Assembly: GCA_902539295.1 (NCBI GenBank)
Contig: CACBIM010000001.1
Coordinates: forward strand, 62,001 to 126,000
Source of the DNA: an uncultured SAR116 cluster alpha proteobacterium
Lineage (GTDB): Bacteria; Pseudomonadota; Alphaproteobacteria; Puniceispirillales; GCA-002684695
Length of the DNA stretch: 64,000 nt
Direction: 5' to 3'
Part shown: one piece after another, positions 1 to 64,000 of the stretch
How the letters are laid out: each line of letters opens with the position of its first letter
Position numbering within the stretch: the first letter of the stretch is position 1
The notes under the pieces: generated by a model
Databases searched by the model: none
Told to the model about the DNA's origin: nothing
Seen by the model: the letters and a program-made list of their open reading frames with translations, nothing else
Made by a program: the position numbers and the translations under genes

Positions 1-1175
1 TTGACCCTCAATTTTCAAAAAATATTTCTAATCATATTTATAAGGTCTTAAAAGAAGATCCTTTTCATGTTTCAGCCAATACGGATCCAAAAGGGGATAG
101 GTCGCTAGCACCTCAGGATCAAGATCCGGATATGCTTCTGCATGTTGTGAAAGAAACAGATCAAGGTATAGTGGTTAGGGGCGCTAAATATGAAACAGCA
201 GCAGCTTACGCTAATCAAGCTTTTACAAAGCCCACAATTGCAAATTGGGGTGATGCAAAATTATCTGATTATGCTGTAGGTTTTATATGTGATTTAAATT
301 CGCCAAATCTAAAGTTCATTTGCAGAGGAGGGTTTGCTGGAGCAAGTGGATCATGTCCAAGAGCCGATCAAATGGATTACCCTTTAGCTAATAAGTTTGA
401 TGAAGTTGATTCTTTGGTAATTTTTGATAACGTCCTAATTCCGTGGGAAAATGTTCTTTTTTATCGTCATACGAAAGCTGCAGCTTTTATCAGAAGCACA
501 TTGCATAGATATTCTGCCTTTGCATATGTTCAAAGAACTTTGAAGCTCGCTGATATGATGATCGGCGCCGCATTATTCAACGTTAAGCAAACTGGATTAG
601 AAAAACAACCAGCAGTTCAAGAAAAATTAGCCAAAATTGCTACTTGGAGAGAAAATATCAATGCTCATTTAACATCGAGTATAACTTTAGCTGAGAAGTC
701 TCCAGCTGGGTTGCTTATGCCAAATCAATCTTTACTCTATACTGGCAGATGTACTGCATTAAATCAATTGAATGAAATGATGCACATTGCACGTGAATTA
801 TGTGGTGGGCAAATTTGTGTTACGCCAAATGCTGCAACATTTAAAAATCCAGATACAGGAAAATGGATGGAAAAATTTTATACTATTAATGATACATGGA
901 AATCAGAAGATAGAAGGAAATTGCTTGCTTACGCAAGAGACTTACTAAATTCAGATTATGGAGGCCATCGATTAACCTTTCAACTTTTCGCTCAGTCAGC
1001 TCCATTTGCTCAAAGTGGTGCTGTTTATAGAAACTTTGACTGGGATGCTACTCTAGAATTTGTTCAAAAATCTGCTGGTCTTTCAGATAATGTTTTTAAA
1101 CCTAATAAAATTAATAATGGTGACCCGGCAATTCAAAAATGGTATGAAAATAATTACAAAGAAGCCGCTGAGTAA
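1..1175 (+). CDS. HpaB-family flavin-dependent monooxygenase (5' end cut by window)
   Basis: 4-hydroxyphenylacetate 3-hydroxylase (HpaB) family, the large oxygenase that uses reduced FAD supplied by a separate reductase. The frame is open from base 3 to the stop at 1173-1175, about 390 residues, so 100 or more N-terminal residues lie outside the window (family about 480-520). The in-frame ATG at 132 is internal: coding sequence before it matches the family's N-terminal domain. Family signatures seen are the LHVV..TD.GIVVRGAK segment early on, the IPWENVLFYR stretch, and the ARELCGGQ and YARDLLNSDYGGHR stretches near the C-terminus. The next gene is an aldehyde dehydrogenase 22 bases on. The family includes oxygenases of phenols and heterocycles and also some CoA-ester dehydratases, so the substrate is open. 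Its place beside amine-degrading genes suggests a ring or amine intermediate, but that is inference. Confidence 0.85.
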   Translation, partial: DPQFSKNISNHIYKVLKEDPFHVSANTDPKGDRSLAPQDQDPDMLLHVVKETDQGIVVRGAKYETAAAYANQAFTKPTIANWGDAKLSDYAVGFICDLNSPNLKFICRGGFAGASGSCPRADQMDYPLANKFDEVDSLVIFDNVLIPWENVLFYRHTKAAAFIRSTLHRYSAFAYVQRTLKLADMMIGAALFNVKQTGLEKQPAVQEKLAKIATWRENINAHLTSSITLAEKSPAGLLMPNQSLLYTGRCTALNQLNEMMHIARELCGGQICVTPNAATFKNPDTGKWMEKFYTINDTWKSEDRRKLLAYARDLLNSDYGGHRLTFQLFAQSAPFAQSGAVYRNFDWDATLEFVQKSAGLSDNVFKPNKINNGDPAIQKWYENNYKEAAE

Positions 1176-1197
1176 ATTTAAATTTTGAGGGTATAAA

Positions 1198-2688
1198 ATG
1201 TCTGTGAAAACAAAAGTTGAATGGGAAAAATTAAGCTCAAACTTAAACTTTAATAATGAGGCTTTTATAAACGGTAAATTTGTTAAAGCGCAGTCTGAGA
1301 AGACTTTTGACTGTTTTAATCCCTCAAATGGAAAGCTTTTAACAAAAGTCTCGTCTTGTGATGAAACTGATGTAGATCGTGCTGTAAAATCTTGTAGAAA
1401 AGCATTTGATAATGGTCACTGGTCAAGAATATCACCCTCTGAAAGAAAAAAGATACTTTTAAAACTTTCTGACCTCATTTTAAAAAATCATAATGAACTA
1501 GCTTTGTTAGATTCTATGGATATGGGCAAAACAGTCTCTGATGCTTTTACTTATGACATTCCAGGAGCTGCAGACCTTTTAAGTTGGAATGCTGAAGCAA
1601 TTGATAAAATTATGGATGAGGTCGCACCTACAGAAAAGAATAATTTGGCTATGATTAGAAGAGTGCCTTTAGGTGTCGTTGGAGCTGTTGTACCGTGGAA
1701 TTATCCATTGGATATGGCAATGTGGAAATGTGCTCCTGCTCTTGCTACAGGTAACTCAATTATTCTTAAACCTGCTGAGCAATCGCCCTTAAGCGCTTTA
1801 AGATTTGCGGAATTAGCCGCCGAAGCTGGTTTACCCGATGGTGTTTTAAATGTTGTTCCCGGCTATGGAGAAACAGCTGGAAAAGCAATTGGCATGCATA
1901 ATGATATAGATTGTGTTTCATTTACAGGTTCAACAGAAGTTGGAAAATACTTTTTTGAATATTCTGCTAAATCAAATATGAAATTAATTTGGACAGAATG
2001 TGGAGGTAAGAGCCCAAATATAATTTTTGAAAAATCCAAAAAATTAGATTTAGCTGCTCAGTTGACCGCAAATGGAGGGTTTTTTAATCAAGGTGAGGTA
2101 TGCAGTGCCAATAGTAGAGTTTTAGTTCATGAAAATATTTTAAATGAGTTTATAGATTTACTTAAAAAGGAAGCTAGCAATTGGGTAACAGGTGATCCTT
2201 TTGACCCAAATTCAAATATTGGTTGTCTTGTTTCAGAAGATCACGCTGCAAAAGTTAAAAATTTTATTAACAATGCCAAAAATGAAACTGAATTATTATT
2301 TGAAGGTAAGATAGAAAGTAAAGAAAATGTCGGAACATTTGTAGCGCCAACAATCTTTAAGGATGATACTGGGAAAAAAGAAATTTCGACTGATGAAGTT
2401 TTCGGACCTGTGCTTTCAATAATTCCATTTTCTTCAGATGCAGAAGCAATTAAAATTGCTCATGACTCAAAGTATGCATTAGCAGCTTCAATATGGACTG
2501 ATGACTTAAGTCAAGCACATGATATATCAGATAAATTACATGTTGGTACCGTCTCGGTTAATACAGTTGATGCATTCAGTGCGATGACACCTTTTGGTGG
2601 TTTTAAGCAATCTGGTACAGGTAATGACTTATCTATTCACGCTTTTGATAAATACACGGGACTTAAAACAGTTTGGATTAAATATTAA
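1198..2688 (+). CDS. NAD(P)-dependent aldehyde dehydrogenase, PuuC/BetB-like
   Basis: Oxidises an aldehyde to the acid. The 496-residue length is normal for the ALDH superfamily. Catalytic Cys302 lies in the GEVCSAN motif, general-base Glu267 in WTECGGK, oxyanion Asn168 in PWNYP, and the cofactor loop is FTGSTEVGK near 242-250. It resembles gamma-glutamyl-aminobutyraldehyde and betaine aldehyde dehydrogenases. In this cluster it would fit oxidation of 4-aminobutanal, the product of the aminotransferase at 8480, to GABA; that is inference from neighbours. The ATG at 1198 is preceded by GAGGG at a good distance. It lies 22 bases after the HpaB gene and 3 bases before the LysR gene, so the genes are probably co-transcribed. 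Confidence 0.9.
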   Translation: MSVKTKVEWEKLSSNLNFNNEAFINGKFVKAQSEKTFDCFNPSNGKLLTKVSSCDETDVDRAVKSCRKAFDNGHWSRISPSERKKILLKLSDLILKNHNELALLDSMDMGKTVSDAFTYDIPGAADLLSWNAEAIDKIMDEVAPTEKNNLAMIRRVPLGVVGAVVPWNYPLDMAMWKCAPALATGNSIILKPAEQSPLSALRFAELAAEAGLPDGVLNVVPGYGETAGKAIGMHNDIDCVSFTGSTEVGKYFFEYSAKSNMKLIWTECGGKSPNIIFEKSKKLDLAAQLTANGGFFNQGEVCSANSRVLVHENILNEFIDLLKKEASNWVTGDPFDPNSNIGCLVSEDHAAKVKNFINNAKNETELLFEGKIESKENVGTFVAPTIFKDDTGKKEISTDEVFGPVLSIIPFSSDAEAIKIAHDSKYALAASIWTDDLSQAHDISDKLHVGTVSVNTVDAFSAMTPFGGFKQSGTGNDLSIHAFDKYTGLKTVWIKY

Positions 2689-2691
2689 GTT

Positions 2692-3594
2692 GTGAGATTT
2701 TCTCTTAAACAACTCGAGTATTTTTTAGCTGTTTCAGAAACAAAAAATATTTCTATTGCTTCAAAAAAAATAAATATTTCGTCACCTTCAATATCTTCTG
2801 CAATAGCTCAGTTAGAAGAAGAGTTTTCTATTAAATTATTTATTCGAAAGCATGCTACTGGATTAGAATTGACAAAATCTGGTGAAAAATTTGCACTTGC
2901 TGCTCAAAATATAGTTAATCAATCCAAGGACTTATATAATATTGCTAATAATTTGACTAATAATAATGTAGGCAATATTAATCTTGGTTGCCTAACAACT
3001 CTTGCTCCGGTAATTGCGCCATCATTAAGAAAAAAATATACTGAAAAAAATAATAAAGTTAATATTATTCAGCATGAAGGTAATCAAGCTGATTTAATTG
3101 ATTACATAATAAGTGGTAAAATTGACTTAGCTGTAACATATAATTTAAGTCTTCCAAAAAATATATCCTTCATCCCACTTATTAATGTTCCACCACATGT
3201 TTTAGTTAATGCAAATCATAAATTTTCAAAACTTAAAGAAATTGATTTAAATGATATTAAAGATGAGCCTTTAATTTTACTGGATTTACCTTTGAGTAGA
3301 GAATATTTTTTAAGTATTTTTGAAGCGCAAAATATAAAACCCAAAATTAGTGAAAAAACATCTCAAATATCTGTGTTAAGATCATTAGTTGCGCATAATT
3401 TTGGTTATTCATTAGCTAACTTACAGTTAGGAATACCACAATCTATTGATGGACTAAAAATATCTCAAATTCCACTTAAGGGTGAACATCAATCTTTAGA
3501 GTTGGGATTAGCTATTGCTGATCTAAATTATATTCCGTCTCTAACAAATGAATTTATCGAATTTGCAAAAACTATTTATAAAGAAGATAACTAA
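2692..3594 (+). CDS. LysR-family transcriptional regulator
   Basis: A 300-residue LysR regulator. The N-terminal winged helix-turn-helix (residues 1-65) has the usual LKQLEYFLAV start, a recognition helix with SSPSISSAIAQLE and the LF.R...G..LT..G stretch. The rest is a periplasmic-binding-protein-like effector domain. It starts at GTG 2692, three bases after the aldehyde dehydrogenase stop, and its stop is one base before the next gene's ATG. It therefore lies inside the operon rather than divergent from it, which is less usual for LysR proteins. It probably senses a substrate or intermediate of the surrounding amine catabolic genes; the effector is unknown. Confidence 0.88.
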   Translation: MRFSLKQLEYFLAVSETKNISIASKKINISSPSISSAIAQLEEEFSIKLFIRKHATGLELTKSGEKFALAAQNIVNQSKDLYNIANNLTNNNVGNINLGCLTTLAPVIAPSLRKKYTEKNNKVNIIQHEGNQADLIDYIISGKIDLAVTYNLSLPKNISFIPLINVPPHVLVNANHKFSKLKEIDLNDIKDEPLILLDLPLSREYFLSIFEAQNIKPKISEKTSQISVLRSLVAHNFGYSLANLQLGIPQSIDGLKISQIPLKGEHQSLELGLAIADLNYIPSLTNEFIEFAKTIYKEDN

Positions 3595-3595
3595 C

Positions 3596-5683
3596 ATGAA
3601 CACAAATAATAAAATTTTCAAAACTGACAATACATATCAAGTTCTTTTTGAACCAATTAAAATTGGACCCGTTATAGCAAAAAATAGATTTTATCAAGTT
3701 CCTCATTGTAATGGAGGTGGCTACAGAGACCCTTCAGCAGCTGCAGAAATGAGAAATATTAAAAGTGAAGGAGGTTGGGGAGTTGTTTTTACTGAACAGG
3801 TTGAAATGCATCATACTAGTGAAATAACACCTTATATTGAGCTTAGACTTTGGGATGATCGGGATATCAAAATTGTCTCCAAAATGGCAGATAAAATTCA
3901 CGAATATGACACTTTGGCAGGTATTGAACTTACCTATCCAGGTATTAATGGTCCTAATTTATATACTAAAGAAGTGCCAATGGCAGCAACTGCAGGGCCA
4001 ATTCTTACTTTCACAAGTGACCCTGTAAATGCTCGAGAAATGGATAAAGAAGATATTAGAAATTTGAGAAAGTGGTTTAGACAAGCCGCAAGAAGATCCA
4101 AGATTGCAGGTTTTGATATAATTTGCCTTTATGGTGCGCATGGATTTGGAGCTATTCAACATTTTCTCTCAAGATCAACTAACCATAGAATTGACGAATA
4201 TGGAGGCTCTCTAGAAAACAGAAGTAGATTAATGAAAGAGTTAACAGAAGAAGTGATGGATGAAGTAGGTGATACAATGGCTGTATCAATACGTTTATCT
4301 CTGCAAGAACTTGGTGATCAATATAGTCTTACCAATAATGAGATACGTGACTGTATTGAAATGCATTCATCTTTGCCAGATCTTTGGGATTTAGCTCAAG
4401 GCGCATGGGAAGATTGCTCAGGAACATCTAGGTTTGTAGAGGAGGGGGCTCAACAAGATTTAATTCAAGGAATTAAATCACTTACTAATAAACCGGTGGT
4501 TGGAGTTGGTAGGTTTACTTCACCTGATTTAATGGTAAAGCAGATTAAATCAGGTAATTTAGATTTTATAGGTGCTGCACGTCCATCAATTGCAGATCCT
4601 TTTTTGCCTAATAAAATTAGAGATGGAAAAATAGATGATATTAGAGAATGTATTGGTTGTAATATATGTGTTACAGGTGATATGACGATGTCTATTTCAC
4701 GATGTACACAAAATCCATCATTTATGGAAGAATGGAGAAAAGGGTGGCACCCTGAAAATTTTCAAATTAAAGGTGAAAGTAAATCTATTCTAATTATTGG
4801 ATCTGGACCAGCAGGATTAGAGGCTACAAGATGTCTATCAAAAAGGGGTTATGATGTTACCCTGGCAGAAAAAGATGCTCAAATTGGAGGAAGAGTATCT
4901 AAAGAAAGGTTGTTACCTGGTTTGAGTGCTTGGGGAAGGGTTGTAGATTACAGAGAGGGTCAAATTAATAAACTTAAAAATGTTAATATTTATCTTGAAA
5001 GTGAAATTGCTAAAAAGGATATATTGGAATTTGATTTTGAACATATTTGCTTTGCTACTGGCTCAAAATGGAGAAATGACGGTGTAGGAAGAATTAATTT
5101 ACACCCATTAGAAATTAACAGCTCGATGAATATTTATACTCCTGATGATATTATGAGTGATACAAAGATTGAAGGTAAAGTAGTTATTTTTGATGACGAT
5201 CATTATTATATGGCTAGTGTATTAGCTGAAAAATTGGTAAAGGAAGGTAATGAGGTAGTATTTGTGACACCTGCCAGTATTGTTTCTGAATGGTCATTGA
5301 ATACTTTGGATCAACCATTTATCCAAAAAAGACTCATTGAATTGGGTGTGCAAATAATTTGTAACAAATCAATTTCCAAAGTAGGGCGAGATACAGTCGA
5401 TTTGTCTTGTAAATATACTGGTAAGATTAGTTCATTAGAGACTGGTAATATTTTGTTTGTAACCAGTAGACAGCCTTTAAATGAACTATATAAATCATTT
5501 TCACAAGATGAAATTACGAGACATAAACATATTAAGTCCATAGATATAATAGGTGATGCTAATGCTCCTGCGCCCATTGCATGGGCTACTTATGCTGGTT
5601 ATAATTATGCGTTTAACCTTGATAAAGCAGTTGATGATAATACTTTACCATTTAAACGAGAAATAACAGAAATCATTAGCTAA
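3596..5683 (+). CDS. Trimethylamine/dimethylamine dehydrogenase-like iron-sulfur flavoprotein
   Basis: An Old Yellow Enzyme-type TIM barrel is followed by a [4Fe-4S] site and two Rossmann-like domains, the layout of trimethylamine (TMADH), dimethylamine and histamine dehydrogenases, which pass electrons to ETF. Cys38 in RFYQVPHC aligns with Cys30 of TMADH, which binds FMN covalently. Cluster ligands are Cys352, Cys355, Cys358 and Cys370. GSGPAGLEA near 403 marks the ADP/FAD-binding domain. Gln68 stands where TMADH has Tyr60 of its aromatic bowl; as I recall, dimethylamine and histamine dehydrogenases also have Gln there, so a secondary or primary amine substrate is more likely than trimethylamine. 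An upstream in-frame start at 3548 would lie inside the LysR gene. ATG 3596, two bases after its stop, is the better start and gives 695 residues, close to the family's length. Confidence 0.88.
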   Translation: MNTNNKIFKTDNTYQVLFEPIKIGPVIAKNRFYQVPHCNGGGYRDPSAAAEMRNIKSEGGWGVVFTEQVEMHHTSEITPYIELRLWDDRDIKIVSKMADKIHEYDTLAGIELTYPGINGPNLYTKEVPMAATAGPILTFTSDPVNAREMDKEDIRNLRKWFRQAARRSKIAGFDIICLYGAHGFGAIQHFLSRSTNHRIDEYGGSLENRSRLMKELTEEVMDEVGDTMAVSIRLSLQELGDQYSLTNNEIRDCIEMHSSLPDLWDLAQGAWEDCSGTSRFVEEGAQQDLIQGIKSLTNKPVVGVGRFTSPDLMVKQIKSGNLDFIGAARPSIADPFLPNKIRDGKIDDIRECIGCNICVTGDMTMSISRCTQNPSFMEEWRKGWHPENFQIKGESKSILIIGSGPAGLEATRCLSKRGYDVTLAEKDAQIGGRVSKERLLPGLSAWGRVVDYREGQINKLKNVNIYLESEIAKKDILEFDFEHICFATGSKWRNDGVGRINLHPLEINSSMNIYTPDDIMSDTKIEGKVVIFDDDHYYMASVLAEKLVKEGNEVVFVTPASIVSEWSLNTLDQPFIQKRLIELGVQIICNKSISKVGRDTVDLSCKYTGKISSLETGNILFVTSRQPLNELYKSFSQDEITRHKHIKSIDIIGDANAPAPIAWATYAGYNYAFNLDKAVDDNTLPFKREITEIIS

Positions 5684-5687
5684 ATTT

Positions 5688-6584
5688 ATGAATGTTATAA
5701 GCAAATACAAAAGCACAATACTTTTGTTTGTTTTATCATCATTATGGGCTCTTCATTTCTCATTGGTAAAACTAGTTGAGGCAGATAATAATCCTTTTTC
5801 AATTTTAGTGCCTCTATTATTAATTTTGTGTTTTTTATTTTATCTCGTTTTAAAAATAAACAATCAAATTTTTAAATTTACTCTGAGAAAGTCAATTTTT
5901 TTTATAATAGCTGGAATTTTTGCTTATGTAATTCCGTTATATGTAGAGTTTTTAGTTGCTCCAAAAATTGACTCTGGAATTTTAGTTCTAATTGTCTCAA
6001 GTGTACCCGTTTTCACATTATTAATAGTTTGGTTATTTAGATTATTATCTATTAATTTAAGGCTTATATTAGGTACACTATCAGGCTTGGTTGGAGTTTC
6101 GTTCATAATATTTGGAAATTCTGATAACACATTGAATATATGGGCAATATTAGCTTTAATTGTTCCTTTATCTTATTCATTCGATGCCATTTTTATGGAA
6201 AAATTTTGGCCTCAAAAGTTAAATACTTTTCAGGTTGCATTTGGTGAATGTTTAGCTTCTCTAATTTTAATTATCTTTTTTAATTTTATTATGGGTACAT
6301 CAATAGAAGAGTATACATATTGGTTTAAATTAGAGAGTTTTTGGTGGCTCAGTATTGTCACATTCATAGAAATTGCATTGTTTTTTTATCTTCTTAAGCA
6401 CAATGGTGCAGTTTTTATTAATTTAGGATCTTATTTAGTTATGCCAGCAGGATTTATTTGGGGTTTTATTATTTTTGGTGAAATGTTTACAGTTGTAAAA
6501 TTTATCAGTACATTATTTATTATTGGCTCTATATTTTTGATTGGTAGCCAAGACTATAAAATTAAAAACACTCCTATAGAATAA
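5688..6584 (+). CDS. EamA/DMT-family transporter
   Basis: A 298-residue integral membrane protein with about ten hydrophobic helices in two halves, the layout of the EamA drug/metabolite transporter family. LSSLWALHFSLVK near the N-terminus matches the family's first helix. It starts 4 bases after the amine dehydrogenase stop and ends 4 bases before the deacetylase gene, so it is part of the catabolic operon. It may move the amine substrate or export a by-product; DMT transporters do both and the sequence does not show direction. No signs of truncation. Confidence 0.82.
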   Translation: MNVISKYKSTILLFVLSSLWALHFSLVKLVEADNNPFSILVPLLLILCFLFYLVLKINNQIFKFTLRKSIFFIIAGIFAYVIPLYVEFLVAPKIDSGILVLIVSSVPVFTLLIVWLFRLLSINLRLILGTLSGLVGVSFIIFGNSDNTLNIWAILALIVPLSYSFDAIFMEKFWPQKLNTFQVAFGECLASLILIIFFNFIMGTSIEEYTYWFKLESFWWLSIVTFIEIALFFYLLKHNGAVFINLGSYLVMPAGFIWGFIIFGEMFTVVKFISTLFIIGSIFLIGSQDYKIKNTPIE

Positions 6585-6588
6585 AACA

Positions 6589-7623
6589 ATGAAAACATTT
6601 TTTTCAGAAAAGCATAAGTTAAGAGACGCAAATACCGAACTTTATGGTGGTGAACTAGTAAAGCCTTTTGAAAGACCCCAAAGATTAGATTTTATTGTTG
6701 ATGAAATCAAAACAAGAGGTCTTGGAGAAATTTTAAATCCAAATAAAGTTAACCTAAATATTATAGGCAAAGTTCATGACCAAGACTATATTAAATTTTT
6801 AGATAATGCATGGAATGAATGGACAAAAGAAGGATTTAAAGGAGAAGCTATACCTACTGTTTGGCCGAGTAGGTCAATGAACTCTGAGAAAATACCCACA
6901 TTTATTGAAGGTAAACTTGGTTACTACTCACTTGCAGGTGAAACCTCTATTTCTAATGGATCCATAGAAGCTGCTTATGAGGCAGTGAGAGTTGCAATTT
7001 CTGCTGTTGATACTTTAGTAAAAGATAAACTATCAGGGATTTTTGCTTTATGTAGGCCTCCAGGGCATCATGCTTCTAAAAATCAATATGGTGGTTACTG
7101 TTTCTTTAATAATGCAGCAATTGCCGCAGAACGATTTAAAGAATTGGGGGCTAAAAAAATATTTATTTTAGATATAGATTTTCATCACGGTAACGGTACA
7201 CAATCAATTTTTTATGATAAGTCAGATGTGTTTTATGCTTCATTACATGGTGATCCAATGTTTGCATTTCCTCATTTTTTAGGACATTCGGATGAAAGAG
7301 GTTCAGGTAATGGTGAAGGTTATAATTCTAATTTTCCAATGCCACCTGGTACAAAATTTCAAATTTGGTTGGAGGCATTTGATAATTCAATCAAAGAAAT
7401 AAAAAAGTTTAAGCCAGATGCATTAGTAATTTCTTTAGGTGTTGATGCATATGAAAAAGATCCAATTAGTTTTTTTAAATTGAAAAGCAACAATTTTATC
7501 GATATAGGGAGAAAATTATCTAAACTTAGTATTCCAACTTTATTTGTAATGGAGGGGGGGTATTCCATAAAAGAAATTGGTGTAAATACTATAAATACTC
7601 TAGAGGGCTTCGAAAATGGTTAA
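6589..7623 (+). CDS. Acetylpolyamine amidohydrolase (histone deacetylase family)
   Basis: Zinc enzyme that removes acetyl groups from N-acetylputrescine, N-acetylspermidine or related amides. At 344 residues it matches bacterial acetylpolyamine amidohydrolases. The catalytic His-His pair is H160-H161 (RPPGHHA). Zinc ligands are Asp197 and His199 (DIDFHHGNGT) and Asp286 (GVDAYEKDP). The C-terminal MEGGY motif carries the family's catalytic Tyr. The N-terminal part, with PFE.P.R and the VWP.R segment, is the part specific to polyamine deacetylases. It overlaps the amidase gene by 8 bases, so the two are translationally linked and likely act in one pathway that releases free polyamine. Confidence 0.9.
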   Translation: MKTFFSEKHKLRDANTELYGGELVKPFERPQRLDFIVDEIKTRGLGEILNPNKVNLNIIGKVHDQDYIKFLDNAWNEWTKEGFKGEAIPTVWPSRSMNSEKIPTFIEGKLGYYSLAGETSISNGSIEAAYEAVRVAISAVDTLVKDKLSGIFALCRPPGHHASKNQYGGYCFFNNAAIAAERFKELGAKKIFILDIDFHHGNGTQSIFYDKSDVFYASLHGDPMFAFPHFLGHSDERGSGNGEGYNSNFPMPPGTKFQIWLEAFDNSIKEIKKFKPDALVISLGVDAYEKDPISFFKLKSNNFIDIGRKLSKLSIPTLFVMEGGYSIKEIGVNTINTLEGFENG

Positions 7624-8470
7624 TCCAATTGTAGCATGCTCTCAAATAAGTTGCTCATGGGACCAAGATGAAAATATAAATAAAGCTGAAAAAATAATAA
7701 CTGATGCTGTTAAAGAGGGTGTAAATATATTTTTGTTGCAAGAGCTTTTTTCAAGCCCATATTTTTGTTCTTCTCAAGACCCAAAATTTTTTAAATTAGC
7801 TCAGCCATTTGAAAATAATTATTTAATTGAAAAATTTTCCAAAATTGCTTCAAAATTGAGTGTAGTTTTGCCGATAAGTTTTTTTGAAAAGGATAAAAAT
7901 TCTTATTATAACAGCGTAGCTATTATAGATAGTAATGGTGAAGTTTTAGGAAAATATAGGAAGAGTCATATACCTCAAAATCCTGGATATGAGGAAAAGT
8001 ATTATTTTTCCCCTGGAAATAGTGGATTTAAAGTATGGGAAACAAGTGTTTGTAAAATTGGTGTTGGTATTTGTTGGGATCAATGGTTTCCAGAATGTGC
8101 TCGTTTTATGGCTTTAGAAGGAGCAGATTTGCTTCTTTATCCTACTGCTATTGGAAGTGAACCCCAAGACCCAACCATAGATTCAAAAAATCATTGGCAA
8201 ACTGTAATGAGAGGGCATGCTGCAGCCAACATGGTTGGAGTTATTGCTAGTAACAGAATTGGAGATGAATTAAATAACAATGTAAAAATGAATTTTTATG
8301 GTCACTCACTAATTATAAATGAAACTGGAGAAGTTGTTAAAGAAATGAATAGTGATAAAGAGGGATATGCTTCATATGCATTTGATTTAGAAAGTTTGCA
8401 AAATAAAAGATCAGAATGGGGATTATTTAGAGATAGACGAGAAGATTTATATACTACAGCAATTAATTAA
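7616..8470 (+). CDS. aguB: N-carbamoylputrescine amidase (nitrilase superfamily)
   Basis: Hydrolyses N-carbamoylputrescine to putrescine, CO2 and ammonia. The 284-residue length is right for AguB. The Glu-Lys-Cys triad is Glu43 (LLQELF), Lys116 (YRKSHIP) and Cys153 (GICWDQWFPE). The WDQWFPE.AR signature and the HWQTVMRGHAAAN segment are typical of AguB rather than other nitrilases. The start overlaps the deacetylase gene by 8 bases. No agmatine deiminase (AguA) is seen in the window, so carbamoylputrescine may come from outside or from a gene elsewhere; other N-carbamoyl or amide substrates remain possible. Confidence 0.9.
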   Translation: MVNPIVACSQISCSWDQDENINKAEKIITDAVKEGVNIFLLQELFSSPYFCSSQDPKFFKLAQPFENNYLIEKFSKIASKLSVVLPISFFEKDKNSYYNSVAIIDSNGEVLGKYRKSHIPQNPGYEEKYYFSPGNSGFKVWETSVCKIGVGICWDQWFPECARFMALEGADLLLYPTAIGSEPQDPTIDSKNHWQTVMRGHAAANMVGVIASNRIGDELNNNVKMNFYGHSLIINETGEVVKEMNSDKEGYASYAFDLESLQNKRSEWGLFRDRREDLYTTAIN

Positions 8471-8479
8471 TGGAAATTT

Positions 8480-9862
8480 ATGAAAAATTTATCAGACACC
8501 ATAACCAATAATATTAAAAAGCACTTAATTCAACCTTGGCCATATGCAAGTTCTATAGGTGATGAATATCGAGATATCGTGACAAATGGTGATGGAATTT
8601 ACATAGAAGATAAAAATGGAAACAAACTAATTGATGGCCCCGCAGGCATGTGGTGTTCGAACATTGGTCATAGAAATGAAGAAATAGCTAAGGTTATGTA
8701 CAATCAAGCTATGAATTTATCTTATAATTCACCATGGTACACTACCAATGAACCCTCTGCTCAATTATCAAAAATGATCTCTGATTATGCACCTGGTGAT
8801 TTAAATAATGTTTTTTTTACAACAGGAGGATCTACCGCTGTTGAAAGTGCGTTGAGGTTTGTACAGTACTATAATAATGTACTTGGCTTACCTGAGAAAA
8901 AATTAATTTTATGTAGAGAAGATGGTTATCATGGAAGTACTTATCTAACAGCATCTTTGAATGGAAAATCAAGAACTAGTGATTGGATGAATTATGAAAA
9001 TACAAATATCGTTAAATTATCTAGTCCTAATTCATTTAGGAAATTAAATGGGAAAAGCATTGAAGAGTTTGAAGATGATTTGATAAAAGAGTTGAGTAGT
9101 GTAATTAAAGATAAGGGAGCTAAAAATATTGCAGCATTTATTGGTGAGCCAATTCAAGCTTCAGGTGGTGTAATAGTTCCACCTAAAAATTATCTAAAAA
9201 GGGTAAGAGATATTTGCAAAAAAAATAATATAATTTTTATTGCAGATGAGGTCGTTACCGGTTTTGGGAGGATGGGACATATTTTTGCTTCAGAAAAGGT
9301 ATTTAATATTATACCTGATATAATAACTTTTGCCAAAGGAGTTACATCTGGATATTTTCCACTTGGTGGTATTGCTATTTCTAATAAGCTTATAAAAAAT
9401 TTACGAAGTTCAAACCATGCTGATGCTATGTTTGGTCATGGATTAACATATTCTAGTCATCCTATAGGTTGTGCAGTAGCGATTAAAAATATTGAATTAA
9501 TGGAAAACGGTATTTTAGAAAATGCTCTAGAATTAGGACCTGTTTTTCAAGAAAAATTAAAAACCTTATTAGATTTACCAATAGTTGGTGATGTTAGAGG
9601 GCAGGGCTTAATGGCTTGTATAGAATGTGTTGCTGATTATAATGAAGAAAACCCATTGGCACTTGATCTTAAAGTAGGAGAAATTATAGATAAACACTGT
9701 CAAAAATTAGGCCTTTTATTAAGACCAGCAATAAATATGTGTATTCTTTCACCTCCATTGATAATAAATAAAAATGATATCGATAAAATTGTAAGTATAT
9801 TAAGACAAGGTATTATTCAATCAATGGAAGAATTAAAAAGTAAAGATTTATGGCATAATTAA
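8480..9862 (+). CDS. Class III pyridoxal-phosphate aminotransferase, putrescine:pyruvate type
   Basis: Omega-aminotransferase fold with 460 residues. The PLP lysine is Lys286 (ITFAKGVTSGY); Asp256 (IADEVVTGFGR) binds the cofactor ring nitrogen, and TTGGSTAVE near 114-122 holds the phosphate. It is close to the group that includes putrescine/spermidine:pyruvate (SpuC-like) and beta-alanine aminotransferases. After the deacetylase and carbamoylputrescine amidase it would turn putrescine into 4-aminobutanal for the aldehyde dehydrogenase at 1198. The ATG at 8480 is nine bases after aguB. The substrate is inferred from context. Confidence 0.88.
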   Translation: MKNLSDTITNNIKKHLIQPWPYASSIGDEYRDIVTNGDGIYIEDKNGNKLIDGPAGMWCSNIGHRNEEIAKVMYNQAMNLSYNSPWYTTNEPSAQLSKMISDYAPGDLNNVFFTTGGSTAVESALRFVQYYNNVLGLPEKKLILCREDGYHGSTYLTASLNGKSRTSDWMNYENTNIVKLSSPNSFRKLNGKSIEEFEDDLIKELSSVIKDKGAKNIAAFIGEPIQASGGVIVPPKNYLKRVRDICKKNNIIFIADEVVTGFGRMGHIFASEKVFNIIPDIITFAKGVTSGYFPLGGIAISNKLIKNLRSSNHADAMFGHGLTYSSHPIGCAVAIKNIELMENGILENALELGPVFQEKLKTLLDLPIVGDVRGQGLMACIECVADYNEENPLALDLKVGEIIDKHCQKLGLLLRPAINMCILSPPLIINKNDIDKIVSILRQGIIQSMEELKSKDLWHN

Positions 9863-9865
9863 AAA

Positions 9866-10189
9866 ATGTCCAACTCAAAGTTAATTAATTACACCACACA
9901 AGATTTTCAAACTGAGAAAGATTTGGAGTTAAATGATTATAGATGGAACCAAATAAAAGATAAATATTTACCAAAGTTAAAAGAAAATGGTCTTTTAAGA
10001 ATGGTTTCCATGAGAATTTGGAATAAAGAAAATGTATTCAGAAATGGTTACTTATTTGAATACAAAGATGATATATCATTTAAAAAATGTTTGCCTATTT
10101 GGCAAGAAATAGAAGCCCTTGAAGAAAAAGACATATCAATAAAATACCAAAGTATAAGGGGCATTGTAACTGAAGATATTTTATTTTAA
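9866..10189 (+). CDS. Small conserved-type protein, function unknown
   Basis: A 107-residue soluble protein, rich in charged and aromatic residues (MRIWNKENVFRNGYLFEY, CLPIWQEIEA), with no signal peptide or membrane helix. Length and alternating pattern could suit a dimeric ferredoxin-like alpha+beta fold of the Dabb/NIPSNAP kind, but I see no defining motif. It sits three bases after the aminotransferase and 11 before the oxidoreductase, so it belongs to the operon and is likely expressed with the amine catabolic enzymes. Confidence 0.7.
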   Translation: MSNSKLINYTTQDFQTEKDLELNDYRWNQIKDKYLPKLKENGLLRMVSMRIWNKENVFRNGYLFEYKDDISFKKCLPIWQEIEALEEKDISIKYQSIRGIVTEDILF

Positions 10190-10200
10190 CAATAAATTAT

Positions 10201-11289
10201 ATGTCTCAAAATTTTGATATTCCTAAACAGATGTTTGCAATTGTAACTACTGGGAATGGTGGTTTTGATAAACTTTCTCATAAAATAGTAGATACCCCTA
10301 AAATTAATAAAAATGAGGTTTTAGTTAAAGTCCTAGCGGCAGGGATAAATAATACAGAAATTAATACTAGAATTGGTTGGTATTCATCTTCTGTTCAATC
10401 AGGAACTGAAACTTTACATAAAAATGTTGAGGAAGGGATAAGTTACAAAAATGCTGGATGGAATGGAGTAACAAATTTTCCTCTTATTCAAGGCACTGAT
10501 TGCTGTGGTATAGTTGTAAAATGTAAAGAAAATAAATTTAATTCTCTTTTGGGAAAAAGAGTAATTATTCGCTCATGTATGAGACTTGAAGGCTTTAGCT
10601 CAAGACAAAAGGTTTGGATGGCTTCAAATTTTGATGGTGCTTTTGCAGAATACGTAAAAGTTCCTGCCTCAGAGGTATTTCCTATTAATTGTGGTTGGTC
10701 TGACGCGGAGTTAGCAACAATACCTTGTTCTTATGGTACATCTGAAAATATGCTTTTAATATCCAATTGTAATCAAAATGATACTGTTCTTATAACTGGT
10801 GCTTCTGGCGGAGTTGGATCTGCAACTATTCAGCTTGCAAAACTGAGAGGTTGTAATGTAATTGCAATAGTCAGTGAAGAGAAATTTTCTTATGCAATAC
10901 AAGCAGGTGCAGATAAAGTTATTCCAAGAAATTCTAACTTATTGAAAGTTTTAGGTGAGAATAATATTAATTTGGTTGTTGATGTGGTAGGGGGCAAAAA
11001 CTTTTCAGACTTTTTAAAAATAATTGCTCCTGGGGGAAGGTATGTAAGTGCAGGTGCTATTGGAAATCCAATTGTTAATTTCGATTTACGTGATCTATAT
11101 TTGAAAGATATTTCAATGTTTGGATGTACAACCTGGGAAGAGCAAGTCTTCTTAAATTTAATAAAATATATAGAGGAGGGAAGGATAAAACCGTTATTAT
11201 CAAAAACGTTTAAACTATCAAATATAATTGAAGCCCAAAAAGAATTTCTCAAAAAAAATCATTTTGGTAATTTTGTATTAATACCTTAG
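10201..11289 (+). CDS. Medium-chain (MDR) oxidoreductase, quinone-reductase/alcohol-dehydrogenase type
   Basis: A 362-residue MDR protein. The N-terminal GroES-like domain has TDCCGIV, and the cofactor-binding Rossmann domain has ITGASGGVGSATIQLAKLRG near 200-220. The structural-zinc cysteine cluster is absent, and the position of the catalytic-zinc Cys in zinc alcohol dehydrogenases is not Cys (AAGINNTEIN). It therefore looks like a zinc-independent, probably NADPH-dependent enoyl/quinone reductase-like member. The gene lies in the plus-strand amine operon, 11 bases after the unknown gene and 9 before the SDR. The exact substrate cannot be read from sequence. Confidence 0.82.
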   Translation: MSQNFDIPKQMFAIVTTGNGGFDKLSHKIVDTPKINKNEVLVKVLAAGINNTEINTRIGWYSSSVQSGTETLHKNVEEGISYKNAGWNGVTNFPLIQGTDCCGIVVKCKENKFNSLLGKRVIIRSCMRLEGFSSRQKVWMASNFDGAFAEYVKVPASEVFPINCGWSDAELATIPCSYGTSENMLLISNCNQNDTVLITGASGGVGSATIQLAKLRGCNVIAIVSEEKFSYAIQAGADKVIPRNSNLLKVLGENNINLVVDVVGGKNFSDFLKIIAPGGRYVSAGAIGNPIVNFDLRDLYLKDISMFGCTTWEEQVFLNLIKYIEEGRIKPLLSKTFKLSNIIEAQKEFLKKNHFGNFVLIP

Positions 11290-11298
11290 TTAGATTTT

Positions 11299-12039
11299 AT
11301 GAAAACTATTTTAGTAACTGGTACAAACAAAGGAATTGGGCTTGAGTTTGCAAGGCAATATCTTAATGAGGGATTTAAAGTAATTGCTACTTGTAGGAAC
11401 CTTTCTAAATTAGACGGCTTAAATGGATTGGTTAATTCATTTCCTGATAAAATAAGTATTTACCAAATGGAACTACTAGATGAAAAATCTATTGAAGATT
11501 TTTCTTTAGGGATAAAAGATATACCAATTGATATTTTTATTAATAATGCAGGTGTTACATTTGGTTACAGTCGAAATGCAAAGTTATCTAATACGGGAAT
11601 ATCACTTAATAAATTAAATGCTTTTGGACATATACAAACAGAGAATTGGTTACCAATTTTCAAAGCTAATTGTATCGCACCATTATTATTAGCTCAGCTA
11701 CTTTATAAAAATATTATGTTAGGGAAAGAAAAGAAAATGGTTTTTATTTCTTCCAAACCAGCTTCAATTTCTGAAAATACCGGTGGATCAATGTATATGT
11801 CCAGATCAAGCAGAAGTGCTTTAAATCAAGTCATTAAATCTTTATCTATTGATTTACTAGGTGAGGGTATATCTGTTGCTTCAATTAGTCCTGGATGGGT
11901 AAAGACTGACTCTGGAGGTTTGAATGCTTTAATTGATGTCAATACAAGTGTTACAGGTATTAGAAATGTAATTGAAAATTTAACAATTAAGAATTCAGGT
12001 AAATTTTGGGATTATAATGGTGAATTTATACCATGGTAA
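11299..12039 (+). CDS. Short-chain dehydrogenase/reductase with degenerate catalytic motif
   Basis: SDR of the CsgA/sniffer-like subgroup, 246 residues. The cofactor loop TGTNKGIG (residues 7-14), the NNAG motif near 82-85 and the catalytic-serine region ISS (150-152) are present. Where the active-site YxxxK is expected (Y-x-Y-R-x-S-K-A-A-L-N in relatives) the sequence reads Y166-M-S168-R-S-S-R172-S-A-L-N: Ser replaces the catalytic Tyr and Arg the Lys. Tyr166 lies two residues upstream and could only substitute if the loop shifts. It may bind a nucleotide without normal reduction, or use altered chemistry. It is the last gene of the plus-strand operon and ends one base from a convergent gene. 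Confidence 0.82.
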   Translation: MKTILVTGTNKGIGLEFARQYLNEGFKVIATCRNLSKLDGLNGLVNSFPDKISIYQMELLDEKSIEDFSLGIKDIPIDIFINNAGVTFGYSRNAKLSNTGISLNKLNAFGHIQTENWLPIFKANCIAPLLLAQLLYKNIMLGKEKKMVFISSKPASISENTGGSMYMSRSSRSALNQVIKSLSIDLLGEGISVASISPGWVKTDSGGLNALIDVNTSVTGIRNVIENLTIKNSGKFWDYNGEFIPW

Positions 12040-12040
12040 A

Positions 12041-12883
12041 TTAATTTTTATTTGCTCTAATATCGTTAACCACAGTTATCCTATTCATACATCTATAGTT
12101 AGGCATATAATCTGATACAGCATAATGCATTGTAACTCTATTGTCCCACATAACCATGTCTCCAGTTGACCATTTCCACCTCATTTGGTCTTCTGGCTTA
12201 TTCATATGATTAGTTAAAAATGTTTTCAAAGAGTTTGATTCATTGATTGTAAGCCCAATTATATATGATGAAAAAGATTCATTGAAATTTAGGTATTTCT
12301 TTTTTGTAATAGGGTGTATGCCAATTATTGGACGTATATTATGTCCAAATTTATGAACATTTTCGTTTAATAATTTAATTGCTTCTTCATCACTAGTATT
12401 TTTGGCTAATGAATTCCTAAAATCTCCAAAATCATGAATTACTTTTAAATTTTCTAAATATTTTTTCATATCATTAGGTAATCTGTTGTAAGCTGCATAG
12501 CAACTAGACCATAATGTATCTCCTCCAATATCTGGAACCGCTCTTGCAACTAAAACTGATGCAAAAGGTTGGTTAATCTTAAATGTTAGATCTGTGTGCC
12601 AACTATTTGTATCTGGTGGATTATTTCCGTCATTTTGTAGTAAAACTATATTTTTATAATCCTTTACATGTGGGTAAACATGATGCGGTTCATCTAAATT
12701 ACCAAAATTCTTAGCAAACTTAATATGGTTTTGATTTGTTATATTAGTTCTTTTAAAAATTATTACTAAGTTTTCAATTAATATCTCATATATTTTATTA
12801 TATGCATTTTCATCTAAATTATTATTTAAGTCTATATCGTTTATTATAGCACCAATTTCGGGTGTTAATTTTTGATAATTCAT
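12041..12883 (-). CDS. TauD/TfdA-family Fe(II)/2-oxoglutarate dioxygenase
   Basis: Non-haem iron oxygenase, 280 residues, with the facial triad His96-x-Asp98 (WHTDLTF) and distal His253 (NRVTMHYAV), plus the C-terminal Arg (YRCMNR, 264/268) that binds 2-oxoglutarate. TauD relatives free sulfite from taurine or attack other small acids and amines. The motif set places it in the family but does not fix the substrate. It runs against the amine operon with one base between stops. Downstream of the housekeeping operon on the same strand, it has its own 59-base gap and probably its own promoter. Confidence 0.88.
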   Translation of the reverse strand: MNYQKLTPEIGAIINDIDLNNNLDENAYNKIYEILIENLVIIFKRTNITNQNHIKFAKNFGNLDEPHHVYPHVKDYKNIVLLQNDGNNPPDTNSWHTDLTFKINQPFASVLVARAVPDIGGDTLWSSCYAAYNRLPNDMKKYLENLKVIHDFGDFRNSLAKNTSDEEAIKLLNENVHKFGHNIRPIIGIHPITKKKYLNFNESFSSYIIGLTINESNSLKTFLTNHMNKPEDQMRWKWSTGDMVMWDNRVTMHYAVSDYMPNYRCMNRITVVNDIRANKN

Positions 12884-12942
12884 AATTTCACTTAAGTATA
12901 ATGTCGCATAATATATATTATGAAATATATAAAATAATAATA

Positions 12943-13716
12943 TTATAATTCAAAAGACATTCCATCATATCCAGGAAAAACATTCTTGGGACAAATTGAA
13001 GATACATAATCATAATCAGACTGAACACCTAAATGAGTTAATATAGTTTTTTTGGAGTTTATTTTTTTAGACCAATCAAAAGCCAATTTAAAATGGGCAT
13101 GAGCCTCATGAGGTTCTTCCCTTAAGGCCCCAATGATAAATAAATCCATATTTTTCAGATAGTTAAAATTAGACTTTGGCATATCAACAACATCGGTACA
13201 GTACGCAAAATTATTGTTAAATATAAATCCTAAAGTATTAGAATTGCCATGATATTGTTTTAATACTTTAATATCAAAACCACAAATAGTGTTATTCCCA
13301 TAGTATATTTTATTAAGTGACATAGGCGGTTTGTAATAACTAGGAGAAGTTTTACCTTTTTTAAATAGATATTCAAATTGTATCTTTAATTGTTTTAAAG
13401 TTAAATCGTTAGAATATATAGGGATTTTAGTTTTATTAGCAAAATAAAATGGCCTTAGTTCAGGTAATCCTGATATATGATCAGCATGACCATGAGTAAT
13501 TAATACAGCATCAATATTCATAATATTTGCATTCAATAATTGATTGCGAACATCTGGACCAGCATCAACAAGTATTGTTTTTCCTTTGTTTTCAATCAAT
13601 ATTGAAGACCTTTGTCTTAAATTTTTAGGATTTTTTGGATTGCATTTACCCCAGCCAATGACACCCAATGCAGGTATTCCAACTGAAGTTCCGCATCCTA
13701 ATAATGTAATTTTCAT
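12943..13716 (-). CDS. Metallo-beta-lactamase-fold hydrolase, PhnP-like
   Basis: A 257-residue MBL-fold protein. The metal-binding HxHxDH is H75-G-H77-A-D79-H80 (LITHGHADH), and the N-terminal GCGTSVGIP is typical of the PhnP/cyclic phosphodiesterase-like branch (COG1235). In Alphaproteobacteria a gene of this kind commonly follows metG and tatD, as here: its start is two bases from the tatD stop. It is likely a phosphodiesterase acting on a nucleotide or sugar phosphate; the substrate is not known. Confidence 0.85.
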   Translation of the reverse strand: MKITLLGCGTSVGIPALGVIGWGKCNPKNPKNLRQRSSILIENKGKTILVDAGPDVRNQLLNANIMNIDAVLITHGHADHISGLPELRPFYFANKTKIPIYSNDLTLKQLKIQFEYLFKKGKTSPSYYKPPMSLNKIYYGNNTICGFDIKVLKQYHGNSNTLGFIFNNNFAYCTDVVDMPKSNFNYLKNMDLFIIGALREEPHEAHAHFKLAFDWSKKINSKKTILTHLGVQSDYDYVSSICPKNVFPGYDGMSFEL

Positions 13717-13718
13717 TA

Positions 13719-14522
13719 TTAACTAGTCCTCATATATGAGAATAAATTTAGTGTATTTTGATTAGTTTGTTTAGATGCCAACTCAATAGAAATTTTTCTC
13801 AAATCTGCAACAAACTTTGCAATAAAATAAACATTTTTTGGTTCATTGGTTTTTCCTCTAAAGGGTACAGGTGATAAGAAAGGAGAATCTGTTTCGATCA
13901 AATATCTATCAGCTGGCACATATGACGCAATCTCTTGTAATTCAATAGAATTTTTAAAAGTTATAATACCGCTAAATGATATATATAAACCAATATCTAA
14001 AGCCGCTTTGGCTAATTTTTTACTTCCTGTGAAACAATGAAGAACTCCACTAAATGATTTTTCTTTGTATTTTGAAATTAATATTTCTTCCATATCTTTG
14101 TCAGCATCTCTAGAATGGATAACAATTGGTTTTCTTATTGATTGTGATACACTTATCTGAGTTTCAAAACTATCTATCTGATCCTTTTTAGGAGCAAAAT
14201 CATAGTAATAATCAAGACCAGCTTCCCCTACTCCTACACATTTTTTATGTGCACAATTTTTGTTAATTACATTAAAATCTTTTGCAAACTTATCTATACT
14301 AGCTTTGTGTGGATGTATGCCTGCAGTATGCCAAATAAAATTATATTCTGAAGAGATTTCCTCTATTTTTTTTATTTCTTCAAGAGAAGTACATATAGTA
14401 ATTAGTTTATTTACATTGAATTCTTTTGCGCGTTTAATAATACTTTGCAGATCATTTGATAATTGCTCATAATCTAAGTGGCAATGCGAATCTATAAATT
14501 CAATCTCTTCAATCTCATTCAT
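13719..14522 (-). CDS. tatD: TatD-family metal-dependent deoxyribonuclease
   Basis: TIM-barrel metal hydrolase. The N-terminal DSHCHLD metal motif, GEAGLDYYYD, the VIHSRDAD segment, HCFTGS and ETDSPFLSP are all TatD signatures in the right order. The longer frame begins at TTG 14534 inside metG, but ATG 14522 has GAGGAA six bases upstream and starts one base after metG ends, so I take that start (267 residues). Known TatD proteins are DNases or exonucleases acting in DNA repair and turnover. Confidence 0.9.
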   Translation of the reverse strand: MNEIEEIEFIDSHCHLDYEQLSNDLQSIIKRAKEFNVNKLITICTSLEEIKKIEEISSEYNFIWHTAGIHPHKASIDKFAKDFNVINKNCAHKKCVGVGEAGLDYYYDFAPKKDQIDSFETQISVSQSIRKPIVIHSRDADKDMEEILISKYKEKSFSGVLHCFTGSKKLAKAALDIGLYISFSGIITFKNSIELQEIASYVPADRYLIETDSPFLSPVPFRGKTNEPKNVYFIAKFVADLRKISIELASKQTNQNTLNLFSYMRTS

Positions 14523-14523
14523 T

Positions 14524-16044
14524 CTATTCCTCAATCCTTGGAAATATAGGTGATGGTGAATTTATTTTATTTGTTTTTATTACATGTTTGCTATCTAAAT
14601 AGCTAAAATCTCTTTCTGATATATCAATCGATAGTTGATCCAAAATTTTAGTTGATGAATCAGGCATGAATGGTTGAACTATAATTGCAATTTTTCTTAT
14701 TGTATCAGCTAGAATCCAGAGAACATCATTCATCCTTTTTTCATCAGTTTTTCTAAGTTTCCATGGTGCTTGTTCATCCACATATTTATTTGCATCTGAA
14801 ATAAATGTCCAAATTAATTTTATAGCTTCATGAAATGATTGTTGATCAATTTCATTTTTAACTTTTTCATATAAAACAATAGATTTATTACAAAAAATAA
14901 TATCCCTATCATTCAATTTTTCACACTTGCTTGGTATAGAACCATTGCAATTTTTGTAAATCATTGAAATTACTCTTTGACAAAGGTTCCCTAAATCATT
15001 TGAAAGGTCTCCATTTATTCTTGCTAATAGAGCAGTTTTAGAAAAATCTCCGTCACTTCCAAATGGCACTTCTCTTAGAAGAAAATATCTTATCTGATCA
15101 AGTCCGTAAGAGCTTATAATTTCTAATGGATCAATAACGTTTCCTTCAGATTTTGATATTTTTTTACCTTCATTTGTCCACCAACCATGAGCAAAAATTC
15201 GCTTTGGCAGAGGTAATTCAGCTGCCATCAAAAATGCTGGCCAGTATACGGCATGAAATCTTAGTATATCTTTTCCAACCATATGAATATCTGCTGGCCA
15301 AAAATTAACATATTCATTTTCTAAGGTGTCAGGGTATCCTATTGCGGAAAGGTAGTTAGTCAAAGCATCTAACCATACATACATTATATGTTTATGATTA
15401 TTAGGAACTTTTACCCCCCATTCAAAACTTGTCCTACTCACAGACAAGTCTCTTAAACCTCCTTTGACAAAACTTTTAACTTCATTCATTCTGCTTTTTG
15501 GAAGAATGAAATTAGGATTTTTATCATAAAATTCCAATAATTTATCCTGCCATTTTGATAAATCAAAGAAATAGCTTTCCTCTTCAACCCAGGATACATC
15601 AGCTCCAGATGGAGCTTTACCATTGATTATTTCTTTTTCAGAATAAAAAGCTTCATCTCTTAAAGCATACCATCCTGCATATTTGTCTAAATAAATATGT
15701 TTATTTTCATATAATTTACCCCATAAACTTTGTGCGGCTAATATATGTCTCTTTTCTGTGGTTCTTATAAAATCATCATTCGAAAGATTTAAGGTTTTTG
15801 TTAAGGTATTAAAATCTTTACTAATAAAATTTGCATACTCTAATGGAGACTTATTTTGTGATTTAGCTGCTTTTTCAACCTTTTGTCCATGTTCATCCGT
15901 ACCTGTTAAAAACTTTACACTGTATCCGTCTAATCTTTTAAACCTTGCTAAAACGTCACAAGCAATGCTTGTATACGCATGACCAATATGTGGTTTATCA
16001 TTTACATAATATATTGGTGTAGTTATATAGTAATTTTTATCCAT
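14524..16044 (-). CDS. metG: Methionyl-tRNA synthetase
   Basis: Class I synthetase that charges tRNA-Met. The HIGH motif is residues 19-22 and the KMSKS motif appears as KISKS at 295-299. FLTGTDEHGQK (45-55) and the WLDALTNYL stretch near 224 are typical. The 506-residue length, the absence of the zinc-knuckle cysteines after residue 120 and the lack of a C-terminal Trbp111-like domain make it the short, zinc-free form common in Alphaproteobacteria. The anticodon-binding domain includes DEQAPWKL. Confidence 0.95.
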   Translation of the reverse strand: MDKNYYITTPIYYVNDKPHIGHAYTSIACDVLARFKRLDGYSVKFLTGTDEHGQKVEKAAKSQNKSPLEYANFISKDFNTLTKTLNLSNDDFIRTTEKRHILAAQSLWGKLYENKHIYLDKYAGWYALRDEAFYSEKEIINGKAPSGADVSWVEEESYFFDLSKWQDKLLEFYDKNPNFILPKSRMNEVKSFVKGGLRDLSVSRTSFEWGVKVPNNHKHIMYVWLDALTNYLSAIGYPDTLENEYVNFWPADIHMVGKDILRFHAVYWPAFLMAAELPLPKRIFAHGWWTNEGKKISKSEGNVIDPLEIISSYGLDQIRYFLLREVPFGSDGDFSKTALLARINGDLSNDLGNLCQRVISMIYKNCNGSIPSKCEKLNDRDIIFCNKSIVLYEKVKNEIDQQSFHEAIKLIWTFISDANKYVDEQAPWKLRKTDEKRMNDVLWILADTIRKIAIIVQPFMPDSSTKILDQLSIDISERDFSYLDSKHVIKTNKINSPSPIFPRIEE

Positions 16045-16061
16045 TAAAAAATTCCAGAAAA

Positions 16062-17054
16062 TCAGTGAAATCTATTTAAAAATTGAAAAACTTCAAACTC
16101 TAAGCTTGAATTAAATGTTTTTACTCGTGTTAATCTATAATTCAAATCATCCAATAATTCCAATAATTCATTTATATTTTTAATATTTAAAATATGAATA
16201 ATAATTTCTTTTTCATTTAGTATGAGATTATTAATTATTAATTTATCATTTATTGAATACTTCAAACAATTAGATAATAATCTTTTTAAAAGAAATTCAA
16301 CAATCCATATATTCGTTATTTGATTTTTTGTATTTGAAATAATTTTTTTTGAACAATTTTGAATTTTCTCTTTTTTTAAAAATGTCTCTAATAAATCAAT
16401 ATATAGTTCAATACCTGAAGAAGTTAAAATTTCAAGTGATATGCCTGGTGAAAAATTAGAAAGTTTAATTAAATTTTCAATTTCCTCTTTTTGTTTTGAT
16501 TGTGTATTTTCATATAAAATTTTTTTACAACTCTCAAAACTATGATTTTGAAAAAAAAGTTTTTGGGATCTTGATTGTATTGTAGGTAAGACATTTGTAA
16601 GTTCATCTACGATTAAAAAAAAATATAAACCTTTTGGTGGTTCTTCTAAAAATTTTAACATTGAATTCATGGCATTCATTGTAAGCCAATTAAATTTGTC
16701 AATAATTATTACTCTATTATTTGCATTCGATGAGTGAAATCGAAATTTAGATGATAAATTGTCAATTTGTTCCTTAGAAATTTTCCCAGAAACTTTTTCA
16801 TCTAGTGAAGTAATATAAAATAAGTTGTCAGTTTCTTTTTTAAAAAGCTCATGAGTTAATGATGTTTCTTTCCATTTGCTATTAAAATTATTGATAACAA
16901 AAGCTGCAAATCTCATAGATAGTGTTCTCTTGCCAATACCTTTCCTTCCAACAAGCATCCATGTTTGATTTTTCCTTAATGAAACTATTTTCTGGAATTG
17001 GCTTTCTAAATTTTCATAGCCAATATTATTTTTTAAGGTAATTTCTTTATTCAT
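16062..17054 (-). CDS. holB: DNA polymerase III subunit delta'
   Basis: Clamp-loader subunit, 330 residues. The AAA+ N-terminal region has a P-loop-like GRKGIGKRT (near 37-45) and VIIIDKFNWLTMNAMNSMLKFLEEPPKG, the classic delta' segment before a sensor-like IQSRSQ. Delta' usually does not hydrolyse ATP, which fits the degenerate P-loop. It overlaps tmk by 4 bases and lies 17 bases before metG, the common alphaproteobacterial order. The C-terminal half is divergent and very AT-biased (Asn/Ile/Lys-rich). Confidence 0.88.
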   Translation of the reverse strand: MNKEITLKNNIGYENLESQFQKIVSLRKNQTWMLVGRKGIGKRTLSMRFAAFVINNFNSKWKETSLTHELFKKETDNLFYITSLDEKVSGKISKEQIDNLSSKFRFHSSNANNRVIIIDKFNWLTMNAMNSMLKFLEEPPKGLYFFLIVDELTNVLPTIQSRSQKLFFQNHSFESCKKILYENTQSKQKEEIENLIKLSNFSPGISLEILTSSGIELYIDLLETFLKKEKIQNCSKKIISNTKNQITNIWIVEFLLKRLLSNCLKYSINDKLIINNLILNEKEIIIHILNIKNINELLELLDDLNYRLTRVKTFNSSLEFEVFQFLNRFH

Positions 17055-17674
17055 GTATTTTTGGTAAGAAATTTTTCAACTACTTTGGTTATCTCATTAT
17101 GAATTTTAGAAATAGATTTTGATGCATCTATAATATATATCCTTAATGGTTCATCTGATGCCAGTTTTAAATAAGATTTTCTAATATTTTCATGAAATTC
17201 TAAACCTTTTGATTCAAATCGTTTTTCATTAGATTTTCTAGAATTTGCTCTTTCAAGCCCTTTAGTTACATCTAAATCAAGATAAAAAGTAAGGTCTGGG
17301 TAAAAGTCATCTAATGAAAATTTATGAAGTAAGTCAATATTTGCATCTGAAACACCTCCAACGTATCCTTGGTATACTTTTGTTGAATCTGAGAACCTGT
17401 CACTAATAACAATATTCCCTTCAGATAACTTAGGCTTAATTATTCTAATAAAATTATCTCTTCTAGCTGCATACATTAACAAAGCTTCTGTATGAGCGTC
17501 CCAACGGTTAGGATTGCCTGTTACAAGAAGTTGTCTTATAGTCTCTGCTCCAACAGACCCACCAGGCTCTCTTGTAACAAATACTTTATATAAATTTGAA
17601 AGTAGAAATTTGGATAGTAAGTTTATTTGGGTTGATTTGCCAGACCCCTCACCTCCTTCAAATGTAATAAACAA
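17051..17674 (-). CDS. tmk: Thymidylate kinase
   Basis: Phosphorylates dTMP to dTDP. 207 residues with P-loop FEGGEGSGKST at the N-terminus, the DR motif in ISDRFSDST, the TREPGG substrate loop, and the LDLDVTKGLERANSR lid region. The stop codon overlaps the holB start. It lies between dac and holB as in many alphaproteobacterial genomes. Confidence 0.93.
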   Translation of the reverse strand: MFITFEGGEGSGKSTQINLLSKFLLSNLYKVFVTREPGGSVGAETIRQLLVTGNPNRWDAHTEALLMYAARRDNFIRIIKPKLSEGNIVISDRFSDSTKVYQGYVGGVSDANIDLLHKFSLDDFYPDLTFYLDLDVTKGLERANSRKSNEKRFESKGLEFHENIRKSYLKLASDEPLRIYIIDASKSISKIHNEITKVVEKFLTKNT

Positions 17675-17696
17675 TTTCTATACCTTTAAACTTAAA

Positions 17697-18833
17697 TTAC
17701 TTTACAGAGCCCCAAATAATAAAGTCAATTGTTGATCCTATTCTTTTAAAAAAACTTTGTTTCTTTACTTCTTTACCTGCGTATAGAGGAAATGAAAGAG
17801 TTTTTTCATCAGAAACTTTTATCAAAAGCTTACCTAATTCTGTATCTTTTTGAATTGGTGCGGAAATTGGTTCATTCCAAATAGCTTTTACAATCATTTC
17901 TCTTTGTTCGATTGAATTTAGTAATAAACTAACATTTTGTTTGACTACAAGAGGAACAGCTTCCATTTCGCCAAGAAAAACTTTTGCTTTAGTAACGTTG
18001 TCATTAGACAAATATAAATTTAATTTTTTATATTCACGAAAAGCAGAATTTAATAATCTTGATGACTCTTGCTTTCTTTGTCTCATAGACGTCATTCCAT
18101 TTAAGACTAAAATAAATCTTAAGTTCTTTTGTTGCGCAGAAGCAGTAAGTCCATAACCAGATTCTTCAGTATGACCAGTCTTTAATCCGTCTGCACCAAA
18201 AACAAGATTGTTATATAGTATTGGATTTCTATTTCCCTGCTTAATTCCATTATAAGTAAATGAAATTTCAGCAAACATTTTATATAAGTCAGGGAAATTT
18301 TTAATCAAATTTGTTGAAAGTATTGATAGATCTCGTGCACTGGTATTTTGTTCAGGGTCTGGCCAGCCTGTTGAGTTTCTAAATGTAGTATTTTTCATGC
18401 CTAATTCCCGAGCTACAGAGTTCATTAAATCTGAAAAAATATCTTCAGTGCCTGAAATTCCTTCAGCTAAAACAATTGCAGCGTCATTTCCTGATTGAAC
18501 AATCACACCTCTTAATAAATCAGAAACAGTAACATTTTGACCTGGTTCTAAAAAAGTTCTTGATCCTCTTTTTTTCCAAGCTTTTTCACTTACAATAAAT
18601 TTATCGTCTAAAGAAATACTCTTATTTTTTATTTTCTCAAAAACTATATATATTGTCATTAACTTAGCCATTGATGCTGGTTTCATTAATTCATCAGAAT
18701 TTTTTTCTAATATTATTTGACCGGTATCAAAATCAATCATTATTGCCTGTTTAGCAACAGTATCCATAGAAAACGCATTGTTACTAAATGTTATTGAAAA
18801 AAATAATGCTAATAGAAATTTAGTAAATTTCAT
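17697..18833 (-). CDS. D-alanyl-D-alanine carboxypeptidase (DacA/DacC type)
   Basis: Penicillin-binding protein 5-like enzyme that trims peptidoglycan stem peptides. Signal peptide of about 22 residues (ends NAFSM). The three active-site motifs are S54-M-A-K57, S114-G-N116 and K218-T-G220. The C-terminal domain (from about 270) is the PBP5 beta-rich domain, and the tail after residue 350 is basic and amphipathic, fitting membrane anchoring. 378 residues, normal length. It lies between rlpA and tmk on the same strand. Confidence 0.92.
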   Translation of the reverse strand: MKFTKFLLALFFSITFSNNAFSMDTVAKQAIMIDFDTGQIILEKNSDELMKPASMAKLMTIYIVFEKIKNKSISLDDKFIVSEKAWKKRGSRTFLEPGQNVTVSDLLRGVIVQSGNDAAIVLAEGISGTEDIFSDLMNSVARELGMKNTTFRNSTGWPDPEQNTSARDLSILSTNLIKNFPDLYKMFAEISFTYNGIKQGNRNPILYNNLVFGADGLKTGHTEESGYGLTASAQQKNLRFILVLNGMTSMRQRKQESSRLLNSAFREYKKLNLYLSNDNVTKAKVFLGEMEAVPLVVKQNVSLLLNSIEQREMIVKAIWNEPISAPIQKDTELGKLLIKVSDEKTLSFPLYAGKEVKKQSFFKRIGSTIDFIIWGSVK

Positions 18834-18854
18834 TTTTAATCCTTTAGTATAAAT

Positions 18855-19925
18855 TTATTCTACAATGATTTTTGATCCATTATATCCTAATTGAAAGACT
18901 TTCGTAAGAATTTCATCTGCTTTTTCAATTTCTTGTGTTGGACCAAGTCTAACTCTATGTAAAATACGACCTTTAAATTCAATTGTAGTGATGTTTGTGT
19001 CATAAATATGAGATATTTTTGACACAACTTTGTTAGCATTTAGTGAAGAAGCAAATGCTCCTACTTGAACCCATATTTTAGTTTCTTTCGGTTCAACTTT
19101 CCTAAGGTTGCCTTGACGTGATGAAGCGAGTATTTCTGTAAAACTTGTTTTAATTTCATTCTTTTTTGTTAACTTGCCACTGTTACTATCCGTTACAGTA
19201 TTTATTATGGAAACCTTTGGTCTAGAGGCAGAGTTAATATTTGGAAGTTTAATACTTTCATTCGTAGTGACTTCACTACCAGGAAATTTACCATCTTTAG
19301 CTGACCTCTCAAGCCATAAAGATTTTTCAACTAAAATTTTTACCTTTACTCTTGCTGTTCCTACATCTTTGAAACCTAACAAATCAGCTGCCTTTTCTGA
19401 TAAATCAATTATTCTTCCATGAATGTACGGCCCCCTATCATTTATTCTAACATTTAAAACGTTACCATTATCTAAGTTTGTAACTCTTACCATGCTTGGC
19501 ATAGGCAGAGTTTTATGAGCAGCACTAATAATGTCTTTATTAAACACTTCCCCATTAGCAGTGAGTTTGCCATGGAATTCTTTACCATACCAGGAAGCAA
19601 TGCCTGTTTCTTCATAAGTGAGATCTCTCTTTGGATAATACCAAATATTTTTTATCTCGTATGGGTTGCCAATCTTATATCTTGGGCTTGCAATTACTTT
19701 AGGAAATGTTTGAATGTTTGCATTGTTTTGAGATATTTTTTCTTTAGAGGAGGTGGCCAAATTGGTATTGTCAATGCTCTGAATAATTTCTTTTGAATCA
19801 AAATGTCTGTTTACACCATCCTTTACAGCAATTTCAACTATTCCACCAATATCTGAGCAGGAAGAAAGAATGAAAAATAATATAAAAATTTTCCATGCAT
19901 TTTTTAAATTTAAATATAGTTTCAT
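18855..19925 (-). CDS. rlpA: RlpA-family septal-ring lytic transglycosylase lipoprotein with SPOR domain
   Basis: 356 residues. The lipobox ILSSC places the lipidated Cys at residue 23. The double-psi beta-barrel has the marks of active RlpA (TGIASWYGKEFHGKLTANG, then INDRGPY and GRIIDLS). A SPOR domain that binds denuded glycan occupies roughly 280-356 (WVQVGAFAS, HRVRLGP). RlpA cleaves naked glycan strands at the septum. The start is one base from the preceding murein transglycosylase stop, so the two are almost certainly one transcript. Confidence 0.9.
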   Translation of the reverse strand: MKLYLNLKNAWKIFILFFILSSCSDIGGIVEIAVKDGVNRHFDSKEIIQSIDNTNLATSSKEKISQNNANIQTFPKVIASPRYKIGNPYEIKNIWYYPKRDLTYEETGIASWYGKEFHGKLTANGEVFNKDIISAAHKTLPMPSMVRVTNLDNGNVLNVRINDRGPYIHGRIIDLSEKAADLLGFKDVGTARVKVKILVEKSLWLERSAKDGKFPGSEVTTNESIKLPNINSASRPKVSIINTVTDSNSGKLTKKNEIKTSFTEILASSRQGNLRKVEPKETKIWVQVGAFASSLNANKVVSKISHIYDTNITTIEFKGRILHRVRLGPTQEIEKADEILTKVFQLGYNGSKIIVE

Positions 19926-20885
19926 TTAATTAATTAGAGTATCCGAAAGTATGCCAACCGATAATGCAAAATAATTAGATCTATTCCATTTTAGAATAGT
20001 TTCAAAATTATCATACACTAAAAAAAGGTTTTTATTAGATTTATCTATTACTAATAGTTTTGCTTTAATATTTACTTTAGGAAGAGTTTTTCCATTAGTT
20101 TGATGAAGTCCCAATTCTGACCATTCCGATAAATATTTAACTTTTTTATTATACTTAATTGGTTCATTAAAATTTTTGCCAGAAACTGCCCTGCCCCATA
20201 TATATCGATCATTCCATCCGTTTTTACTTAGATAATTTGCCATTGAAGCAAATATATCTTCTTTATCAGACCATATATCAATTTTGCCATCTTTGTTCTC
20301 ATCAACACCATACTTCAAAAAAGAGCTTGGCATAAATTGACACTGTCCCATTGCCCCCGCCCAGCCACTTTTTAAATTAGTATTATTAACCATATTGTTT
20401 TCTATTATCATTAAGGCATTCAATAGTTCTTTTCTAAAAAATTTACTCCTGCGTCCATCATGAGCTAAACTTGCAAGTGTATGAAAAAGGTTAAACTTCC
20501 CCATATTATTTCCAAAATTTGACTCAATAGCCCACAAGGAAATCAGTAACCTTCCATTTACACCATATTTTTTTTCAATCTTATCTAAAAGAGGTTTATT
20601 TTTTTTATATTCAATTTTTGCTTTATTGAGCCTGTAATCAGAGACAACTTTACTCTTATACTTTTGAAAAGTTAATTTAAATTCAGGTTGATTTCTGTCA
20701 AGTTTGATAGTTTTCTCAGATGGCTTTGCATTATTAAGCACTTCTAGAGTTTTTTCTGAAATGCCTCTAGAAATTGCTTCAGCTTTAAATTCATTGAGCC
20801 ATTTTTCAAAACTATCATGTGCAAATGAATAGTTTGAAAAAATAATAAAAAAGCTAGTGATTAAAATTATGCTTTTATTTTTCAT
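19926..20885 (-). CDS. Lytic murein transglycosylase, MltB family
   Basis: 319 residues with a signal peptide (cleavage after about residue 22, ending FAHD). The MltB/SLT-type catalytic Glu is E121 in LWAIESNFG, followed by GAMGQCQFMPSSF and NDRYIWGR, typical of the family. There is no lipobox, so it is probably soluble in the periplasm. First gene of the minus-strand cell-wall and replication operon that runs down to 12943; its promoter should lie in the 93-base gap before tRNA-Ser. Confidence 0.88.
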   Translation of the reverse strand: MKNKSIILITSFFIIFSNYSFAHDSFEKWLNEFKAEAISRGISEKTLEVLNNAKPSEKTIKLDRNQPEFKLTFQKYKSKVVSDYRLNKAKIEYKKNKPLLDKIEKKYGVNGRLLISLWAIESNFGNNMGKFNLFHTLASLAHDGRRSKFFRKELLNALMIIENNMVNNTNLKSGWAGAMGQCQFMPSSFLKYGVDENKDGKIDIWSDKEDIFASMANYLSKNGWNDRYIWGRAVSGKNFNEPIKYNKKVKYLSEWSELGLHQTNGKTLPKVNIKAKLLVIDKSNKNLFLVYDNFETILKWNRSNYFALSVGILSDTLIN

Positions 20886-20978
20886 AAATATTTAAAACTA
20901 TTTGTTGAAATAAATCCAAAAGTTATTTAAACAATGCATTGATTTATATTTTGCATCAAGTTATTTGATAAATATAAG

Positions 20979-21068
20979 GGGCGTTTGGCAGAGTGGTTGA
21001 ATGCGACGGTCTTGAAAACCGTTAAGGGTGAAAGCCCTTCCAGGGTTCGAATCCCTGAGCGCCCGCCA
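20979..21068 (+). tRNA. tRNA-Ser(UGA)
   Basis: A 90-base tRNA with a long variable arm. The acceptor stem GGGCGTT pairs with AGCGCCC, discriminator G and encoded CCA at 21066-21068. The anticodon loop CTTGAAA carries TGA between the GACGGT and ACCGTT strands. The variable arm is AAGGGTGAAAGCCCTT, and the T arm is CCAGGGTTCGAATCCCTG. The class II shape and anticodon give serine. Its 3' end is the attachment site of the island that follows. Confidence 0.97.
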
Positions 21069-21069
21069 T
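21054..21069 (+). repeat. Left attachment site (attL) in tRNA-Ser
   Basis: CCTGAGCGCCCGCCAT, the last bases of the tRNA gene plus one base. The same 16 bases recur at 53240-53255. The integrase gene begins 135 bases inside, which is the usual layout for tRNA-targeting tyrosine integrases. Confidence 0.85.
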
Positions 21070-21204
21070 TATATAAAATCAATTATATTCATATAAGCTC
21101 ATATAAGCTCAAAAAATATAATGATTTCAATGTCTTCCTTTATTATCTTTACTCATTAAATTTCATAAGACTTCACTCTAATTAAAATATTTGAGTGGGT
21201 TGTA

Positions 21205-22395
21205 ATGGGGGTTGAAATGAATCAACTAACAGATATTAAGATAAAAAAAATTTCTCAAAAAGGCAGATATCCTGATGGGTTAGGCTTATTTTTAAACATT
21301 GGAAAGACTCAAAATAAAAATTGGACTTTTAAATATACTATAAATTATAAAACCCATGAAATGGGTTTAGGTCCCTACCCTTTGATAAGTCTTAAAGATG
21401 CAAGAAACAAAAGAGACAAACTAAGAAGTGATTTAGCAAAAGGAATTAATCCTCTCGAAGAGAATAGAAAACTAAAGATAATAAAAAATCAAAACCTATC
21501 ATTTAGAGAAATAGCTACGCAGTATATTGAAGAGTTTAAAGTTGAGTGGAAAAATCCAAAGCATATTCAACAATGGAGCAATACTCTAATAACGTATACC
21601 TATCCTATAATTGGCAATTTAAAGACAAGTGATATTTCAACTGAACATATATTAAAAATTTTAAAGCCAATTTGGACAACAAAGAAAGAAACAGCCTCTA
21701 GAGTCCGTCAGAGGATAGAGAGAGTCATGTTTTATGCAAGAGCTAAAGATTATTACTCAGGGGAGAACCCTGCCTCTTTGAAGGGTAAATTAGAGTTTTT
21801 ACTGCCTAAGCAAAATCAAATGCCTAAACATCATCCTGCTATGGATTATAAGGATTTACCTAGTTTTATGACAGAATTAAGAAAGCACAGGGTAAATTCA
21901 TCACTTGCCCTTCAACTATTAATACTCACCGCGTGTAGAACGAGTGAAATAATAAAAGCCCAATGGAATGAGGTTAATTTCAATGATAGAGTTTGGATAA
22001 TACCCAAAGAAAGAACTAAAACTTCAATAGTTCACAGAGTTCCTTTGTCTGAGGGATCTATATATATTTTACATGAAATGAAATTAAGACGGTCAAGCAA
22101 CTATATTTTTGAAGGATCTATCAAAGGGAGACATTTATCCGATAATGCAATGTTAACTTTTTTAAAGAGAAATTTTCCAAATATCGGAGCTGTTCCTCAT
22201 GGCTTTAGATCTTCTTTTAGAGATTGGGCAGAAACAAGAAATGCATATAGTCACAGAGCTATGGAATATTGCTTAGGTCATGCAGTCAAAAATAAAACTG
22301 AAGCAGCTTATCAAAGAAATGATTTGTTAGAACAAAGGAAAGTAATTTTGAACCATTGGAACAATTATAATATAAAAGATGAACATGGAGTCTAA
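21205..22395 (+). CDS. Tyrosine-recombinase integrase of the island
   Basis: 396 residues. The N-terminal DUF4102-like arm-binding domain has RYPDGLGLFL and MGLGPYPLISLKDAR. A SAM-like core-binding domain follows (about 97-195), then the catalytic domain with Arg245 (LTACRTSEI), His332-x-x-Arg335 (PHGFRSSFRDWAE), His359 (LGHA) and nucleophile Tyr369. This is the P4/CP4-type integrase layout that targets tRNA 3' ends. ATGs lie at 21205 and 21217; either is possible. All catalytic residues are intact, so the enzyme should be active. The gene follows tRNA-Ser on the same strand. Confidence 0.93.
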   Translation: MGVEMNQLTDIKIKKISQKGRYPDGLGLFLNIGKTQNKNWTFKYTINYKTHEMGLGPYPLISLKDARNKRDKLRSDLAKGINPLEENRKLKIIKNQNLSFREIATQYIEEFKVEWKNPKHIQQWSNTLITYTYPIIGNLKTSDISTEHILKILKPIWTTKKETASRVRQRIERVMFYARAKDYYSGENPASLKGKLEFLLPKQNQMPKHHPAMDYKDLPSFMTELRKHRVNSSLALQLLILTACRTSEIIKAQWNEVNFNDRVWIIPKERTKTSIVHRVPLSEGSIYILHEMKLRRSSNYIFEGSIKGRHLSDNAMLTFLKRNFPNIGAVPHGFRSSFRDWAETRNAYSHRAMEYCLGHAVKNKTEAAYQRNDLLEQRKVILNHWNNYNIKDEHGV

Positions 22396-22504
22396 GGGAC
22401 ACTGGGGGTTGCCCAGTATATTCATCAAATGGTGAAATGGATTTTGGGGTTTAGTGTTTTTGGGATGGGAATAGATTTTTTATGTTTTTAATAATCCCAT
22501 AGAC

Positions 22505-23176
22505 TCACTTTTCCAATGAGCGAACATATTCACAAAGTTCGTGAAATGTTTCATAAACTTCACTTGTTGAATATTTAATTTGTTCAGGAAAATCGTTAAT
22601 TTTATCTAGCCTAAAAAGCCCTTCATGAAAATAAAAAAAACCAGTAAATTTTAAATAGTACTTTGTTCCGCTTAAATCATTTAGAAACTCATAAAGGCCT
22701 TCTCTCGCTGACTGCTTTTCACTTTTCATTAGGTTCAAAAAATTTGTTCCATATTCATTTTCATGCTTTTCTTGAAGTTTTCCTTTTCTTAAATATTCTT
22801 CATATTCTTTATCTTTTTGCTTTTGTTTTTTTGCTTTTGCTTCTTCTCTACGTTGCTTTTCTTCTTCTCTACGTTGCTTTGCTTTCTCCTTAGCTTTCTT
22901 TATGGCTTTTTCCTTAGCTTCCTTTATGGCTTTTTCCTTAGCTTCCTTTATGGCTTTTTCTTTAGCTTTCTTTCTAGCTTCCTCTTCTTCTTTCTTTTGT
23001 AATTTAAGGTCCTCTACTCTATGCTCTATATACATAGCCTCTAATTTTTTTTCTGTATAAAATCCTACAAGTTTTGTTTTAGCTTTAGCCAAGATTGCTT
23101 TATCTATTATTTTTTTATTTTTATATTCGTCTTGTGCTTGAATATAAAATTGTTTTTCTTCTTTTCGACTTGCCAT
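22505..23176 (-). CDS. Coiled-coil protein with Lys/Glu/Ala repeats, function unknown
   Basis: A 223-residue protein. Residues from about 55 to 140 form a very charged, probably continuous helix built from an eight-residue unit (EKAIKEAK) repeated three to four times, then KQRREE units. The C-terminal 70 residues look globular (aromatic-rich, GFFYFHEGLF). No signal peptide or membrane helix. First island gene after the integrase, on the other strand. The name TolA-like would rest on composition only, so I give no function. Confidence 0.6.
   Translation of the reverse strand: MASRKEEKQFYIQAQDEYKNKKIIDKAILAKAKTKLVGFYTEKKLEAMYIEHRVEDLKLQKKEEEEARKKAKEKAIKEAKEKAIKEAKEKAIKKAKEKAKQRREEEKQRREEAKAKKQKQKDKEYEEYLRKGKLQEKHENEYGTNFLNLMKSEKQSAREGLYEFLNDLSGTKYYLKFTGFFYFHEGLFRLDKINDFPEQIKYSTSEVYETFHELCEYVRSLEK
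22899..22970 (-). repeat. 24-bp tandem repeat inside the coiled-coil gene
   Basis: Three near-identical 24-base units (starts at 22899, 22923 and 22947), each encoding eight residues, with degenerate units on both sides. Because the unit is a multiple of three, copy-number change would lengthen or shorten the helix without breaking the frame. Confidence 0.85.
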
Positions 23177-23284
23177 AAGTTCTTTATATCTCGTTTTTAA
23201 TCCGATTTTTATTATTCATTAATTTAAAAACTATAAAACAATTTTACTATTTATTTAACTTATCTTTTTACCATCTTTGAATAT

Positions 23285-23944
23285 TCAAGAATTAAGTTCC
23301 TTTAAAGTCCCATCAGATTTATAATTTTCCCATTTACCTTCTTTTATTCCATTTATGTAAATGCCTTTAGAAGCTATTTTTCCATCCTCATGATACCAAA
23401 TCCATTCGCCATTTTTTTTACCTTCACTATAACTTCTTTTTGATCTTATTGTTCCATCTAAATAGTAGTTGACCCAAACACCTTCTTTTTTATTATTTTT
23501 AAAATAACCCTTATAAAAATCTGTTCTAGAAGAATAGTAAAAATTCCATAAACCCTCTTTCTTTCCATCTTCATAATAACCTTTAGAATATATTATTCCA
23601 TTATTATAATATGCCCAAAAACCATCCTTTTTATTATTCTTATAATTTCCATGTGATTTTAGTATTCTTACTTTTATGGGTTTGCAAAAAAAGGTTAGAG
23701 AATGGGAAAGAGAATATTCTATACTATACCCTTCCAATTTATCATTTTTATAATTATGCCTAGATAAAATAATGTCATCTTGTTTAATAATCCAAGTGCC
23801 TTCTTTTTTTCCATTTTTGTAATTTTTATTTACGTATCTTGCAGGTTCATAAAAATCGAAATAATAATGAGGAAATTTACAAACTCCAGCCCAGCTAGGA
23901 ATTGCAAAAAGTATTAGGAATAGGGTAAAGAGTGTTTGTTTCAC
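23285..23944 (-). CDS. Secreted MORN_2/YwqK-type repeat protein
   Basis: 219 residues with a clear signal peptide (ends IPSWAG). The body is six to seven repeats of about 23 residues with the pattern G.Y..GKKEG.W..YY..G, the MORN variant often labelled YwqK antitoxin. No toxin partner is visible, so the antitoxin label should not be read as function. A longer relative lies at 49044-50018 in the same island. Confidence 0.75.
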   Translation of the reverse strand: MKQTLFTLFLILFAIPSWAGVCKFPHYYFDFYEPARYVNKNYKNGKKEGTWIIKQDDIILSRHNYKNDKLEGYSIEYSLSHSLTFFCKPIKVRILKSHGNYKNNKKDGFWAYYNNGIIYSKGYYEDGKKEGLWNFYYSSRTDFYKGYFKNNKKEGVWVNYYLDGTIRSKRSYSEGKKNGEWIWYHEDGKIASKGIYINGIKEGKWENYKSDGTLKELNS

Positions 23945-24014
23945 ATCATTATCTGTAAATTAAATCTAAGGCAATTTTGTAACATTTTTTAAAAGGTATT
24001 GATAATAAAATTTT

Positions 24015-25577
24015 CTAATGTGACCTTAAAAAATTATTAGCTAATTTTTCTGACTCCAAAATTTCTAATGGGCTTAAAATTGAGACTACTTCATTTTTAA
24101 ATAAATTCTCATTGTTATTATCTAACATCATTCTTTGATCTAATAATTCTAATAAGTTATCAGATTGAGAACATTTTTCAGAAACTAAAAACCACATTAG
24201 CGATGCTATATAATTTTTCTCTACACCAAAGCCTCTTAGATACATTGAAGCTAGAGTTAATTGACAACCGATATTTAAATTTTCTGCACCTAATTTGTAC
24301 CATTTAAAGGCTGTATTTAAATCTTTGTTTACAAGATTACCATTTGCAAAAATACTTCCTAATTCTAACATTGCATCAGAATTTCCTTTTTGGGCTGCAT
24401 AATTTAACCACTTAATTCCTTCATCAATATTTTGCTTAATACCTTTTCCACGCATGTAAAAACTTCCTAACAAGTAAGAAGCAATATCATCTCCTTGTTC
24501 AGCTGTTTTTTTTGTCCACTTGAAACATTTTTTATGACTTAATTCTGTCCCAAAACCAATTTGATAGAGATATGCTAACTGCATTTGAGCATCTAAAAAG
24601 CCTTTTTCAGCTGCTAACTTTGTCCATTGAAACGTTTTTTTAGGATTTATGTTTGTTCCAATACCTTGAGCATAGAAACGTCCTAAGTCAAATTGAGCTT
24701 GCTCAAATCCAGCTTCAGCAATTAACTTACACAATTCAAATGCTTTTTCTTTGTTTTGAGCAATCCCATTGCCAGTTTCATAAAACCAAATTAATCTATA
24801 CTTAGAAGGAATATGGTTTTTATGAGAAGCTATTAAGAACCATTTTACAGCTTCTTTAAAATCCTTTTTTTCTGTATATATTTCACCTAAAAAATAATTA
24901 GCAATATCAACATCTTTAGCTATTTGTTTATATAAGCTGATTGCTTTATCAGTACTTTTTTTAACTCCTAATCCTTTTAAATAGCTTCTTGCTAAAAATC
25001 TTTTCCCTTCAATATCCCCCTGTTTAGCTGCGAGTTTAAATAATTTAGTTGCCTTATAATCATCTCTTGAAACCCCAGCTCCACGTGCATACATGCTTCC
25101 AAGAGATGATTGAGCATTTGCTTTGCCTTGATCAGAAGCTTGCTCCCAGTACTTAAATGCCAAATCATAATTTGCAGATACACCTTCAGTACCATGATAG
25201 TAAATTCGTCCTAATGCTTCTTGTGCATCTGGACAACCTTGTAAAGCTGCAAGTTCATAATAATGAACTGCTTTTTTGAAATTTTGTTCAAACTTTGAAA
25301 ATCCAAAATAATAATGAGAAGCTATTGCTGTTTGAGCAATCTGATAACCATCTTTCACTAATTCTTCTAGAATTTGAATTCCTTTTTTAATATTTTTCTT
25401 TGTTCCTTTTCCATAGATGTAAGAAAGATATAAATGAAAACTAGCTGGTTGAAAGTATTCATTGTCATCCACTAATTTTGAAAATAATTTAAAAGCTTTT
25501 TTGTAATCCTTGTTTTTGTAAAATGCTAAAAAAGCTTCATGATCAATTTTGTTTTTTTGTCTTTTATTGCAACTCAT
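24015..25577 (-). CDS. Cytosolic Sel1-repeat (TPR-like) protein
   Basis: 520 residues made almost wholly of Sel1-like repeats of 36 residues (A..G...A...LG..Y..G.GV..D...A..W), about a dozen in number. No signal peptide, so probably cytoplasmic; the N-terminus starts MSCNKRQKNK. Sel1 proteins are scaffolds for other proteins. It follows the 251-residue Sel1 gene at 59 bases with no promoter motif between, so it may share the sigma-type promoter at 26427. Confidence 0.85.
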   Translation of the reverse strand: MSCNKRQKNKIDHEAFLAFYKNKDYKKAFKLFSKLVDDNEYFQPASFHLYLSYIYGKGTKKNIKKGIQILEELVKDGYQIAQTAIASHYYFGFSKFEQNFKKAVHYYELAALQGCPDAQEALGRIYYHGTEGVSANYDLAFKYWEQASDQGKANAQSSLGSMYARGAGVSRDDYKATKLFKLAAKQGDIEGKRFLARSYLKGLGVKKSTDKAISLYKQIAKDVDIANYFLGEIYTEKKDFKEAVKWFLIASHKNHIPSKYRLIWFYETGNGIAQNKEKAFELCKLIAEAGFEQAQFDLGRFYAQGIGTNINPKKTFQWTKLAAEKGFLDAQMQLAYLYQIGFGTELSHKKCFKWTKKTAEQGDDIASYLLGSFYMRGKGIKQNIDEGIKWLNYAAQKGNSDAMLELGSIFANGNLVNKDLNTAFKWYKLGAENLNIGCQLTLASMYLRGFGVEKNYIASLMWFLVSEKCSQSDNLLELLDQRMMLDNNNENLFKNEVVSILSPLEILESEKLANNFLRSH

Positions 25578-25636
25578 ATTTTAAACCTCTTAATATTTAT
25601 TTTAAATTTTAAGCCTTTAAAAAAATATTTAGATGT

Positions 25637-26392
25637 TTAAAGATTCCAAATTTCTTGATCATGAAAACCACAGTTTTGAAAATTACTTTCAATGCAAATC
25701 CTGCTTAGTTTTTTTGCTTGAATTACTTCTTTGTAGTTAGTGCTCTTAAAATGATTTATTATTTTTCTGCTGTTTTCTTCAAGTATTTCATCATTAATAC
25801 CTATTTTTTGTGCTGAAATAGACCACATTAATGCATCTGAAAGAAATTTTTTCTCAGGTAGTGTAAAAAGTATATTTGATATGTAAATCATTGCAGAAGA
25901 ATTACCTAAAGCTGCATATTTTCTATATATGCGATATGAATATTTGCATATTTGTTTATTTTCACATAAGAGATCAGTAGATCTTATATCTCTTGTTCTT
26001 TCAAAAACATCTTCTATTAATTTATGGTGAAGTGATGCTAAATCGAACCATTTTAACGCTTCAACGAAATCAACATTTACTCCATAGCCTAATTGATAGA
26101 TAATGCCTAGGTTGTATGCAGCAACACGATTTCCCTGTTCTGCTGATAATCTTGTCCACTTTTCGGCCAAAATATCATTTTCTTGTACTCCAAGTCCGTC
26201 TCTATACATTACCCCTAATGAATATTGGGCCCAATCATCCCCTTTTTCAGCAAGAGGCTCCCAAACTTGAAAAGCTTTTAAGTATTCACCTTTAGCCGCA
26301 TAATCATAACCTCTGTTGAGTTGTTCGTTTGCATTTGAATTGTATATAAATGTAAATAAAATTATAAAAATACTTCCAAAAATTAATCTCAT
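25637..26392 (-). CDS. Exported Sel1-repeat protein
   Basis: 251 residues with a signal peptide (about 21 residues, ends NSNAN) and three to four Sel1 repeats (AEKGDDWAQYSLGVMYRDGLGV, shown here as its start only) followed by a less regular C-terminal half with several Cys. Its start codon lies 35 bases after a copy of the island promoter motif (26427-26451). It is downstream of rpoC on the same strand, separated by 69 bases. Confidence 0.83.
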   Translation of the reverse strand: MRLIFGSIFIILFTFIYNSNANEQLNRGYDYAAKGEYLKAFQVWEPLAEKGDDWAQYSLGVMYRDGLGVQENDILAEKWTRLSAEQGNRVAAYNLGIIYQLGYGVNVDFVEALKWFDLASLHHKLIEDVFERTRDIRSTDLLCENKQICKYSYRIYRKYAALGNSSAMIYISNILFTLPEKKFLSDALMWSISAQKIGINDEILEENSRKIINHFKSTNYKEVIQAKKLSRICIESNFQNCGFHDQEIWNL

Positions 26393-26426
26393 AATTATTC
26401 TCCAATATTTTGTTTCTAATATTTAA

Positions 26427-26451
26427 GACGAATAAAATTTTAGAATTATTG
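26427..26451 (-). promoter_or_regulatory. Putative island sigma promoter upstream of the exported Sel1 gene
   Basis: On the minus strand: CAATAA, 15 bases, CGTC (then TTAA). The CGTC ends 35 bases before the start codon at 26392. The same block with the same spacing occurs before rpoC and three other genes. Confidence 0.7.
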
Positions 26452-26461
26452 AAAAATAAAT

Positions 26462-29400
26462 TTAAATAATTTCAGAAACTATTTTTGAAATATTATTTTC
26501 TTCAGAATTTTTATTTTCTTCTATAAGAACATTTTTTCTTTCTAATAGAATTTTTTTATCATTATCATTTGCAAGTTTTCTTAGCTTATTAATTGAACTT
26601 CCAGTCCCAGCAGGTATTAATTTTCCAACAATGATATTTTCTTTTAAACCATCAAGGGTATCAATTTTTCCAGAAACAGCAGCCTCTGTTAAAATTTTTG
26701 TTGTTTCTTGAAATGATGCAGCTGAGATGAATGATTTAGTTTGTAATGATGCTTTTGATATACCTAGTAAAATTGGTCTTGCTTTGGCGGGTTTTAAGTT
26801 TGCTTTTTTTAATTCATCGTTAATTTGATCAAAATGCTTTGTATAAACTTGCTCCCCAGTAAAAAATTTTGAATCTCCAATATCATATACTTCGCTTTGA
26901 TGAAGCATCTGTCTTACAATAATTTCAATATGCTTATCATCAATTTTTACTCCTTGAAGTCTATAAACTTCTTGAACTTCTTTAATTAAATATTCTGCAA
27001 GTTTTTCAGGACCTAATATTCTCAAATAATCATGAGGATTTGGCGTGCCTTTTTTAGAAATTATTTCACCTTTTGAAACGTAGTCACCTTCATTTACTTT
27101 TAACTCTCTATCTCTAATGAGAATTTCAATATTTTCTTTGGTTTTATCAGTAGGTTTAATTATTATTTTTCTTTTATTATTTTCTGATGAAAGCTCTATG
27201 TATCCGTCATCTTCGGCAATAATTGACGCAATCATTGGAACTCTAGCTTCAAAGATTTTTTCTACTTTTGGTAACCCTGAAACAATATCGTCATTTTCAG
27301 ATGCAGCGCCACCAATTTGGAATGTACGCATTGTTAACTGAGTTCCCGGTTCTCCAAGCGACTGAGCTGCAATAACACCTACTGCTTCTCCTATATTGAC
27401 TGGTGTTCCTCTAGCTAGATCTCTTCCATAACATTTTTTGCAGATACCTACTTTAGCTTCACATAATAATGGTGATCTAACTAAAATTTCATTTAATGTA
27501 GAATTTTTTATTAAATCAACAATATCCTCATCGATAATTGTTCCCTCAGAGCAAATTTCAATATTTTTTGAAATATCAATAACCTTTTCTGCAGCAGTCC
27601 TGCCCAAAACTCTTTCAAACAATGGCTCAATTTCATTTGTTCCATCAGTTATTGCTTTCAAAGAAATTGACTTTTTAGTTTCACAATCATCAATTGTAAT
27701 TACACAATCTTGAGCAACCTCAACTAACCTTCTGGTTAAATAACCAGATGTTGCAGTTTTGAGTGCGGTATCAACCAAACCTTTTCTAGCTCCATGAGTT
27801 GAATTAAAATATTCTAAGACATTAAGTCCTTCTTTAAATGAAGAGATAATAGGCGTTTCAATAATTTTGCCTGATGGCTTTGACATTAGGCCTCTCATTC
27901 CTGCAAGTTGACTGATTTGAGCTTCTGAACCTCTTGCGCCAGAGTCAGACATTATCCATACAGAATTCACATCTTCCCCTTGTTTAGTAGACTCTAACTC
28001 AGATATTATTTCATTCTTGATGTCATCTGTTGCTTTTAACCAAGAGTGCTTTACTTTTTCATGTTTTTCTTCTTCAGAGATTAAACCTTCAAGATACTTA
28101 TGTTGAACTTCATTTACTTGTTTATTTGTCTCTTTTACTAATTGTGCTTTTTTTGAAGGAGTTTTTAAGTCATTAAAACTAAATGATAGTCCAGATGAAC
28201 AAGCTTCGTTAAATCCTAAAGACATCATTTTGTCTGCAAATATTACAGTATCTTTTTGACCGCAATGTCGATAGATATAATCCAAAACCTTTGAGACTTC
28301 TTTCTTGTTCATAAGCTTATTTATGATATCAAAATTAAAATAAGAGCTTTCTGGCAAAATCTTTGATAATTTTACCCTGCCGGCAGTAGTTTTAATAATT
28401 TTATTGATTTTACTGCCATCACTATTGAGATATTCTATTCTTACTCTGATTTTAGAGTGTAGAGAGATAACTTTGTTATTTAACGCTATAAGAACTTCAT
28501 CTCTATTAGAGAATACCATTCCCTCACCTTTCTCATTTTCTTTTTCCATGGTCATAAAATATAAGCCAAGTATCATATCTTGAGATGGAACTATGATAGG
28601 CTTTCCATTAGCTGGTGATAAAATATTATTCGTTGACATCATCAATACTCTTGCCTCTAGCTGTGCCTCAATAGATAAAGGTACATGAACTGCCATTTGA
28701 TCACCGTCAAAATCAGCATTGAAAGCGGTACAGACTAAAGGATGTAATCTGATAGCCTTGCCCTCAACTAAAATTGGTTCAAAAGCTTGAACACCAAGTC
28801 TATGTAAAGTTGGCGCCCTGTTTAATAGAACTGGGTGTTCTCTTATAACTTCTTCTAAAATGCCCCAAACATCTGGTATTTCTCTTTCAATCATTCGTTT
28901 AGCAGCTTTTGTTGTTGCTGCAATCCCATGAAATTTTAATTTTCCAGCTATAAATGGCTTAAATAGTTCAAGAGCCATTTTTTTTGGTAGGCCACATTGA
29001 TGTAATTTTAAATTTGGACCAGCAACTATTACTGATCTTCCAGAATAGTCTACTCTTTTTCCAAGTAAATTTTGTCTAAATCTACCTTGCTTTCCTTTCA
29101 GCATGTCTGATAAAGATTTTAGAGGTCTGTTATTCACACCTGTAATAACTTTACCTCTTCGACCATTATCAAATAACGCATCAACAGACTCTTGAAGCAT
29201 TCTTTTTTCATTTCGCACTATTATATCAGGAGCATTGAGTTCAATTAATTTTTTCAATCTGTTATTTCTATTTATAACCCTTCTATAAAGGTCGTTTAAA
29301 TCTGAAGTAGCAAATTTACCACCATCTAATGGAACCAATGGCCTTAACTCAGGTGGTATTACTGGAATAACATTAAAAATCATCCATTCGGGTCTGTTAT

Positions 29401-30094
29401 TCGATTGGATAAATGATTCAATTAGCTTTAGTTTTTTTACTAATTTCTTTCTTCTGATTTCAGATTTATTTTGTTTTAAATCACTGTCAACTTTTTCTCT
29501 CTCTTCTTCGAGATTAATATTAGACAAAAGATACTGTACTGCTTCTGCTCCAATCATAGCTTTGAATGAATCTTCACCAAATTCTTCTAAGCTGTTATAG
29601 TAATCCTCCTCGGACAAAAGTTGACCTATTTTAAGATCTGTTAAGCCGGGGTCTAAAATTATAAAATTTTCAAAATATAAAACTTTTTCAAGGTCCTTTA
29701 ATGTCATGTCTAAAAGTAAGCCAATTCTTGAAGGCAATGATTTTAGGAACCAGACGTGAGCAACAGGAGAGGCTAATTCAATATGTCCCAGTCTATCTCT
29801 TCTGACTTTAGATAAAGTTACTTCTACACCGCATTTTTCACAAACAATGCCTTTAAATTTCATTCTTTTATATTTGCCGCAAAGACATTCATAATCCCTA
29901 ACTGGACCAAAAATTCTTGAGCAAAAAAGCCCGTCTCTTTCAGGTTTGAAAGTTCTGTAATTTATAGTTTCTGGTTTTTTTATTTCACCAAAGGACCATG
30001 ACTTAATTATTTGTGGTGATGCTATTGTTACTTTTATTTGATCAAAACTATCTGGTCTTTTATCTTGAGAAAAAGAATTTAAAAGATCATTCAT
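26462..30094 (-). CDS. rpoC: RNA polymerase subunit beta' without trigger-loop insertion, island-borne
   Basis: 1210 residues. All core beta' parts are present: N-terminal zinc ribbon Cys70, 72, 85 and 88; active-site NADFDGD with Asp461, 463 and 465; bridge-helix region SDSGARGS to YLTRR (about 717-790); second zinc site Cys804, 878, 885 and 888; trigger loop from [19 protein letters not shown] (913-932). Relatives in Proteobacteria have a large insertion (SI3, about 190 residues) after GGAAS; here the chain runs straight into [19 protein letters not shown]. That accounts for the length (E. coli 1407). Overall sequence is proteobacterial, not firmicute. rpoB is not upstream; instead come small unknown genes. 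AGGAGA lies before ATG 30094 and the island promoter motif at 30186. It is probably an extra, specialised beta', but a relocated single copy cannot be excluded. Confidence 0.95.
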
Positions 30095-30185
30095 TATAAT
30101 AAATCTCCTGTATATCTCTAATTTTTTGTTGAATTCAAATCAACTTTTAATTTACAAAATTGGTAATTTTATTTTCTATAAGTTT

Positions 30186-30210
30186 GACGAATAGAAATTA
30201 GTTATTATTG
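30186..30210 (-). promoter_or_regulatory. Putative island sigma promoter upstream of rpoC
   Basis: On the minus strand: CAATAA, 15 bases, CGTC. It differs from the other copies after CGTC (AAAC rather than TTA/TAA), and the leader to the rpoC start codon is longer (92 bases against 35-36). Confidence 0.65.
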
Positions 30211-30219
30211 AAAAAATAA

Positions 30220-30669
30220 TTAAATATTAATTTTATTTATATTTAGACTTTGATAAAAATTATGAACTTCAACTTCATAAATGATAAATTGTGCGCTAAT
30301 TAATTCTTTTGGAGCATTTAATAGAAGCATTGTTTGTTCAAAATATATATTATTTTTTGAATAGACGCCTTTACCAATCATGCCCTGTTTATTATTCCAA
30401 ACTTGTAATGATTTAATCTTGTCTGAAGTTGTTTTCGTTATCTTTGATACTAATGTTACAGAACAAAAATCTTTATCTAGTTCTGCATAAGTGTATTTGC
30501 CATCTTTTATAAGTTCTAATTTTTCATTGTTTAATTTGGAAACATTATAACCCATATCTTTAGCTACTTTTTCAATTTCAATACAGTTATAGTCAATTTT
30601 ATTTTCTGCAAAACTGTTTGTATTAATTAACATTATTATTATTAAAATAAGTGATATATTTTTAAACAT
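30220..30669 (-). CDS. Small exported protein, function unknown
   Basis: 149 residues with a signal peptide (ends NSFAE). The mature part is about 128 residues with two Cys and mixed beta/alpha character. It overlaps the DUF4258 gene by 8 bases and so is translated from the same message, driven by the motif at 31039. No family recognised. Confidence 0.65.
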   Translation of the reverse strand: MFKNISLILIIIMLINTNSFAENKIDYNCIEIEKVAKDMGYNVSKLNNEKLELIKDGKYTYAELDKDFCSVTLVSKITKTTSDKIKSLQVWNNKQGMIGKGVYSKNNIYFEQTMLLLNAPKELISAQFIIYEVEVHNFYQSLNINKINI

Positions 30670-31003
30670 GACTGCCCCCTGCTCTTTTATTTTGATAACG
30701 TTTTTGAGTAAATTTTTTCGATATTTTATAACGACAGTTTTTTCGGTATGTTGTTAGGATCGTTCCATTCTTAACTATAACAGTTATGTTATAAATCTCT
30801 TCTGATTGCTGCGGATGAATTAACCTTCCTTTAACTAATGATTTAATTTTATTATTTGAAATGAAATATACGTAAGCACCTTTGGAGTATTTTTCCTCTC
30901 CAAATTGCAAGATTAAATCTAAGATATCGAGTTTAATTCCTCTTTGCTGTGACCTAGTTAAAGCATGAGGAACCAGCAAGAAGTTTTTTATATAATATTT
31001 CAC
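30662..31003 (-). CDS. DUF4258-domain protein
   Basis: 113 residues. HALTRSQQRGI at the start, a central Y.F.S...I..LV.G, and ITVIVKNGTILTTYRK near residue 75 match the small DUF4258 fold (RelE/BrnT-like in shape; some members sit in toxin-antitoxin loci). The C-terminus is strongly basic, fitting RNA or DNA binding. Its start lies 36 bases after the island promoter motif. The overlapping partner is exported, so this does not look like a simple toxin-antitoxin pair. Confidence 0.7.
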   Translation of the reverse strand: MKYYIKNFLLVPHALTRSQQRGIKLDILDLILQFGEEKYSKGAYVYFISNNKIKSLVKGRLIHPQQSEEIYNITVIVKNGTILTTYRKNCRYKISKKFTQKRYQNKRAGGSHV

Positions 31004-31038
31004 CTCAAATCTCCGAATTAATTTTCTCTAATTAATTA

Positions 31039-31063
31039 GACGATGAAAATTTCATCTTTATTG
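31039..31063 (-). promoter_or_regulatory. Putative island sigma promoter upstream of the DUF4258 gene
   Basis: On the minus strand: CAATAA, 15 bases, CGTC then TAAT. CGTC ends 36 bases before the start at 31003. It faces away from the plus-strand copy at 31097-31121, giving a divergent pair in a 152-base gap. Confidence 0.7.
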
Positions 31064-31096
31064 AGAATTTGAAAATTATTATTTCAAATTTTTTTT

Positions 31097-31121
31097 CAAT
31101 AATTTTGATTTCTACTTCGTC
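31097..31121 (+). promoter_or_regulatory. Putative island sigma promoter upstream of the 31156 gene
   Basis: CAATAA at 31097-31102, 15 bases, CGTC at 31118-31121 followed by TTAT. The start codon is 35 bases on, with GGAG before it. Confidence 0.72.
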
Positions 31122-31155
31122 TTATTGGTGAGGCTCATAAATAAACGGAGAAAAA

Positions 31156-31482
31156 ATGCTAAAAATTAAATTCTTAACACCATATTTTTTATTAATAATG
31201 ATTATTTTAAATTTTCAATTATTGTCCCAATCTAATGGTGATTTTCTAAAAAATTTCTTTAGACATATTGATTATTTAGTAACAGATGTTCCTATTGAAA
31301 GAAAACTTGACTTCCTTAATGCGAATTATTCTTCATTCTCAGATGAGATGATTTGCAATCAATCTAATCTATTAAAATTTTATCCTGAATTAATTGAATA
31401 TAAAAATGAAGCAAAAAGGCGTGGCCTAACATGTTTTGGCTTTAATTTTAGTACAGTCTACTTCTACGCATCTTTAATGTAG
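31156..31482 (+). CDS. Small exported or membrane-anchored protein with SDE...RGLxC motif
   Basis: 108 residues. The N-terminal hydrophobic segment (about 8-25) is a signal peptide or anchor. Residues 53-90 hold a motif shared with four other island proteins: FSDEMIC, then a spacer ending in EAKRRGLTC. The two Cys could form a disulfide outside the cytoplasm. Strong SD (GGAG) and the promoter motif 35 bases upstream. Closest relative in the window is the next gene. No known family. Confidence 0.68.
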   Translation: MLKIKFLTPYFLLIMIILNFQLLSQSNGDFLKNFFRHIDYLVTDVPIERKLDFLNANYSSFSDEMICNQSNLLKFYPELIEYKNEAKRRGLTCFGFNFSTVYFYASLM

Positions 31483-31493
31483 TTAAAAAAATT

Positions 31494-31518
31494 CAATAAT
31501 TTCAAATTTTAATACGTC
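31494..31518 (+). promoter_or_regulatory. Putative island sigma promoter upstream of the 31553 gene and sigma factor
   Basis: CAATAA at 31494-31499, 15 bases, CGTC at 31515-31518 followed by TTAT. The start codon is 35 bases on. As the sigma and anti-sigma genes follow with gaps of 7 and 4 bases, this promoter could also drive them, giving autoregulation. Confidence 0.72.
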
Positions 31519-31552
31519 TTATAAATTGAGCAGATAATAAAGGAGATTAATT

Positions 31553-31918
31553 ATGCTTAATATTAGAAATCTTACAACATACATTTTTACATTTTCACTA
31601 ATGCTTGTTTTGTTTACTTTATTACATTCTACAAAAAATAACATTGTACATAATATGATTAAAGAAATTCAGCTTATACTTCCAAAGGAAAGTATCCATC
31701 AGGAGAATAACTATATTGATATTGACTATGGTATTTTTTCTGATGAAATGATTTGTGACAAAGTAGCTAGCATAGACTTTTATCCAGAACTAAGTGGTTT
31801 TGGTGAAGAAGCTAATAGACGTGGAATAAAGTGCTACTACAAAACTGTAGGATACTATTCAACCAATAATTCTAAAGGATTTGTCTCTGAAATAGAGCTT
31901 CCTGTCAGTAAACCATAG
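31553..31918 (+). CDS. Small exported or membrane-anchored protein with SDE...RGIxC motif, paralogue of its neighbour
   Basis: 121 residues with an N-terminal hydrophobic helix (about 9-26). FSDEMIC and EANRRGIKC lie in the same arrangement as in the gene at 31156, so the two are paralogues. AAGGAG lies before the start. It is placed directly ahead of the sigma factor gene, a spot often held by a target or a signal protein of the sigma system; role unknown. Confidence 0.68.
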   Translation: MLNIRNLTTYIFTFSLMLVLFTLLHSTKNNIVHNMIKEIQLILPKESIHQENNYIDIDYGIFSDEMICDKVASIDFYPELSGFGEEANRRGIKCYYKTVGYYSTNNSKGFVSEIELPVSKP

Positions 31919-31925
31919 AATAATT

Positions 31926-32993
31926 ATGTGTAATCAAACTCATTTGTTTTTGACTAATTTCATGATAGAAAATTCATATATATACTATTGGATAAAATAT
32001 ATTATGCATCTTACGAATGAGCAGATTAGTAAGACTTACTCAATTATTGAGTCAGCATTGAATTATCTTTTTAAAGATTATAAAAATTCAAGTTTGGTTC
32101 AAAAAAATGATCTTTCCGATATATTGCAAAACACCATGCTCAGAATTCTCAAACAAAAAGAAAACTTTGATGATATTAAAAATTTTAAAGCATGGTGTTT
32201 TAATGCAGCTCGCTGGGAATTAAATTCTTTAATTAAATCTAGAAATAAAAAAATAAATGATTTGGATGGATTTGATGTTTTGAATACATCTATTCAATTA
32301 TATAACGAACTAATAAATATCAAAGACATATATAAAATTAGTGATTATATAATCTTGGATGATGGTTACTGTGTCTTAAACAAAAGCGCTCAATCATTTG
32401 ATGCAAATCAATTGTCAAATACTACCCTCAAAGTTTTATACTCTGTAAATAAAAATAAAGATATTCCAGAAATCAATGGTCTTGATACAGTATCAAAGGT
32501 TCATGATAGATTGAAAGAGGCAGGTTTAAGTCAGGAAATTGATTACATTTTTGTATTAGATGGAGAGATAGGCAGGGCTAAGGTTATGAGTTTACTTAGA
32601 TGGGATGGAATTTCATTAAACTCATTTGATGAAAAGCAACTAAGTTTACTCGCTGAAAAACTTATTAAGAACAAAAAAAATACAATGAAAATTTTAAGTA
32701 TTGAAACTTCTATTTCAAGCAATAATGATGCTGATCAAGATAGTACGCTTGGTGATACTTTAGAAAATAAAAATTTGTTTGGCGAAAACCCAATATCATC
32801 CTTAGAAAAAATTCAGTTTATAGATTGTTTTGAAAAATTAGATGCCATTAAGAGAAAGATTTTAACTCTTCACATAGGTGGTTTAAAAACAGAAGAAATT
32901 AGTAAAGAAATTGAAAAACCCAGAGGCACTGTTGGTGACCATTTAGCAAAGGCTAAAATGCAAATGTATGACTGTATAAAGGAATTGGATTAA
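31926..32993 (+). CDS. ECF-like sigma-70 family factor with long insert between regions 2 and 4
   Basis: 355 residues from the first ATG; ATG 32004 (330 residues, MHLTNEQISK) may be the true start, as nothing before it looks conserved. Region 2 (about residues 55-105) shows the ECF pattern DILQNTMLRILK, then KAWCFNAARWEL and a basic end. Region 4 is at the C-terminus (about 305-352: FEKLDAIKRKILTLHI, GLKTEEISKEI, GTVGDHLAKAK), a normal helix-turn-helix. About 190 residues, far more than the usual linker, lie between and may be a sensing or anti-sigma-binding domain. The anti-sigma gene starts 4 bases after the stop. Likely target is the motif CAATAA-N15-CGTC found near five genes here. Confidence 0.85.
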   Translation: MCNQTHLFLTNFMIENSYIYYWIKYIMHLTNEQISKTYSIIESALNYLFKDYKNSSLVQKNDLSDILQNTMLRILKQKENFDDIKNFKAWCFNAARWELNSLIKSRNKKINDLDGFDVLNTSIQLYNELINIKDIYKISDYIILDDGYCVLNKSAQSFDANQLSNTTLKVLYSVNKNKDIPEINGLDTVSKVHDRLKEAGLSQEIDYIFVLDGEIGRAKVMSLLRWDGISLNSFDEKQLSLLAEKLIKNKKNTMKILSIETSISSNNDADQDSTLGDTLENKNLFGENPISSLEKIQFIDCFEKLDAIKRKILTLHIGGLKTEEISKEIEKPRGTVGDHLAKAKMQMYDCIKELD

Positions 32994-32997
32994 CAGG

Positions 32998-33792
32998 ATG
33001 GATAAGAAAATTACAGATGCAGAAATAGCTCAATATGTCTCTGGTGAATTATCAGAACTTGATGCAGAAAGAATTAGAAAAGCAGCTAAGTTAGATAAAG
33101 AAATTTCTTTAAAGATACATAAAATGCAAGAATTAGATAGAATTCTTGAAGAAGATGCAATTAAAAATTATCCAATTCCAAATGAGTTTTTAAATAAAGT
33201 AAAAATAGAGTTAAATTCTCGTTCTTCAGAAAAAAATTCAGAGAGTAAAGCTTCATTAATATCTTGGTTTTTAAAATTTATGACTACAGGATTTGGTGGT
33301 GGTGCACTAGCTGGTGGCCTTGCTATATTTATAATCTTTTTTCAAACACCTCAAATGATTTTCAGAAGTGTTGATGATAGTAATTTAAATGAGTTAGATA
33401 AAGAAGAACCAGATGGTAATTATAATTTATTATCTGAAATTGATAATAATGATGGCTGGAATATATATAAATCACTTATGTTTAGAGTTGAAAACAAACA
33501 GCAAAAAAATTCACTTTTAAATGGATCAAATATTACTGTTGGTGAAAATATTTTGATTAATTTTGTTTTCTTTAAAGATGAAAACAGAGTTACTATGTCA
33601 TTTAATGACCTAGATGTTAAAGATTTTAAAATTTATAATAAAGGCGATAAGCTTAGTATTGAAAAGACAATAAGATCCGTTGATGATAATATATTTAAAT
33701 TCTCCATAGATAGTAAATGGTTTGATAAATCAAACGATAAAGAATTAAATTTTGAAAAATATAATTTTGAATTAAAAATTCAAAAACAGTAA
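32998..33792 (+). CDS. Membrane-spanning anti-sigma factor
   Basis: 264 residues. The N-terminal part (1-45: ITDAEIAQYVSGELSE, LDKEI) resembles the cytosolic helical domain of anti-sigma factors, without the zinc-binding HxxxCxxC. One membrane helix with a Gly-rich start is at about 97-117. A periplasmic domain of about 145 residues follows (NILINFVFF, F.....F.S), which may sense a signal. Coupled to the sigma gene by a 4-base gap. The assignment rests on gene pairing and topology. Confidence 0.75.
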   Translation: MDKKITDAEIAQYVSGELSELDAERIRKAAKLDKEISLKIHKMQELDRILEEDAIKNYPIPNEFLNKVKIELNSRSSEKNSESKASLISWFLKFMTTGFGGGALAGGLAIFIIFFQTPQMIFRSVDDSNLNELDKEEPDGNYNLLSEIDNNDGWNIYKSLMFRVENKQQKNSLLNGSNITVGENILINFVFFKDENRVTMSFNDLDVKDFKIYNKGDKLSIEKTIRSVDDNIFKFSIDSKWFDKSNDKELNFEKYNFELKIQKQ

Positions 33793-33795
33793 ATC

Positions 33796-34806
33796 TTAAA
33801 AAGAAAAATTTCCAATTAAATTACTAATTTCTTGAGGTGTTTGCTCTTCATTAGTTCTTTTTATCACTTTTATTCTTGTTTCTTTGAGAACTTTTTCTAT
33901 CTGCTTGTCTTTTGAATGATTTATTGCATTTATTAGTTCTTCAAGATAAGGACTATTTTTACCATCACCATCTCTAGATTTTTGACCCTTAATAGTAGAA
34001 AATCCAATTATCGTATTACTCCAAATATTATTCATAGATAATCTGATATTGGGTTTTTTAAAATTTGAATTATCAAAAATATTTTCTCTACATGCATCTA
34101 AAATAAATATCTTTATGGCTTTATTAGAAGCATCTGAAATATTTGAAAATAATTCATCTGCATTTTGCATTTCATATTTAATATCATCTTCTGAGTTTAT
34201 TATTGCATCAATTGGAGCTATAAAGTTATTGTTCCCACTTTGTAATCCATGTCCTGCAAAATAGAAAAATATTACTTCTAGTTCTACATTAGAATATAAG
34301 TCATTTTCAAAACTCTTTAGAGCATCTCTTAATTGTTCAAAATTTAAGTTTGTTTCTTTTTTAACGTCAAAACCATACTCTTTAAGAGTGCTCTCCAATA
34401 TATTTACATCGTTAGCAGGATTTTTAAGTCTAGGCATATATCTATATTTTGAGTTTCCAATTAAAAGCGCAGCTCTTTTAGAAGAACCTAAGGGCTTATT
34501 TTTTGATATATTGTCGTTATTAATAGTAAGTGTTTTGGGTAGTGATGGCGGGGTTACATTGCATAAAATTCCCCTATTGTCTCTAGCTTCAATAACATAT
34601 TCTAAATTATCATAAGTATCCCAAACAATTAAGCCTGTGTCTGTTTTGAATTGTGCTTTATTGCAAACCTCTTCATCTGAATATTCTGATAAAGATTTTT
34701 CTAAATTTTTATTATTTGTTGTTGAAAGTAAAATTTGTTCATCGTTAGTTGAGCAAGAACTGACAAAAATTATTATGGAAAAAATAAAAAAAATACGAGA
34801 CATCAA
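33796..34806 (-). CDS. Lipoprotein caspase-like peptidase (C14) with SDE...RGIxC motif
   Basis: 336 residues. Lipobox FVSSC gives a lipid-bound Cys18. Residues 41-82 carry the island's cysteine motif (YSDEEVC ... NRGILC). The caspase p20-like domain runs from about 110 (KRAALLIGNSKY) with catalytic His186 (YFAGHGLQSG) and Cys239 (FILDACRENI). It is therefore predicted to be an active metacaspase-type protease anchored outside the inner membrane. The gene converges on the anti-sigma gene. A role in cleaving the anti-sigma periplasmic domain is possible but is a guess. Confidence 0.85.
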   Translation of the reverse strand: MMSRIFFIFSIIIFVSSCSTNDEQILLSTTNNKNLEKSLSEYSDEEVCNKAQFKTDTGLIVWDTYDNLEYVIEARDNRGILCNVTPPSLPKTLTINNDNISKNKPLGSSKRAALLIGNSKYRYMPRLKNPANDVNILESTLKEYGFDVKKETNLNFEQLRDALKSFENDLYSNVELEVIFFYFAGHGLQSGNNNFIAPIDAIINSEDDIKYEMQNADELFSNISDASNKAIKIFILDACRENIFDNSNFKKPNIRLSMNNIWSNTIIGFSTIKGQKSRDGDGKNSPYLEELINAINHSKDKQIEKVLKETRIKVIKRTNEEQTPQEISNLIGNFSF

Positions 34807-34899
34807 TTATTAGCTACAAATTAAAAAAAAATTACTAAATAAAGATAACTTACGAAAGTTCAGAATAAAATAATATATTTCAATTCAAAAAATTAAAGC

Positions 34900-35478
34900 T
34901 TATTTATATTTTTCACAATCTCCTAACACTGTTCCATAAGCCCTTTCATTTATAGACATGTTTTTATCTCTCATTACATTTACATATACAAAATTATTTG
35001 TTTCAATTTTTTTGTTGATTATTATATTAGAAAACTCAACATATTTATTTTTTTTTATTAGACCACCACCAATAAGGTAGTTTTCGTCGTTTCGTAAGAG
35101 ACTACTTGTTTGAATCTCGACAGATTTTTCTTTAAAATTTGGACTGTCATCCCCACTTTCAAGTAATTTTTTTTCCAACTTTGGTTCGATTGTTTTTTTA
35201 GTTTTATGATGAGAAAACCAAACCATAAGGTTGTTTTTATTAACGCCAACAAAATAATCTATTTTTTTTGCATTTTGATTGTATTGTTCAACTTCATTAT
35301 GAAACTCTTCTAATTGTTTTTTAAAATTTAAGCCTCTAATTTTTTTGGTCATTATAAGAAATCCCTCTTGCGGAATTTTTAATTCACATTTGAATAAACT
35401 TTTATTTCCCTCATTTTCATGGTCTGCAAATAATTTACTCGATAAAACAACTAAAAATAAAATTATAAAATATTTCAT
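34900..35478 (-). CDS. Exported protein, function unknown
   Basis: 192 residues with a signal peptide (ends KLFADH). A Cys early in the mature chain (FKCEL) and one near the end (LGDCEKYK) may pair. The following gene (35497) has the same ending pattern (LGSCYDTY) and similar early Cys, so the two may be distant paralogues. They are 18 bases apart on the same strand. No family recognised. Confidence 0.6.
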   Translation of the reverse strand: MKYFIILFLVVLSSKLFADHENEGNKSLFKCELKIPQEGFLIMTKKIRGLNFKKQLEEFHNEVEQYNQNAKKIDYFVGVNKNNLMVWFSHHKTKKTIEPKLEKKLLESGDDSPNFKEKSVEIQTSSLLRNDENYLIGGGLIKKNKYVEFSNIIINKKIETNNFVYVNVMRDKNMSINERAYGTVLGDCEKYK

Positions 35479-35496
35479 CTTTCAAATTTAAAAATT

Positions 35497-35988
35497 TTAA
35501 TAAGTATCATAACATGACCCTAAAATTGAAGAATATATTTGATTTTTATTATCTTTATCAGGGTTAGCTTCTAATTTATAATTTAATGGTAATTTCCATT
35601 TTCTTTTAACTATAACAAGATTATTTTTTTTTACTTTTTTATATAAAAAAATTTGAGTGCTTAATAGCTCTTTATGTTGATTTTCTAAATCCCTATCATT
35701 TTCATTAGATGTTGCTATTAAAAGATCAGAGCTGTTGATAATAATTTTAAAAAAATCTGTTACAGCAAACCTATTTGCGGAAACATTTTCTATTAATAAT
35801 AATTCATTTTGTGGGTTTTTAAATAATTTTATATCTTCTAATTTTTTTTTATTTAAGTTTGGTAATTTACATAAAAATTCACTATTTGAATTATAAGGCT
35901 GAAAACCAGCATAGGAAACAAAGCTCCAAAATAATAATGGAAAAGCAAAAATAAAAATAAAAAACTGCTCTTTATAAGATAAGATCAT
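35497..35988 (-). CDS. Exported protein, function unknown, possible paralogue of neighbour
   Basis: 163 residues with a hydrophobic N-terminus (about 9-27, then YAGF) that looks like a signal peptide. FLCKLP early and LGSCYDTY at the end resemble the Cys positions of the neighbour at 34900. Lys- and Asn-rich. No domain recognised. Confidence 0.58.
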   Translation of the reverse strand: MILSYKEQFFIFIFAFPLLFWSFVSYAGFQPYNSNSEFLCKLPNLNKKKLEDIKLFKNPQNELLLIENVSANRFAVTDFFKIIINSSDLLIATSNENDRDLENQHKELLSTQIFLYKKVKKNNLVIVKRKWKLPLNYKLEANPDKDNKNQIYSSILGSCYDTY

Positions 35989-36066
35989 TTGAAAAGATTA
36001 TAAATTAATTGTTAAACAAATGTTAAATCTTTTTAATCAATAAATTCTTTTATAAAAGAAAGAAAA

Positions 36067-37032
36067 TTAAAAGTCTAAAGTTCCTTGAGTATTAGTTCCA
36101 TCTATTTTTTTTGAGCTAACTATATTTTTATCAAAACTTTCTAAAAAAAGCTCTAAATTATCTTCTAATAGAAAAGAGCATGCTTTTTTTTCTTTAATAA
36201 GTTTTTTATTTCCTTCTGCAAATCCATTTAAATAGGCTTCCTCAGGAAAATCAAGACAAACTAAATTACGGTTTTGCTTAATAGAGTGTTCAACAGTATG
36301 CATAGTCCCACCTTTTATAGCAGTCTCAATAACAAAAATTATATCACTAATGCCACTTTGAATTCTGTCTCTATCTACAAAATTATATTTAGTTGGTTTC
36401 GTTCCTATAAAATACTCTGTAATTAATAATCCATTTTTTTCAATTAATTCATCAGCTATAAATTTGCTTGATGATGGAAAAATCATATCAAGACCGTGAG
36501 CTAAAACGCCAATACCAATTCCTTGCTCGCTAACACATCCCTTGTGTGCATCAGCGTCACATCCAGATGCTAAACCACTAACAACTGTCGTTGAAAGTTT
36601 AGCTAGATCAGAACCTATTTTAAATGATGCATTTAAACCGTATTCTGAGGGTTCCCTTTTTCCTATGACTGCAATGCATCTCTCGCTATTCAGAGCTTCA
36701 ACGTTTCCTTTGGCAAACAAAATCAAAGGTGGATTATCTATTGATTTAATCCTTTTAGGAAAGTCATCACAATTTATGGTTAAAATTTTATGGCCTAAGT
36801 CTAGAGATTTATTAATTATTAAATTTGCTTTTTCAAAACAATCTTTAATTTGATCTTTTGAAACTTCTGGAAATTTAATACCTTTTTCAGAGTTCAATTT
36901 TATTTTATTATATAAGTCATCTTCATTTTGAATATCTTCATTAACTGTTTTTAAGAAATTAAGAGCTTTTTTATTTCCTACTTTTGGAATGCACAATAAT
37001 GATATTATTATTTTATCATAAATTTTTATCAT
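36067..37032 (-). CDS. DprA/Smf-like protein of a putative defence operon
   Basis: Rossmann-like DprA (SLOG superfamily) domain: AVIGKREPSEYGL, STTVVSGLASGCDADAHKG, GIGVLAHGLDMIFPSSS and SDIIFVIETAIKGGTMHTVEHSIKQ (given here in pieces). Housekeeping DprA loads RecA on incoming DNA; here the gene is the last of an operon with a PRTase and a RecQ-like helicase, suggesting a role as nucleotide- or DNA-binding sensor in defence. A longer frame starts at 37047, but ATG 37032 overlaps the PRTase stop as ATGA, the usual sign of coupling. 321 residues. Confidence 0.82.
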   Translation of the reverse strand: MIKIYDKIIISLLCIPKVGNKKALNFLKTVNEDIQNEDDLYNKIKLNSEKGIKFPEVSKDQIKDCFEKANLIINKSLDLGHKILTINCDDFPKRIKSIDNPPLILFAKGNVEALNSERCIAVIGKREPSEYGLNASFKIGSDLAKLSTTVVSGLASGCDADAHKGCVSEQGIGIGVLAHGLDMIFPSSSKFIADELIEKNGLLITEYFIGTKPTKYNFVDRDRIQSGISDIIFVIETAIKGGTMHTVEHSIKQNRNLVCLDFPEEAYLNGFAEGNKKLIKEKKACSFLLEDNLELFLESFDKNIVSSKKIDGTNTQGTLDF

Positions 37033-37850
37033 TGAATTGTTTTCCAAATAGCAAATTTCACAACACTTTTCGCACCCTCTTCAATATCAAAAGGTTTTTT
37101 TAAAATTTCGCTGCAAGCATCTAGTGAATTGCCAGATGTCACAACATCATCAATTAATAGAACATCCTTATTTTTGAAAATATCAATATAATTTGGTTCA
37201 ATTGAATCAAAATGAACCTTTTTTGATCTATCACTACCCTTCATCTTCAATTGTTGAATGGTATTTTTCCTAATTAAGCAAGAAGAGCCATCAATTCTAT
37301 CCATTTTTGCAAGGTCTTTGGTTACCTTTACTATAGTACTTGCGTTATTTCCTTTAGAATGAGAAGGAACACAACACAAAACAATATTTTTTTTGATAAT
37401 TTTATCTAAATAGTTTGTAACTTTTATAATGAGGTTCTGATCATTTGAGTATTTGAAGGCGCGTGCAGTTTTAGTGCTTTTAACAGTATTTTTATCAGAT
37501 GTTTTCCAATTGTCTTTTTTTGTATAATAATCAATAAAATAGCACTCCGTTTCTTCTGAGTATTCTAATTTATCTTTGTTATTAAAAAAGTTTAAAGGAT
37601 TATTATTGTTATTTTCCTGAATTTTAATTTTAGAAATTAGAGAGCCGGAATAATATTCATTTTTTTTTGAAACAAAATTAATTAATATTTTATATCCTTT
37701 TTGAACTTCAAATTTACTAGACTTATGGTTAACTTTCTCGATAACTTCTCCATTGTCGCTAAGAACTTTTAATTCTTTCCAATCCTCTGGATTGCCGTAT
37801 TTTCCAGTATCTTCTTTGATATCTATGATTGTAACTTCTTTATTAATCAT
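37029..37850 (-). CDS. ComF-like phosphoribosyltransferase of a putative defence operon
   Basis: 273 residues. The C-terminal half holds the type I PRTase PRPP loop VLLIDDVVTSGNSL near 226-240 and a CCVPSHSKG segment typical of ComF-like proteins. The N-terminal 100 residues look like a beta-rich OB-type domain and are not part of ComF. PRTases of this kind paired with DprA and helicases occur in predicted phage-defence loci, where they may make or use a modified nucleotide. Its stop overlaps the DprA start. Confidence 0.8.
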   Translation of the reverse strand: MINKEVTIIDIKEDTGKYGNPEDWKELKVLSDNGEVIEKVNHKSSKFEVQKGYKILINFVSKKNEYYSGSLISKIKIQENNNNNPLNFFNNKDKLEYSEETECYFIDYYTKKDNWKTSDKNTVKSTKTARAFKYSNDQNLIIKVTNYLDKIIKKNIVLCCVPSHSKGNNASTIVKVTKDLAKMDRIDGSSCLIRKNTIQQLKMKGSDRSKKVHFDSIEPNYIDIFKNKDVLLIDDVVTSGNSLDACSEILKKPFDIEEGAKSVVKFAIWKTIQ

Positions 37851-37912
37851 TATTTAGAACCTTTGGTGTAAAATGAGTTAATAAAAATTTGATATACTAA
37901 ACATATGAAATT

Positions 37913-38347
37913 TTAAAAAAATAGGATATAAATTGAATTAAATGCTAATAATAAAAGTGTAATAGAAACAAATGTCTTTAAAGTTCTATAAATAGACGAT
38001 TGATTAATTTCTATTTCATTTAATCTTTTACTAAAGTCTGAAATAGTATTTGATAAATCATCACTATTCTTTTTAAGATGATCTTTAATCTCACTTTCTA
38101 ATTTTGAAATATAATTTCTTAAAACGGTATTATTTTTTTCTGCTTCATTTGGTAATTTTTCAATTTTTTCAACTAATTTCTTAAATCTTAATTCAATAGA
38201 ATTATAGTTTTTTTCAATATTTTTTGGTAATTCATTCAACTCATCATGTAGAACTTGAAATTGCTCTAAATAATCAGCAATTTTTTCAATTTTTTTGCCA
38301 TTTTTTTCTAATTTTTTGATTGTATCTTCAGTTTTTGATAAATCCAT
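37913..38347 (-). CDS. Coiled-coil protein with C-terminal membrane helix
   Basis: 144 residues. Residues 1-115 are a predicted long coiled coil rich in Lys, Glu and Asn; 121-143 is a hydrophobic helix (FVSITLLLLAFNSIYILFF), so the protein is tail-anchored with the coil in the cytoplasm. It lies between the helicase (12 bases) and the PRTase (62 bases) on the same strand. As part of the operon it may tether the complex to the membrane or act as effector; no family known to me. Confidence 0.68.
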   Translation of the reverse strand: MDLSKTEDTIKKLEKNGKKIEKIADYLEQFQVLHDELNELPKNIEKNYNSIELRFKKLVEKIEKLPNEAEKNNTVLRNYISKLESEIKDHLKKNSDDLSNTISDFSKRLNEIEINQSSIYRTLKTFVSITLLLLAFNSIYILFF

Positions 38348-38359
38348 AAAAGAAACCCT

Positions 38360-41300
38360 TTAAAAAACCTTATCTAACCGATTATTAATATTTTTAATAT
38401 ATGTCAAAGCGGTATGGTTGTCTTGTAAATAACTATGAATTAAAATTAACTCATCTATGTTATCTATTTTTGGATCAAGAACTTCTGAAAATTTAAGTTT
38501 TTCTTTTTCGTCAAGCAAGGACGTAAATTTCAAAAGATTTTCGAGTGTATTTTTCCATGTTTTTGTTTCTTGCTTCGCGACAGAAATAAATGAAACAAGC
38601 CTTCCTTTTCCGTCTTGATCATCAAAATTGTTTGTTATCAATCTGCACATAGAACTAAGTAAATCTAACCATGGGTTATTACTATAACTTTCTAACCAAC
38701 GCGCTAAAGAATACATTATTTCTTCAATTTGATCATGAGGTATTAATTTATTATCTTTTATTAATATCTCGTTAAGGTGTTTAGGGGCTAACTCATAAGT
38801 ACTTTCTAAAAATTTTCCAATATCAGTTGTCTGGCTATCTACCCTGAAAAAAGCATCAATTTTTCTTTTAAATTCATCAGGACCACTTTCTTTATAGTCT
38901 AAACAACAATCATAGAGTGTTTTTAGAGATTGTCGCCTATTGTAAAGAAAATTTTCATGGTTCCATTGTAAAAGATATTTAATAAATTCTTCTTTTTTGT
39001 TCTTTATATCATTTGAATTAAGAATATTTTCTATTTCTTCTATTTGAATTTTATTTTCAGAAATACTAAGTTGGTACTTTTCTATATGTTTAATTAAGTT
39101 TTTTGCAATTTCATTATCACTTAATCTACTGTATTTAACTTGATAATTTTTTTGGAAAAAATCATTTACTGTCCAGTCATTCACAATCCCTAACTGAAAT
39201 AATCTATATATATTTTTCTCAACTTTATTATTTGTTTCTGATTCTGTATCTGTTCCCTTGTAAATACTAGCCGAGCCTTCTTTATTTCTATAAAGATCTT
39301 CTAAAATATTAAGGCAACCAGATAATTCATCCTCTATAGTATTATCATTAGCTATAAAATATATCTGTCGTTTAAAATCCCCTTTTTTATCTTGATATCC
39401 TTTTTGATAAATCATTAATTCTTGAGTTGTAGTTTTTTTATTAGTGATTTCTCTTGGAATAGCTTCTTTTTCCTCAGAAAATAAAACTATGTTCTCAGCA
39501 TTATTACCATCTCTGCCAGTTCTTCCTGCTTCTTGATAAAGCGCTTCCATTGACTCTGGCATAGCAAAATGAACTGAGAATCTAATATTTTTTTTATTAA
39601 TACCCATTCCAAAAGCCTTGGTTGCAAACATTAATTGAATAGTATTATCTTTAAATTCCTTTTGGACCTTTTTTTTATAAATTTCAAACTCATCGCTCCT
39701 TTTTTTAAATTTATTATTGTTAGAAATCCATTTTTCAGGAGCTTTGCCGGAAAACAAACCTGTTTTAATATTTGGAAAAACTCTTTTTATCGTTTGTTCT
39801 AAATTAAAACTGCCATATTCATTGTTTACAAAAGGAGAGAAAACTATTCCTGCAGAATTATTTGAGAGATATGATTTTTTAATCATTTTGAACACAGTTT
39901 CTTCGAGCTTTTTGAATTTATTATTTCCAGCATTAATCACATTAAAATTTAATTCTTTACGGCTGTTATCCATCTTATAAACAACATCTGTATCTTTTAA
40001 TTTAAGTTCTACCTTAATATCCTCTAAGACTGCTAGAGATGCTGTCGCTGTCAAAGAGATAACTGGAGTATTAATTTTAATGACTGAATATAAAGTATTT
40101 GCTAGTGCTAGGTATGAAGTCCTAAAACTGTGCCCCCATTCAGAAAGGCAGTGCACTTCATCAATAACTATATAAGAAATAAGATTTCTGTTAGATAAAA
40201 TTACTATTTCTTTTCTAAAACTTTCTACTTGAAATCTTTCAGGGGTTATAAATAAAAATTGTGTTTTTCCAGACCTGATTTTTTCATAAATTAACTCTCT
40301 TTCCTGTGGATCTTGGCCACCCATAATAAATTCTGAACGACCTGAAAATCCAAGTTTATCTAATTCGTCAACATGGTCACGCATTAGAGCTTGAATTGGG
40401 CAAATAACAATGCAGCAGCCTAATTGAAGGCTTGATGTTAATTGAAAACAAAGTGACTTTCCTCCCCCAGTAGGTAAAAGTCCTAGTGTATTTCCTTGAT
40501 CAAAAATTTTATTCAAAATTGATAATTGACCATCTTTAAAGTCTGCATATCCAAAAAATTGAAACAAAAGTTTATTTAACGAATTGTATTTTTCTGAAAA
40601 AGGAAGGGATTTAAATCTTTTGACTATGTCAAGTTTGTCAGGTTTAGTTTTTAATATACTATGGTCTTTTTGAATTTCTTTAGTTAATTTTCCATCTTTT
40701 GATCGCCACTTATATAAATTTACGTAACTATTTCTGACTTTTATATAATTACTTTTATTGTCATCAAATCTTTTGAATAATTTAAAATCAATAACAAGTT
40801 CATTGCTATTTTCTTTAGCAGGCGCATTTGTAAGCTTAATATTAATTTTTGGTTTTTCTAATTTTTCTTCACCTAATTGAGCAATAGGTAACATCCATTC
40901 GAATAAATCATCACAAGCAAGTTTTGCCCAATTAAAACTAGACACAACATCTGAATGAACGATTAAATTCCATGATTTAGAATTTAATTTCAAAAAACCT
41001 GATTTTATTAATTCTAATAGAACAACTTGAAATCTACAAATTGCAGTAGCTGTATAATGATAGCTTTCTTTCAAATATTGCTTTTCATCAAAAACTTTCT
41101 TTAATCGGTTAATATCTTTATTTTTTTTCAAAAAATCATAAATTATACTTATTTTTGCGTAGTAATCTTTATCTCGTAATCTAACTGATTTTGAACTAAT
41201 TCTTACAGTGTTTATATCAATATTGCCTAAAGCCTCATCTCTTACTTTATCTATTTCCTTTTGATTTTCATCGGCATGTTGCGCACCGTCAATTTCAATA

Positions 41301-41869
41301 ACTAAATCAACTCTAGGAATGAAAAAATCAACCCTCGATAAAGGATTAATTTCTTTAGAAATTTGAGGACAAAAATTTACAATCTCATATTCTGGAATAA
41401 TTAAATTGGTAACAAAAGAGTAATCCTCTAAGTCTTTTGATAAGTTTCTATAAAATAATAAAGCTGGATTATCATTTACATCATTAGAATTTCCGAGAAT
41501 AGTTTTTTCCGACCATTCTGGTTGTTGATCATTAATAAGATGCAGTAAATCATTTTTATTATAAGTATCATTTGGAAAATGTTTTTTAAGTTGATTAATT
41601 AAATAATGAGAAGGTGAAGATGGGCATCCTCTAAATAACAATTTTTCAGTTATATCAACAAAAAAAGGTATATTTGATATTATTTCTTCATCTTCAGGTA
41701 AATTTTCAATATAGAAATTTAATTCTGTACTATAAAATCCACATGTGAACTCATCAGAATGCTCTATAAATTTTTTTGTATCTAATTCTGTATAATAATC
41801 TTTTGATAGATCAGACCCAAAATCATCTATTATTGACTGCCAAGTATTGTCTCTTTTTAATTTTTGCAT
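38360..41869 (-). CDS. Large RecQ-like helicase with N-terminal DUF559/Vsr-like nuclease domain
   Basis: 1169 residues. Around 180-215 is a restriction-endonuclease-like core: VDFFIPRVDLVIEIDG with Asp181 and Glu192/Asp194, then QHADENQKEIDKVRDEAL. The SF2 RecQ-type motor runs from about 440: motif I LLPTGGGKS (464-472), DEVH box 570-573, SATA-type LTATAS, and motif VI QEAGRTGRDG. The last 300 residues are unassigned. It should unwind DNA 3' to 5' and may cut it. First gene of a four-gene minus-strand operon (helicase, coiled-coil membrane protein, PRTase, DprA), which I read as an anti-phage system. Confidence 0.88.
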   Translation of the reverse strand: MQKLKRDNTWQSIIDDFGSDLSKDYYTELDTKKFIEHSDEFTCGFYSTELNFYIENLPEDEEIISNIPFFVDITEKLLFRGCPSSPSHYLINQLKKHFPNDTYNKNDLLHLINDQQPEWSEKTILGNSNDVNDNPALLFYRNLSKDLEDYSFVTNLIIPEYEIVNFCPQISKEINPLSRVDFFIPRVDLVIEIDGAQHADENQKEIDKVRDEALGNIDINTVRISSKSVRLRDKDYYAKISIIYDFLKKNKDINRLKKVFDEKQYLKESYHYTATAICRFQVVLLELIKSGFLKLNSKSWNLIVHSDVVSSFNWAKLACDDLFEWMLPIAQLGEEKLEKPKINIKLTNAPAKENSNELVIDFKLFKRFDDNKSNYIKVRNSYVNLYKWRSKDGKLTKEIQKDHSILKTKPDKLDIVKRFKSLPFSEKYNSLNKLLFQFFGYADFKDGQLSILNKIFDQGNTLGLLPTGGGKSLCFQLTSSLQLGCCIVICPIQALMRDHVDELDKLGFSGRSEFIMGGQDPQERELIYEKIRSGKTQFLFITPERFQVESFRKEIVILSNRNLISYIVIDEVHCLSEWGHSFRTSYLALANTLYSVIKINTPVISLTATASLAVLEDIKVELKLKDTDVVYKMDNSRKELNFNVINAGNNKFKKLEETVFKMIKKSYLSNNSAGIVFSPFVNNEYGSFNLEQTIKRVFPNIKTGLFSGKAPEKWISNNNKFKKRSDEFEIYKKKVQKEFKDNTIQLMFATKAFGMGINKKNIRFSVHFAMPESMEALYQEAGRTGRDGNNAENIVLFSEEKEAIPREITNKKTTTQELMIYQKGYQDKKGDFKRQIYFIANDNTIEDELSGCLNILEDLYRNKEGSASIYKGTDTESETNNKVEKNIYRLFQLGIVNDWTVNDFFQKNYQVKYSRLSDNEIAKNLIKHIEKYQLSISENKIQIEEIENILNSNDIKNKKEEFIKYLLQWNHENFLYNRRQSLKTLYDCCLDYKESGPDEFKRKIDAFFRVDSQTTDIGKFLESTYELAPKHLNEILIKDNKLIPHDQIEEIMYSLARWLESYSNNPWLDLLSSMCRLITNNFDDQDGKGRLVSFISVAKQETKTWKNTLENLLKFTSLLDEKEKLKFSEVLDPKIDNIDELILIHSYLQDNHTALTYIKNINNRLDKVF

Positions 41870-42038
41870 TTACAACATCAAGTATAGTTATAAATTATCT
41901 TTTATTTGTTTATGAAATTTCTAATAATGGCAAGAATTTTAAAAATATTATTATAATATCTGTACTTTTTTTTTATTAGCTCTCTAAATAAAAGAAACTT
42001 ATTAAAATTAATGTGTATTTGATTTAAAAACATCTATT

Positions 42039-42755
42039 TTGAAAAAATTAGCAATGTTAAATAATAATTATAATTTATCTGAATTGAACAAAGAAAATCC
42101 AAATATAATTTGGATAATTTTAATTTTTATTACCCTAATTTGCTGGGCATTTATTCTCTATTCTAAGCCAATAAGTAATAATTCAAGATCAATATATATC
42201 CAAGAACCAGAAATCATTAAAGAAGAACCAGATAACATACCAAAACCAAAACAAGAAATCATTAAAGAAGAACCAGATAACATACTAAAACCAAAACAAG
42301 AAATCATTAAAGAAGAACCAGATAACCCACCTAAACCAGAACCAGAAATCATTAAAGAAGAGCCAGATTATCAACCGCAACTTGAAACTAAGAAAAAGAA
42401 GATAAATGAAAATTGTCCAAACAGAGACAAAAAGGGAAACTGCACTAACCTAAAGATAAGTCCAGATAACCCACCTAAACCAGAACCAGAAATAATTAAA
42501 AAAGAACCAGATAACCCACCACAAATTAAAACTAAGAAAAAGGAGATAAATGAAAATTGTCCAAACAGAGACAAAAAGGGAAACTGCACTAACCTAAAGA
42601 TAAGTCCAGATAACCCACCTAAACCAGAACCAGAAATAATTAAAAAAGAACCAGATAACCCACCACAAATTAAAACTAAGAAAAAGGAGATAAATGAAAA
42701 TTGTCCAAACAGAGACAAAAAGGGAAACTGTACTAACCTAAAAACAAGTCAATAA
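42039..42755 (+). CDS. Membrane-anchored Pro/Glu/Lys-rich tandem repeat protein
   Basis: 238 residues from TTG 42039 or 233 from ATG 42054; neither has a clear SD. One membrane helix (about 28-47) is followed by repeats: first a 15-residue unit (EIIKEEPDN.PKPKQ) three to four times, then two full 48-residue units and a partial one, each with NENCPNRDKKGNCTNLK. The Pro-rich part should be extended, like TonB or wall-spanning linkers, and each unit offers a Cys pair. No known family. Confidence 0.62.
   Translation: MKKLAMLNNNYNLSELNKENPNIIWIILIFITLICWAFILYSKPISNNSRSIYIQEPEIIKEEPDNIPKPKQEIIKEEPDNILKPKQEIIKEEPDNPPKPEPEIIKEEPDYQPQLETKKKKINENCPNRDKKGNCTNLKISPDNPPKPEPEIIKKEPDNPPQIKTKKKEINENCPNRDKKGNCTNLKISPDNPPKPEPEIIKKEPDNPPQIKTKKKEINENCPNRDKKGNCTNLKTSQ
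42451..42738 (+). repeat. Two tandem 144-bp units in the Pro/Glu/Lys-rich gene
   Basis: Units 42451-42594 and 42595-42738 are almost identical at DNA level, and a partial, more divergent unit precedes them. 144 bases is 48 codons, so expansion or loss keeps frame. The near identity points to recent duplication. Confidence 0.88.
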
Positions 42756-42904
42756 TTACAAATGCAAAAATTTTTTGCAAGTAAAAACTGAAGATATATT
42801 AATAAACTATTGTTGTTATTATTAAATATTTATTAATTGGCCATATTCTGGCCTTAAATCTTTGACATTGATTTTCCATTGTTAACTATTAAAAGGTATT
42901 TAAA

Positions 42905-43232
42905 ATGGAACTAGAAAATAAATTTTTATTATCAATTAAAGAAGCATCAATTTTTATTATCAATTAAAGAAGCATCAATTTTTACTGGATTGTCTAAATC
43001 AACGATCAAAAGACTAATGGAGATTGATGATTTTGTTGAGGGAATAAAAATTACTGCTAGAAGGTTAGTTTTTAAAAGGTCAAATATTGAAAATTGGATA
43101 AATTCAAGACCTAAACTAATGTCTCAAATAAGTGATAATAAAAAGAAGGTTCGTTGTCCCTCTTCCTCTCTTGAATTAGACATAGCTTATAAAATTGAGC
43201 TAGATCAACTAAAGCAACGTAGAGGGCTTTGA
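42905..43232 (+). pseudogene. AlpA/excisionase-type HTH regulator, frameshifted by a 28-bp tandem duplication
   Basis: ATG 42905 opens MELENKFLLSIKEASIF, but a direct duplication of 28 bases (42921-42976) shifts the frame and a stop comes at residue 21. Deleting one copy joins the start to the downstream frame (SIFTGLSKSTIKRL, then NIENWINSRPK), giving about 99 residues with the MerR/AlpA-like DNA-binding fold typical of integrative elements. The rest is undamaged, so the break is recent or reversible. A TTG at 42990 could start a shortened protein but would lose the first helix. -35-like TTGACA lies upstream at about 42872. Confidence 0.8.
42921..42976 (+). repeat. 28-bp tandem duplication in the AlpA-like gene
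   Basis: Two perfect 28-base copies (42921-42948 and 42949-42976), followed by seven bases of a third (42977-42983) before the sequence diverges. Not a multiple of three. A candidate for on/off switching by slippage or recombination. Confidence 0.92.
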
Positions 43233-43233
43233 G

Positions 43234-43668
43234 ATGGGTAAAAGAAATAAACAAAATAAATCGCTCAAAGGTCGTTTTATGGCTATACCAAATCATCTAT
43301 GGGATAGTGCAGCTATGAGAGATTGTGACGCGGCAAGTAGAGTTGTATTTCTTGAGATACTTAGAAGATATGATGGCTTTAATAATGGACGTATACCTCT
43401 TAGTGTTCGTGAAGCAGCAGAAAAAGTAAATATATCTAAAGGTACAGCTAATAATAAAATACACAATCTTGTTAAAGTAGGTTTAATCAGCATTACTAAA
43501 AATTCAGGATTTAATATGAAGGGTAGAACTTCAAGAGAATACGAGCTCACATTTCATCCCAGTAATAATAGGCCTGCTAAAAATTTATTTAAATGTTACC
43601 AGAAAAAGAACAGTACAACTCCAAATACTTTCAGTTTAATAAGAGATACTGTTAGAAAGATTGGTTGA
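43234..43668 (+). CDS. Winged-HTH protein of replication-initiator or phage-regulator type
   Basis: 144 residues. GRFMAIPNHLWDS at the start and LSVREAAEKVNISKGTANNKIHNLVKVGLI (shown in part) form a helix-turn-helix typical of small phage- or island-borne HTH proteins that sit next to AlpA and may control replication. The start ATG lies one base after the AlpA-like frame, so the two are one operon; C-terminal 40 residues are basic. The exact function is unknown. Confidence 0.7.
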   Translation: MGKRNKQNKSLKGRFMAIPNHLWDSAAMRDCDAASRVVFLEILRRYDGFNNGRIPLSVREAAEKVNISKGTANNKIHNLVKVGLISITKNSGFNMKGRTSREYELTFHPSNNRPAKNLFKCYQKKNSTTPNTFSLIRDTVRKIG

Positions 43669-43684
43669 TTAAAATTAAATATAT

Positions 43685-43749
43685 GAGTGTAAAATTAGGT
43701 ACTGTAAGGGTTTATATAAAAAATTCACAGTATAGAAAGGAGTACACTC
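43685..43749. repeat. Nested imperfect inverted repeat (possible origin, operator or RNA structure)
   Basis: GAGTGTA (43685-43691) pairs with TACACTC (43743-43749), and inside it TACTGT (43700-43705) pairs with ACAGTA (43727-43732), with internal loops. It lies in the 209-base gap just after the HTH gene and before an AT-rich alternating TA run (43750-43762). Placement after a replication-type protein suggests an origin or operator; this is inference. Confidence 0.5.
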
Positions 43750-43877
43750 TATATATATATACCATATAAGGGAAACTATTGTTAAATCAGTAAAGAATAA
43801 ACCTCCATATAACCCCAATTTAAGTTATTTGAAATTAATTAAAATTAGTGCATAGTAGCTTATTTAAGGAAAATATA

Positions 43878-44975
43878 ATGGATGATAAAATAAAAATAGT
43901 TAATGTATGGGTTGGTGCAATCTTTTTGGAAACTCAATTAGATAAAATTGACGCTATATTCAAACCTGAACAATTAATTCGAATGCCCCAACCTTCTAGA
44001 TGTTATCTTGTTGAATATGAAAATAATAATTGGTGTTGGAAGTTCTTTTGGAGCAAGCCAGAAGAATATGGAGAAAGTGGAAATTTTATTACTAAAGTAT
44101 TAAAAGAAAGCCCACCATCAGATATTAATAGATTTTTTAATGATGCATCAAACCAAGATCCAAGAATTTGGAAAACAGCTTTAACATTAACTAGTAAAGA
44201 AATTAATTTTGGAGAAATTTTTTCCAATTCTTTTGTATATAGAGAGAGTTTTGATGGCTGGTGTGGCTTATTTATGGGAGGATTATCATCAATTAATCCT
44301 GACAGCGTTCCTGAAGAATGGATGAATATATTTATTAAGAATGCACCAACTATGCTAGAGGATAAAGAATTGTCCATTAATAACTCCCCTTCTTCACCAG
44401 AGGGAATTATTCATAATTATTTGAATTTAATATTTTCAAGCCAGAATGTGCCAGCTATTAATGATAATGTCGATAATTACAAAAAATATATATCTTTTAT
44501 TAATACTCTATCACCTATTGAGAAAGGTATAGACCTAGGTATTTATGCTAGAATATCTGCTGATATTCAAGGTATAATGGTTGATACAGGTACAGTTCAA
44601 CATGCTAATAAACTATCGGCAGAGGTTAATAATAGAGTATTTTGTCATGTTCTTCATTTACAAGAAACGACGCGGATTAAATTTAAACCAAATCTTGAAG
44701 TTATAGATATAGTTGAAAAATTAATTAATGGTGCAGTTGAAATTAAAAATAACGAGCCGTTTAATGATTACAATAAACAAACGAAATCTTTTAATTATAA
44801 TGTTCAGGAAAAATTTACCCCAGATATGCTTGCATCTATTCAAAAAGAAAACCCTTTATACTTTTTAGCACTTAACGAGTTATGTCCTGAAATTGATGTA
44901 TTTAATGGACTAGAGTATTTAAAACAATTTGGTATTAAAGTAGTTGAATTAATGTCAGATGATATCTTTGATTAG
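43878..44975 (+). CDS. Protein of unknown function
   Basis: 365 residues from ATG 43878, which has AAGGA upstream; an upstream non-ATG start at 43848 is less likely. Acidic, soluble, without signal peptide. The N-terminal third has an aromatic-rich mixed alpha/beta pattern (VNVWVGAIFLE, NWCWKFFWSK, GWCGLFMGGL). I recognise no domain. It stands alone on the plus strand between the regulatory genes and a small membrane protein, a common position for unknown island effectors. Confidence 0.65.
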   Translation: MDDKIKIVNVWVGAIFLETQLDKIDAIFKPEQLIRMPQPSRCYLVEYENNNWCWKFFWSKPEEYGESGNFITKVLKESPPSDINRFFNDASNQDPRIWKTALTLTSKEINFGEIFSNSFVYRESFDGWCGLFMGGLSSINPDSVPEEWMNIFIKNAPTMLEDKELSINNSPSSPEGIIHNYLNLIFSSQNVPAINDNVDNYKKYISFINTLSPIEKGIDLGIYARISADIQGIMVDTGTVQHANKLSAEVNNRVFCHVLHLQETTRIKFKPNLEVIDIVEKLINGAVEIKNNEPFNDYNKQTKSFNYNVQEKFTPDMLASIQKENPLYFLALNELCPEIDVFNGLEYLKQFGIKVVELMSDDIFD

Positions 44976-45045
44976 ATTTATATTTATTATAATAAATAAT
45001 CAGATTTATTTATGCATTAATTTCAAATAAAAGATTGGTGATAAT

Positions 45046-45381
45046 ATGAATAATAACGATATTTATGATAAGAATTATCTTCTAAAATTAGGTAGAAAAT
45101 ACGGAATAAATGCAGAAGCTGGGCACTTAAACGAAAAAGGTATAAGGGTTTTTTCTAATGGTGATGGTACTTATTCGACTGATGCTAGCACCGATTATCA
45201 AAGATTAGAATATGAAAAAGATAAATTAACAAGATCTATAAATGCAGTTAATAATGGGTTTAATGAAACAAGCAATAATTATGAATTGCAACAAAATACC
45301 GGAAGCAAACTAGGTATATTTATTTATTTAATATTAATAATTTTTGGGGCTGCTTGGCTGTTTTTTAATATTAATATTTAA
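45046..45381 (+). CDS. Small protein with C-terminal membrane helix
   Basis: 111 residues. The first 85 are polar with GRKYGINAEAGHLNEKGIRVFSNGDGTY (shown in part as GHLNEKG), the last 20 form one membrane helix (IFIYLILIIFGAAWLFF). GTGATAAT precedes the start as a weak SD. No known family. It converges with the next gene, 5 bases apart. Confidence 0.58.
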   Translation: MNNNDIYDKNYLLKLGRKYGINAEAGHLNEKGIRVFSNGDGTYSTDASTDYQRLEYEKDKLTRSINAVNNGFNETSNNYELQQNTGSKLGIFIYLILIIFGAAWLFFNINI

Positions 45382-45386
45382 AATTA

Positions 45387-46394
45387 TTAATCAATACTAG
45401 CTTCATAAACATTTCTAAAATAACCTTGACTAGACCATTTTCTTGGCGCGTACACTGGATCCCAACAACTGATTTTAACAAATTTACCTATTAAAGTTTT
45501 AGCTTTATTAGTGACTGATAAATCCCTATCAAAGGTTGAAATCTTCATAAACCTTTCAGATCCATCACTAAGTTTTAAAATTGTACAAATAGAGCCTCTA
45601 TGCATTACATTGGTCGCAACATCTATAAGTTTTAAATTGTCAGAATTAAGGTCTAGTAAATCATTATTTTGCTCAGCTCTATTTTTTTCTTGTTTGTATG
45701 CTTCGAGTTCTTTTAATTTTATACCTAATTGAGTAGCAAGTTTTTCATTATCAGATTTAAGCTCTTTATTTTCATTTTCCGAAACTTTTAAAGCATCCTC
45801 TTTTATTTCAAGTTTGTTCTCAGTTTCCAATAGCTTTTCCCTAACCATTTCCAATTCAATTTTTAGATCTTCGAGTTCTTTTGATGTTTTTAATCTTATT
45901 CTTTCTATTTCTTTTTGGTATTCATAATGGTCTGTAGTACCTTTTTCTTTTTCAAAAAAGGCTTTTGCTAAATCGTCAAAAGTGTTTACCTCACCTCTTT
46001 CATATCTTGGATGCAATTCTAATAAATCTTTGGGTGTTAATTTACCTGCTTCCCTTCTACTTTTTATCAAGGAAGATAAAAAAAACTCATTTTCAATATC
46101 ATCTCTAATTACAGTAACAACTTTTGGATTTGGATAAGAAGTGATAATTAAAATAAATTTTCCTGTCTCAACTTTATTTTTATCTTTATTAATAAATTTT
46201 GCTGTAACTTCAAATTTTCTATTAATTTCTTGCCAATTGAATTTTTGACAATCAAAAATTTTTAATTGTGAAGATCTGTTTTGTAATGTTGCCTCGTAAT
46301 ACATTCCAAATCTAAATGGAAACGAGTCTTGATTAGCGTGTTCATGATGAACAACATCTACAATGATTTCTTTTTTATTAAAATAATCTACCAT
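45387..46394 (-). CDS. Coiled-coil protein with flanking globular domains, function unknown
   Basis: 335 residues. N-terminal beta-rich domain (1-110, with HHEHANQDSFPFRFG), a coiled coil at about 150-245 and a C-terminal domain with WDPVYAPRKWSSQGYF. No signal or membrane segment, so probably cytoplasmic. The layout suggests a sensor or structural protein, but no family is recognised. Confidence 0.62.
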   Translation of the reverse strand: MVDYFNKKEIIVDVVHHEHANQDSFPFRFGMYYEATLQNRSSQLKIFDCQKFNWQEINRKFEVTAKFINKDKNKVETGKFILIITSYPNPKVVTVIRDDIENEFFLSSLIKSRREAGKLTPKDLLELHPRYERGEVNTFDDLAKAFFEKEKGTTDHYEYQKEIERIRLKTSKELEDLKIELEMVREKLLETENKLEIKEDALKVSENENKELKSDNEKLATQLGIKLKELEAYKQEKNRAEQNNDLLDLNSDNLKLIDVATNVMHRGSICTILKLSDGSERFMKISTFDRDLSVTNKAKTLIGKFVKISCWDPVYAPRKWSSQGYFRNVYEASID

Positions 46395-46496
46395 AAAAAA
46401 ACTAGGTTTAAAACTAGTTGAACTTAAATGATATCTAAATACATTCTCATATTCAAATATTATTTGTAGAATTGCTTCTAACTTAAAACCAATAAT

Positions 46497-46742
46497 TTAT
46501 ATCAGTGTTTGATAATTTATTGCTGGGCAAGATAGTCCTCTTTTTCTTACCTCATAAGCATATAGATTTTTTTCTGAAAATGTTTTCAACTGTTTTTTTA
46601 AATTAACAACTTCGCATATATCTCTATTTGATAAATTAGAAATTTCCTTTTCTAATCTGACACGATTATCTACAAAGTGCGAAATATATAATAATGAAAC
46701 AATACTTACTGCAGCAAAAGTAAATATACAGTTTGTTCTCAT
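46497..46742 (-). CDS. Small exported protein with variant of the island cysteine motif
   Basis: 81 residues: an N-terminal hydrophobic helix (about 5-21), then LSNRDIC and, 27 residues later, VRKRGLSC, the same Cys-to-Cys layout as in the 31156, 31553, 33796 and 50026 proteins. It is essentially a bare version of the motif. GGAGAC precedes the start. Function unknown. Confidence 0.6.
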   Translation of the reverse strand: MRTNCIFTFAAVSIVSLLYISHFVDNRVRLEKEISNLSNRDICEVVNLKKQLKTFSEKNLYAYEVRKRGLSCPAINYQTLI

Positions 46743-46908
46743 AAATTGTCTCCTTAAATTATAATTTAAATAATTAAATTAATACTCATAAATTAATTAC
46801 AGTTAAAAAAATTTAATTTTAATTATAATCCAATATAAAATTTCAATAATTTATCATTTATTTTCTAGATAATCAAAACTTTGACACTTTTATCGGTGAA
46901 GAAAAGGG

Positions 46909-47508
46909 ATGAAAATTTTACTAAGGTTAATTTCAATATTTATAATTATTGGTTTGATAGGAGTTATTGCTGAGTTTATCTATAATATTCCCTCTAATTC
47001 GTTTAATGCTTTTCGCTATTACACTCTTTATGGTGGCGGTGAGAGATGTTTAGAGAAACTTAAAGAATATTCAAATGAATTTACCTCTCTTGGAACTCTA
47101 AAAAACGGTAAATGTAAAATTAAAAATGCTGTTGAAATTAGCTCATATAAAGAAACGCAAATTTCAAGTAAGTATACCCTGTCTTGTCCTACAGCACTCA
47201 AAATAGGAAAATACTTTAAAGAAATTAAAGCAAATTATGTAGAGGATATGGGAACAAATAATTGTAGAACAATTTCAGGATCTAATATTATGAGCGAACA
47301 TAGCTACGGAACTGCTATTGATCTTTCAAAGATAAATAATGCATCAGTAAAAACTGATTGGAATAAGAATACTGAAAAAGGTAAATTATTAAGCAATGCA
47401 TCTAAAGTGGCATGCAAATACTTTTCAAATATTATAACACCATCTTCAGATGCTGCGCATCATGATCACTTCCACTTTGATAACGGTTATGGACGTAAAT
47501 GTTTTTGA
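46909..47508 (+). CDS. Extensin-like/M15-type metallopeptidase-fold protein
   Basis: 199 residues. One N-terminal membrane helix (about 5-25). The domain has the extensin C-like layout: CPTALKIGKYF, then SEHSYGTAID (His131, Asp138) and AAHHDHFHFD (184-191), which are the zinc ligands of M15/VanY-like enzymes. It likely acts on peptidoglycan in the periplasm. AAGGG lies before the ATG. The gap upstream holds CAATAA at 46844 with CTAG instead of CGTC at the right spacing, not counted as a promoter. Confidence 0.78.
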   Translation: MKILLRLISIFIIIGLIGVIAEFIYNIPSNSFNAFRYYTLYGGGERCLEKLKEYSNEFTSLGTLKNGKCKIKNAVEISSYKETQISSKYTLSCPTALKIGKYFKEIKANYVEDMGTNNCRTISGSNIMSEHSYGTAIDLSKINNASVKTDWNKNTEKGKLLSNASKVACKYFSNIITPSSDAAHHDHFHFDNGYGRKCF

Positions 47509-47647
47509 TCAAGTTAAATTTATAAACTTTTTTAATGCCTCTTTCATTCTTATACTTGGCATGTAGTAGTTTTATGTACCCAGTCAGGGTGAAGCAGTTT
47601 AAGGGAGTCAGAGGGTGTTTATAGGAGTTTCTAGGATGTATTAAACT

Positions 47648-48943
47648 TCAACATCCCTTACAGTCTTTCTTGATGCATTCTTTTGAAAGTCTTTGTGCTT
47701 CTTTTATCTGAGATGTGGTCATGATCTCTTCAAATTCTTCTATGTATTCTTTCGCATTTTCATTTCCATTTGAACTAGAAATGTACCACCACATAAGGGC
47801 ATAAACATAGTCTTCAATAACTCCATATCCATTAGCGTACATAAATCCTAGACTAAACTGTCCGTATGCATCTCCCTTTTCAGCAGAAAGACGAAACCAT
47901 TTGACTGCTTCATTATGATCTAAGGGAACTCCATCTCCATAATAGTACATATCTCCTAATTCGTTCTGAGATTCTGCATCTCCCTGCTCAGCTGCAAGTC
48001 GGAACAATTGAGCGGCTTTTTTATAATCCTTAGGAACTCCATCTCCATCATCGTACATTCTTCCTAGGTGCTTCTGAGCATCTATATTTCCTTGTTTTGC
48101 AGCAAGTTTGAATAATAATTGTCCTGTTACTTGAAAGTCTTGAGGAACACCTTTTCCTTCTTCATACATTGTCCCTAGATAATATTGTGCTATGGCTGTT
48201 CCCTTTTCAGCAGCTAGTTTATACCATTTAACTGCTTCTTTATAATCTTGAGTAACTCCAGTTCCATCTTCATACATTGTCCCTAGATAAAATTGTGCTT
48301 TTGCATGCCCCTTTTCAGCAGGTAGTTTTAACCATTTGACTGCTTCTTTATAATCTTGGGCAAGTCCTTTCCCCCCTTGACTGTATAATAATCCAAGTAT
48401 TGCATGTGCATTTATATTTCCCTGCTCGGCAGCACGTTTACTCCATTGGGCTGCTTTTTTTAAGTCTTGAGGAACTCCTTCTCCTTCATAATACATCTCA
48501 GATAGATTAAAATATGCTCCTTCATGTTTCTGTTTAGCAGAAAGTTGGAACAACCGGAGTGCTTCCTTATAGTCTTGAGAAACGCCGTTTCCTTCTCTGT
48601 ACAACCTTCCAAGATTAACCTGCGCATTTATATCTCCCTGCTCAGCTGCAAGTCGTAACAATTTAGCTGATTTCTTATAATCCTGAGAAACGCCATTTCC
48701 ATAATAGTACATCCTTGATAGATTATTCTGTGCTATTGCAAATCCTTGCTTAGCGGCAAGTCGGTACCATTTAACTGCTTCTTTATAATCTTGAGCAACT
48801 CCAGTTCCTTCATCGTACATTAACCCTAGTGTATTTTGTGCTTCTAAATTTCCTTCTTCAGCAAGAGGTGATAGTATATTTAAAGCCTTATCATAGTCTT
48901 CATTATTATAAGCATCTAATCCTTCTTTAATACTGGTCATCAA
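47648..48943 (-). CDS. Cytosolic Sel1-repeat protein
   Basis: 431 residues with about eleven regular 36-residue Sel1 repeats (consensus AEQGDA.AQ..LG.MY..G.GV.QDYKEA), closer to one another than in the proteins at 24015 and 25637. It ends with a Cys-rich tail (CIKKDCKGC). No signal peptide. The high similarity between repeats suggests recent expansion. Confidence 0.85.
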   Translation of the reverse strand: MMTSIKEGLDAYNNEDYDKALNILSPLAEEGNLEAQNTLGLMYDEGTGVAQDYKEAVKWYRLAAKQGFAIAQNNLSRMYYYGNGVSQDYKKSAKLLRLAAEQGDINAQVNLGRLYREGNGVSQDYKEALRLFQLSAKQKHEGAYFNLSEMYYEGEGVPQDLKKAAQWSKRAAEQGNINAHAILGLLYSQGGKGLAQDYKEAVKWLKLPAEKGHAKAQFYLGTMYEDGTGVTQDYKEAVKWYKLAAEKGTAIAQYYLGTMYEEGKGVPQDFQVTGQLLFKLAAKQGNIDAQKHLGRMYDDGDGVPKDYKKAAQLFRLAAEQGDAESQNELGDMYYYGDGVPLDHNEAVKWFRLSAEKGDAYGQFSLGFMYANGYGVIEDYVYALMWWYISSSNGNENAKEYIEEFEEIMTTSQIKEAQRLSKECIKKDCKGC

Positions 48944-49043
48944 ATATACTCATTTATGAAATTCAAATGTGTCAAAACTTTTTATCTCTAGGTTGTTACG
49001 TTTTTCAATCTTGCTTTTAGCCTATTAGCAATATTTGAATGTA

Positions 49044-50018
49044 TTAATAATGAAATATAGATACTAAATTACCGTTCTTATTATAATGGCTTTCAAAAAG
49101 TAAATTACCATTTTGATTGTAACTGACCCAGAGACCTTCTTTATTATTCTTATTGTAATTGCCTTTAAATTTTAATTGTCCATTAGACCAAAAATTCATC
49201 CACTCACCGACTTTCTCACCATTTTTATCGTATTTACCTTTAGATTTTAATTGTCCACTAGACCAATAATTTATCCACTCACCGACTTTCTCACCATTTT
49301 TATCGTATTTACCTTTAGATTTTAATTGTCCATTTTGATAATAAATAACCTCAAGGCCTTCCTTTTTAATATCTTTTTTACTTACTACCTTTCCATTCTT
49401 ATAAAAAATACCAGATTTAAATTTTCCATTTTCATGATAAGTAACAACATAACCTTCTTTCTTTCCATTCTTGTAATCTATTTTATGCATTAATTGTCCA
49501 AAGAAGTAATAATGAAACCAAGGACCTTCTTTTTTACCATTCTTGAAGTTACCTTGAGATTTTAATTTTCCATACTCATGATAACAATATTTGGAAACTA
49601 TTTTTTTAACATCCTTGTAGTTACATTTATAAGTTAGGCTTATATCTTCATAGAAAGTGACCTCAAGACCTTCTTTTTTACCATTTTTGAAATTACCCTT
49701 AATATGTATCTGCCCATTTTCATGGTATTGAAACCAAGGACCTTCTTTTATACCATTCTTTAATTTAATTTTTTTATATAAAAATCCCCTTTTATGGTAT
49801 TCAAGCCAAGTGCCCTCTAATTTTCCATTAATAATTTCTCCAGTTATACGTATTTCATCAGTGTTATAAAATTCCTTAATTTTTCCTGTAAACAAATCAT
49901 CTGAATTTTTGATAAAATACAGTCCATCTCTTTTAACCAAATCATCCATACTTTCACTCAAACTTGGAAGCGAGATAAGAGAGAATAAGATTAATGGAAT
50001 AAGGAATAGTTTTTTCAT
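49044..50018 (-). CDS. Secreted MORN_2/YwqK-type repeat protein
   Basis: 324 residues with a signal peptide (ends LPSLSES). About ten repeats with the pattern KGNFKNGKKEG.W..YH.NGQ; the units near the C-terminus (SKGKYDKNGEKVGEW) are almost identical. Larger relative of the protein at 23285. It starts 7 bases after the lipoprotein at 50026, so the two are one operon. Confidence 0.75.
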   Translation of the reverse strand: MKKLFLIPLILFSLISLPSLSESMDDLVKRDGLYFIKNSDDLFTGKIKEFYNTDEIRITGEIINGKLEGTWLEYHKRGFLYKKIKLKNGIKEGPWFQYHENGQIHIKGNFKNGKKEGLEVTFYEDISLTYKCNYKDVKKIVSKYCYHEYGKLKSQGNFKNGKKEGPWFHYYFFGQLMHKIDYKNGKKEGYVVTYHENGKFKSGIFYKNGKVVSKKDIKKEGLEVIYYQNGQLKSKGKYDKNGEKVGEWINYWSSGQLKSKGKYDKNGEKVGEWMNFWSNGQLKFKGNYNKNNKEGLWVSYNQNGNLLFESHYNKNGNLVSIFHY

Positions 50019-50025
50019 ATAAAAA

Positions 50026-50841
50026 TTAGTTTATTTTTTTTTGTGATAGCCAATCATTAACTTCATTACTCATTATTTCTAAAACTAAAGCATCTGTGAT
50101 TTTCACTTCTTCAGACATGTCATAACAAGTTACTCTTGCAAAGCCATCTTCTAAATTAATTTTATTGACTTCGTATTTACTCTTACCAGTTTTATCTTCA
50201 GGATGAGTTAAAACTTTAGGTTCTTGCATTTCAACATCTTTGAAAGCCATTATAATCTTATCAACAACTTTCTGTTTATCTTTATAGCAATCTTCTATGT
50301 CTTCATCATAATAGATAAACCCAACTACACCACCTATTGGAAAAGGTATTTTCATATCATTTTGATTAAACACAATTTCAACTGTGTCATACATTTTAAA
50401 TGAATGATGTCCATCAAATCTAACATGCAAAAATTTATCACTTAAATGACTGTAATTATTAGTCATGTTTCTAACAATTTCACTCGGAGTAAAATGTAAA
50501 TCCACATCATTTCCAATATTAATGCCTTCAATTGGAAATAGAAAATTATCATCTTTTACTTTAATGATACTCTCATTTTCTTTAACAAAATTATCTGGAT
50601 TACAATCAAGATTTCTTTCTTTTACAATTTGTACAAATTGAATTAAATCTGGATCATCTGTCAACTGACCATCATATTTATCCCATGCCTTGTAACAAAT
50701 AATTTCATCTGACCATTCTTTATAATAATCGTCTTCTTCTGTTTCTAATGTTTGTGAAGATTGTACAGTCAAATTATTAGTACATGAAGTACCAATAAAA
50801 GATATTAATATTACCGCATAAATATAGAAAAGATTTTTCAT
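50026..50841 (-). CDS. Lipoprotein with SDE...RNLxC motif
   Basis: 271 residues. Lipobox FIGTSC gives lipid-bound Cys20. Residues 44-79 hold the island cysteine motif (WSDEIIC ... ERNLDC). The rest (about 120-271) is a beta-rich domain with VEIVFN and a VTCYDMSEEVKITD segment. Function unknown. It is first of a two-gene operon with the MORN-type protein. Confidence 0.68.
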   Translation of the reverse strand: MKNLFYIYAVILISFIGTSCTNNLTVQSSQTLETEEDDYYKEWSDEIICYKAWDKYDGQLTDDPDLIQFVQIVKERNLDCNPDNFVKENESIIKVKDDNFLFPIEGINIGNDVDLHFTPSEIVRNMTNNYSHLSDKFLHVRFDGHHSFKMYDTVEIVFNQNDMKIPFPIGGVVGFIYYDEDIEDCYKDKQKVVDKIIMAFKDVEMQEPKVLTHPEDKTGKSKYEVNKINLEDGFARVTCYDMSEEVKITDALVLEIMSNEVNDWLSQKKIN

Positions 50842-51000
50842 AGTTCACCCTGATAATTATGACTGGGCTTAATTAGCAAAGATTTATGTTGTAATTGTGT
50901 TAAAATCTTTAGCAAAAATCATCTTTTGGTCATTATTAAATCCTTTTTCAGACAACATACGCTTCTATGACATTATTACTGTTTCAACAAGGAGGTATTA

Positions 51001-51522
51001 ATGCTCAGTACAATCAAAGACTATTCAATATATTTTCCAGCACTCTTAATTTTCTCTCTATTCTTTTCATTCCAGTCCAATGCCGAAGTATCGGATGGTG
51101 AACTAAGACGAATGATGATGGATATGACAAATGAAAAGCACCCTGAATGTAATGTTATGTTTAAAAGAGGTTCTACTTTGAAAACAGGTGATAGAGTTGT
51201 CTGCTCTCCTAGAATTAATGTTTTAATGGATGCAGAACTCAATAGAATTTATAAAGATGTGATGGAGAGGTACTCCGTTTTCCCTAAGCAGAAAAAAAGA
51301 ATAAGAAATACTCAAAGAGAGTGGATAAAATATCGTGATGAAGAATGTGTCTTTGAAGACTTTGATGGAAGTGGGTTAGTTAAGACAAACTGTACAGCAG
51401 AAGCAATAGCATTATCCATCTGGTATTTAAAAAGATTAAACTCCATTCAATTTGATGAAAAAGGTATTCCACAAATCAAGAAGGTTTTGAAGGAATATAA
51501 AAGAGAAGTTAACCCAATTTAA
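51001..51522 (+). CDS. LprI/DUF1311-family exported protein
   Basis: 173 residues with a signal peptide (ends SNAEV). The DUF1311 pattern is seen from residue 80: LNRIYKDVMERY, then TQREWIKYRDEEC and the C-terminal IALSIWYLKRLNSI. LprI in Mycobacterium blocks lysozyme; other members are uncharacterised. AAGGAGG lies seven bases before the ATG. A strong terminator follows at 51544. Confidence 0.78.
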   Translation: MLSTIKDYSIYFPALLIFSLFFSFQSNAEVSDGELRRMMMDMTNEKHPECNVMFKRGSTLKTGDRVVCSPRINVLMDAELNRIYKDVMERYSVFPKQKKRIRNTQREWIKYRDEECVFEDFDGSGLVKTNCTAEAIALSIWYLKRLNSIQFDEKGIPQIKKVLKEYKREVNPI

Positions 51523-51543
51523 TTATAGTTTCCTCCCAGAAAG

Positions 51544-51580
51544 ACTAAATGGTAGTTCATTCTATCATTTAGTTTTTTTT
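51544..51580 (+). terminator. Rho-independent terminator
   Basis: ACTAAATGGTAG (51544-51555), loop TTCATT, CTATCATTTAGT (51562-51573), then eight T. One mismatch in 12 pairs. Placed 22 bases after the DUF1311 stop. Confidence 0.85.
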
Positions 51581-51646
51581 ATTTAAAACTTCTATACTAA
51601 TTTTAAACTATTAAAAAATGACTAAAGGTAAAACTAATTTATCATC

Positions 51647-52930
51647 TTATGACATAAGGTCAGAAAACTTGATATATTCATCTTTTGAACTGAAAAAACT
51701 TTTTATCTTGATAGGATAAAAGGCATCACTTGGTTTAAATATTTTTTCCTTAATACCTTCTTTAAACATATTTTGTTTTTTTATATATACTTTCGCTTCA
51801 TGAATATTCCTGAAAGATTTTGTTTCAAATTCATTAATATAAAATATACGGCTATATATTGTCCAACCTCTTGCATTTTCAGAATCATTTAAACCATTAA
51901 AAGTTTCTTTAAAAGTGTCAATATTATAATAAAGCTTACTTGGATGTACAGGAGTATCCCTATAATAATCAAAATAAAAAGATGATGGTAACAATAGTTT
52001 AATAGAGTAAGGGTCATTAATGGGGCAAGAGTAATTACTTAGAAATTTAAAAAATTTTGAATTTCTTTTATACCATTTACTAAAATTTAAGTTCTCTCTC
52101 TTGATGATTAAAAATGCTCTAAAAATACTTTGTCTAATATGTATTTCTCCAACTTCCTTTTTAACTTTAATTTTCCAAATTTTATTAAAGTTCTCGTCAT
52201 TACCAGAACAACGTTTGAGTTCACTCTCATTATAACTTAATCCTAAAAACTTTTTTAAAACCTCTTTATCACATTCTGTACCTGCACCTACATAAGAAGA
52301 TTTAATTGGTGTTGTTGTTGTTATGGGCATATTAGCCTTTTCAAATTCATAAATTTTATAAATATTACTTAAAGAGGTTTCCTTTTTAATTTTTGATAGC
52401 CTTTCTTCAAATCTATCTCTATCACGGGTATTTATTTTTTTAATTAGTGTGATGTAATAATTAAGTTTTTTTTCTTTTTTTCTTTCGTGTTTAAGTATTC
52501 TTTTTTCTAACTTTTTATCTTCAACATAAAAAACATTTTCACCTAAATGGTTTTTGCCTTCAATTACATCATAAGAATTTCCTTCTCCACCAATAGATAC
52601 ATTCAACTCAGGTTTATACTTTTGAATGTTGGATATTTCTGCTACCAATCCCATCACTTCATTTTCATGTTCAGAGATAACTTCAAACTCATGAAGATAA
52701 CCAAACCTTCTTAATTCTTTATGCAATTTTTGAAAACTTTCATTTTTGGCAGATTCAAGATGTTGTTCCATTCTTTTTTCAGGCTTTTGACTTGTAAAAC
52801 CAATATATTCCTTACCACCAACAGTTATTTTATAAACAAAGCATTTTAACTTAGGAACACCTGCTTCTAATGCTTTATCTAAAGTTAATCTATTTTCCCA
52901 AATTTTTTCTTCTATAGTTTCATCTGTCAT
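51647..52930 (-). CDS. GIY-YIG nuclease-domain protein
   Basis: 427 residues. The GIY-YIG core lies at about 30-115: FVY (31-33), YIG (42-44), Arg53 and Glu98 in LVAEISNI, followed by NVSIGGEG. The rest has a basic middle (Lys-rich, about 145-200) and a C-terminal half that I do not recognise. Such proteins are free-standing homing or mobile-element nucleases. It is the last full gene before the right attachment site. Confidence 0.75.
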   Translation of the reverse strand: MTDETIEEKIWENRLTLDKALEAGVPKLKCFVYKITVGGKEYIGFTSQKPEKRMEQHLESAKNESFQKLHKELRRFGYLHEFEVISEHENEVMGLVAEISNIQKYKPELNVSIGGEGNSYDVIEGKNHLGENVFYVEDKKLEKRILKHERKKEKKLNYYITLIKKINTRDRDRFEERLSKIKKETSLSNIYKIYEFEKANMPITTTTPIKSSYVGAGTECDKEVLKKFLGLSYNESELKRCSGNDENFNKIWKIKVKKEVGEIHIRQSIFRAFLIIKRENLNFSKWYKRNSKFFKFLSNYSCPINDPYSIKLLLPSSFYFDYYRDTPVHPSKLYYNIDTFKETFNGLNDSENARGWTIYSRIFYINEFETKSFRNIHEAKVYIKKQNMFKEGIKEKIFKPSDAFYPIKIKSFFSSKDEYIKFSDLMS

Positions 52931-52945
52931 TTAAATATCTCTTAC

Positions 52946-53092
52946 TCAACCCAGCCATCTCTTATGCCTATCCCATCTATGTATATATCCTTTATAAGGT
53001 TTTCCTTTAGCAATAAACTTTATACTATCCAGATAATAAACCCTATTAGGGCCTGTGCTGAACTTATATTGGTTTATTCCTTTTAAGGTCAT
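52946..53092 (-). CDS. Possible small protein (48 residues)
   Basis: A 48-residue frame from ATG 53092 with TGPNRVYYLDSIKFIAKGK and a basic, aromatic C-terminus (HRWDRHKRWLG). The composition is protein-like and phage-like, but there is no strong SD. The remaining bases between 52931 and 53311 hold only the attachment site and AT-rich sequence. Confidence 0.35.
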   Translation of the reverse strand: MTLKGINQYKFSTGPNRVYYLDSIKFIAKGKPYKGYIHRWDRHKRWLG

Positions 53093-53239
53093 TTTCTTAT
53101 TAAACTTTATCTTAACCTTTTTTTGTGATAAGATATAAAGTTAATTTTCAATCATATAATGTGGGTTGAAAGAAGGGTTGAATTGATATAAAAATTATAC
53201 AAGTAAGCATAATAAGGGTTACAGGGCAATGTATGGCTT

Positions 53240-53255
53240 CCTGAGCGCCCGCCAT
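53240..53255 (+). repeat. Right attachment site (attR) of the island
   Basis: CCTGAGCGCCCGCCAT, identical to 16 bases at the tRNA-Ser 3' end (21054-21069), in the same orientation and about 32 kb away. Confidence 0.85.
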
Positions 53256-53311
53256 ATCAATTTAATAAAAACAGTGTGTTAACACCCTTTTGACAGATTA
53301 AAATCTGTCAC

Positions 53312-53668
53312 CTATTTTTTATAGAATTTTGCTACACCCCTGATGGCAAAACTGGATGCTATTTTTGCTCCTAAACCTGCCTGATACCATGTTGGCATTT
53401 GATCTAATGCCACAAAACCATTAGCAACTATTTCCCTGCCCCAATCTCCACAAAATGAAAGTATTAGGGGAATTGAAAAAAGCATGACTAACCATTCATC
53501 TTTCCATGATGATGCCTGATTACTTGCCATAATTCTTTTCCAATCTGACTCAGAACTAAGAATTTTTGCTTTAGCCTCTGCCTCTGCAAGTATAATTTGA
53601 TTTTCACCTTTTTGTTTTGCTACCCTACCTTCAATAAAGGTGATGCCTTTTAGACATTTTTCATTCTT
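53312..53668 (-). pseudogene. Phage 3TM-type holin remnant
   Basis: The ATG at 53530 gives 72 residues with SSWKDEWLVMLFSIPLIL and a C-terminal ASSFAIRG..KFYKK, the pattern of phage holins of the 3TM group. The same frame stays open upstream to 53668 (ILAEAEAKAKILSSESDWERI and so on) and matches the cytosolic part of such holins, but has no start codon. The gene is therefore a 5'-truncated fragment. It lies between two attachment-site copies, as expected for a decayed prophage. Confidence 0.72.
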
Positions 53669-53696
53669 TCAATTAATCTGATAAAACAGTTTTTAG

Positions 53697-54065
53697 TTAA
53701 GGTTGTATACCAAGTTCTTTATTTACTCTATTTGAAAGATCTTTCAGATAATTATTCAAAATTTTCTCTGCTTTATCTTTGTATTTTGAACAATTTTTAA
53801 CGTCTAGTCTATTCATCTTTCCCCAACCTGAATTGAAAGCTTTGTAATCTTCCCAAGATAATTTACCAACTTCCTTTGCAATGATGTATTTTGAACCAAA
53901 ACCACATTTATATGCCCAATGCATCCATTGACCGACGTTAATGCTTTGATTTATTAATTTACTACCAGTATATTTTGACTCAGATTTAGATACTGCAAAG
54001 GCAGATGGTATTGATAGGACCATCATTATAATTACAAATAGTATCTTTTTAAGTAAATTATTCAT
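53697..54065 (-). CDS. Small exported protein, function unknown
   Basis: 122 residues with a signal peptide (ends AFAVS). The mature part has WMHWAYKCGFG and VKNCSKYKDKA, two Cys that could pair, and is otherwise basic. It lies in the 1.2-kb remnant between attachment sites. No family recognised. Confidence 0.6.
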   Translation of the reverse strand: MNNLLKKILFVIIMMVLSIPSAFAVSKSESKYTGSKLINQSINVGQWMHWAYKCGFGSKYIIAKEVGKLSWEDYKAFNSGWGKMNRLDVKNCSKYKDKAEKILNNYLKDLSNRVNKELGIQP

Positions 54066-54549
54066 AATTTACACTATCATTTCTCATATATTTTTAATAA
54101 GAGTATGTTGCATAGCACCTATTCTTTTAATAAATACATACTTTAAATTTTAAGAAATAAAATTGCGGTGCCTTTAATGAGATTTGTCGATGCCTATTTA
54201 TAAATATAGGTTAAATTGTGAGACATATATGGCAAAAATGCCCCAACTAAAATGCTAAAGGGCATGATTTTCAAATGTATGATGGATTTGAGAGGTGACA
54301 TCCCGTATATTAAGAAAAATAAATAACATCAATTAGCAAACATCTATTTTAGAACTTTTTTTGGGACAGTTTTGTGACAAGTCGTTCTAGTCGTGACTGT
54401 CGCAAGTGTCATTGAAAAGTCATATAAACCCTTTGTATTACTAAAATTCTTAGTGCAGAGCGCCCGCCTTATATAATATACATTGAAATTAAGTTTTGTT
54501 ATTTTGCATCAATCATGTTTTTATTAAATAAACTTTTTGGAGAATTTTT
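54066..54549. other. Non-coding stretch with outer attachment-site copy
   Basis: No convincing gene. Holds a region of repeated TGTCA/GTCG words at 54370-54415, which could be integrase arm sites from an earlier element, and GAGCGCCCGCC at 54458-54468 followed by TTATATA. The tRNA copy is followed by ATTATATA, so the outer copy continues with the native sequence after one missing base. Confidence 0.5.
54458..54468 (+). repeat. Third, outer copy of the tRNA-Ser attachment core
   Basis: GAGCGCCCGCC, 11 bases shared with both att sites, then TTATATA as after the tRNA (one base deleted). Likely the oldest right boundary, left by an earlier insertion. Confidence 0.6.
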
Positions 54550-55278
54550 TTGTCTAATTCTGGATACTTATTAATCGCTGATATAAGTGGTTACACTAAT
54601 TTTGTTAAATTACATAATTTAAGACAGAAAAACGTTTTAGGAAAAATAATTGCAGATAATTTTCAATTTCATGCAGAAGCAATAGTTTCTGATCTTTTAG
54701 AAGCTGTTATTGAAGTAATAGAACCCACACTTAAATTAAATAAACTAGAGGGAGATGCTGCATTTTTCTATATCGAGAGTAATGATAGTAAAAATCAAGC
54801 TGATGATATAATTAGAATAATGGATAAAGCTAATGAATCTTTTAATGAAAAAGCTTCAAGTCTAGTCTTTGTTAGAGCATGTGGATGTGAACCTTGCTTA
54901 GAGTCTAAGAATCTGCGCCTAAAAATTGTTGCTCATAAAGGTAATTTTGCGATTAAAAAAATTAGAAATTTTGAGGAACTGGCAGGAGAAGACGTAATTT
55001 TCACTCATAGAATGCTTAAAAATGGCATTGAAAGCAATGAGTACTGGTTAGTAACGGATAGTTTTTATAAAGATTTAAATCCAAGAAATAAAGCAAAATT
55101 CACCTCAAATACACAAGTTTTAGAGAGCTTTGGGAAAGTAAAACTTAATTATTTGCAACTAAGTTCGCCTGAACCTCAAAATAGTAAAGTGGAAAGCAGA
55201 TCGAGAATTGTTAATTGGTTTGCGCAAGCTGCATACTTTAGTAAAGCAAAATTTGGCAAAAAATCTTTAAGAAAATAG
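54550..55278 (+). CDS. DUF2652-family, nucleotidyl-cyclase-like protein
   Basis: 242 residues from TTG 54550, with GGAG eight bases before it. LLIADISGYTNFV at the start and LEGDAAFFYI near 66-76 match DUF2652, a family with the class III cyclase fold in which catalytic residues are often lost. CGCEPCLESKNLRLK in the middle is also typical. Role unknown. It ends two bases from the convergent dehalogenase gene. Confidence 0.78.
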   Translation: MSNSGYLLIADISGYTNFVKLHNLRQKNVLGKIIADNFQFHAEAIVSDLLEAVIEVIEPTLKLNKLEGDAAFFYIESNDSKNQADDIIRIMDKANESFNEKASSLVFVRACGCEPCLESKNLRLKIVAHKGNFAIKKIRNFEELAGEDVIFTHRMLKNGIESNEYWLVTDSFYKDLNPRNKAKFTSNTQVLESFGKVKLNYLQLSSPEPQNSKVESRSRIVNWFAQAAYFSKAKFGKKSLRK

Positions 55279-55280
55279 TT

Positions 55281-55976
55281 TTATTTCAATATCTTAACTA
55301 GGCCTTTTAAGTTTTTAAATGTATACATTGGTGATAGGTCTTGATATACTAAAATGTCATCATTTCTATTTGACCAATAGCAAGGCATGCCATATGAGAC
55401 ACATCCAATAACATCAACCTCACTCCCAGCTACATGCAATACATTGCTTGATTTTATCCCTAAAACATTTTCTGGTAGTTTGTATACTGAATGGTGTGGT
55501 TTATAAAATCCGTTTACATCAGTTGAAAGAATATGATTAAAAGTAAAATTATACGAATTACAAAGGTTTTGAAGCATCGCGTGATCACCATTTGAAAGAA
55601 CTGCAATTTTGTAGTTCTTTTTAATTAAAGCACTAATAACCTCTTCTGCTTCGGGCCATAAAGGTAAGTTCTCCCAGGCTTGAATAAGGTGTTTTTTTTG
55701 ATTTTCATTTATTTTTATGTCATTAACTTTGCAAATAAAGTCCAAAGAATTTTCAGTGCATTTAATAAAAGGCATTCTTTTTTGATTTAAGGAATTACTT
55801 ATTTGTAAAACTTGAAGTTGCTTTAAGCGCCAATGACGCACTAAATCTAGAGACTTTTTAGAAGATAAACCACTACATTCAGAAAATACATCCCTTAAAC
55901 CTGAAGAATAATCAACTAATGCACTGTAAACATCAAAAGTAATTAAACTTGGCTTAATTTTTTTTGTCTTTATCAT
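55281..55976 (-). CDS. HAD-superfamily hydrolase, haloacid dehalogenase type II
   Basis: 231 residues. Motif I FDVYSAL has the nucleophile Asp (usually FDVYGTL), motif II VLSNGD, Lys in FYKPHHSVY and a C-terminal HVAGSEVDVIG motif. Closest in pattern to L-2-haloacid dehalogenases; the substrate could also be a phosphate ester. Confidence 0.82.
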   Translation of the reverse strand: MIKTKKIKPSLITFDVYSALVDYSSGLRDVFSECSGLSSKKSLDLVRHWRLKQLQVLQISNSLNQKRMPFIKCTENSLDFICKVNDIKINENQKKHLIQAWENLPLWPEAEEVISALIKKNYKIAVLSNGDHAMLQNLCNSYNFTFNHILSTDVNGFYKPHHSVYKLPENVLGIKSSNVLHVAGSEVDVIGCVSYGMPCYWSNRNDDILVYQDLSPMYTFKNLKGLVKILK

Positions 55977-56033
55977 GATTTAAAAATATATAGAACGAAA
56001 CTTATACAAGTAATAATAAAAAATTGAGTAATT

Positions 56034-57953
56034 TTATTTTTTAATTTTAACAAAATCAGCTCCCTTGATTGAACCGATTATAGTGTTTATTTCATTTTCA
56101 TTATAATTAAACCAATAGTAATGATCTGTAGTTTCTCTTCTTCTTACACCGTAAGGCATTACAGTATAATCAAGATTGATTTTGTTACATAAACTTATAA
56201 AAAGTTCATCAAAACCATTACCATCTAGCCAACTTCCTAGATAATTAATATTATTTTTAGATTTTAATACACTGATACCTGATGAAGTTTTAATAATGTC
56301 TTCTGCCTTTCCTTCTAATTCTTCTGTATAATTTTTAACATTCCCATTTATTTCTAAAGGGATGTTGATATCAGGTCTAATTGTTTGAACTCGATCAACA
56401 GTCACATCTATTTTTTGTAAATTTGGAGGCAACTTGGTTTCAATATACATATTCTCTGATTTAGCATTACTCCTAGGCCCAAATAATATTTCAGCAGTAC
56501 TATTTTGAAGCAACTCTTTTAGTTTATCAGGGGTATGCATCATTCCAGATGCAATAATCAATTTATAGTCATTAAAATTTGTAGCTTTAGGAGATAAAAA
56601 GTCTATTGAAAAACCTAATCTTCTTAAAGAACTGTAAATGTCAAATATTAAACCAAAATATGATAGGCCCTTCCCTTGTGGCTGAATATCCCACATGGCA
56701 TCTGCACCATAATCAAAAATTATTCCAATTGGCGCAGTATTTATTTCTAATCCATTTATAGAATTTAACTCTTCAGCAACTTTTTTTGCTTCATAGTAAC
56801 CTTGAGCTGGGACACTGTCTGGTCGTAATAATCCTGCATGCATTTGCTCTTGTGCAAATGGCACCTGCCTCCAGCGAAAGTAACAAACAGTTTCAGCGCC
56901 GTGCGCAAAGGCTTCCCAAGTCCAAAGTCTAACCATTCCATCAAGGGGAGCTGGATTGTATGGAGCCCAATTTACTGGCCCTGGTTGTTGTTCCATAATC
57001 CACCATCTACCTTTTCCAACAGCGCGGTATAAGTCATGATGAAAAGCTTGGAAATCGGGGTTTCCTTGTCTGTAAAAATTTCTTTTCTCTTCATCGGAAG
57101 TTTCTAAACGGTCTTCTGAAAAACCAAGAGGATAACTATCCCAACTTGCAATATCAAGGCTTTCTCCTACTTCAAAATGATTAAATTCAGTTGTTCTCCC
57201 CATGTAGTTGTGTGCAATAGGTGCGTTAGAATATTGTCTTATAATTTCTACTTGTGAAAAATTAAAATTTACAACTTGATCAGACGAAAAACGACGAAAA
57301 TCTAAAACATGAGCAGGATTAGGTTCTGTGACAGTTAAATTAGGTAAATTAATTTCATCAAAGTTATCGTATTTCATTGACCAGAATACATTGCCCCACT
57401 CCTTATTAAGTGCCTCAATATCTCCGTCATTCCCTTTGCCAGGATATTTATATCTAAGCCAGGTTCTGAAAGCATCTCTAGCAGTGTCAGAATACGAAAT
57501 TGTTGTATCGTGACATCCATACTCGTTATCAGTTTGCCAAGCACATACATATGGATTTTTGCCATATCTTTTAGCAAGCCTTGTAACAATGTCCTTGCAT
57601 TGTTCAATATATCCAGAATGACTGAAACAGTAATGCCTTCTGGAGCCAAATCCACGTATGTTTCCATTAATATCTTTGGACAACATATCAGGATATTTGT
57701 CTAATACCCATTTTGGAGGTGTGGCAGTAGGTGTTCCAAGAACTACTTTTAACCCAGCTTGGCCGAGAATTTTGATTGCTTTATCAAGCCATTCAAAATT
57801 AAATTGCCCTTCTGTAGGCTCTATTTCTTTCCATGCAAATTCACCTATTCTCACCCATGAGAGGCCTAATTCTTTCATCTGTTGAGCGTCGTTTTCCCAA
57901 ATATTTTGATCCCAATGTTCGGGGTAGTAGCAAACGCCAAGACTTTGTTTCAT
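56034..57953 (-). CDS. Beta-galactosidase, glycoside hydrolase family 42
   Basis: 639 residues from ATG 57953 (an in-frame GTG lies three codons upstream). The GH42 barrel has acid/base Glu144 (QTDNEYGCH) and nucleophile Glu321 (WIMEQQPGPVNW), together with YYPEHW at the start. The trimerisation and C-terminal beta domains follow. No signal peptide, so it is cytoplasmic and needs imported galactosides. No sugar transporter lies beside it in the window. Confidence 0.93.
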   Translation of the reverse strand: MKQSLGVCYYPEHWDQNIWENDAQQMKELGLSWVRIGEFAWKEIEPTEGQFNFEWLDKAIKILGQAGLKVVLGTPTATPPKWVLDKYPDMLSKDINGNIRGFGSRRHYCFSHSGYIEQCKDIVTRLAKRYGKNPYVCAWQTDNEYGCHDTTISYSDTARDAFRTWLRYKYPGKGNDGDIEALNKEWGNVFWSMKYDNFDEINLPNLTVTEPNPAHVLDFRRFSSDQVVNFNFSQVEIIRQYSNAPIAHNYMGRTTEFNHFEVGESLDIASWDSYPLGFSEDRLETSDEEKRNFYRQGNPDFQAFHHDLYRAVGKGRWWIMEQQPGPVNWAPYNPAPLDGMVRLWTWEAFAHGAETVCYFRWRQVPFAQEQMHAGLLRPDSVPAQGYYEAKKVAEELNSINGLEINTAPIGIIFDYGADAMWDIQPQGKGLSYFGLIFDIYSSLRRLGFSIDFLSPKATNFNDYKLIIASGMMHTPDKLKELLQNSTAEILFGPRSNAKSENMYIETKLPPNLQKIDVTVDRVQTIRPDINIPLEINGNVKNYTEELEGKAEDIIKTSSGISVLKSKNNINYLGSWLDGNGFDELFISLCNKINLDYTVMPYGVRRRETTDHYYWFNYNENEINTIIGSIKGADFVKIKK

Positions 57954-58099
57954 AAAATACACATAAAAGTTTTAAACTTTTTATAAATATAAATTAAAAG
58001 TACTGAAGTATATAGTTGAAATTTTGATTTGTATGGAAAAAGAATTCTAGAGATAAAATAGGAGGGAACTAGAACAATTACCCCTAGAATATAAATAAG

Positions 58100-58219
58100 T
58101 TATTTATTGTTTTTGTTGTCTAAGTGTTCTTTTTTCTTATTATAATCTTCTTCACTTAGCTTGTGCCATCCAACGCAATTACCTGTTGGAGAACGGCCAC
58201 ATGTGCATTTATTAGTCAT
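58100..58219 (-). CDS. 39-residue CDGSH-like iron-sulfur protein candidate
   Basis: Missed by usual length cut-offs. MTNKCTCGRSPTGNCVGWHKL: two Cys in CxC, a third Cys eight residues after the second and a His four after that, the ligand set (C-x-C ... C-x-x-x-H) of CDGSH [2Fe-2S] proteins, but the loop is one residue shorter and CDGSH reads CVGWH. AAGGAG lies 5 bases before the ATG and the codons are well formed. Free-standing, in a 329-base gap that otherwise holds nothing I recognise. Confidence 0.7.
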   Translation of the reverse strand: MTNKCTCGRSPTGNCVGWHKLSEEDYNKKKEHLDNKNNK

Positions 58220-58291
58220 AAATTCTCCTTATAAAAAAAGTTGAATTCCTTATATGGAAACTATTTTTATATTTTCAATACCTAAAATGGT

Positions 58292-59290
58292 TTAGCAATA
58301 TTTTTCTGGGCCAACCCATTGTTTCTGTGAGTATCTATCTCCGTGTGCCCACCCAATTGGAAGAATAGTCTCTATTTCGTTCATCTCTTTTTGACTTAAT
58401 TTATTGTAGGCTGCTTTGATCATGCTCTTAAGATGGTCTGATGATCGTGTTCCAGGTATTGGGATAATTCTATCATCTTTATTTAAGAGCCAAGATAAAG
58501 CTAATTCAGCTGCACTCATATTATATGAAGAAGCTAACTTTCTAAATTTATTTGTTAATTTGATATTATAACTTAAATTAGGTTCAAGAAATCTTGGATT
58601 ATCTTTTAATAAATTTAAAGACTGCGCCTTTACAAAAGAATGTGGCTTGTCAGTTAAAAGTGACCTTCCTAAAGGCGAAAATGCTACTAAAGTCGCATTC
58701 AAATTTTTAAGCTGTTGAATTAATCCTAATTCTGGATAACGAGTTGAAAGTGAGTATTCTGATTGAACAGCTGCTATATTATGAATACTTGAAGCTCTGT
58801 TTAAAGAGCTTGGAGAAATTTCTGAATATCCTATTTGCTTTACCTTACCTTCTTTTACAAATCCTTTTAATGTCTCGGTTACTTCCTCTATTGTAACTGT
58901 TTGATCTCTTCTGTGAATATAGTAAAGTTCAACGCAATCTAGTCCTAGACGACTTAAGGATGCCTCTAAAGACTTCTTGAGGTATGCTTTAGTGTTATTA
59001 AATCGACTGGTCCCACTTTTGTCTCTGTCAATGCCGCCCTTAGTAGCTATCTTAAAATAATCTTTGTAAGATTTATTCTTATTTAAAAACTCCCCTATTC
59101 TTTCTTCAGATAATCCCAATCCATAGATATCAGAAGTATCAATATGGTCTACACCAAGATCTATAGCTGTTGATAGTATTTCATGAGTTTGATGTGTAGT
59201 TGTTTCTCCATAGGCATCACTGAAGGACATTCCACCCAGTCCAATAGGAAATACTTTAGTGTCATTATTACCTAAATTTCTTTTATTCAT
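58292..59290 (-). CDS. Aldo/keto reductase
   Basis: 332 residues. The tetrad is visible: Asp in HIDTSDIYG with Tyr four residues later, Lys in KIATKGG and His in YYIHRRD. RIIPIPGTRSSDHLK near the C-terminus is the NADPH-binding loop. Closest to the AKR13-like group of bacterial reductases. It overlaps the MFS gene by 4 bases, so the two form one unit. Confidence 0.9.
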   Translation of the reverse strand: MNKRNLGNNDTKVFPIGLGGMSFSDAYGETTTHQTHEILSTAIDLGVDHIDTSDIYGLGLSEERIGEFLNKNKSYKDYFKIATKGGIDRDKSGTSRFNNTKAYLKKSLEASLSRLGLDCVELYYIHRRDQTVTIEEVTETLKGFVKEGKVKQIGYSEISPSSLNRASSIHNIAAVQSEYSLSTRYPELGLIQQLKNLNATLVAFSPLGRSLLTDKPHSFVKAQSLNLLKDNPRFLEPNLSYNIKLTNKFRKLASSYNMSAAELALSWLLNKDDRIIPIPGTRSSDHLKSMIKAAYNKLSQKEMNEIETILPIGWAHGDRYSQKQWVGPEKYC

Positions 59291-60471
59291 ACGTTTACAT
59301 CTTTATTTTTGAAATTAAACAGTGATAATATCAATGCAATCAAACATAAAAAAATTACAATTAGCAAACATATAACAAAGTTTTTATCTCCCCCATAACT
59401 TATTATAATTGAGCCAATCAAACCTCCAGAAGACATTTGCAATGCTCCAGCAATGCCAGTTGCAGTTCCTGAGTTATTACCAGTTGTTGACACCCCACCA
59501 ATAATACAGTTTGCAACCGTGAAACCATTTCCAAGACCAAATACAATTAAGGGAATTGATATATATAAAGGATGTGTGAAGGCGTTTAAATTTAATATAA
59601 GCATTGAAAAGTATGATAAAAAAGAAAAAAAACTTCCAAAAATTATTAAAGCTTCAATTCCATATTTAGACGCGTAATTTCTATTAAGAATATTTCCAAG
59701 AAAATATCCTATTCCAGTAAAGGATAACCAGAAACCAAATTCAAGTGGAGAGACACCTAGTCTAGCAAATTCATAAGGCATAAAGCCAAATGATGAGAAA
59801 AATACTCCAGTTTGAATTGATCCAATAAATGTAAAATTAAGAAATTTTGTATTTTTTAAAACATCTAAATATGAATTAGTTATTTTAGAAAAATTAAGAT
59901 TATTGATCTTTGTAATTTTTGTTTCAGAAATATTATAAACTGAGCCTGTTAAAATTATTAAACCAAAAATGAAAAAAACATACATTGTTCCAACCCAACC
60001 GATTGTCTGGGCTATAAATCCACCAAGTATCAAAGAAATAAGAGGGAAAATAACCATAATAGCTGTGATTAAAGATAATTTTTCTGCTGCCTCTGTTTTA
60101 TTAAAACTATCATTAATTATCACTCTTGCCATTGACATACAAGCAGCAGCTCCAAGCCCTTGAATTACTCGCATAATTAATAAAAACAGTATATTAGGCG
60201 AGAAAACTGAAGTTATACTTGATGCAACAAAGAGAAAGCTTCCAGTTAAAAGAATGGGTCTTCTTCCGTATCTATCTGATAAAAATCCAAAAACTAATTG
60301 CCCAATACCTGCAGCAATAATGAAAACTGTCAAAGTCAACTGTACCATATCAGAAGTTAAATTGAAATCTGCTTTTATTATTGTTATTGAAGGCGTAATT
60401 AAACCCATTCCAACAACTACTGAAGCGTTAGCTAATGCTAATACTAAAATAAATAGGTTACTATTTTTCAA
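59287..60471 (-). CDS. MFS transporter, Bcr/CflA drug-efflux type
   Basis: 394 residues with 12 hydrophobic helices. Motif A between helices 2 and 3 is FGFLSDRYGRRPILL, and motif C-like GIGLITPSI is in helix 1. The pattern is that of the Bcr/CflA subfamily of multidrug exporters. Upstream of, and overlapping, the aldo/keto reductase. Confidence 0.87.
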   Translation of the reverse strand: MKNSNLFILVLALANASVVVGMGLITPSITIIKADFNLTSDMVQLTLTVFIIAAGIGQLVFGFLSDRYGRRPILLTGSFLFVASSITSVFSPNILFLLIMRVIQGLGAAACMSMARVIINDSFNKTEAAEKLSLITAIMVIFPLISLILGGFIAQTIGWVGTMYVFFIFGLIILTGSVYNISETKITKINNLNFSKITNSYLDVLKNTKFLNFTFIGSIQTGVFFSSFGFMPYEFARLGVSPLEFGFWLSFTGIGYFLGNILNRNYASKYGIEALIIFGSFFSFLSYFSMLILNLNAFTHPLYISIPLIVFGLGNGFTVANCIIGGVSTTGNNSGTATGIAGALQMSSGGLIGSIIISYGGDKNFVICLLIVIFLCLIALILSLFNFKNKDVNV

Positions 60472-60570
60472 AGATTATTTCCTAAAAGATTTCATCATTA
60501 TCATAAATGATTATAAATTTATTGTACCCAATTAAATTAAATGCAAACTTAAAAATTAAAAGTGCAAAAA

Positions 60571-61362
60571 ATGAATGGTACGTTTATGACAAACAAACAG
60601 ACTAAAAATAAAGTTGAGTTGCCAAAAATTGGCTCTTCAGATCAATACAACCATTTGATGAAGATAATTCAGAATAGAGTTACAGTCAGAAAATTTGATG
60701 AAAATTATATTGTGCCAGATAAGCATTTTGAGATGATAATTGAAGCTGCAAGGCATGCTCCATCTGGTGCTAATTCTCAGCCATGGCATTTTATTGTTGT
60801 AAAAAAACCAGAAATTAAAAAAGAAATTTCAGAATATTTTGTAAAGGAGCAAAGGATACGAGCGAAACTAAAAATGAAGTTCCCTACACCAAATTACAAG
60901 GGTCTTGCTGGTGCTCCAGGTTTTATTGTTATTTGTTCTGACATGAGATGGACAAAAGCCTTCCCAGTATTAAAGAATGACAATAGCGAATTAAATAAAA
61001 TGTATAAAGAAAATGCAGAAAGAATACTTCTTCAATCACTCGCCGCTTCTACCATGTCCGCACATTTAGCGGCCGCTTCATTGGGATATAATGTTTGGTG
61101 GGTTACTGCAATAGGCCAGGAAAAAGCTCAGAAAGACCTGAAGCCATTATTAGGAATTCCAGAAGAGTTATCAGTTTTAGATATTCTTCTTTTTGGTCCC
61201 CCCTTTCAAGAACCATACAAAAGATGGCGGAAACCACTAAAATCAATAATGAATGTTGATAAATTTAATGAAGACAATTTTCAAACTGACAATGAAATTG
61301 ATGAATGGATTGCCAACTCTAGACATAAAGTAATGTTTAAAGACGCAACCAATGTTGATTAA
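60571..61362 (+). CDS. Nitroreductase-family flavoprotein
   Basis: 263 residues from ATG 60571; GTG 60562 and ATG 60586 are other possible starts. RVTVRKFDENYIVP and AARHAPSGANSQPWHF are the FMN-binding signatures, and GYNVWWVTAIG..KA follows. The length is slightly more than usual. It faces away from the MFS gene. Substrates may be quinones, nitro compounds or a specific metabolite. Confidence 0.87.
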   Translation: MNGTFMTNKQTKNKVELPKIGSSDQYNHLMKIIQNRVTVRKFDENYIVPDKHFEMIIEAARHAPSGANSQPWHFIVVKKPEIKKEISEYFVKEQRIRAKLKMKFPTPNYKGLAGAPGFIVICSDMRWTKAFPVLKNDNSELNKMYKENAERILLQSLAASTMSAHLAAASLGYNVWWVTAIGQEKAQKDLKPLLGIPEELSVLDILLFGPPFQEPYKRWRKPLKSIMNVDKFNEDNFQTDNEIDEWIANSRHKVMFKDATNVD

Positions 61363-61416
61363 TTTGAATAATTTTTTTACAAATTAAATTTAATCTTCAA
61401 TCTGTAGTACATTATA

Positions 61417-63948
61417 ATGCCTAATTCTATTTATTATTTATTAATTCTCATAATCTCATTACCAGCTTATGCGCAAGTAACTATAAGTGGAGGTAACTTT
61501 TCCAGTAGCAATTTATCCTCAAATGCAACCAGCCAATCACCGTCAAGTAAATCAAGTAATGCTATCAATGGATTATGTGAAAATGGAATTATTAAAAATT
61601 CATCATCAATACTAGAATTTTCAGAGAAATTTACACTTAAAAATCACTCAATTGTTCAGACTGATTTACCCCAATATAGATCATTTTCATTTGGTGAAAC
61701 TGATCCTAGTTTAGGTGGAGATGTCAGTCCAGAGATCAAAGCGGTAGGTGATTTAAATAATGACGGCATTGATGATTTGGTCATTGATTTTTATGAAACT
61801 AGTGTCCCTCCGTTAATACTATTAGGCTCAAAAAATGGTAAGTTTCAGAAATTAGAATACGATACTGAAAATTCTGCACGAAGACATATTCGAAATGGCG
61901 AGTTAGCAGATTTAAATAATGATGGTTGGCTAGACTTTATTGGTTTTACAACTGGAGACCCAGGAAAAAATTGGGTTGCTCAAGGCTATGGAACTTATGG
62001 TAGAAATATTCCAAGGGGGGAGGAAGATATTGTTATGCTTAATATTGAAGGGAAAAGTTTTAAACAATTAACTGTTCCTGAAGTAAGAGAGAATGACTGG
62101 AACCATGGGGGTACTACGGCTGACTTAGATAATGACGGTTTCGTGGACATTTTGCCTTTAAGTGAGGGTGAAAAAGAATTTACTGTTCCACTAAAGAGTG
62201 TAGGTGGAAAAAGTTTTGAATTAGGAAAACATGAATACTCTAAAGATATAAGTTATTATTTAACAAGTGACATAGATGCTGGAGATATCAATAAAGATGG
62301 CTTCCAAGATTTTGTTGTAGCCGTAACAGAAAATCGTTCAAGAACTCCCTCAGATAATAATAAAATTGGTACTTTAAGAGTAATTTTTGGAGATGGTGAT
62401 TTTGATTTTTCAAATAATATTGAACTTAAGTTTGGAACCATTTGGCTAACCGATGAACAGGGTAAACAAATTGTAAATCAATTTGAAGGAAATATGAAGG
62501 CAGGAGCAAATCATGATGCGTCTAAAATTATTACAGGAACATCAAATGTTGAATTATTAGATGTTGACGGTGACGGCTATTTAGACGTATTAGAGGGTCA
62601 GTATCATACAGTTTCTGGGTTGTGGTCAGGAAGTGGTTTTAAGTTTTATCGATATAACCAAGATGGAAATTGCTTTGAAGATGCAACTGATAAATTTTTT
62701 CCTAATCAGTTCACAAATAGAAACATAAAAGATAATTTTTTCACTGCATATATTCATAATTTTAGGATGCAGGATATTAATGATGACGGTTTTAACGATT
62801 TAATTCTTCAAACTGATGGTGGATCTGAGCAAAAATGGGATAATAATTTTGATAATGAAGGTTACCCATATATTTTTATAAATCACGATAATAAAAAGTT
62901 CTTACCTGTAAAATATTTAAATAACCATTTTTCATCTTTGTCTGATGTTGATGATTTGGTACCTGGTGATTTTAATGGTGATGGAAAAATAGATCTTCTT
63001 GTATTTACTCGTAATAATATTCAAAAATTAAGAGTTCTTCTAAATGATGTAGATTCCTCAAAGATTATTAAGCCTGAAAACCTATTTAATGAAAATAAGA
63101 CATGTGACTTTGAATTTGAAAGAAACTTAACAAATATGACAGATGGAATTTCAAAAATAGCTGACGGATCATTAAAAGTTGAGGATGGAAAAGTTACTTT
63201 TACTTATGAGAATTGGAGAACGGGTTTAGATATTTATTATGAACAAATATTACAAAATGAAAGTAACATGCTTTTAGATACCAATGGGAATTTTGCTGGT
63301 TATCTTCCTATATATCCAGCTTTTGAAAATGCCCAAAAACAGCTATTATTCTTTGATGACAAAGTAAAAGAAATTGGATCACCTTCTTCTCCCGAAAGAG
63401 AAATTCATTGGATTAATAATAAAAATTCAGAAATATACTTCAAAATCTCAAATTGTGGTGAAGAAGATAAAAATAATAAAAGTAATAGTACGAAAAGCAA
63501 TACTATGCAAAATATCTCAAATGAAACAAATAATTTAAATTTCAAAATACCAGACAATAAGTATCAATCAAACTTGACTTGCACTTTTGGAATTGAACGA
63601 TTTTTAATTAGAGAAAATGAAAGAAACATTATATCTGAAGGAAAATTTAATATTTCAAATGGCCGATTAGAATTTTTTAATGAAGAATGGAGGACGGGAG
63701 GAAATAATAAAAATGAGAAAATATTAAATGAGGAAGCTGATATTTACATTTCATCAAATGGAGATTTGCATGGTAGAGTACCAATTTATACCATGTTTGG
63801 TGATAATCGATTAAAGGTACTTGCCTTAAATGGAGAATTTAAAAGTTATAATAATAATTATATTTTGGAGGGAGAAAATAATGTAAATATCCCAAACTCA
63901 ATGAAAAATTTTGAGTTAAAAATTATTGTTACTAATTGTGACAAATAA
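61417..63948 (+). CDS. Large secreted FG-GAP/VCBS repeat protein with duplicated C-terminal domain
   Basis: 843 residues with a signal peptide (ends PAYAQ). Seven or more VCBS/FG-GAP calcium-binding motifs (GDLNNDGIDDL, ADLNNDGWLDF, ADLDNDGFVDI, GDINKDGFQDF, LDVDGDGYLDV, QDINDDGFNDL, GDFNGDGKIDL) span about 100-530 and should form a beta-propeller. Then a domain of about 115 residues occurs twice (about 560-690 and 725-840), each with an early Cys, EWRTG or NWRTG, and a G.LPIYPAF or GRVPIYTMF segment. It is probably an outer-surface or released adhesive or binding protein. Confidence 0.83.
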   Translation: MPNSIYYLLILIISLPAYAQVTISGGNFSSSNLSSNATSQSPSSKSSNAINGLCENGIIKNSSSILEFSEKFTLKNHSIVQTDLPQYRSFSFGETDPSLGGDVSPEIKAVGDLNNDGIDDLVIDFYETSVPPLILLGSKNGKFQKLEYDTENSARRHIRNGELADLNNDGWLDFIGFTTGDPGKNWVAQGYGTYGRNIPRGEEDIVMLNIEGKSFKQLTVPEVRENDWNHGGTTADLDNDGFVDILPLSEGEKEFTVPLKSVGGKSFELGKHEYSKDISYYLTSDIDAGDINKDGFQDFVVAVTENRSRTPSDNNKIGTLRVIFGDGDFDFSNNIELKFGTIWLTDEQGKQIVNQFEGNMKAGANHDASKIITGTSNVELLDVDGDGYLDVLEGQYHTVSGLWSGSGFKFYRYNQDGNCFEDATDKFFPNQFTNRNIKDNFFTAYIHNFRMQDINDDGFNDLILQTDGGSEQKWDNNFDNEGYPYIFINHDNKKFLPVKYLNNHFSSLSDVDDLVPGDFNGDGKIDLLVFTRNNIQKLRVLLNDVDSSKIIKPENLFNENKTCDFEFERNLTNMTDGISKIADGSLKVEDGKVTFTYENWRTGLDIYYEQILQNESNMLLDTNGNFAGYLPIYPAFENAQKQLLFFDDKVKEIGSPSSPEREIHWINNKNSEIYFKISNCGEEDKNNKSNSTKSNTMQNISNETNNLNFKIPDNKYQSNLTCTFGIERFLIRENERNIISEGKFNISNGRLEFFNEEWRTGGNNKNEKILNEEADIYISSNGDLHGRVPIYTMFGDNRLKVLALNGEFKSYNNNYILEGENNVNIPNSMKNFELKIIVTNCDK

Positions 63949-64000
63949 CTTAAAATAAATTATGGAATTATATTTATAAATAATTAAATTAAAATAGATA

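Follow-up and report, generated by a model that had tools for sequence, protein, structure and literature searches.

An island-borne ECF-like sigma factor carrying an adhesin-type domain, and its predicted promoter link to a beta' subunit that lacks SI3

The 64,000-nucleotide stretch analysed here (the window), from an uncultured SAR116 cluster alphaproteobacterium, contains an island on which an ECF-like sigma factor has, between its region 2 and its linker, a domain homologous to part of a giant secreted adhesin, and on which one and the same promoter-like motif stands before the sigma operon and before a second gene for beta', the product of which is without SI3. The reading that we favour, with a probability of roughly 55%, is that of an island-borne and self-amplifying ECF sigma/anti-sigma switch with a regulon that includes the SI3-less beta' and with the insert as an extra surface of the sigma. 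A bolder version, in which a mobile switch replaces two parts of RNA polymerase as the sigma with the adhesin domain turns on the SI3-less beta', is possible and is offered tentatively. In the textbook view there is one bacterial core RNA polymerase and only sigma changes; if the bolder version is true, a second form of the core enzyme would come together with a new promoter specificity. The presence of a common motif before the sigma operon and the altered beta' gene makes such a regulated alternative core directly testable. The island beta' is, in addition, a natural deletion of SI3, a segment whose role has mainly been examined in engineered mutants, and the inserted domain is one that a giant secreted adhesin has in common with a cytosolic transcription factor.

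The sigma factor gene (31926..32993, + strand) specifies 355 amino acids, though the start may be at Met27. As noted in the initial annotation, it has region 2 and region 4 signatures at its two ends: with Pfam, region 2 (Sigma70_r2, residues 61-105; 32106..32240, +) is matched at E 4e-4 and 20.5 bits, which is under the cut-off of 24 bits, and region 4 (Sigma70_r4_2, residues 297-347; 32814..32966, +) at E 2e-7 and 30.8 bits, over the cut-off of 25.7. The sigma70-ECF model TIGR02937 covers region 2 as well, and gives the intact protein 51.4 bits against a cut-off of 42.9; the best subfamily match, TIGR02989 (Sig-70_gvs1), is under its own cut-off. The count of about 190 extra residues between the two regions was right as a spacing, which is 191, but about 50 of these are ordinary linker (residues 251-296; 32676..32813, +) with a sigma-3.2-like motif (DSTLGDTLENKN) that aligns to the RpoD chain 6wmr_Z of a solved structure, and the true insert has about 138 amino acids. 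No region 3 match was given by Pfam in this sigma, and the notion that the insert is a sigma-3 was rejected on that account.

How ordinary is the protein when the insert is taken away? The TIGR02937 score rises to 59.0 bits in a single contiguous stretch, and the short linker expected of an ECF factor, absent from the intact sigma with its 191 residues, is then seen at about 53, though ECF linkers, which thread the active-site cleft, are so variable in length that length is no strict criterion (PMC6411747). Among 72,556 plasmids the intact sigma had no tblastn match at E<=0.01; without its insert it matched 107 records at E<=10, the best at 4e-4, with 90 of the 107 aligning over at least 80% of the query and nearly all of the matches listed being annotated as sigma factors. 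The long insert is, then, real, and what its removal restores is a clean ECF scaffold that aligns with ordinary sigmas from end to end. In common with the ECF factors of TIGR02937 the island sigma has sigma-2, sigma-4_2, the sigma-3.2-like linker, an adjoining membrane partner and a motif before its own operon, and it is unlike them in the domain of about 138 amino acids between sigma-2 and the linker. The draft genome (2.16 Mb, 68 contigs, 88% complete) yielded no Sigma70_r4_2 protein but this one, and no close relative of it was found in 385 genomes of the class or 136 of the order. Searches for related loci with the sigma or its candidate anti-sigma also found none, a weak negative since tblastn misses even the known adhesin match.

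What is the insert? By sequence comparison, residues ~113-250 (32262..32675, +) are homologous to a domain of an RTX-repeat adhesin of 3506 amino acids, encoded on a different contig of this genome, with a blastp E of 2e-16, a phmmer E of 3e-18 and a Smith-Waterman z of about 30 against shuffles; the adhesin is extracellular, whereas the copy in the sigma is cytosolic and shares just 32% identity with it. Genes of type I secretion type come after the adhesin gene, and the same adhesin is present in a sister species of the genus. The domain occurs twice in the adhesin, and as the stretch that holds both copies is an identical duplicate they count as one event; it is an insertion there too, for one of the adjoining adhesin repeats appears to be without it. 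In this giant adhesin gene (G000:C26:1-14000) there is a tandem duplication of 1362 bp, at least 1185 bp of it identical. A more distant SAR116 adhesin, from genome G409, has a diverged version of the domain, found with a z of 8.8 from the adhesin side and, at a z of about 1, below detection from the sigma side. Within the genome that is our subject the domain is in the sigma and the adhesin only, which disposed of a mobile in-frame repeat element as the source of the insert. An intein was set aside as there is no Pfam match inside the insert, and derivation from SI3 as there is no similarity.

Homologues with the same insert, to which the initial annotation had looked, were sought widely, and neither the 136 order genomes nor profile searches of samples of 385 class and 399 phylum genomes yielded another sigma that has it; over these three sets the insert profile returned adhesins plus chance-level matches only. 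One of the latter, in G620, is at 0.004 over 44 residues, and a candidate in G469 (0.002) was rejected on reading as an HtpG-like frame. Pattern scans of collections of genome contigs and viral contigs gave 97 stretches, the single real one among them being a SAR116 adhesin (L048). The GC content of the insert, 0.29, equals that of the sigma flanks (0.27) and not that of the adhesin domain (0.46), from which it follows that the capture is probably old and that an assembly chimera is unlikely. Since these adhesins are where the domain is found, it is presumably at home there, and the simplest account of the sigma copy is the capture of such a domain.

In larger sigmas sigma-3 comes between sigma-2 and the 3.2 linker, and the insert stands at that very site, which may be why it is tolerated. 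To our knowledge no ECF sigma has a domain at this site. None is reported in a review of the ECF groups (PMC8999054). AlphaFold models of the sigma and of the domain were poor, with a mean pLDDT of 42 and 43.5, and only a strand-helix-strand stretch at residues ~170-215 reached moderate confidence. Could the insert be just a passenger, captured once by illegitimate recombination, folding alone and doing nothing specific, in what would otherwise be an ordinary autoregulated ECF sigma? This deserves consideration even if it is on the unlikely side: a single sigma carries the insert, the junction tolerates extra domains, the homologue belongs to an extracellular protein for which no task in the cytosol suggests itself, and a test of whether positions conserved in the adhesins are kept in the sigma copy gave P 0.07 to 0.46. 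However, W-D-G, D-Y-I and further positions have been kept, in a frame that is still open, while about two thirds of the residues changed, which suggests that the insert must at least fold. In the reading that we favour the adhesin-type domain would have entered where sigma-2 meets the sigma-3.2 linker to become, most likely, an extra binding or regulatory surface with the sigma core intact, and this role is the weakest part of the mechanism proposed.

The island is of about 32 kb, with an integrase gene at 21205, and has at one end a 16-bp repeat, CCTGAGCGCCCGCCAT, at the 3' end of a tRNA-Ser gene (21054..21069, +), and at the other the second copy of that repeat (53240..53255, +). The first gene of the sigma operon (31156..31482, +) encodes a small protein with a hydrophobic N-terminus, and the second (31553..31918, +), a paralogue of the first with 33% identity, ends 7 bp before the sigma gene. 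Elsewhere on the island, at 36067-41869 on the minus strand, are genes for a DprA-like protein (ShosA/PsyrA), a phosphoribosyltransferase (ShosT-like) and a DpdF/PsyrT-like helicase, probably an anti-phage defence module; because of these ShosA/ShosT-like and DpdF/PsyrT-like genes, a defence setting is possible for the sigma/beta' switch.

A first scan, for the AAC-N-CGT motifs usual for ECF factors, was unproductive, and it was by eye, in the regions upstream of operon genes 1 and 2 and of rpoC, that another motif was spotted and then searched for. TCAATAA-N15-CGTC has five copies within 5.1 kb of the island, every one of them in promoter position, upstream of a correctly oriented gene. On the plus strand it precedes operon gene 1 by 34 bp (31096..31121, as TCAATAAT-N14-CGTC) and operon gene 2, at 31553, also by 34 bp (31493..31518). 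On the minus strand it is 35 bp before the start of a DUF4258-like gene at 30662..31003 (-) (motif at 31039..31064, TCAATAAA), 91 bp before that of the island rpoC (30186..30211) and 34 bp before that of a gene at 25637..26392 (-) whose product was assigned by eye as a Sel1-type repeat protein (26427..26452). Thus the distance to the start codon is 34-35 bp in four of the five and 91 bp in the other, and the gap from TCAAT to CGTC is fixed at 17 nt. Four exact copies were observed in the window, against 0.00 expected from 100 shuffles, the fifth having one mismatch, and with the two blocks at other spacings, from 8 to 23, there was no copy in the window. A relaxed form of the motif has seven matches in the whole draft genome, five in the 5.1-kb stretch and two that are not promoter-positioned, and zero to two in each of four relatives of the genus. 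Two-block searches of this kind have served to mine ECF promoters before (PMC3817407).

By what is the motif read? The simplest reading is that it is the promoter of the island sigma, in which case the DUF4258-like and Sel1-type genes would be targets. A gene for a small protein with a signal-like N-terminus (30220..30669, -) overlaps the DUF4258-like gene and is probably in one operon with it. An autoregulatory promoter before the sigma's own operon is also predicted, the motif being there and well placed. The -35 block of the usual ECF promoter is of AAC type and that of the island motif is different, and for this reason it has to be considered that the five copies are operators of some other regulator, or are read by another sigma, with the regulon of the island sigma lying elsewhere. 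That seems unlikely, given the fixed gap between the blocks and the constancy of the start-codon distance, the place of the motif before the sigma's own operon and the finding of no second Sigma70_r4_2 protein in the draft genome.

The gene that follows the sigma gene after four bases (32998..33792, +) encodes a candidate membrane anti-sigma of 264 amino acids, with a cytosolic-type N-terminus and one hydrophobic segment at residues 97-115 (33286-33342), so the pairing with a zinc-less anti-sigma that had been proposed from the start has held up as to layout: there is no cysteine, and the Hx3Cx2C zinc motif is absent. An adjoining gene, a cytosolic N-terminus and a transmembrane segment are the layout of class I anti-sigmas, and about 52% of the membrane-bound members of that class are without the zinc motif (PMC7406223). 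Searches of Pfam, NCBIfam, PDB sequences and the plasmid records gave no match to an anti-sigma domain in the partner, and as no family model matches it is from position and layout that its function is argued; that it is an anti-sigma, and unremarkable in being zinc-less, is plausible. With the zinc-less class I anti-sigmas of RseA and RskA type it has in common a cytosolic N-terminal stretch, a single hydrophobic segment, an extracytoplasmic part and a gene adjoining that of the sigma; unlike them it has no recognisable family match, its periplasmic part included.

Surface adhesins are a class of ligand-binding proteins, and the homologous domain is in one of them, which raises the idea that the insert is a cytosolic sensor, for a small molecule, glycan or ion, that gates the sigma beside the anti-sigma or in its place. 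At least 26 ECF groups have regulatory N- or C-terminal extensions (PMC8999054), and in ECF41 (SnoaL-like), ECF42 (TPR) and ECF238 (CorE), as in the island sigma, an extra domain is added to an ECF scaffold, the C-terminal extensions of ECF41 and CorE being those to which a sensor would be likened. However, these extensions are terminal as described there whereas that of the island sigma is internal and of adhesin type, and with a candidate anti-sigma present as well a sensor is improbable. In the self-amplifying switch that we prefer, the membrane protein from the gene 4 bp further on probably keeps the sigma inactive until a signal leads to its release, and the freed sigma would read promoters of the form TCAATAA(T)-N14/15-CGTC, the five of which would then yield more of the sigma's own operon and a few other island genes, that for the SI3-less beta' included.

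Is the island rpoC (26462..30094, -) likely to yield a working subunit? Its 1210-codon frame is open, and the product scores 1722 bits with TIGR02386, has the full domain set, NADFDGD and both zinc sites, and is 74.6% identical to the housekeeping beta', from which it differs in that exactly the 184 residues of SI3, in the trigger loop, are cleanly missing. A tree built from 14 sequences places it within its own genus, at 100/100 support and on a long branch (0.64), and this nesting and branch length argue for a fast-evolved internal duplication rather than a phage gene, the SI3-less form having arisen, on this phylogeny, within the genus. Elsewhere among the 136 order genomes no second rpoC without SI3 was seen. 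G472 has an additional rpoC that looked like a further paralogue but is probably contamination: at G472:C7:306000-325000 alphaproteobacterial-looking genes appear to be linked with rpoB/rpoC-type genes that, as judged by eye, come from a different phylum, probably Bacteroidota, and the contig is likely to be contaminated or chimeric.

Over a stretch including what we take, from knowledge of E. coli beta', to be the sigma-binding coiled-coil, 57 of 60 residues are identical to the housekeeping copy, and with the stretch so kept the island beta' should accept any sigma. A dedicated holoenzyme in which the insert touches the SI3-less beta' or occupies the room that SI3 would take, the former having been surmised in the initial annotation, is suggested by the location of both genes on the island with a common motif and by an SI3-sigma contact in cyanobacteria (PMC10120043), but it is highly improbable, as the insert is homologous to the adhesin domain and is not SI3-like, stands at the place of sigma-3 whereas an SI3 of E. 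coli type is near the secondary channel, and faces a beta' with its sigma-binding stretch almost unchanged. Of the link to rpoC, then, what stands is the level of the promoter motif, while physical contact through the insert finds no support, and the switch that we favour has the sigma tied to the island beta' by predicted transcription. Replacement of beta' would give a new core differing in SI3-dependent behaviour, be it pausing, the action of secondary-channel factors or targeting by products of phages or competitors, and the trimmed polymerase may serve to alter pausing or the response to factors, or to evade some SI3-requiring product of a phage or competitor.

There is a counterpart in actinomycetes, where rpoB is duplicated, as in the 'magic' RNA polymerase of Nonomuraea (PMC5431353). 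There and on the island a second copy of a core subunit is proposed to reprogramme transcription; unlike the Nonomuraea copy, the one in the SAR116 genome is of beta', is without SI3, is carried by a mobile island and is preceded by the motif of a sigma operon. Among open-licence literature no paper on a duplicated rpoC was found.

Convergent with the anti-sigma gene is one for a lipoprotein-type caspase (Peptidase_C14; 33796-34806, -), with no promoter motif before it. Its product is one of four secreted-type proteins that have a SDE..C...R-x-x-x-C motif near the N-terminus, the others being encoded at 31156-31482, 31553-31918 and 50026-50841, and the two of these from the start of the sigma operon are clear paralogues.
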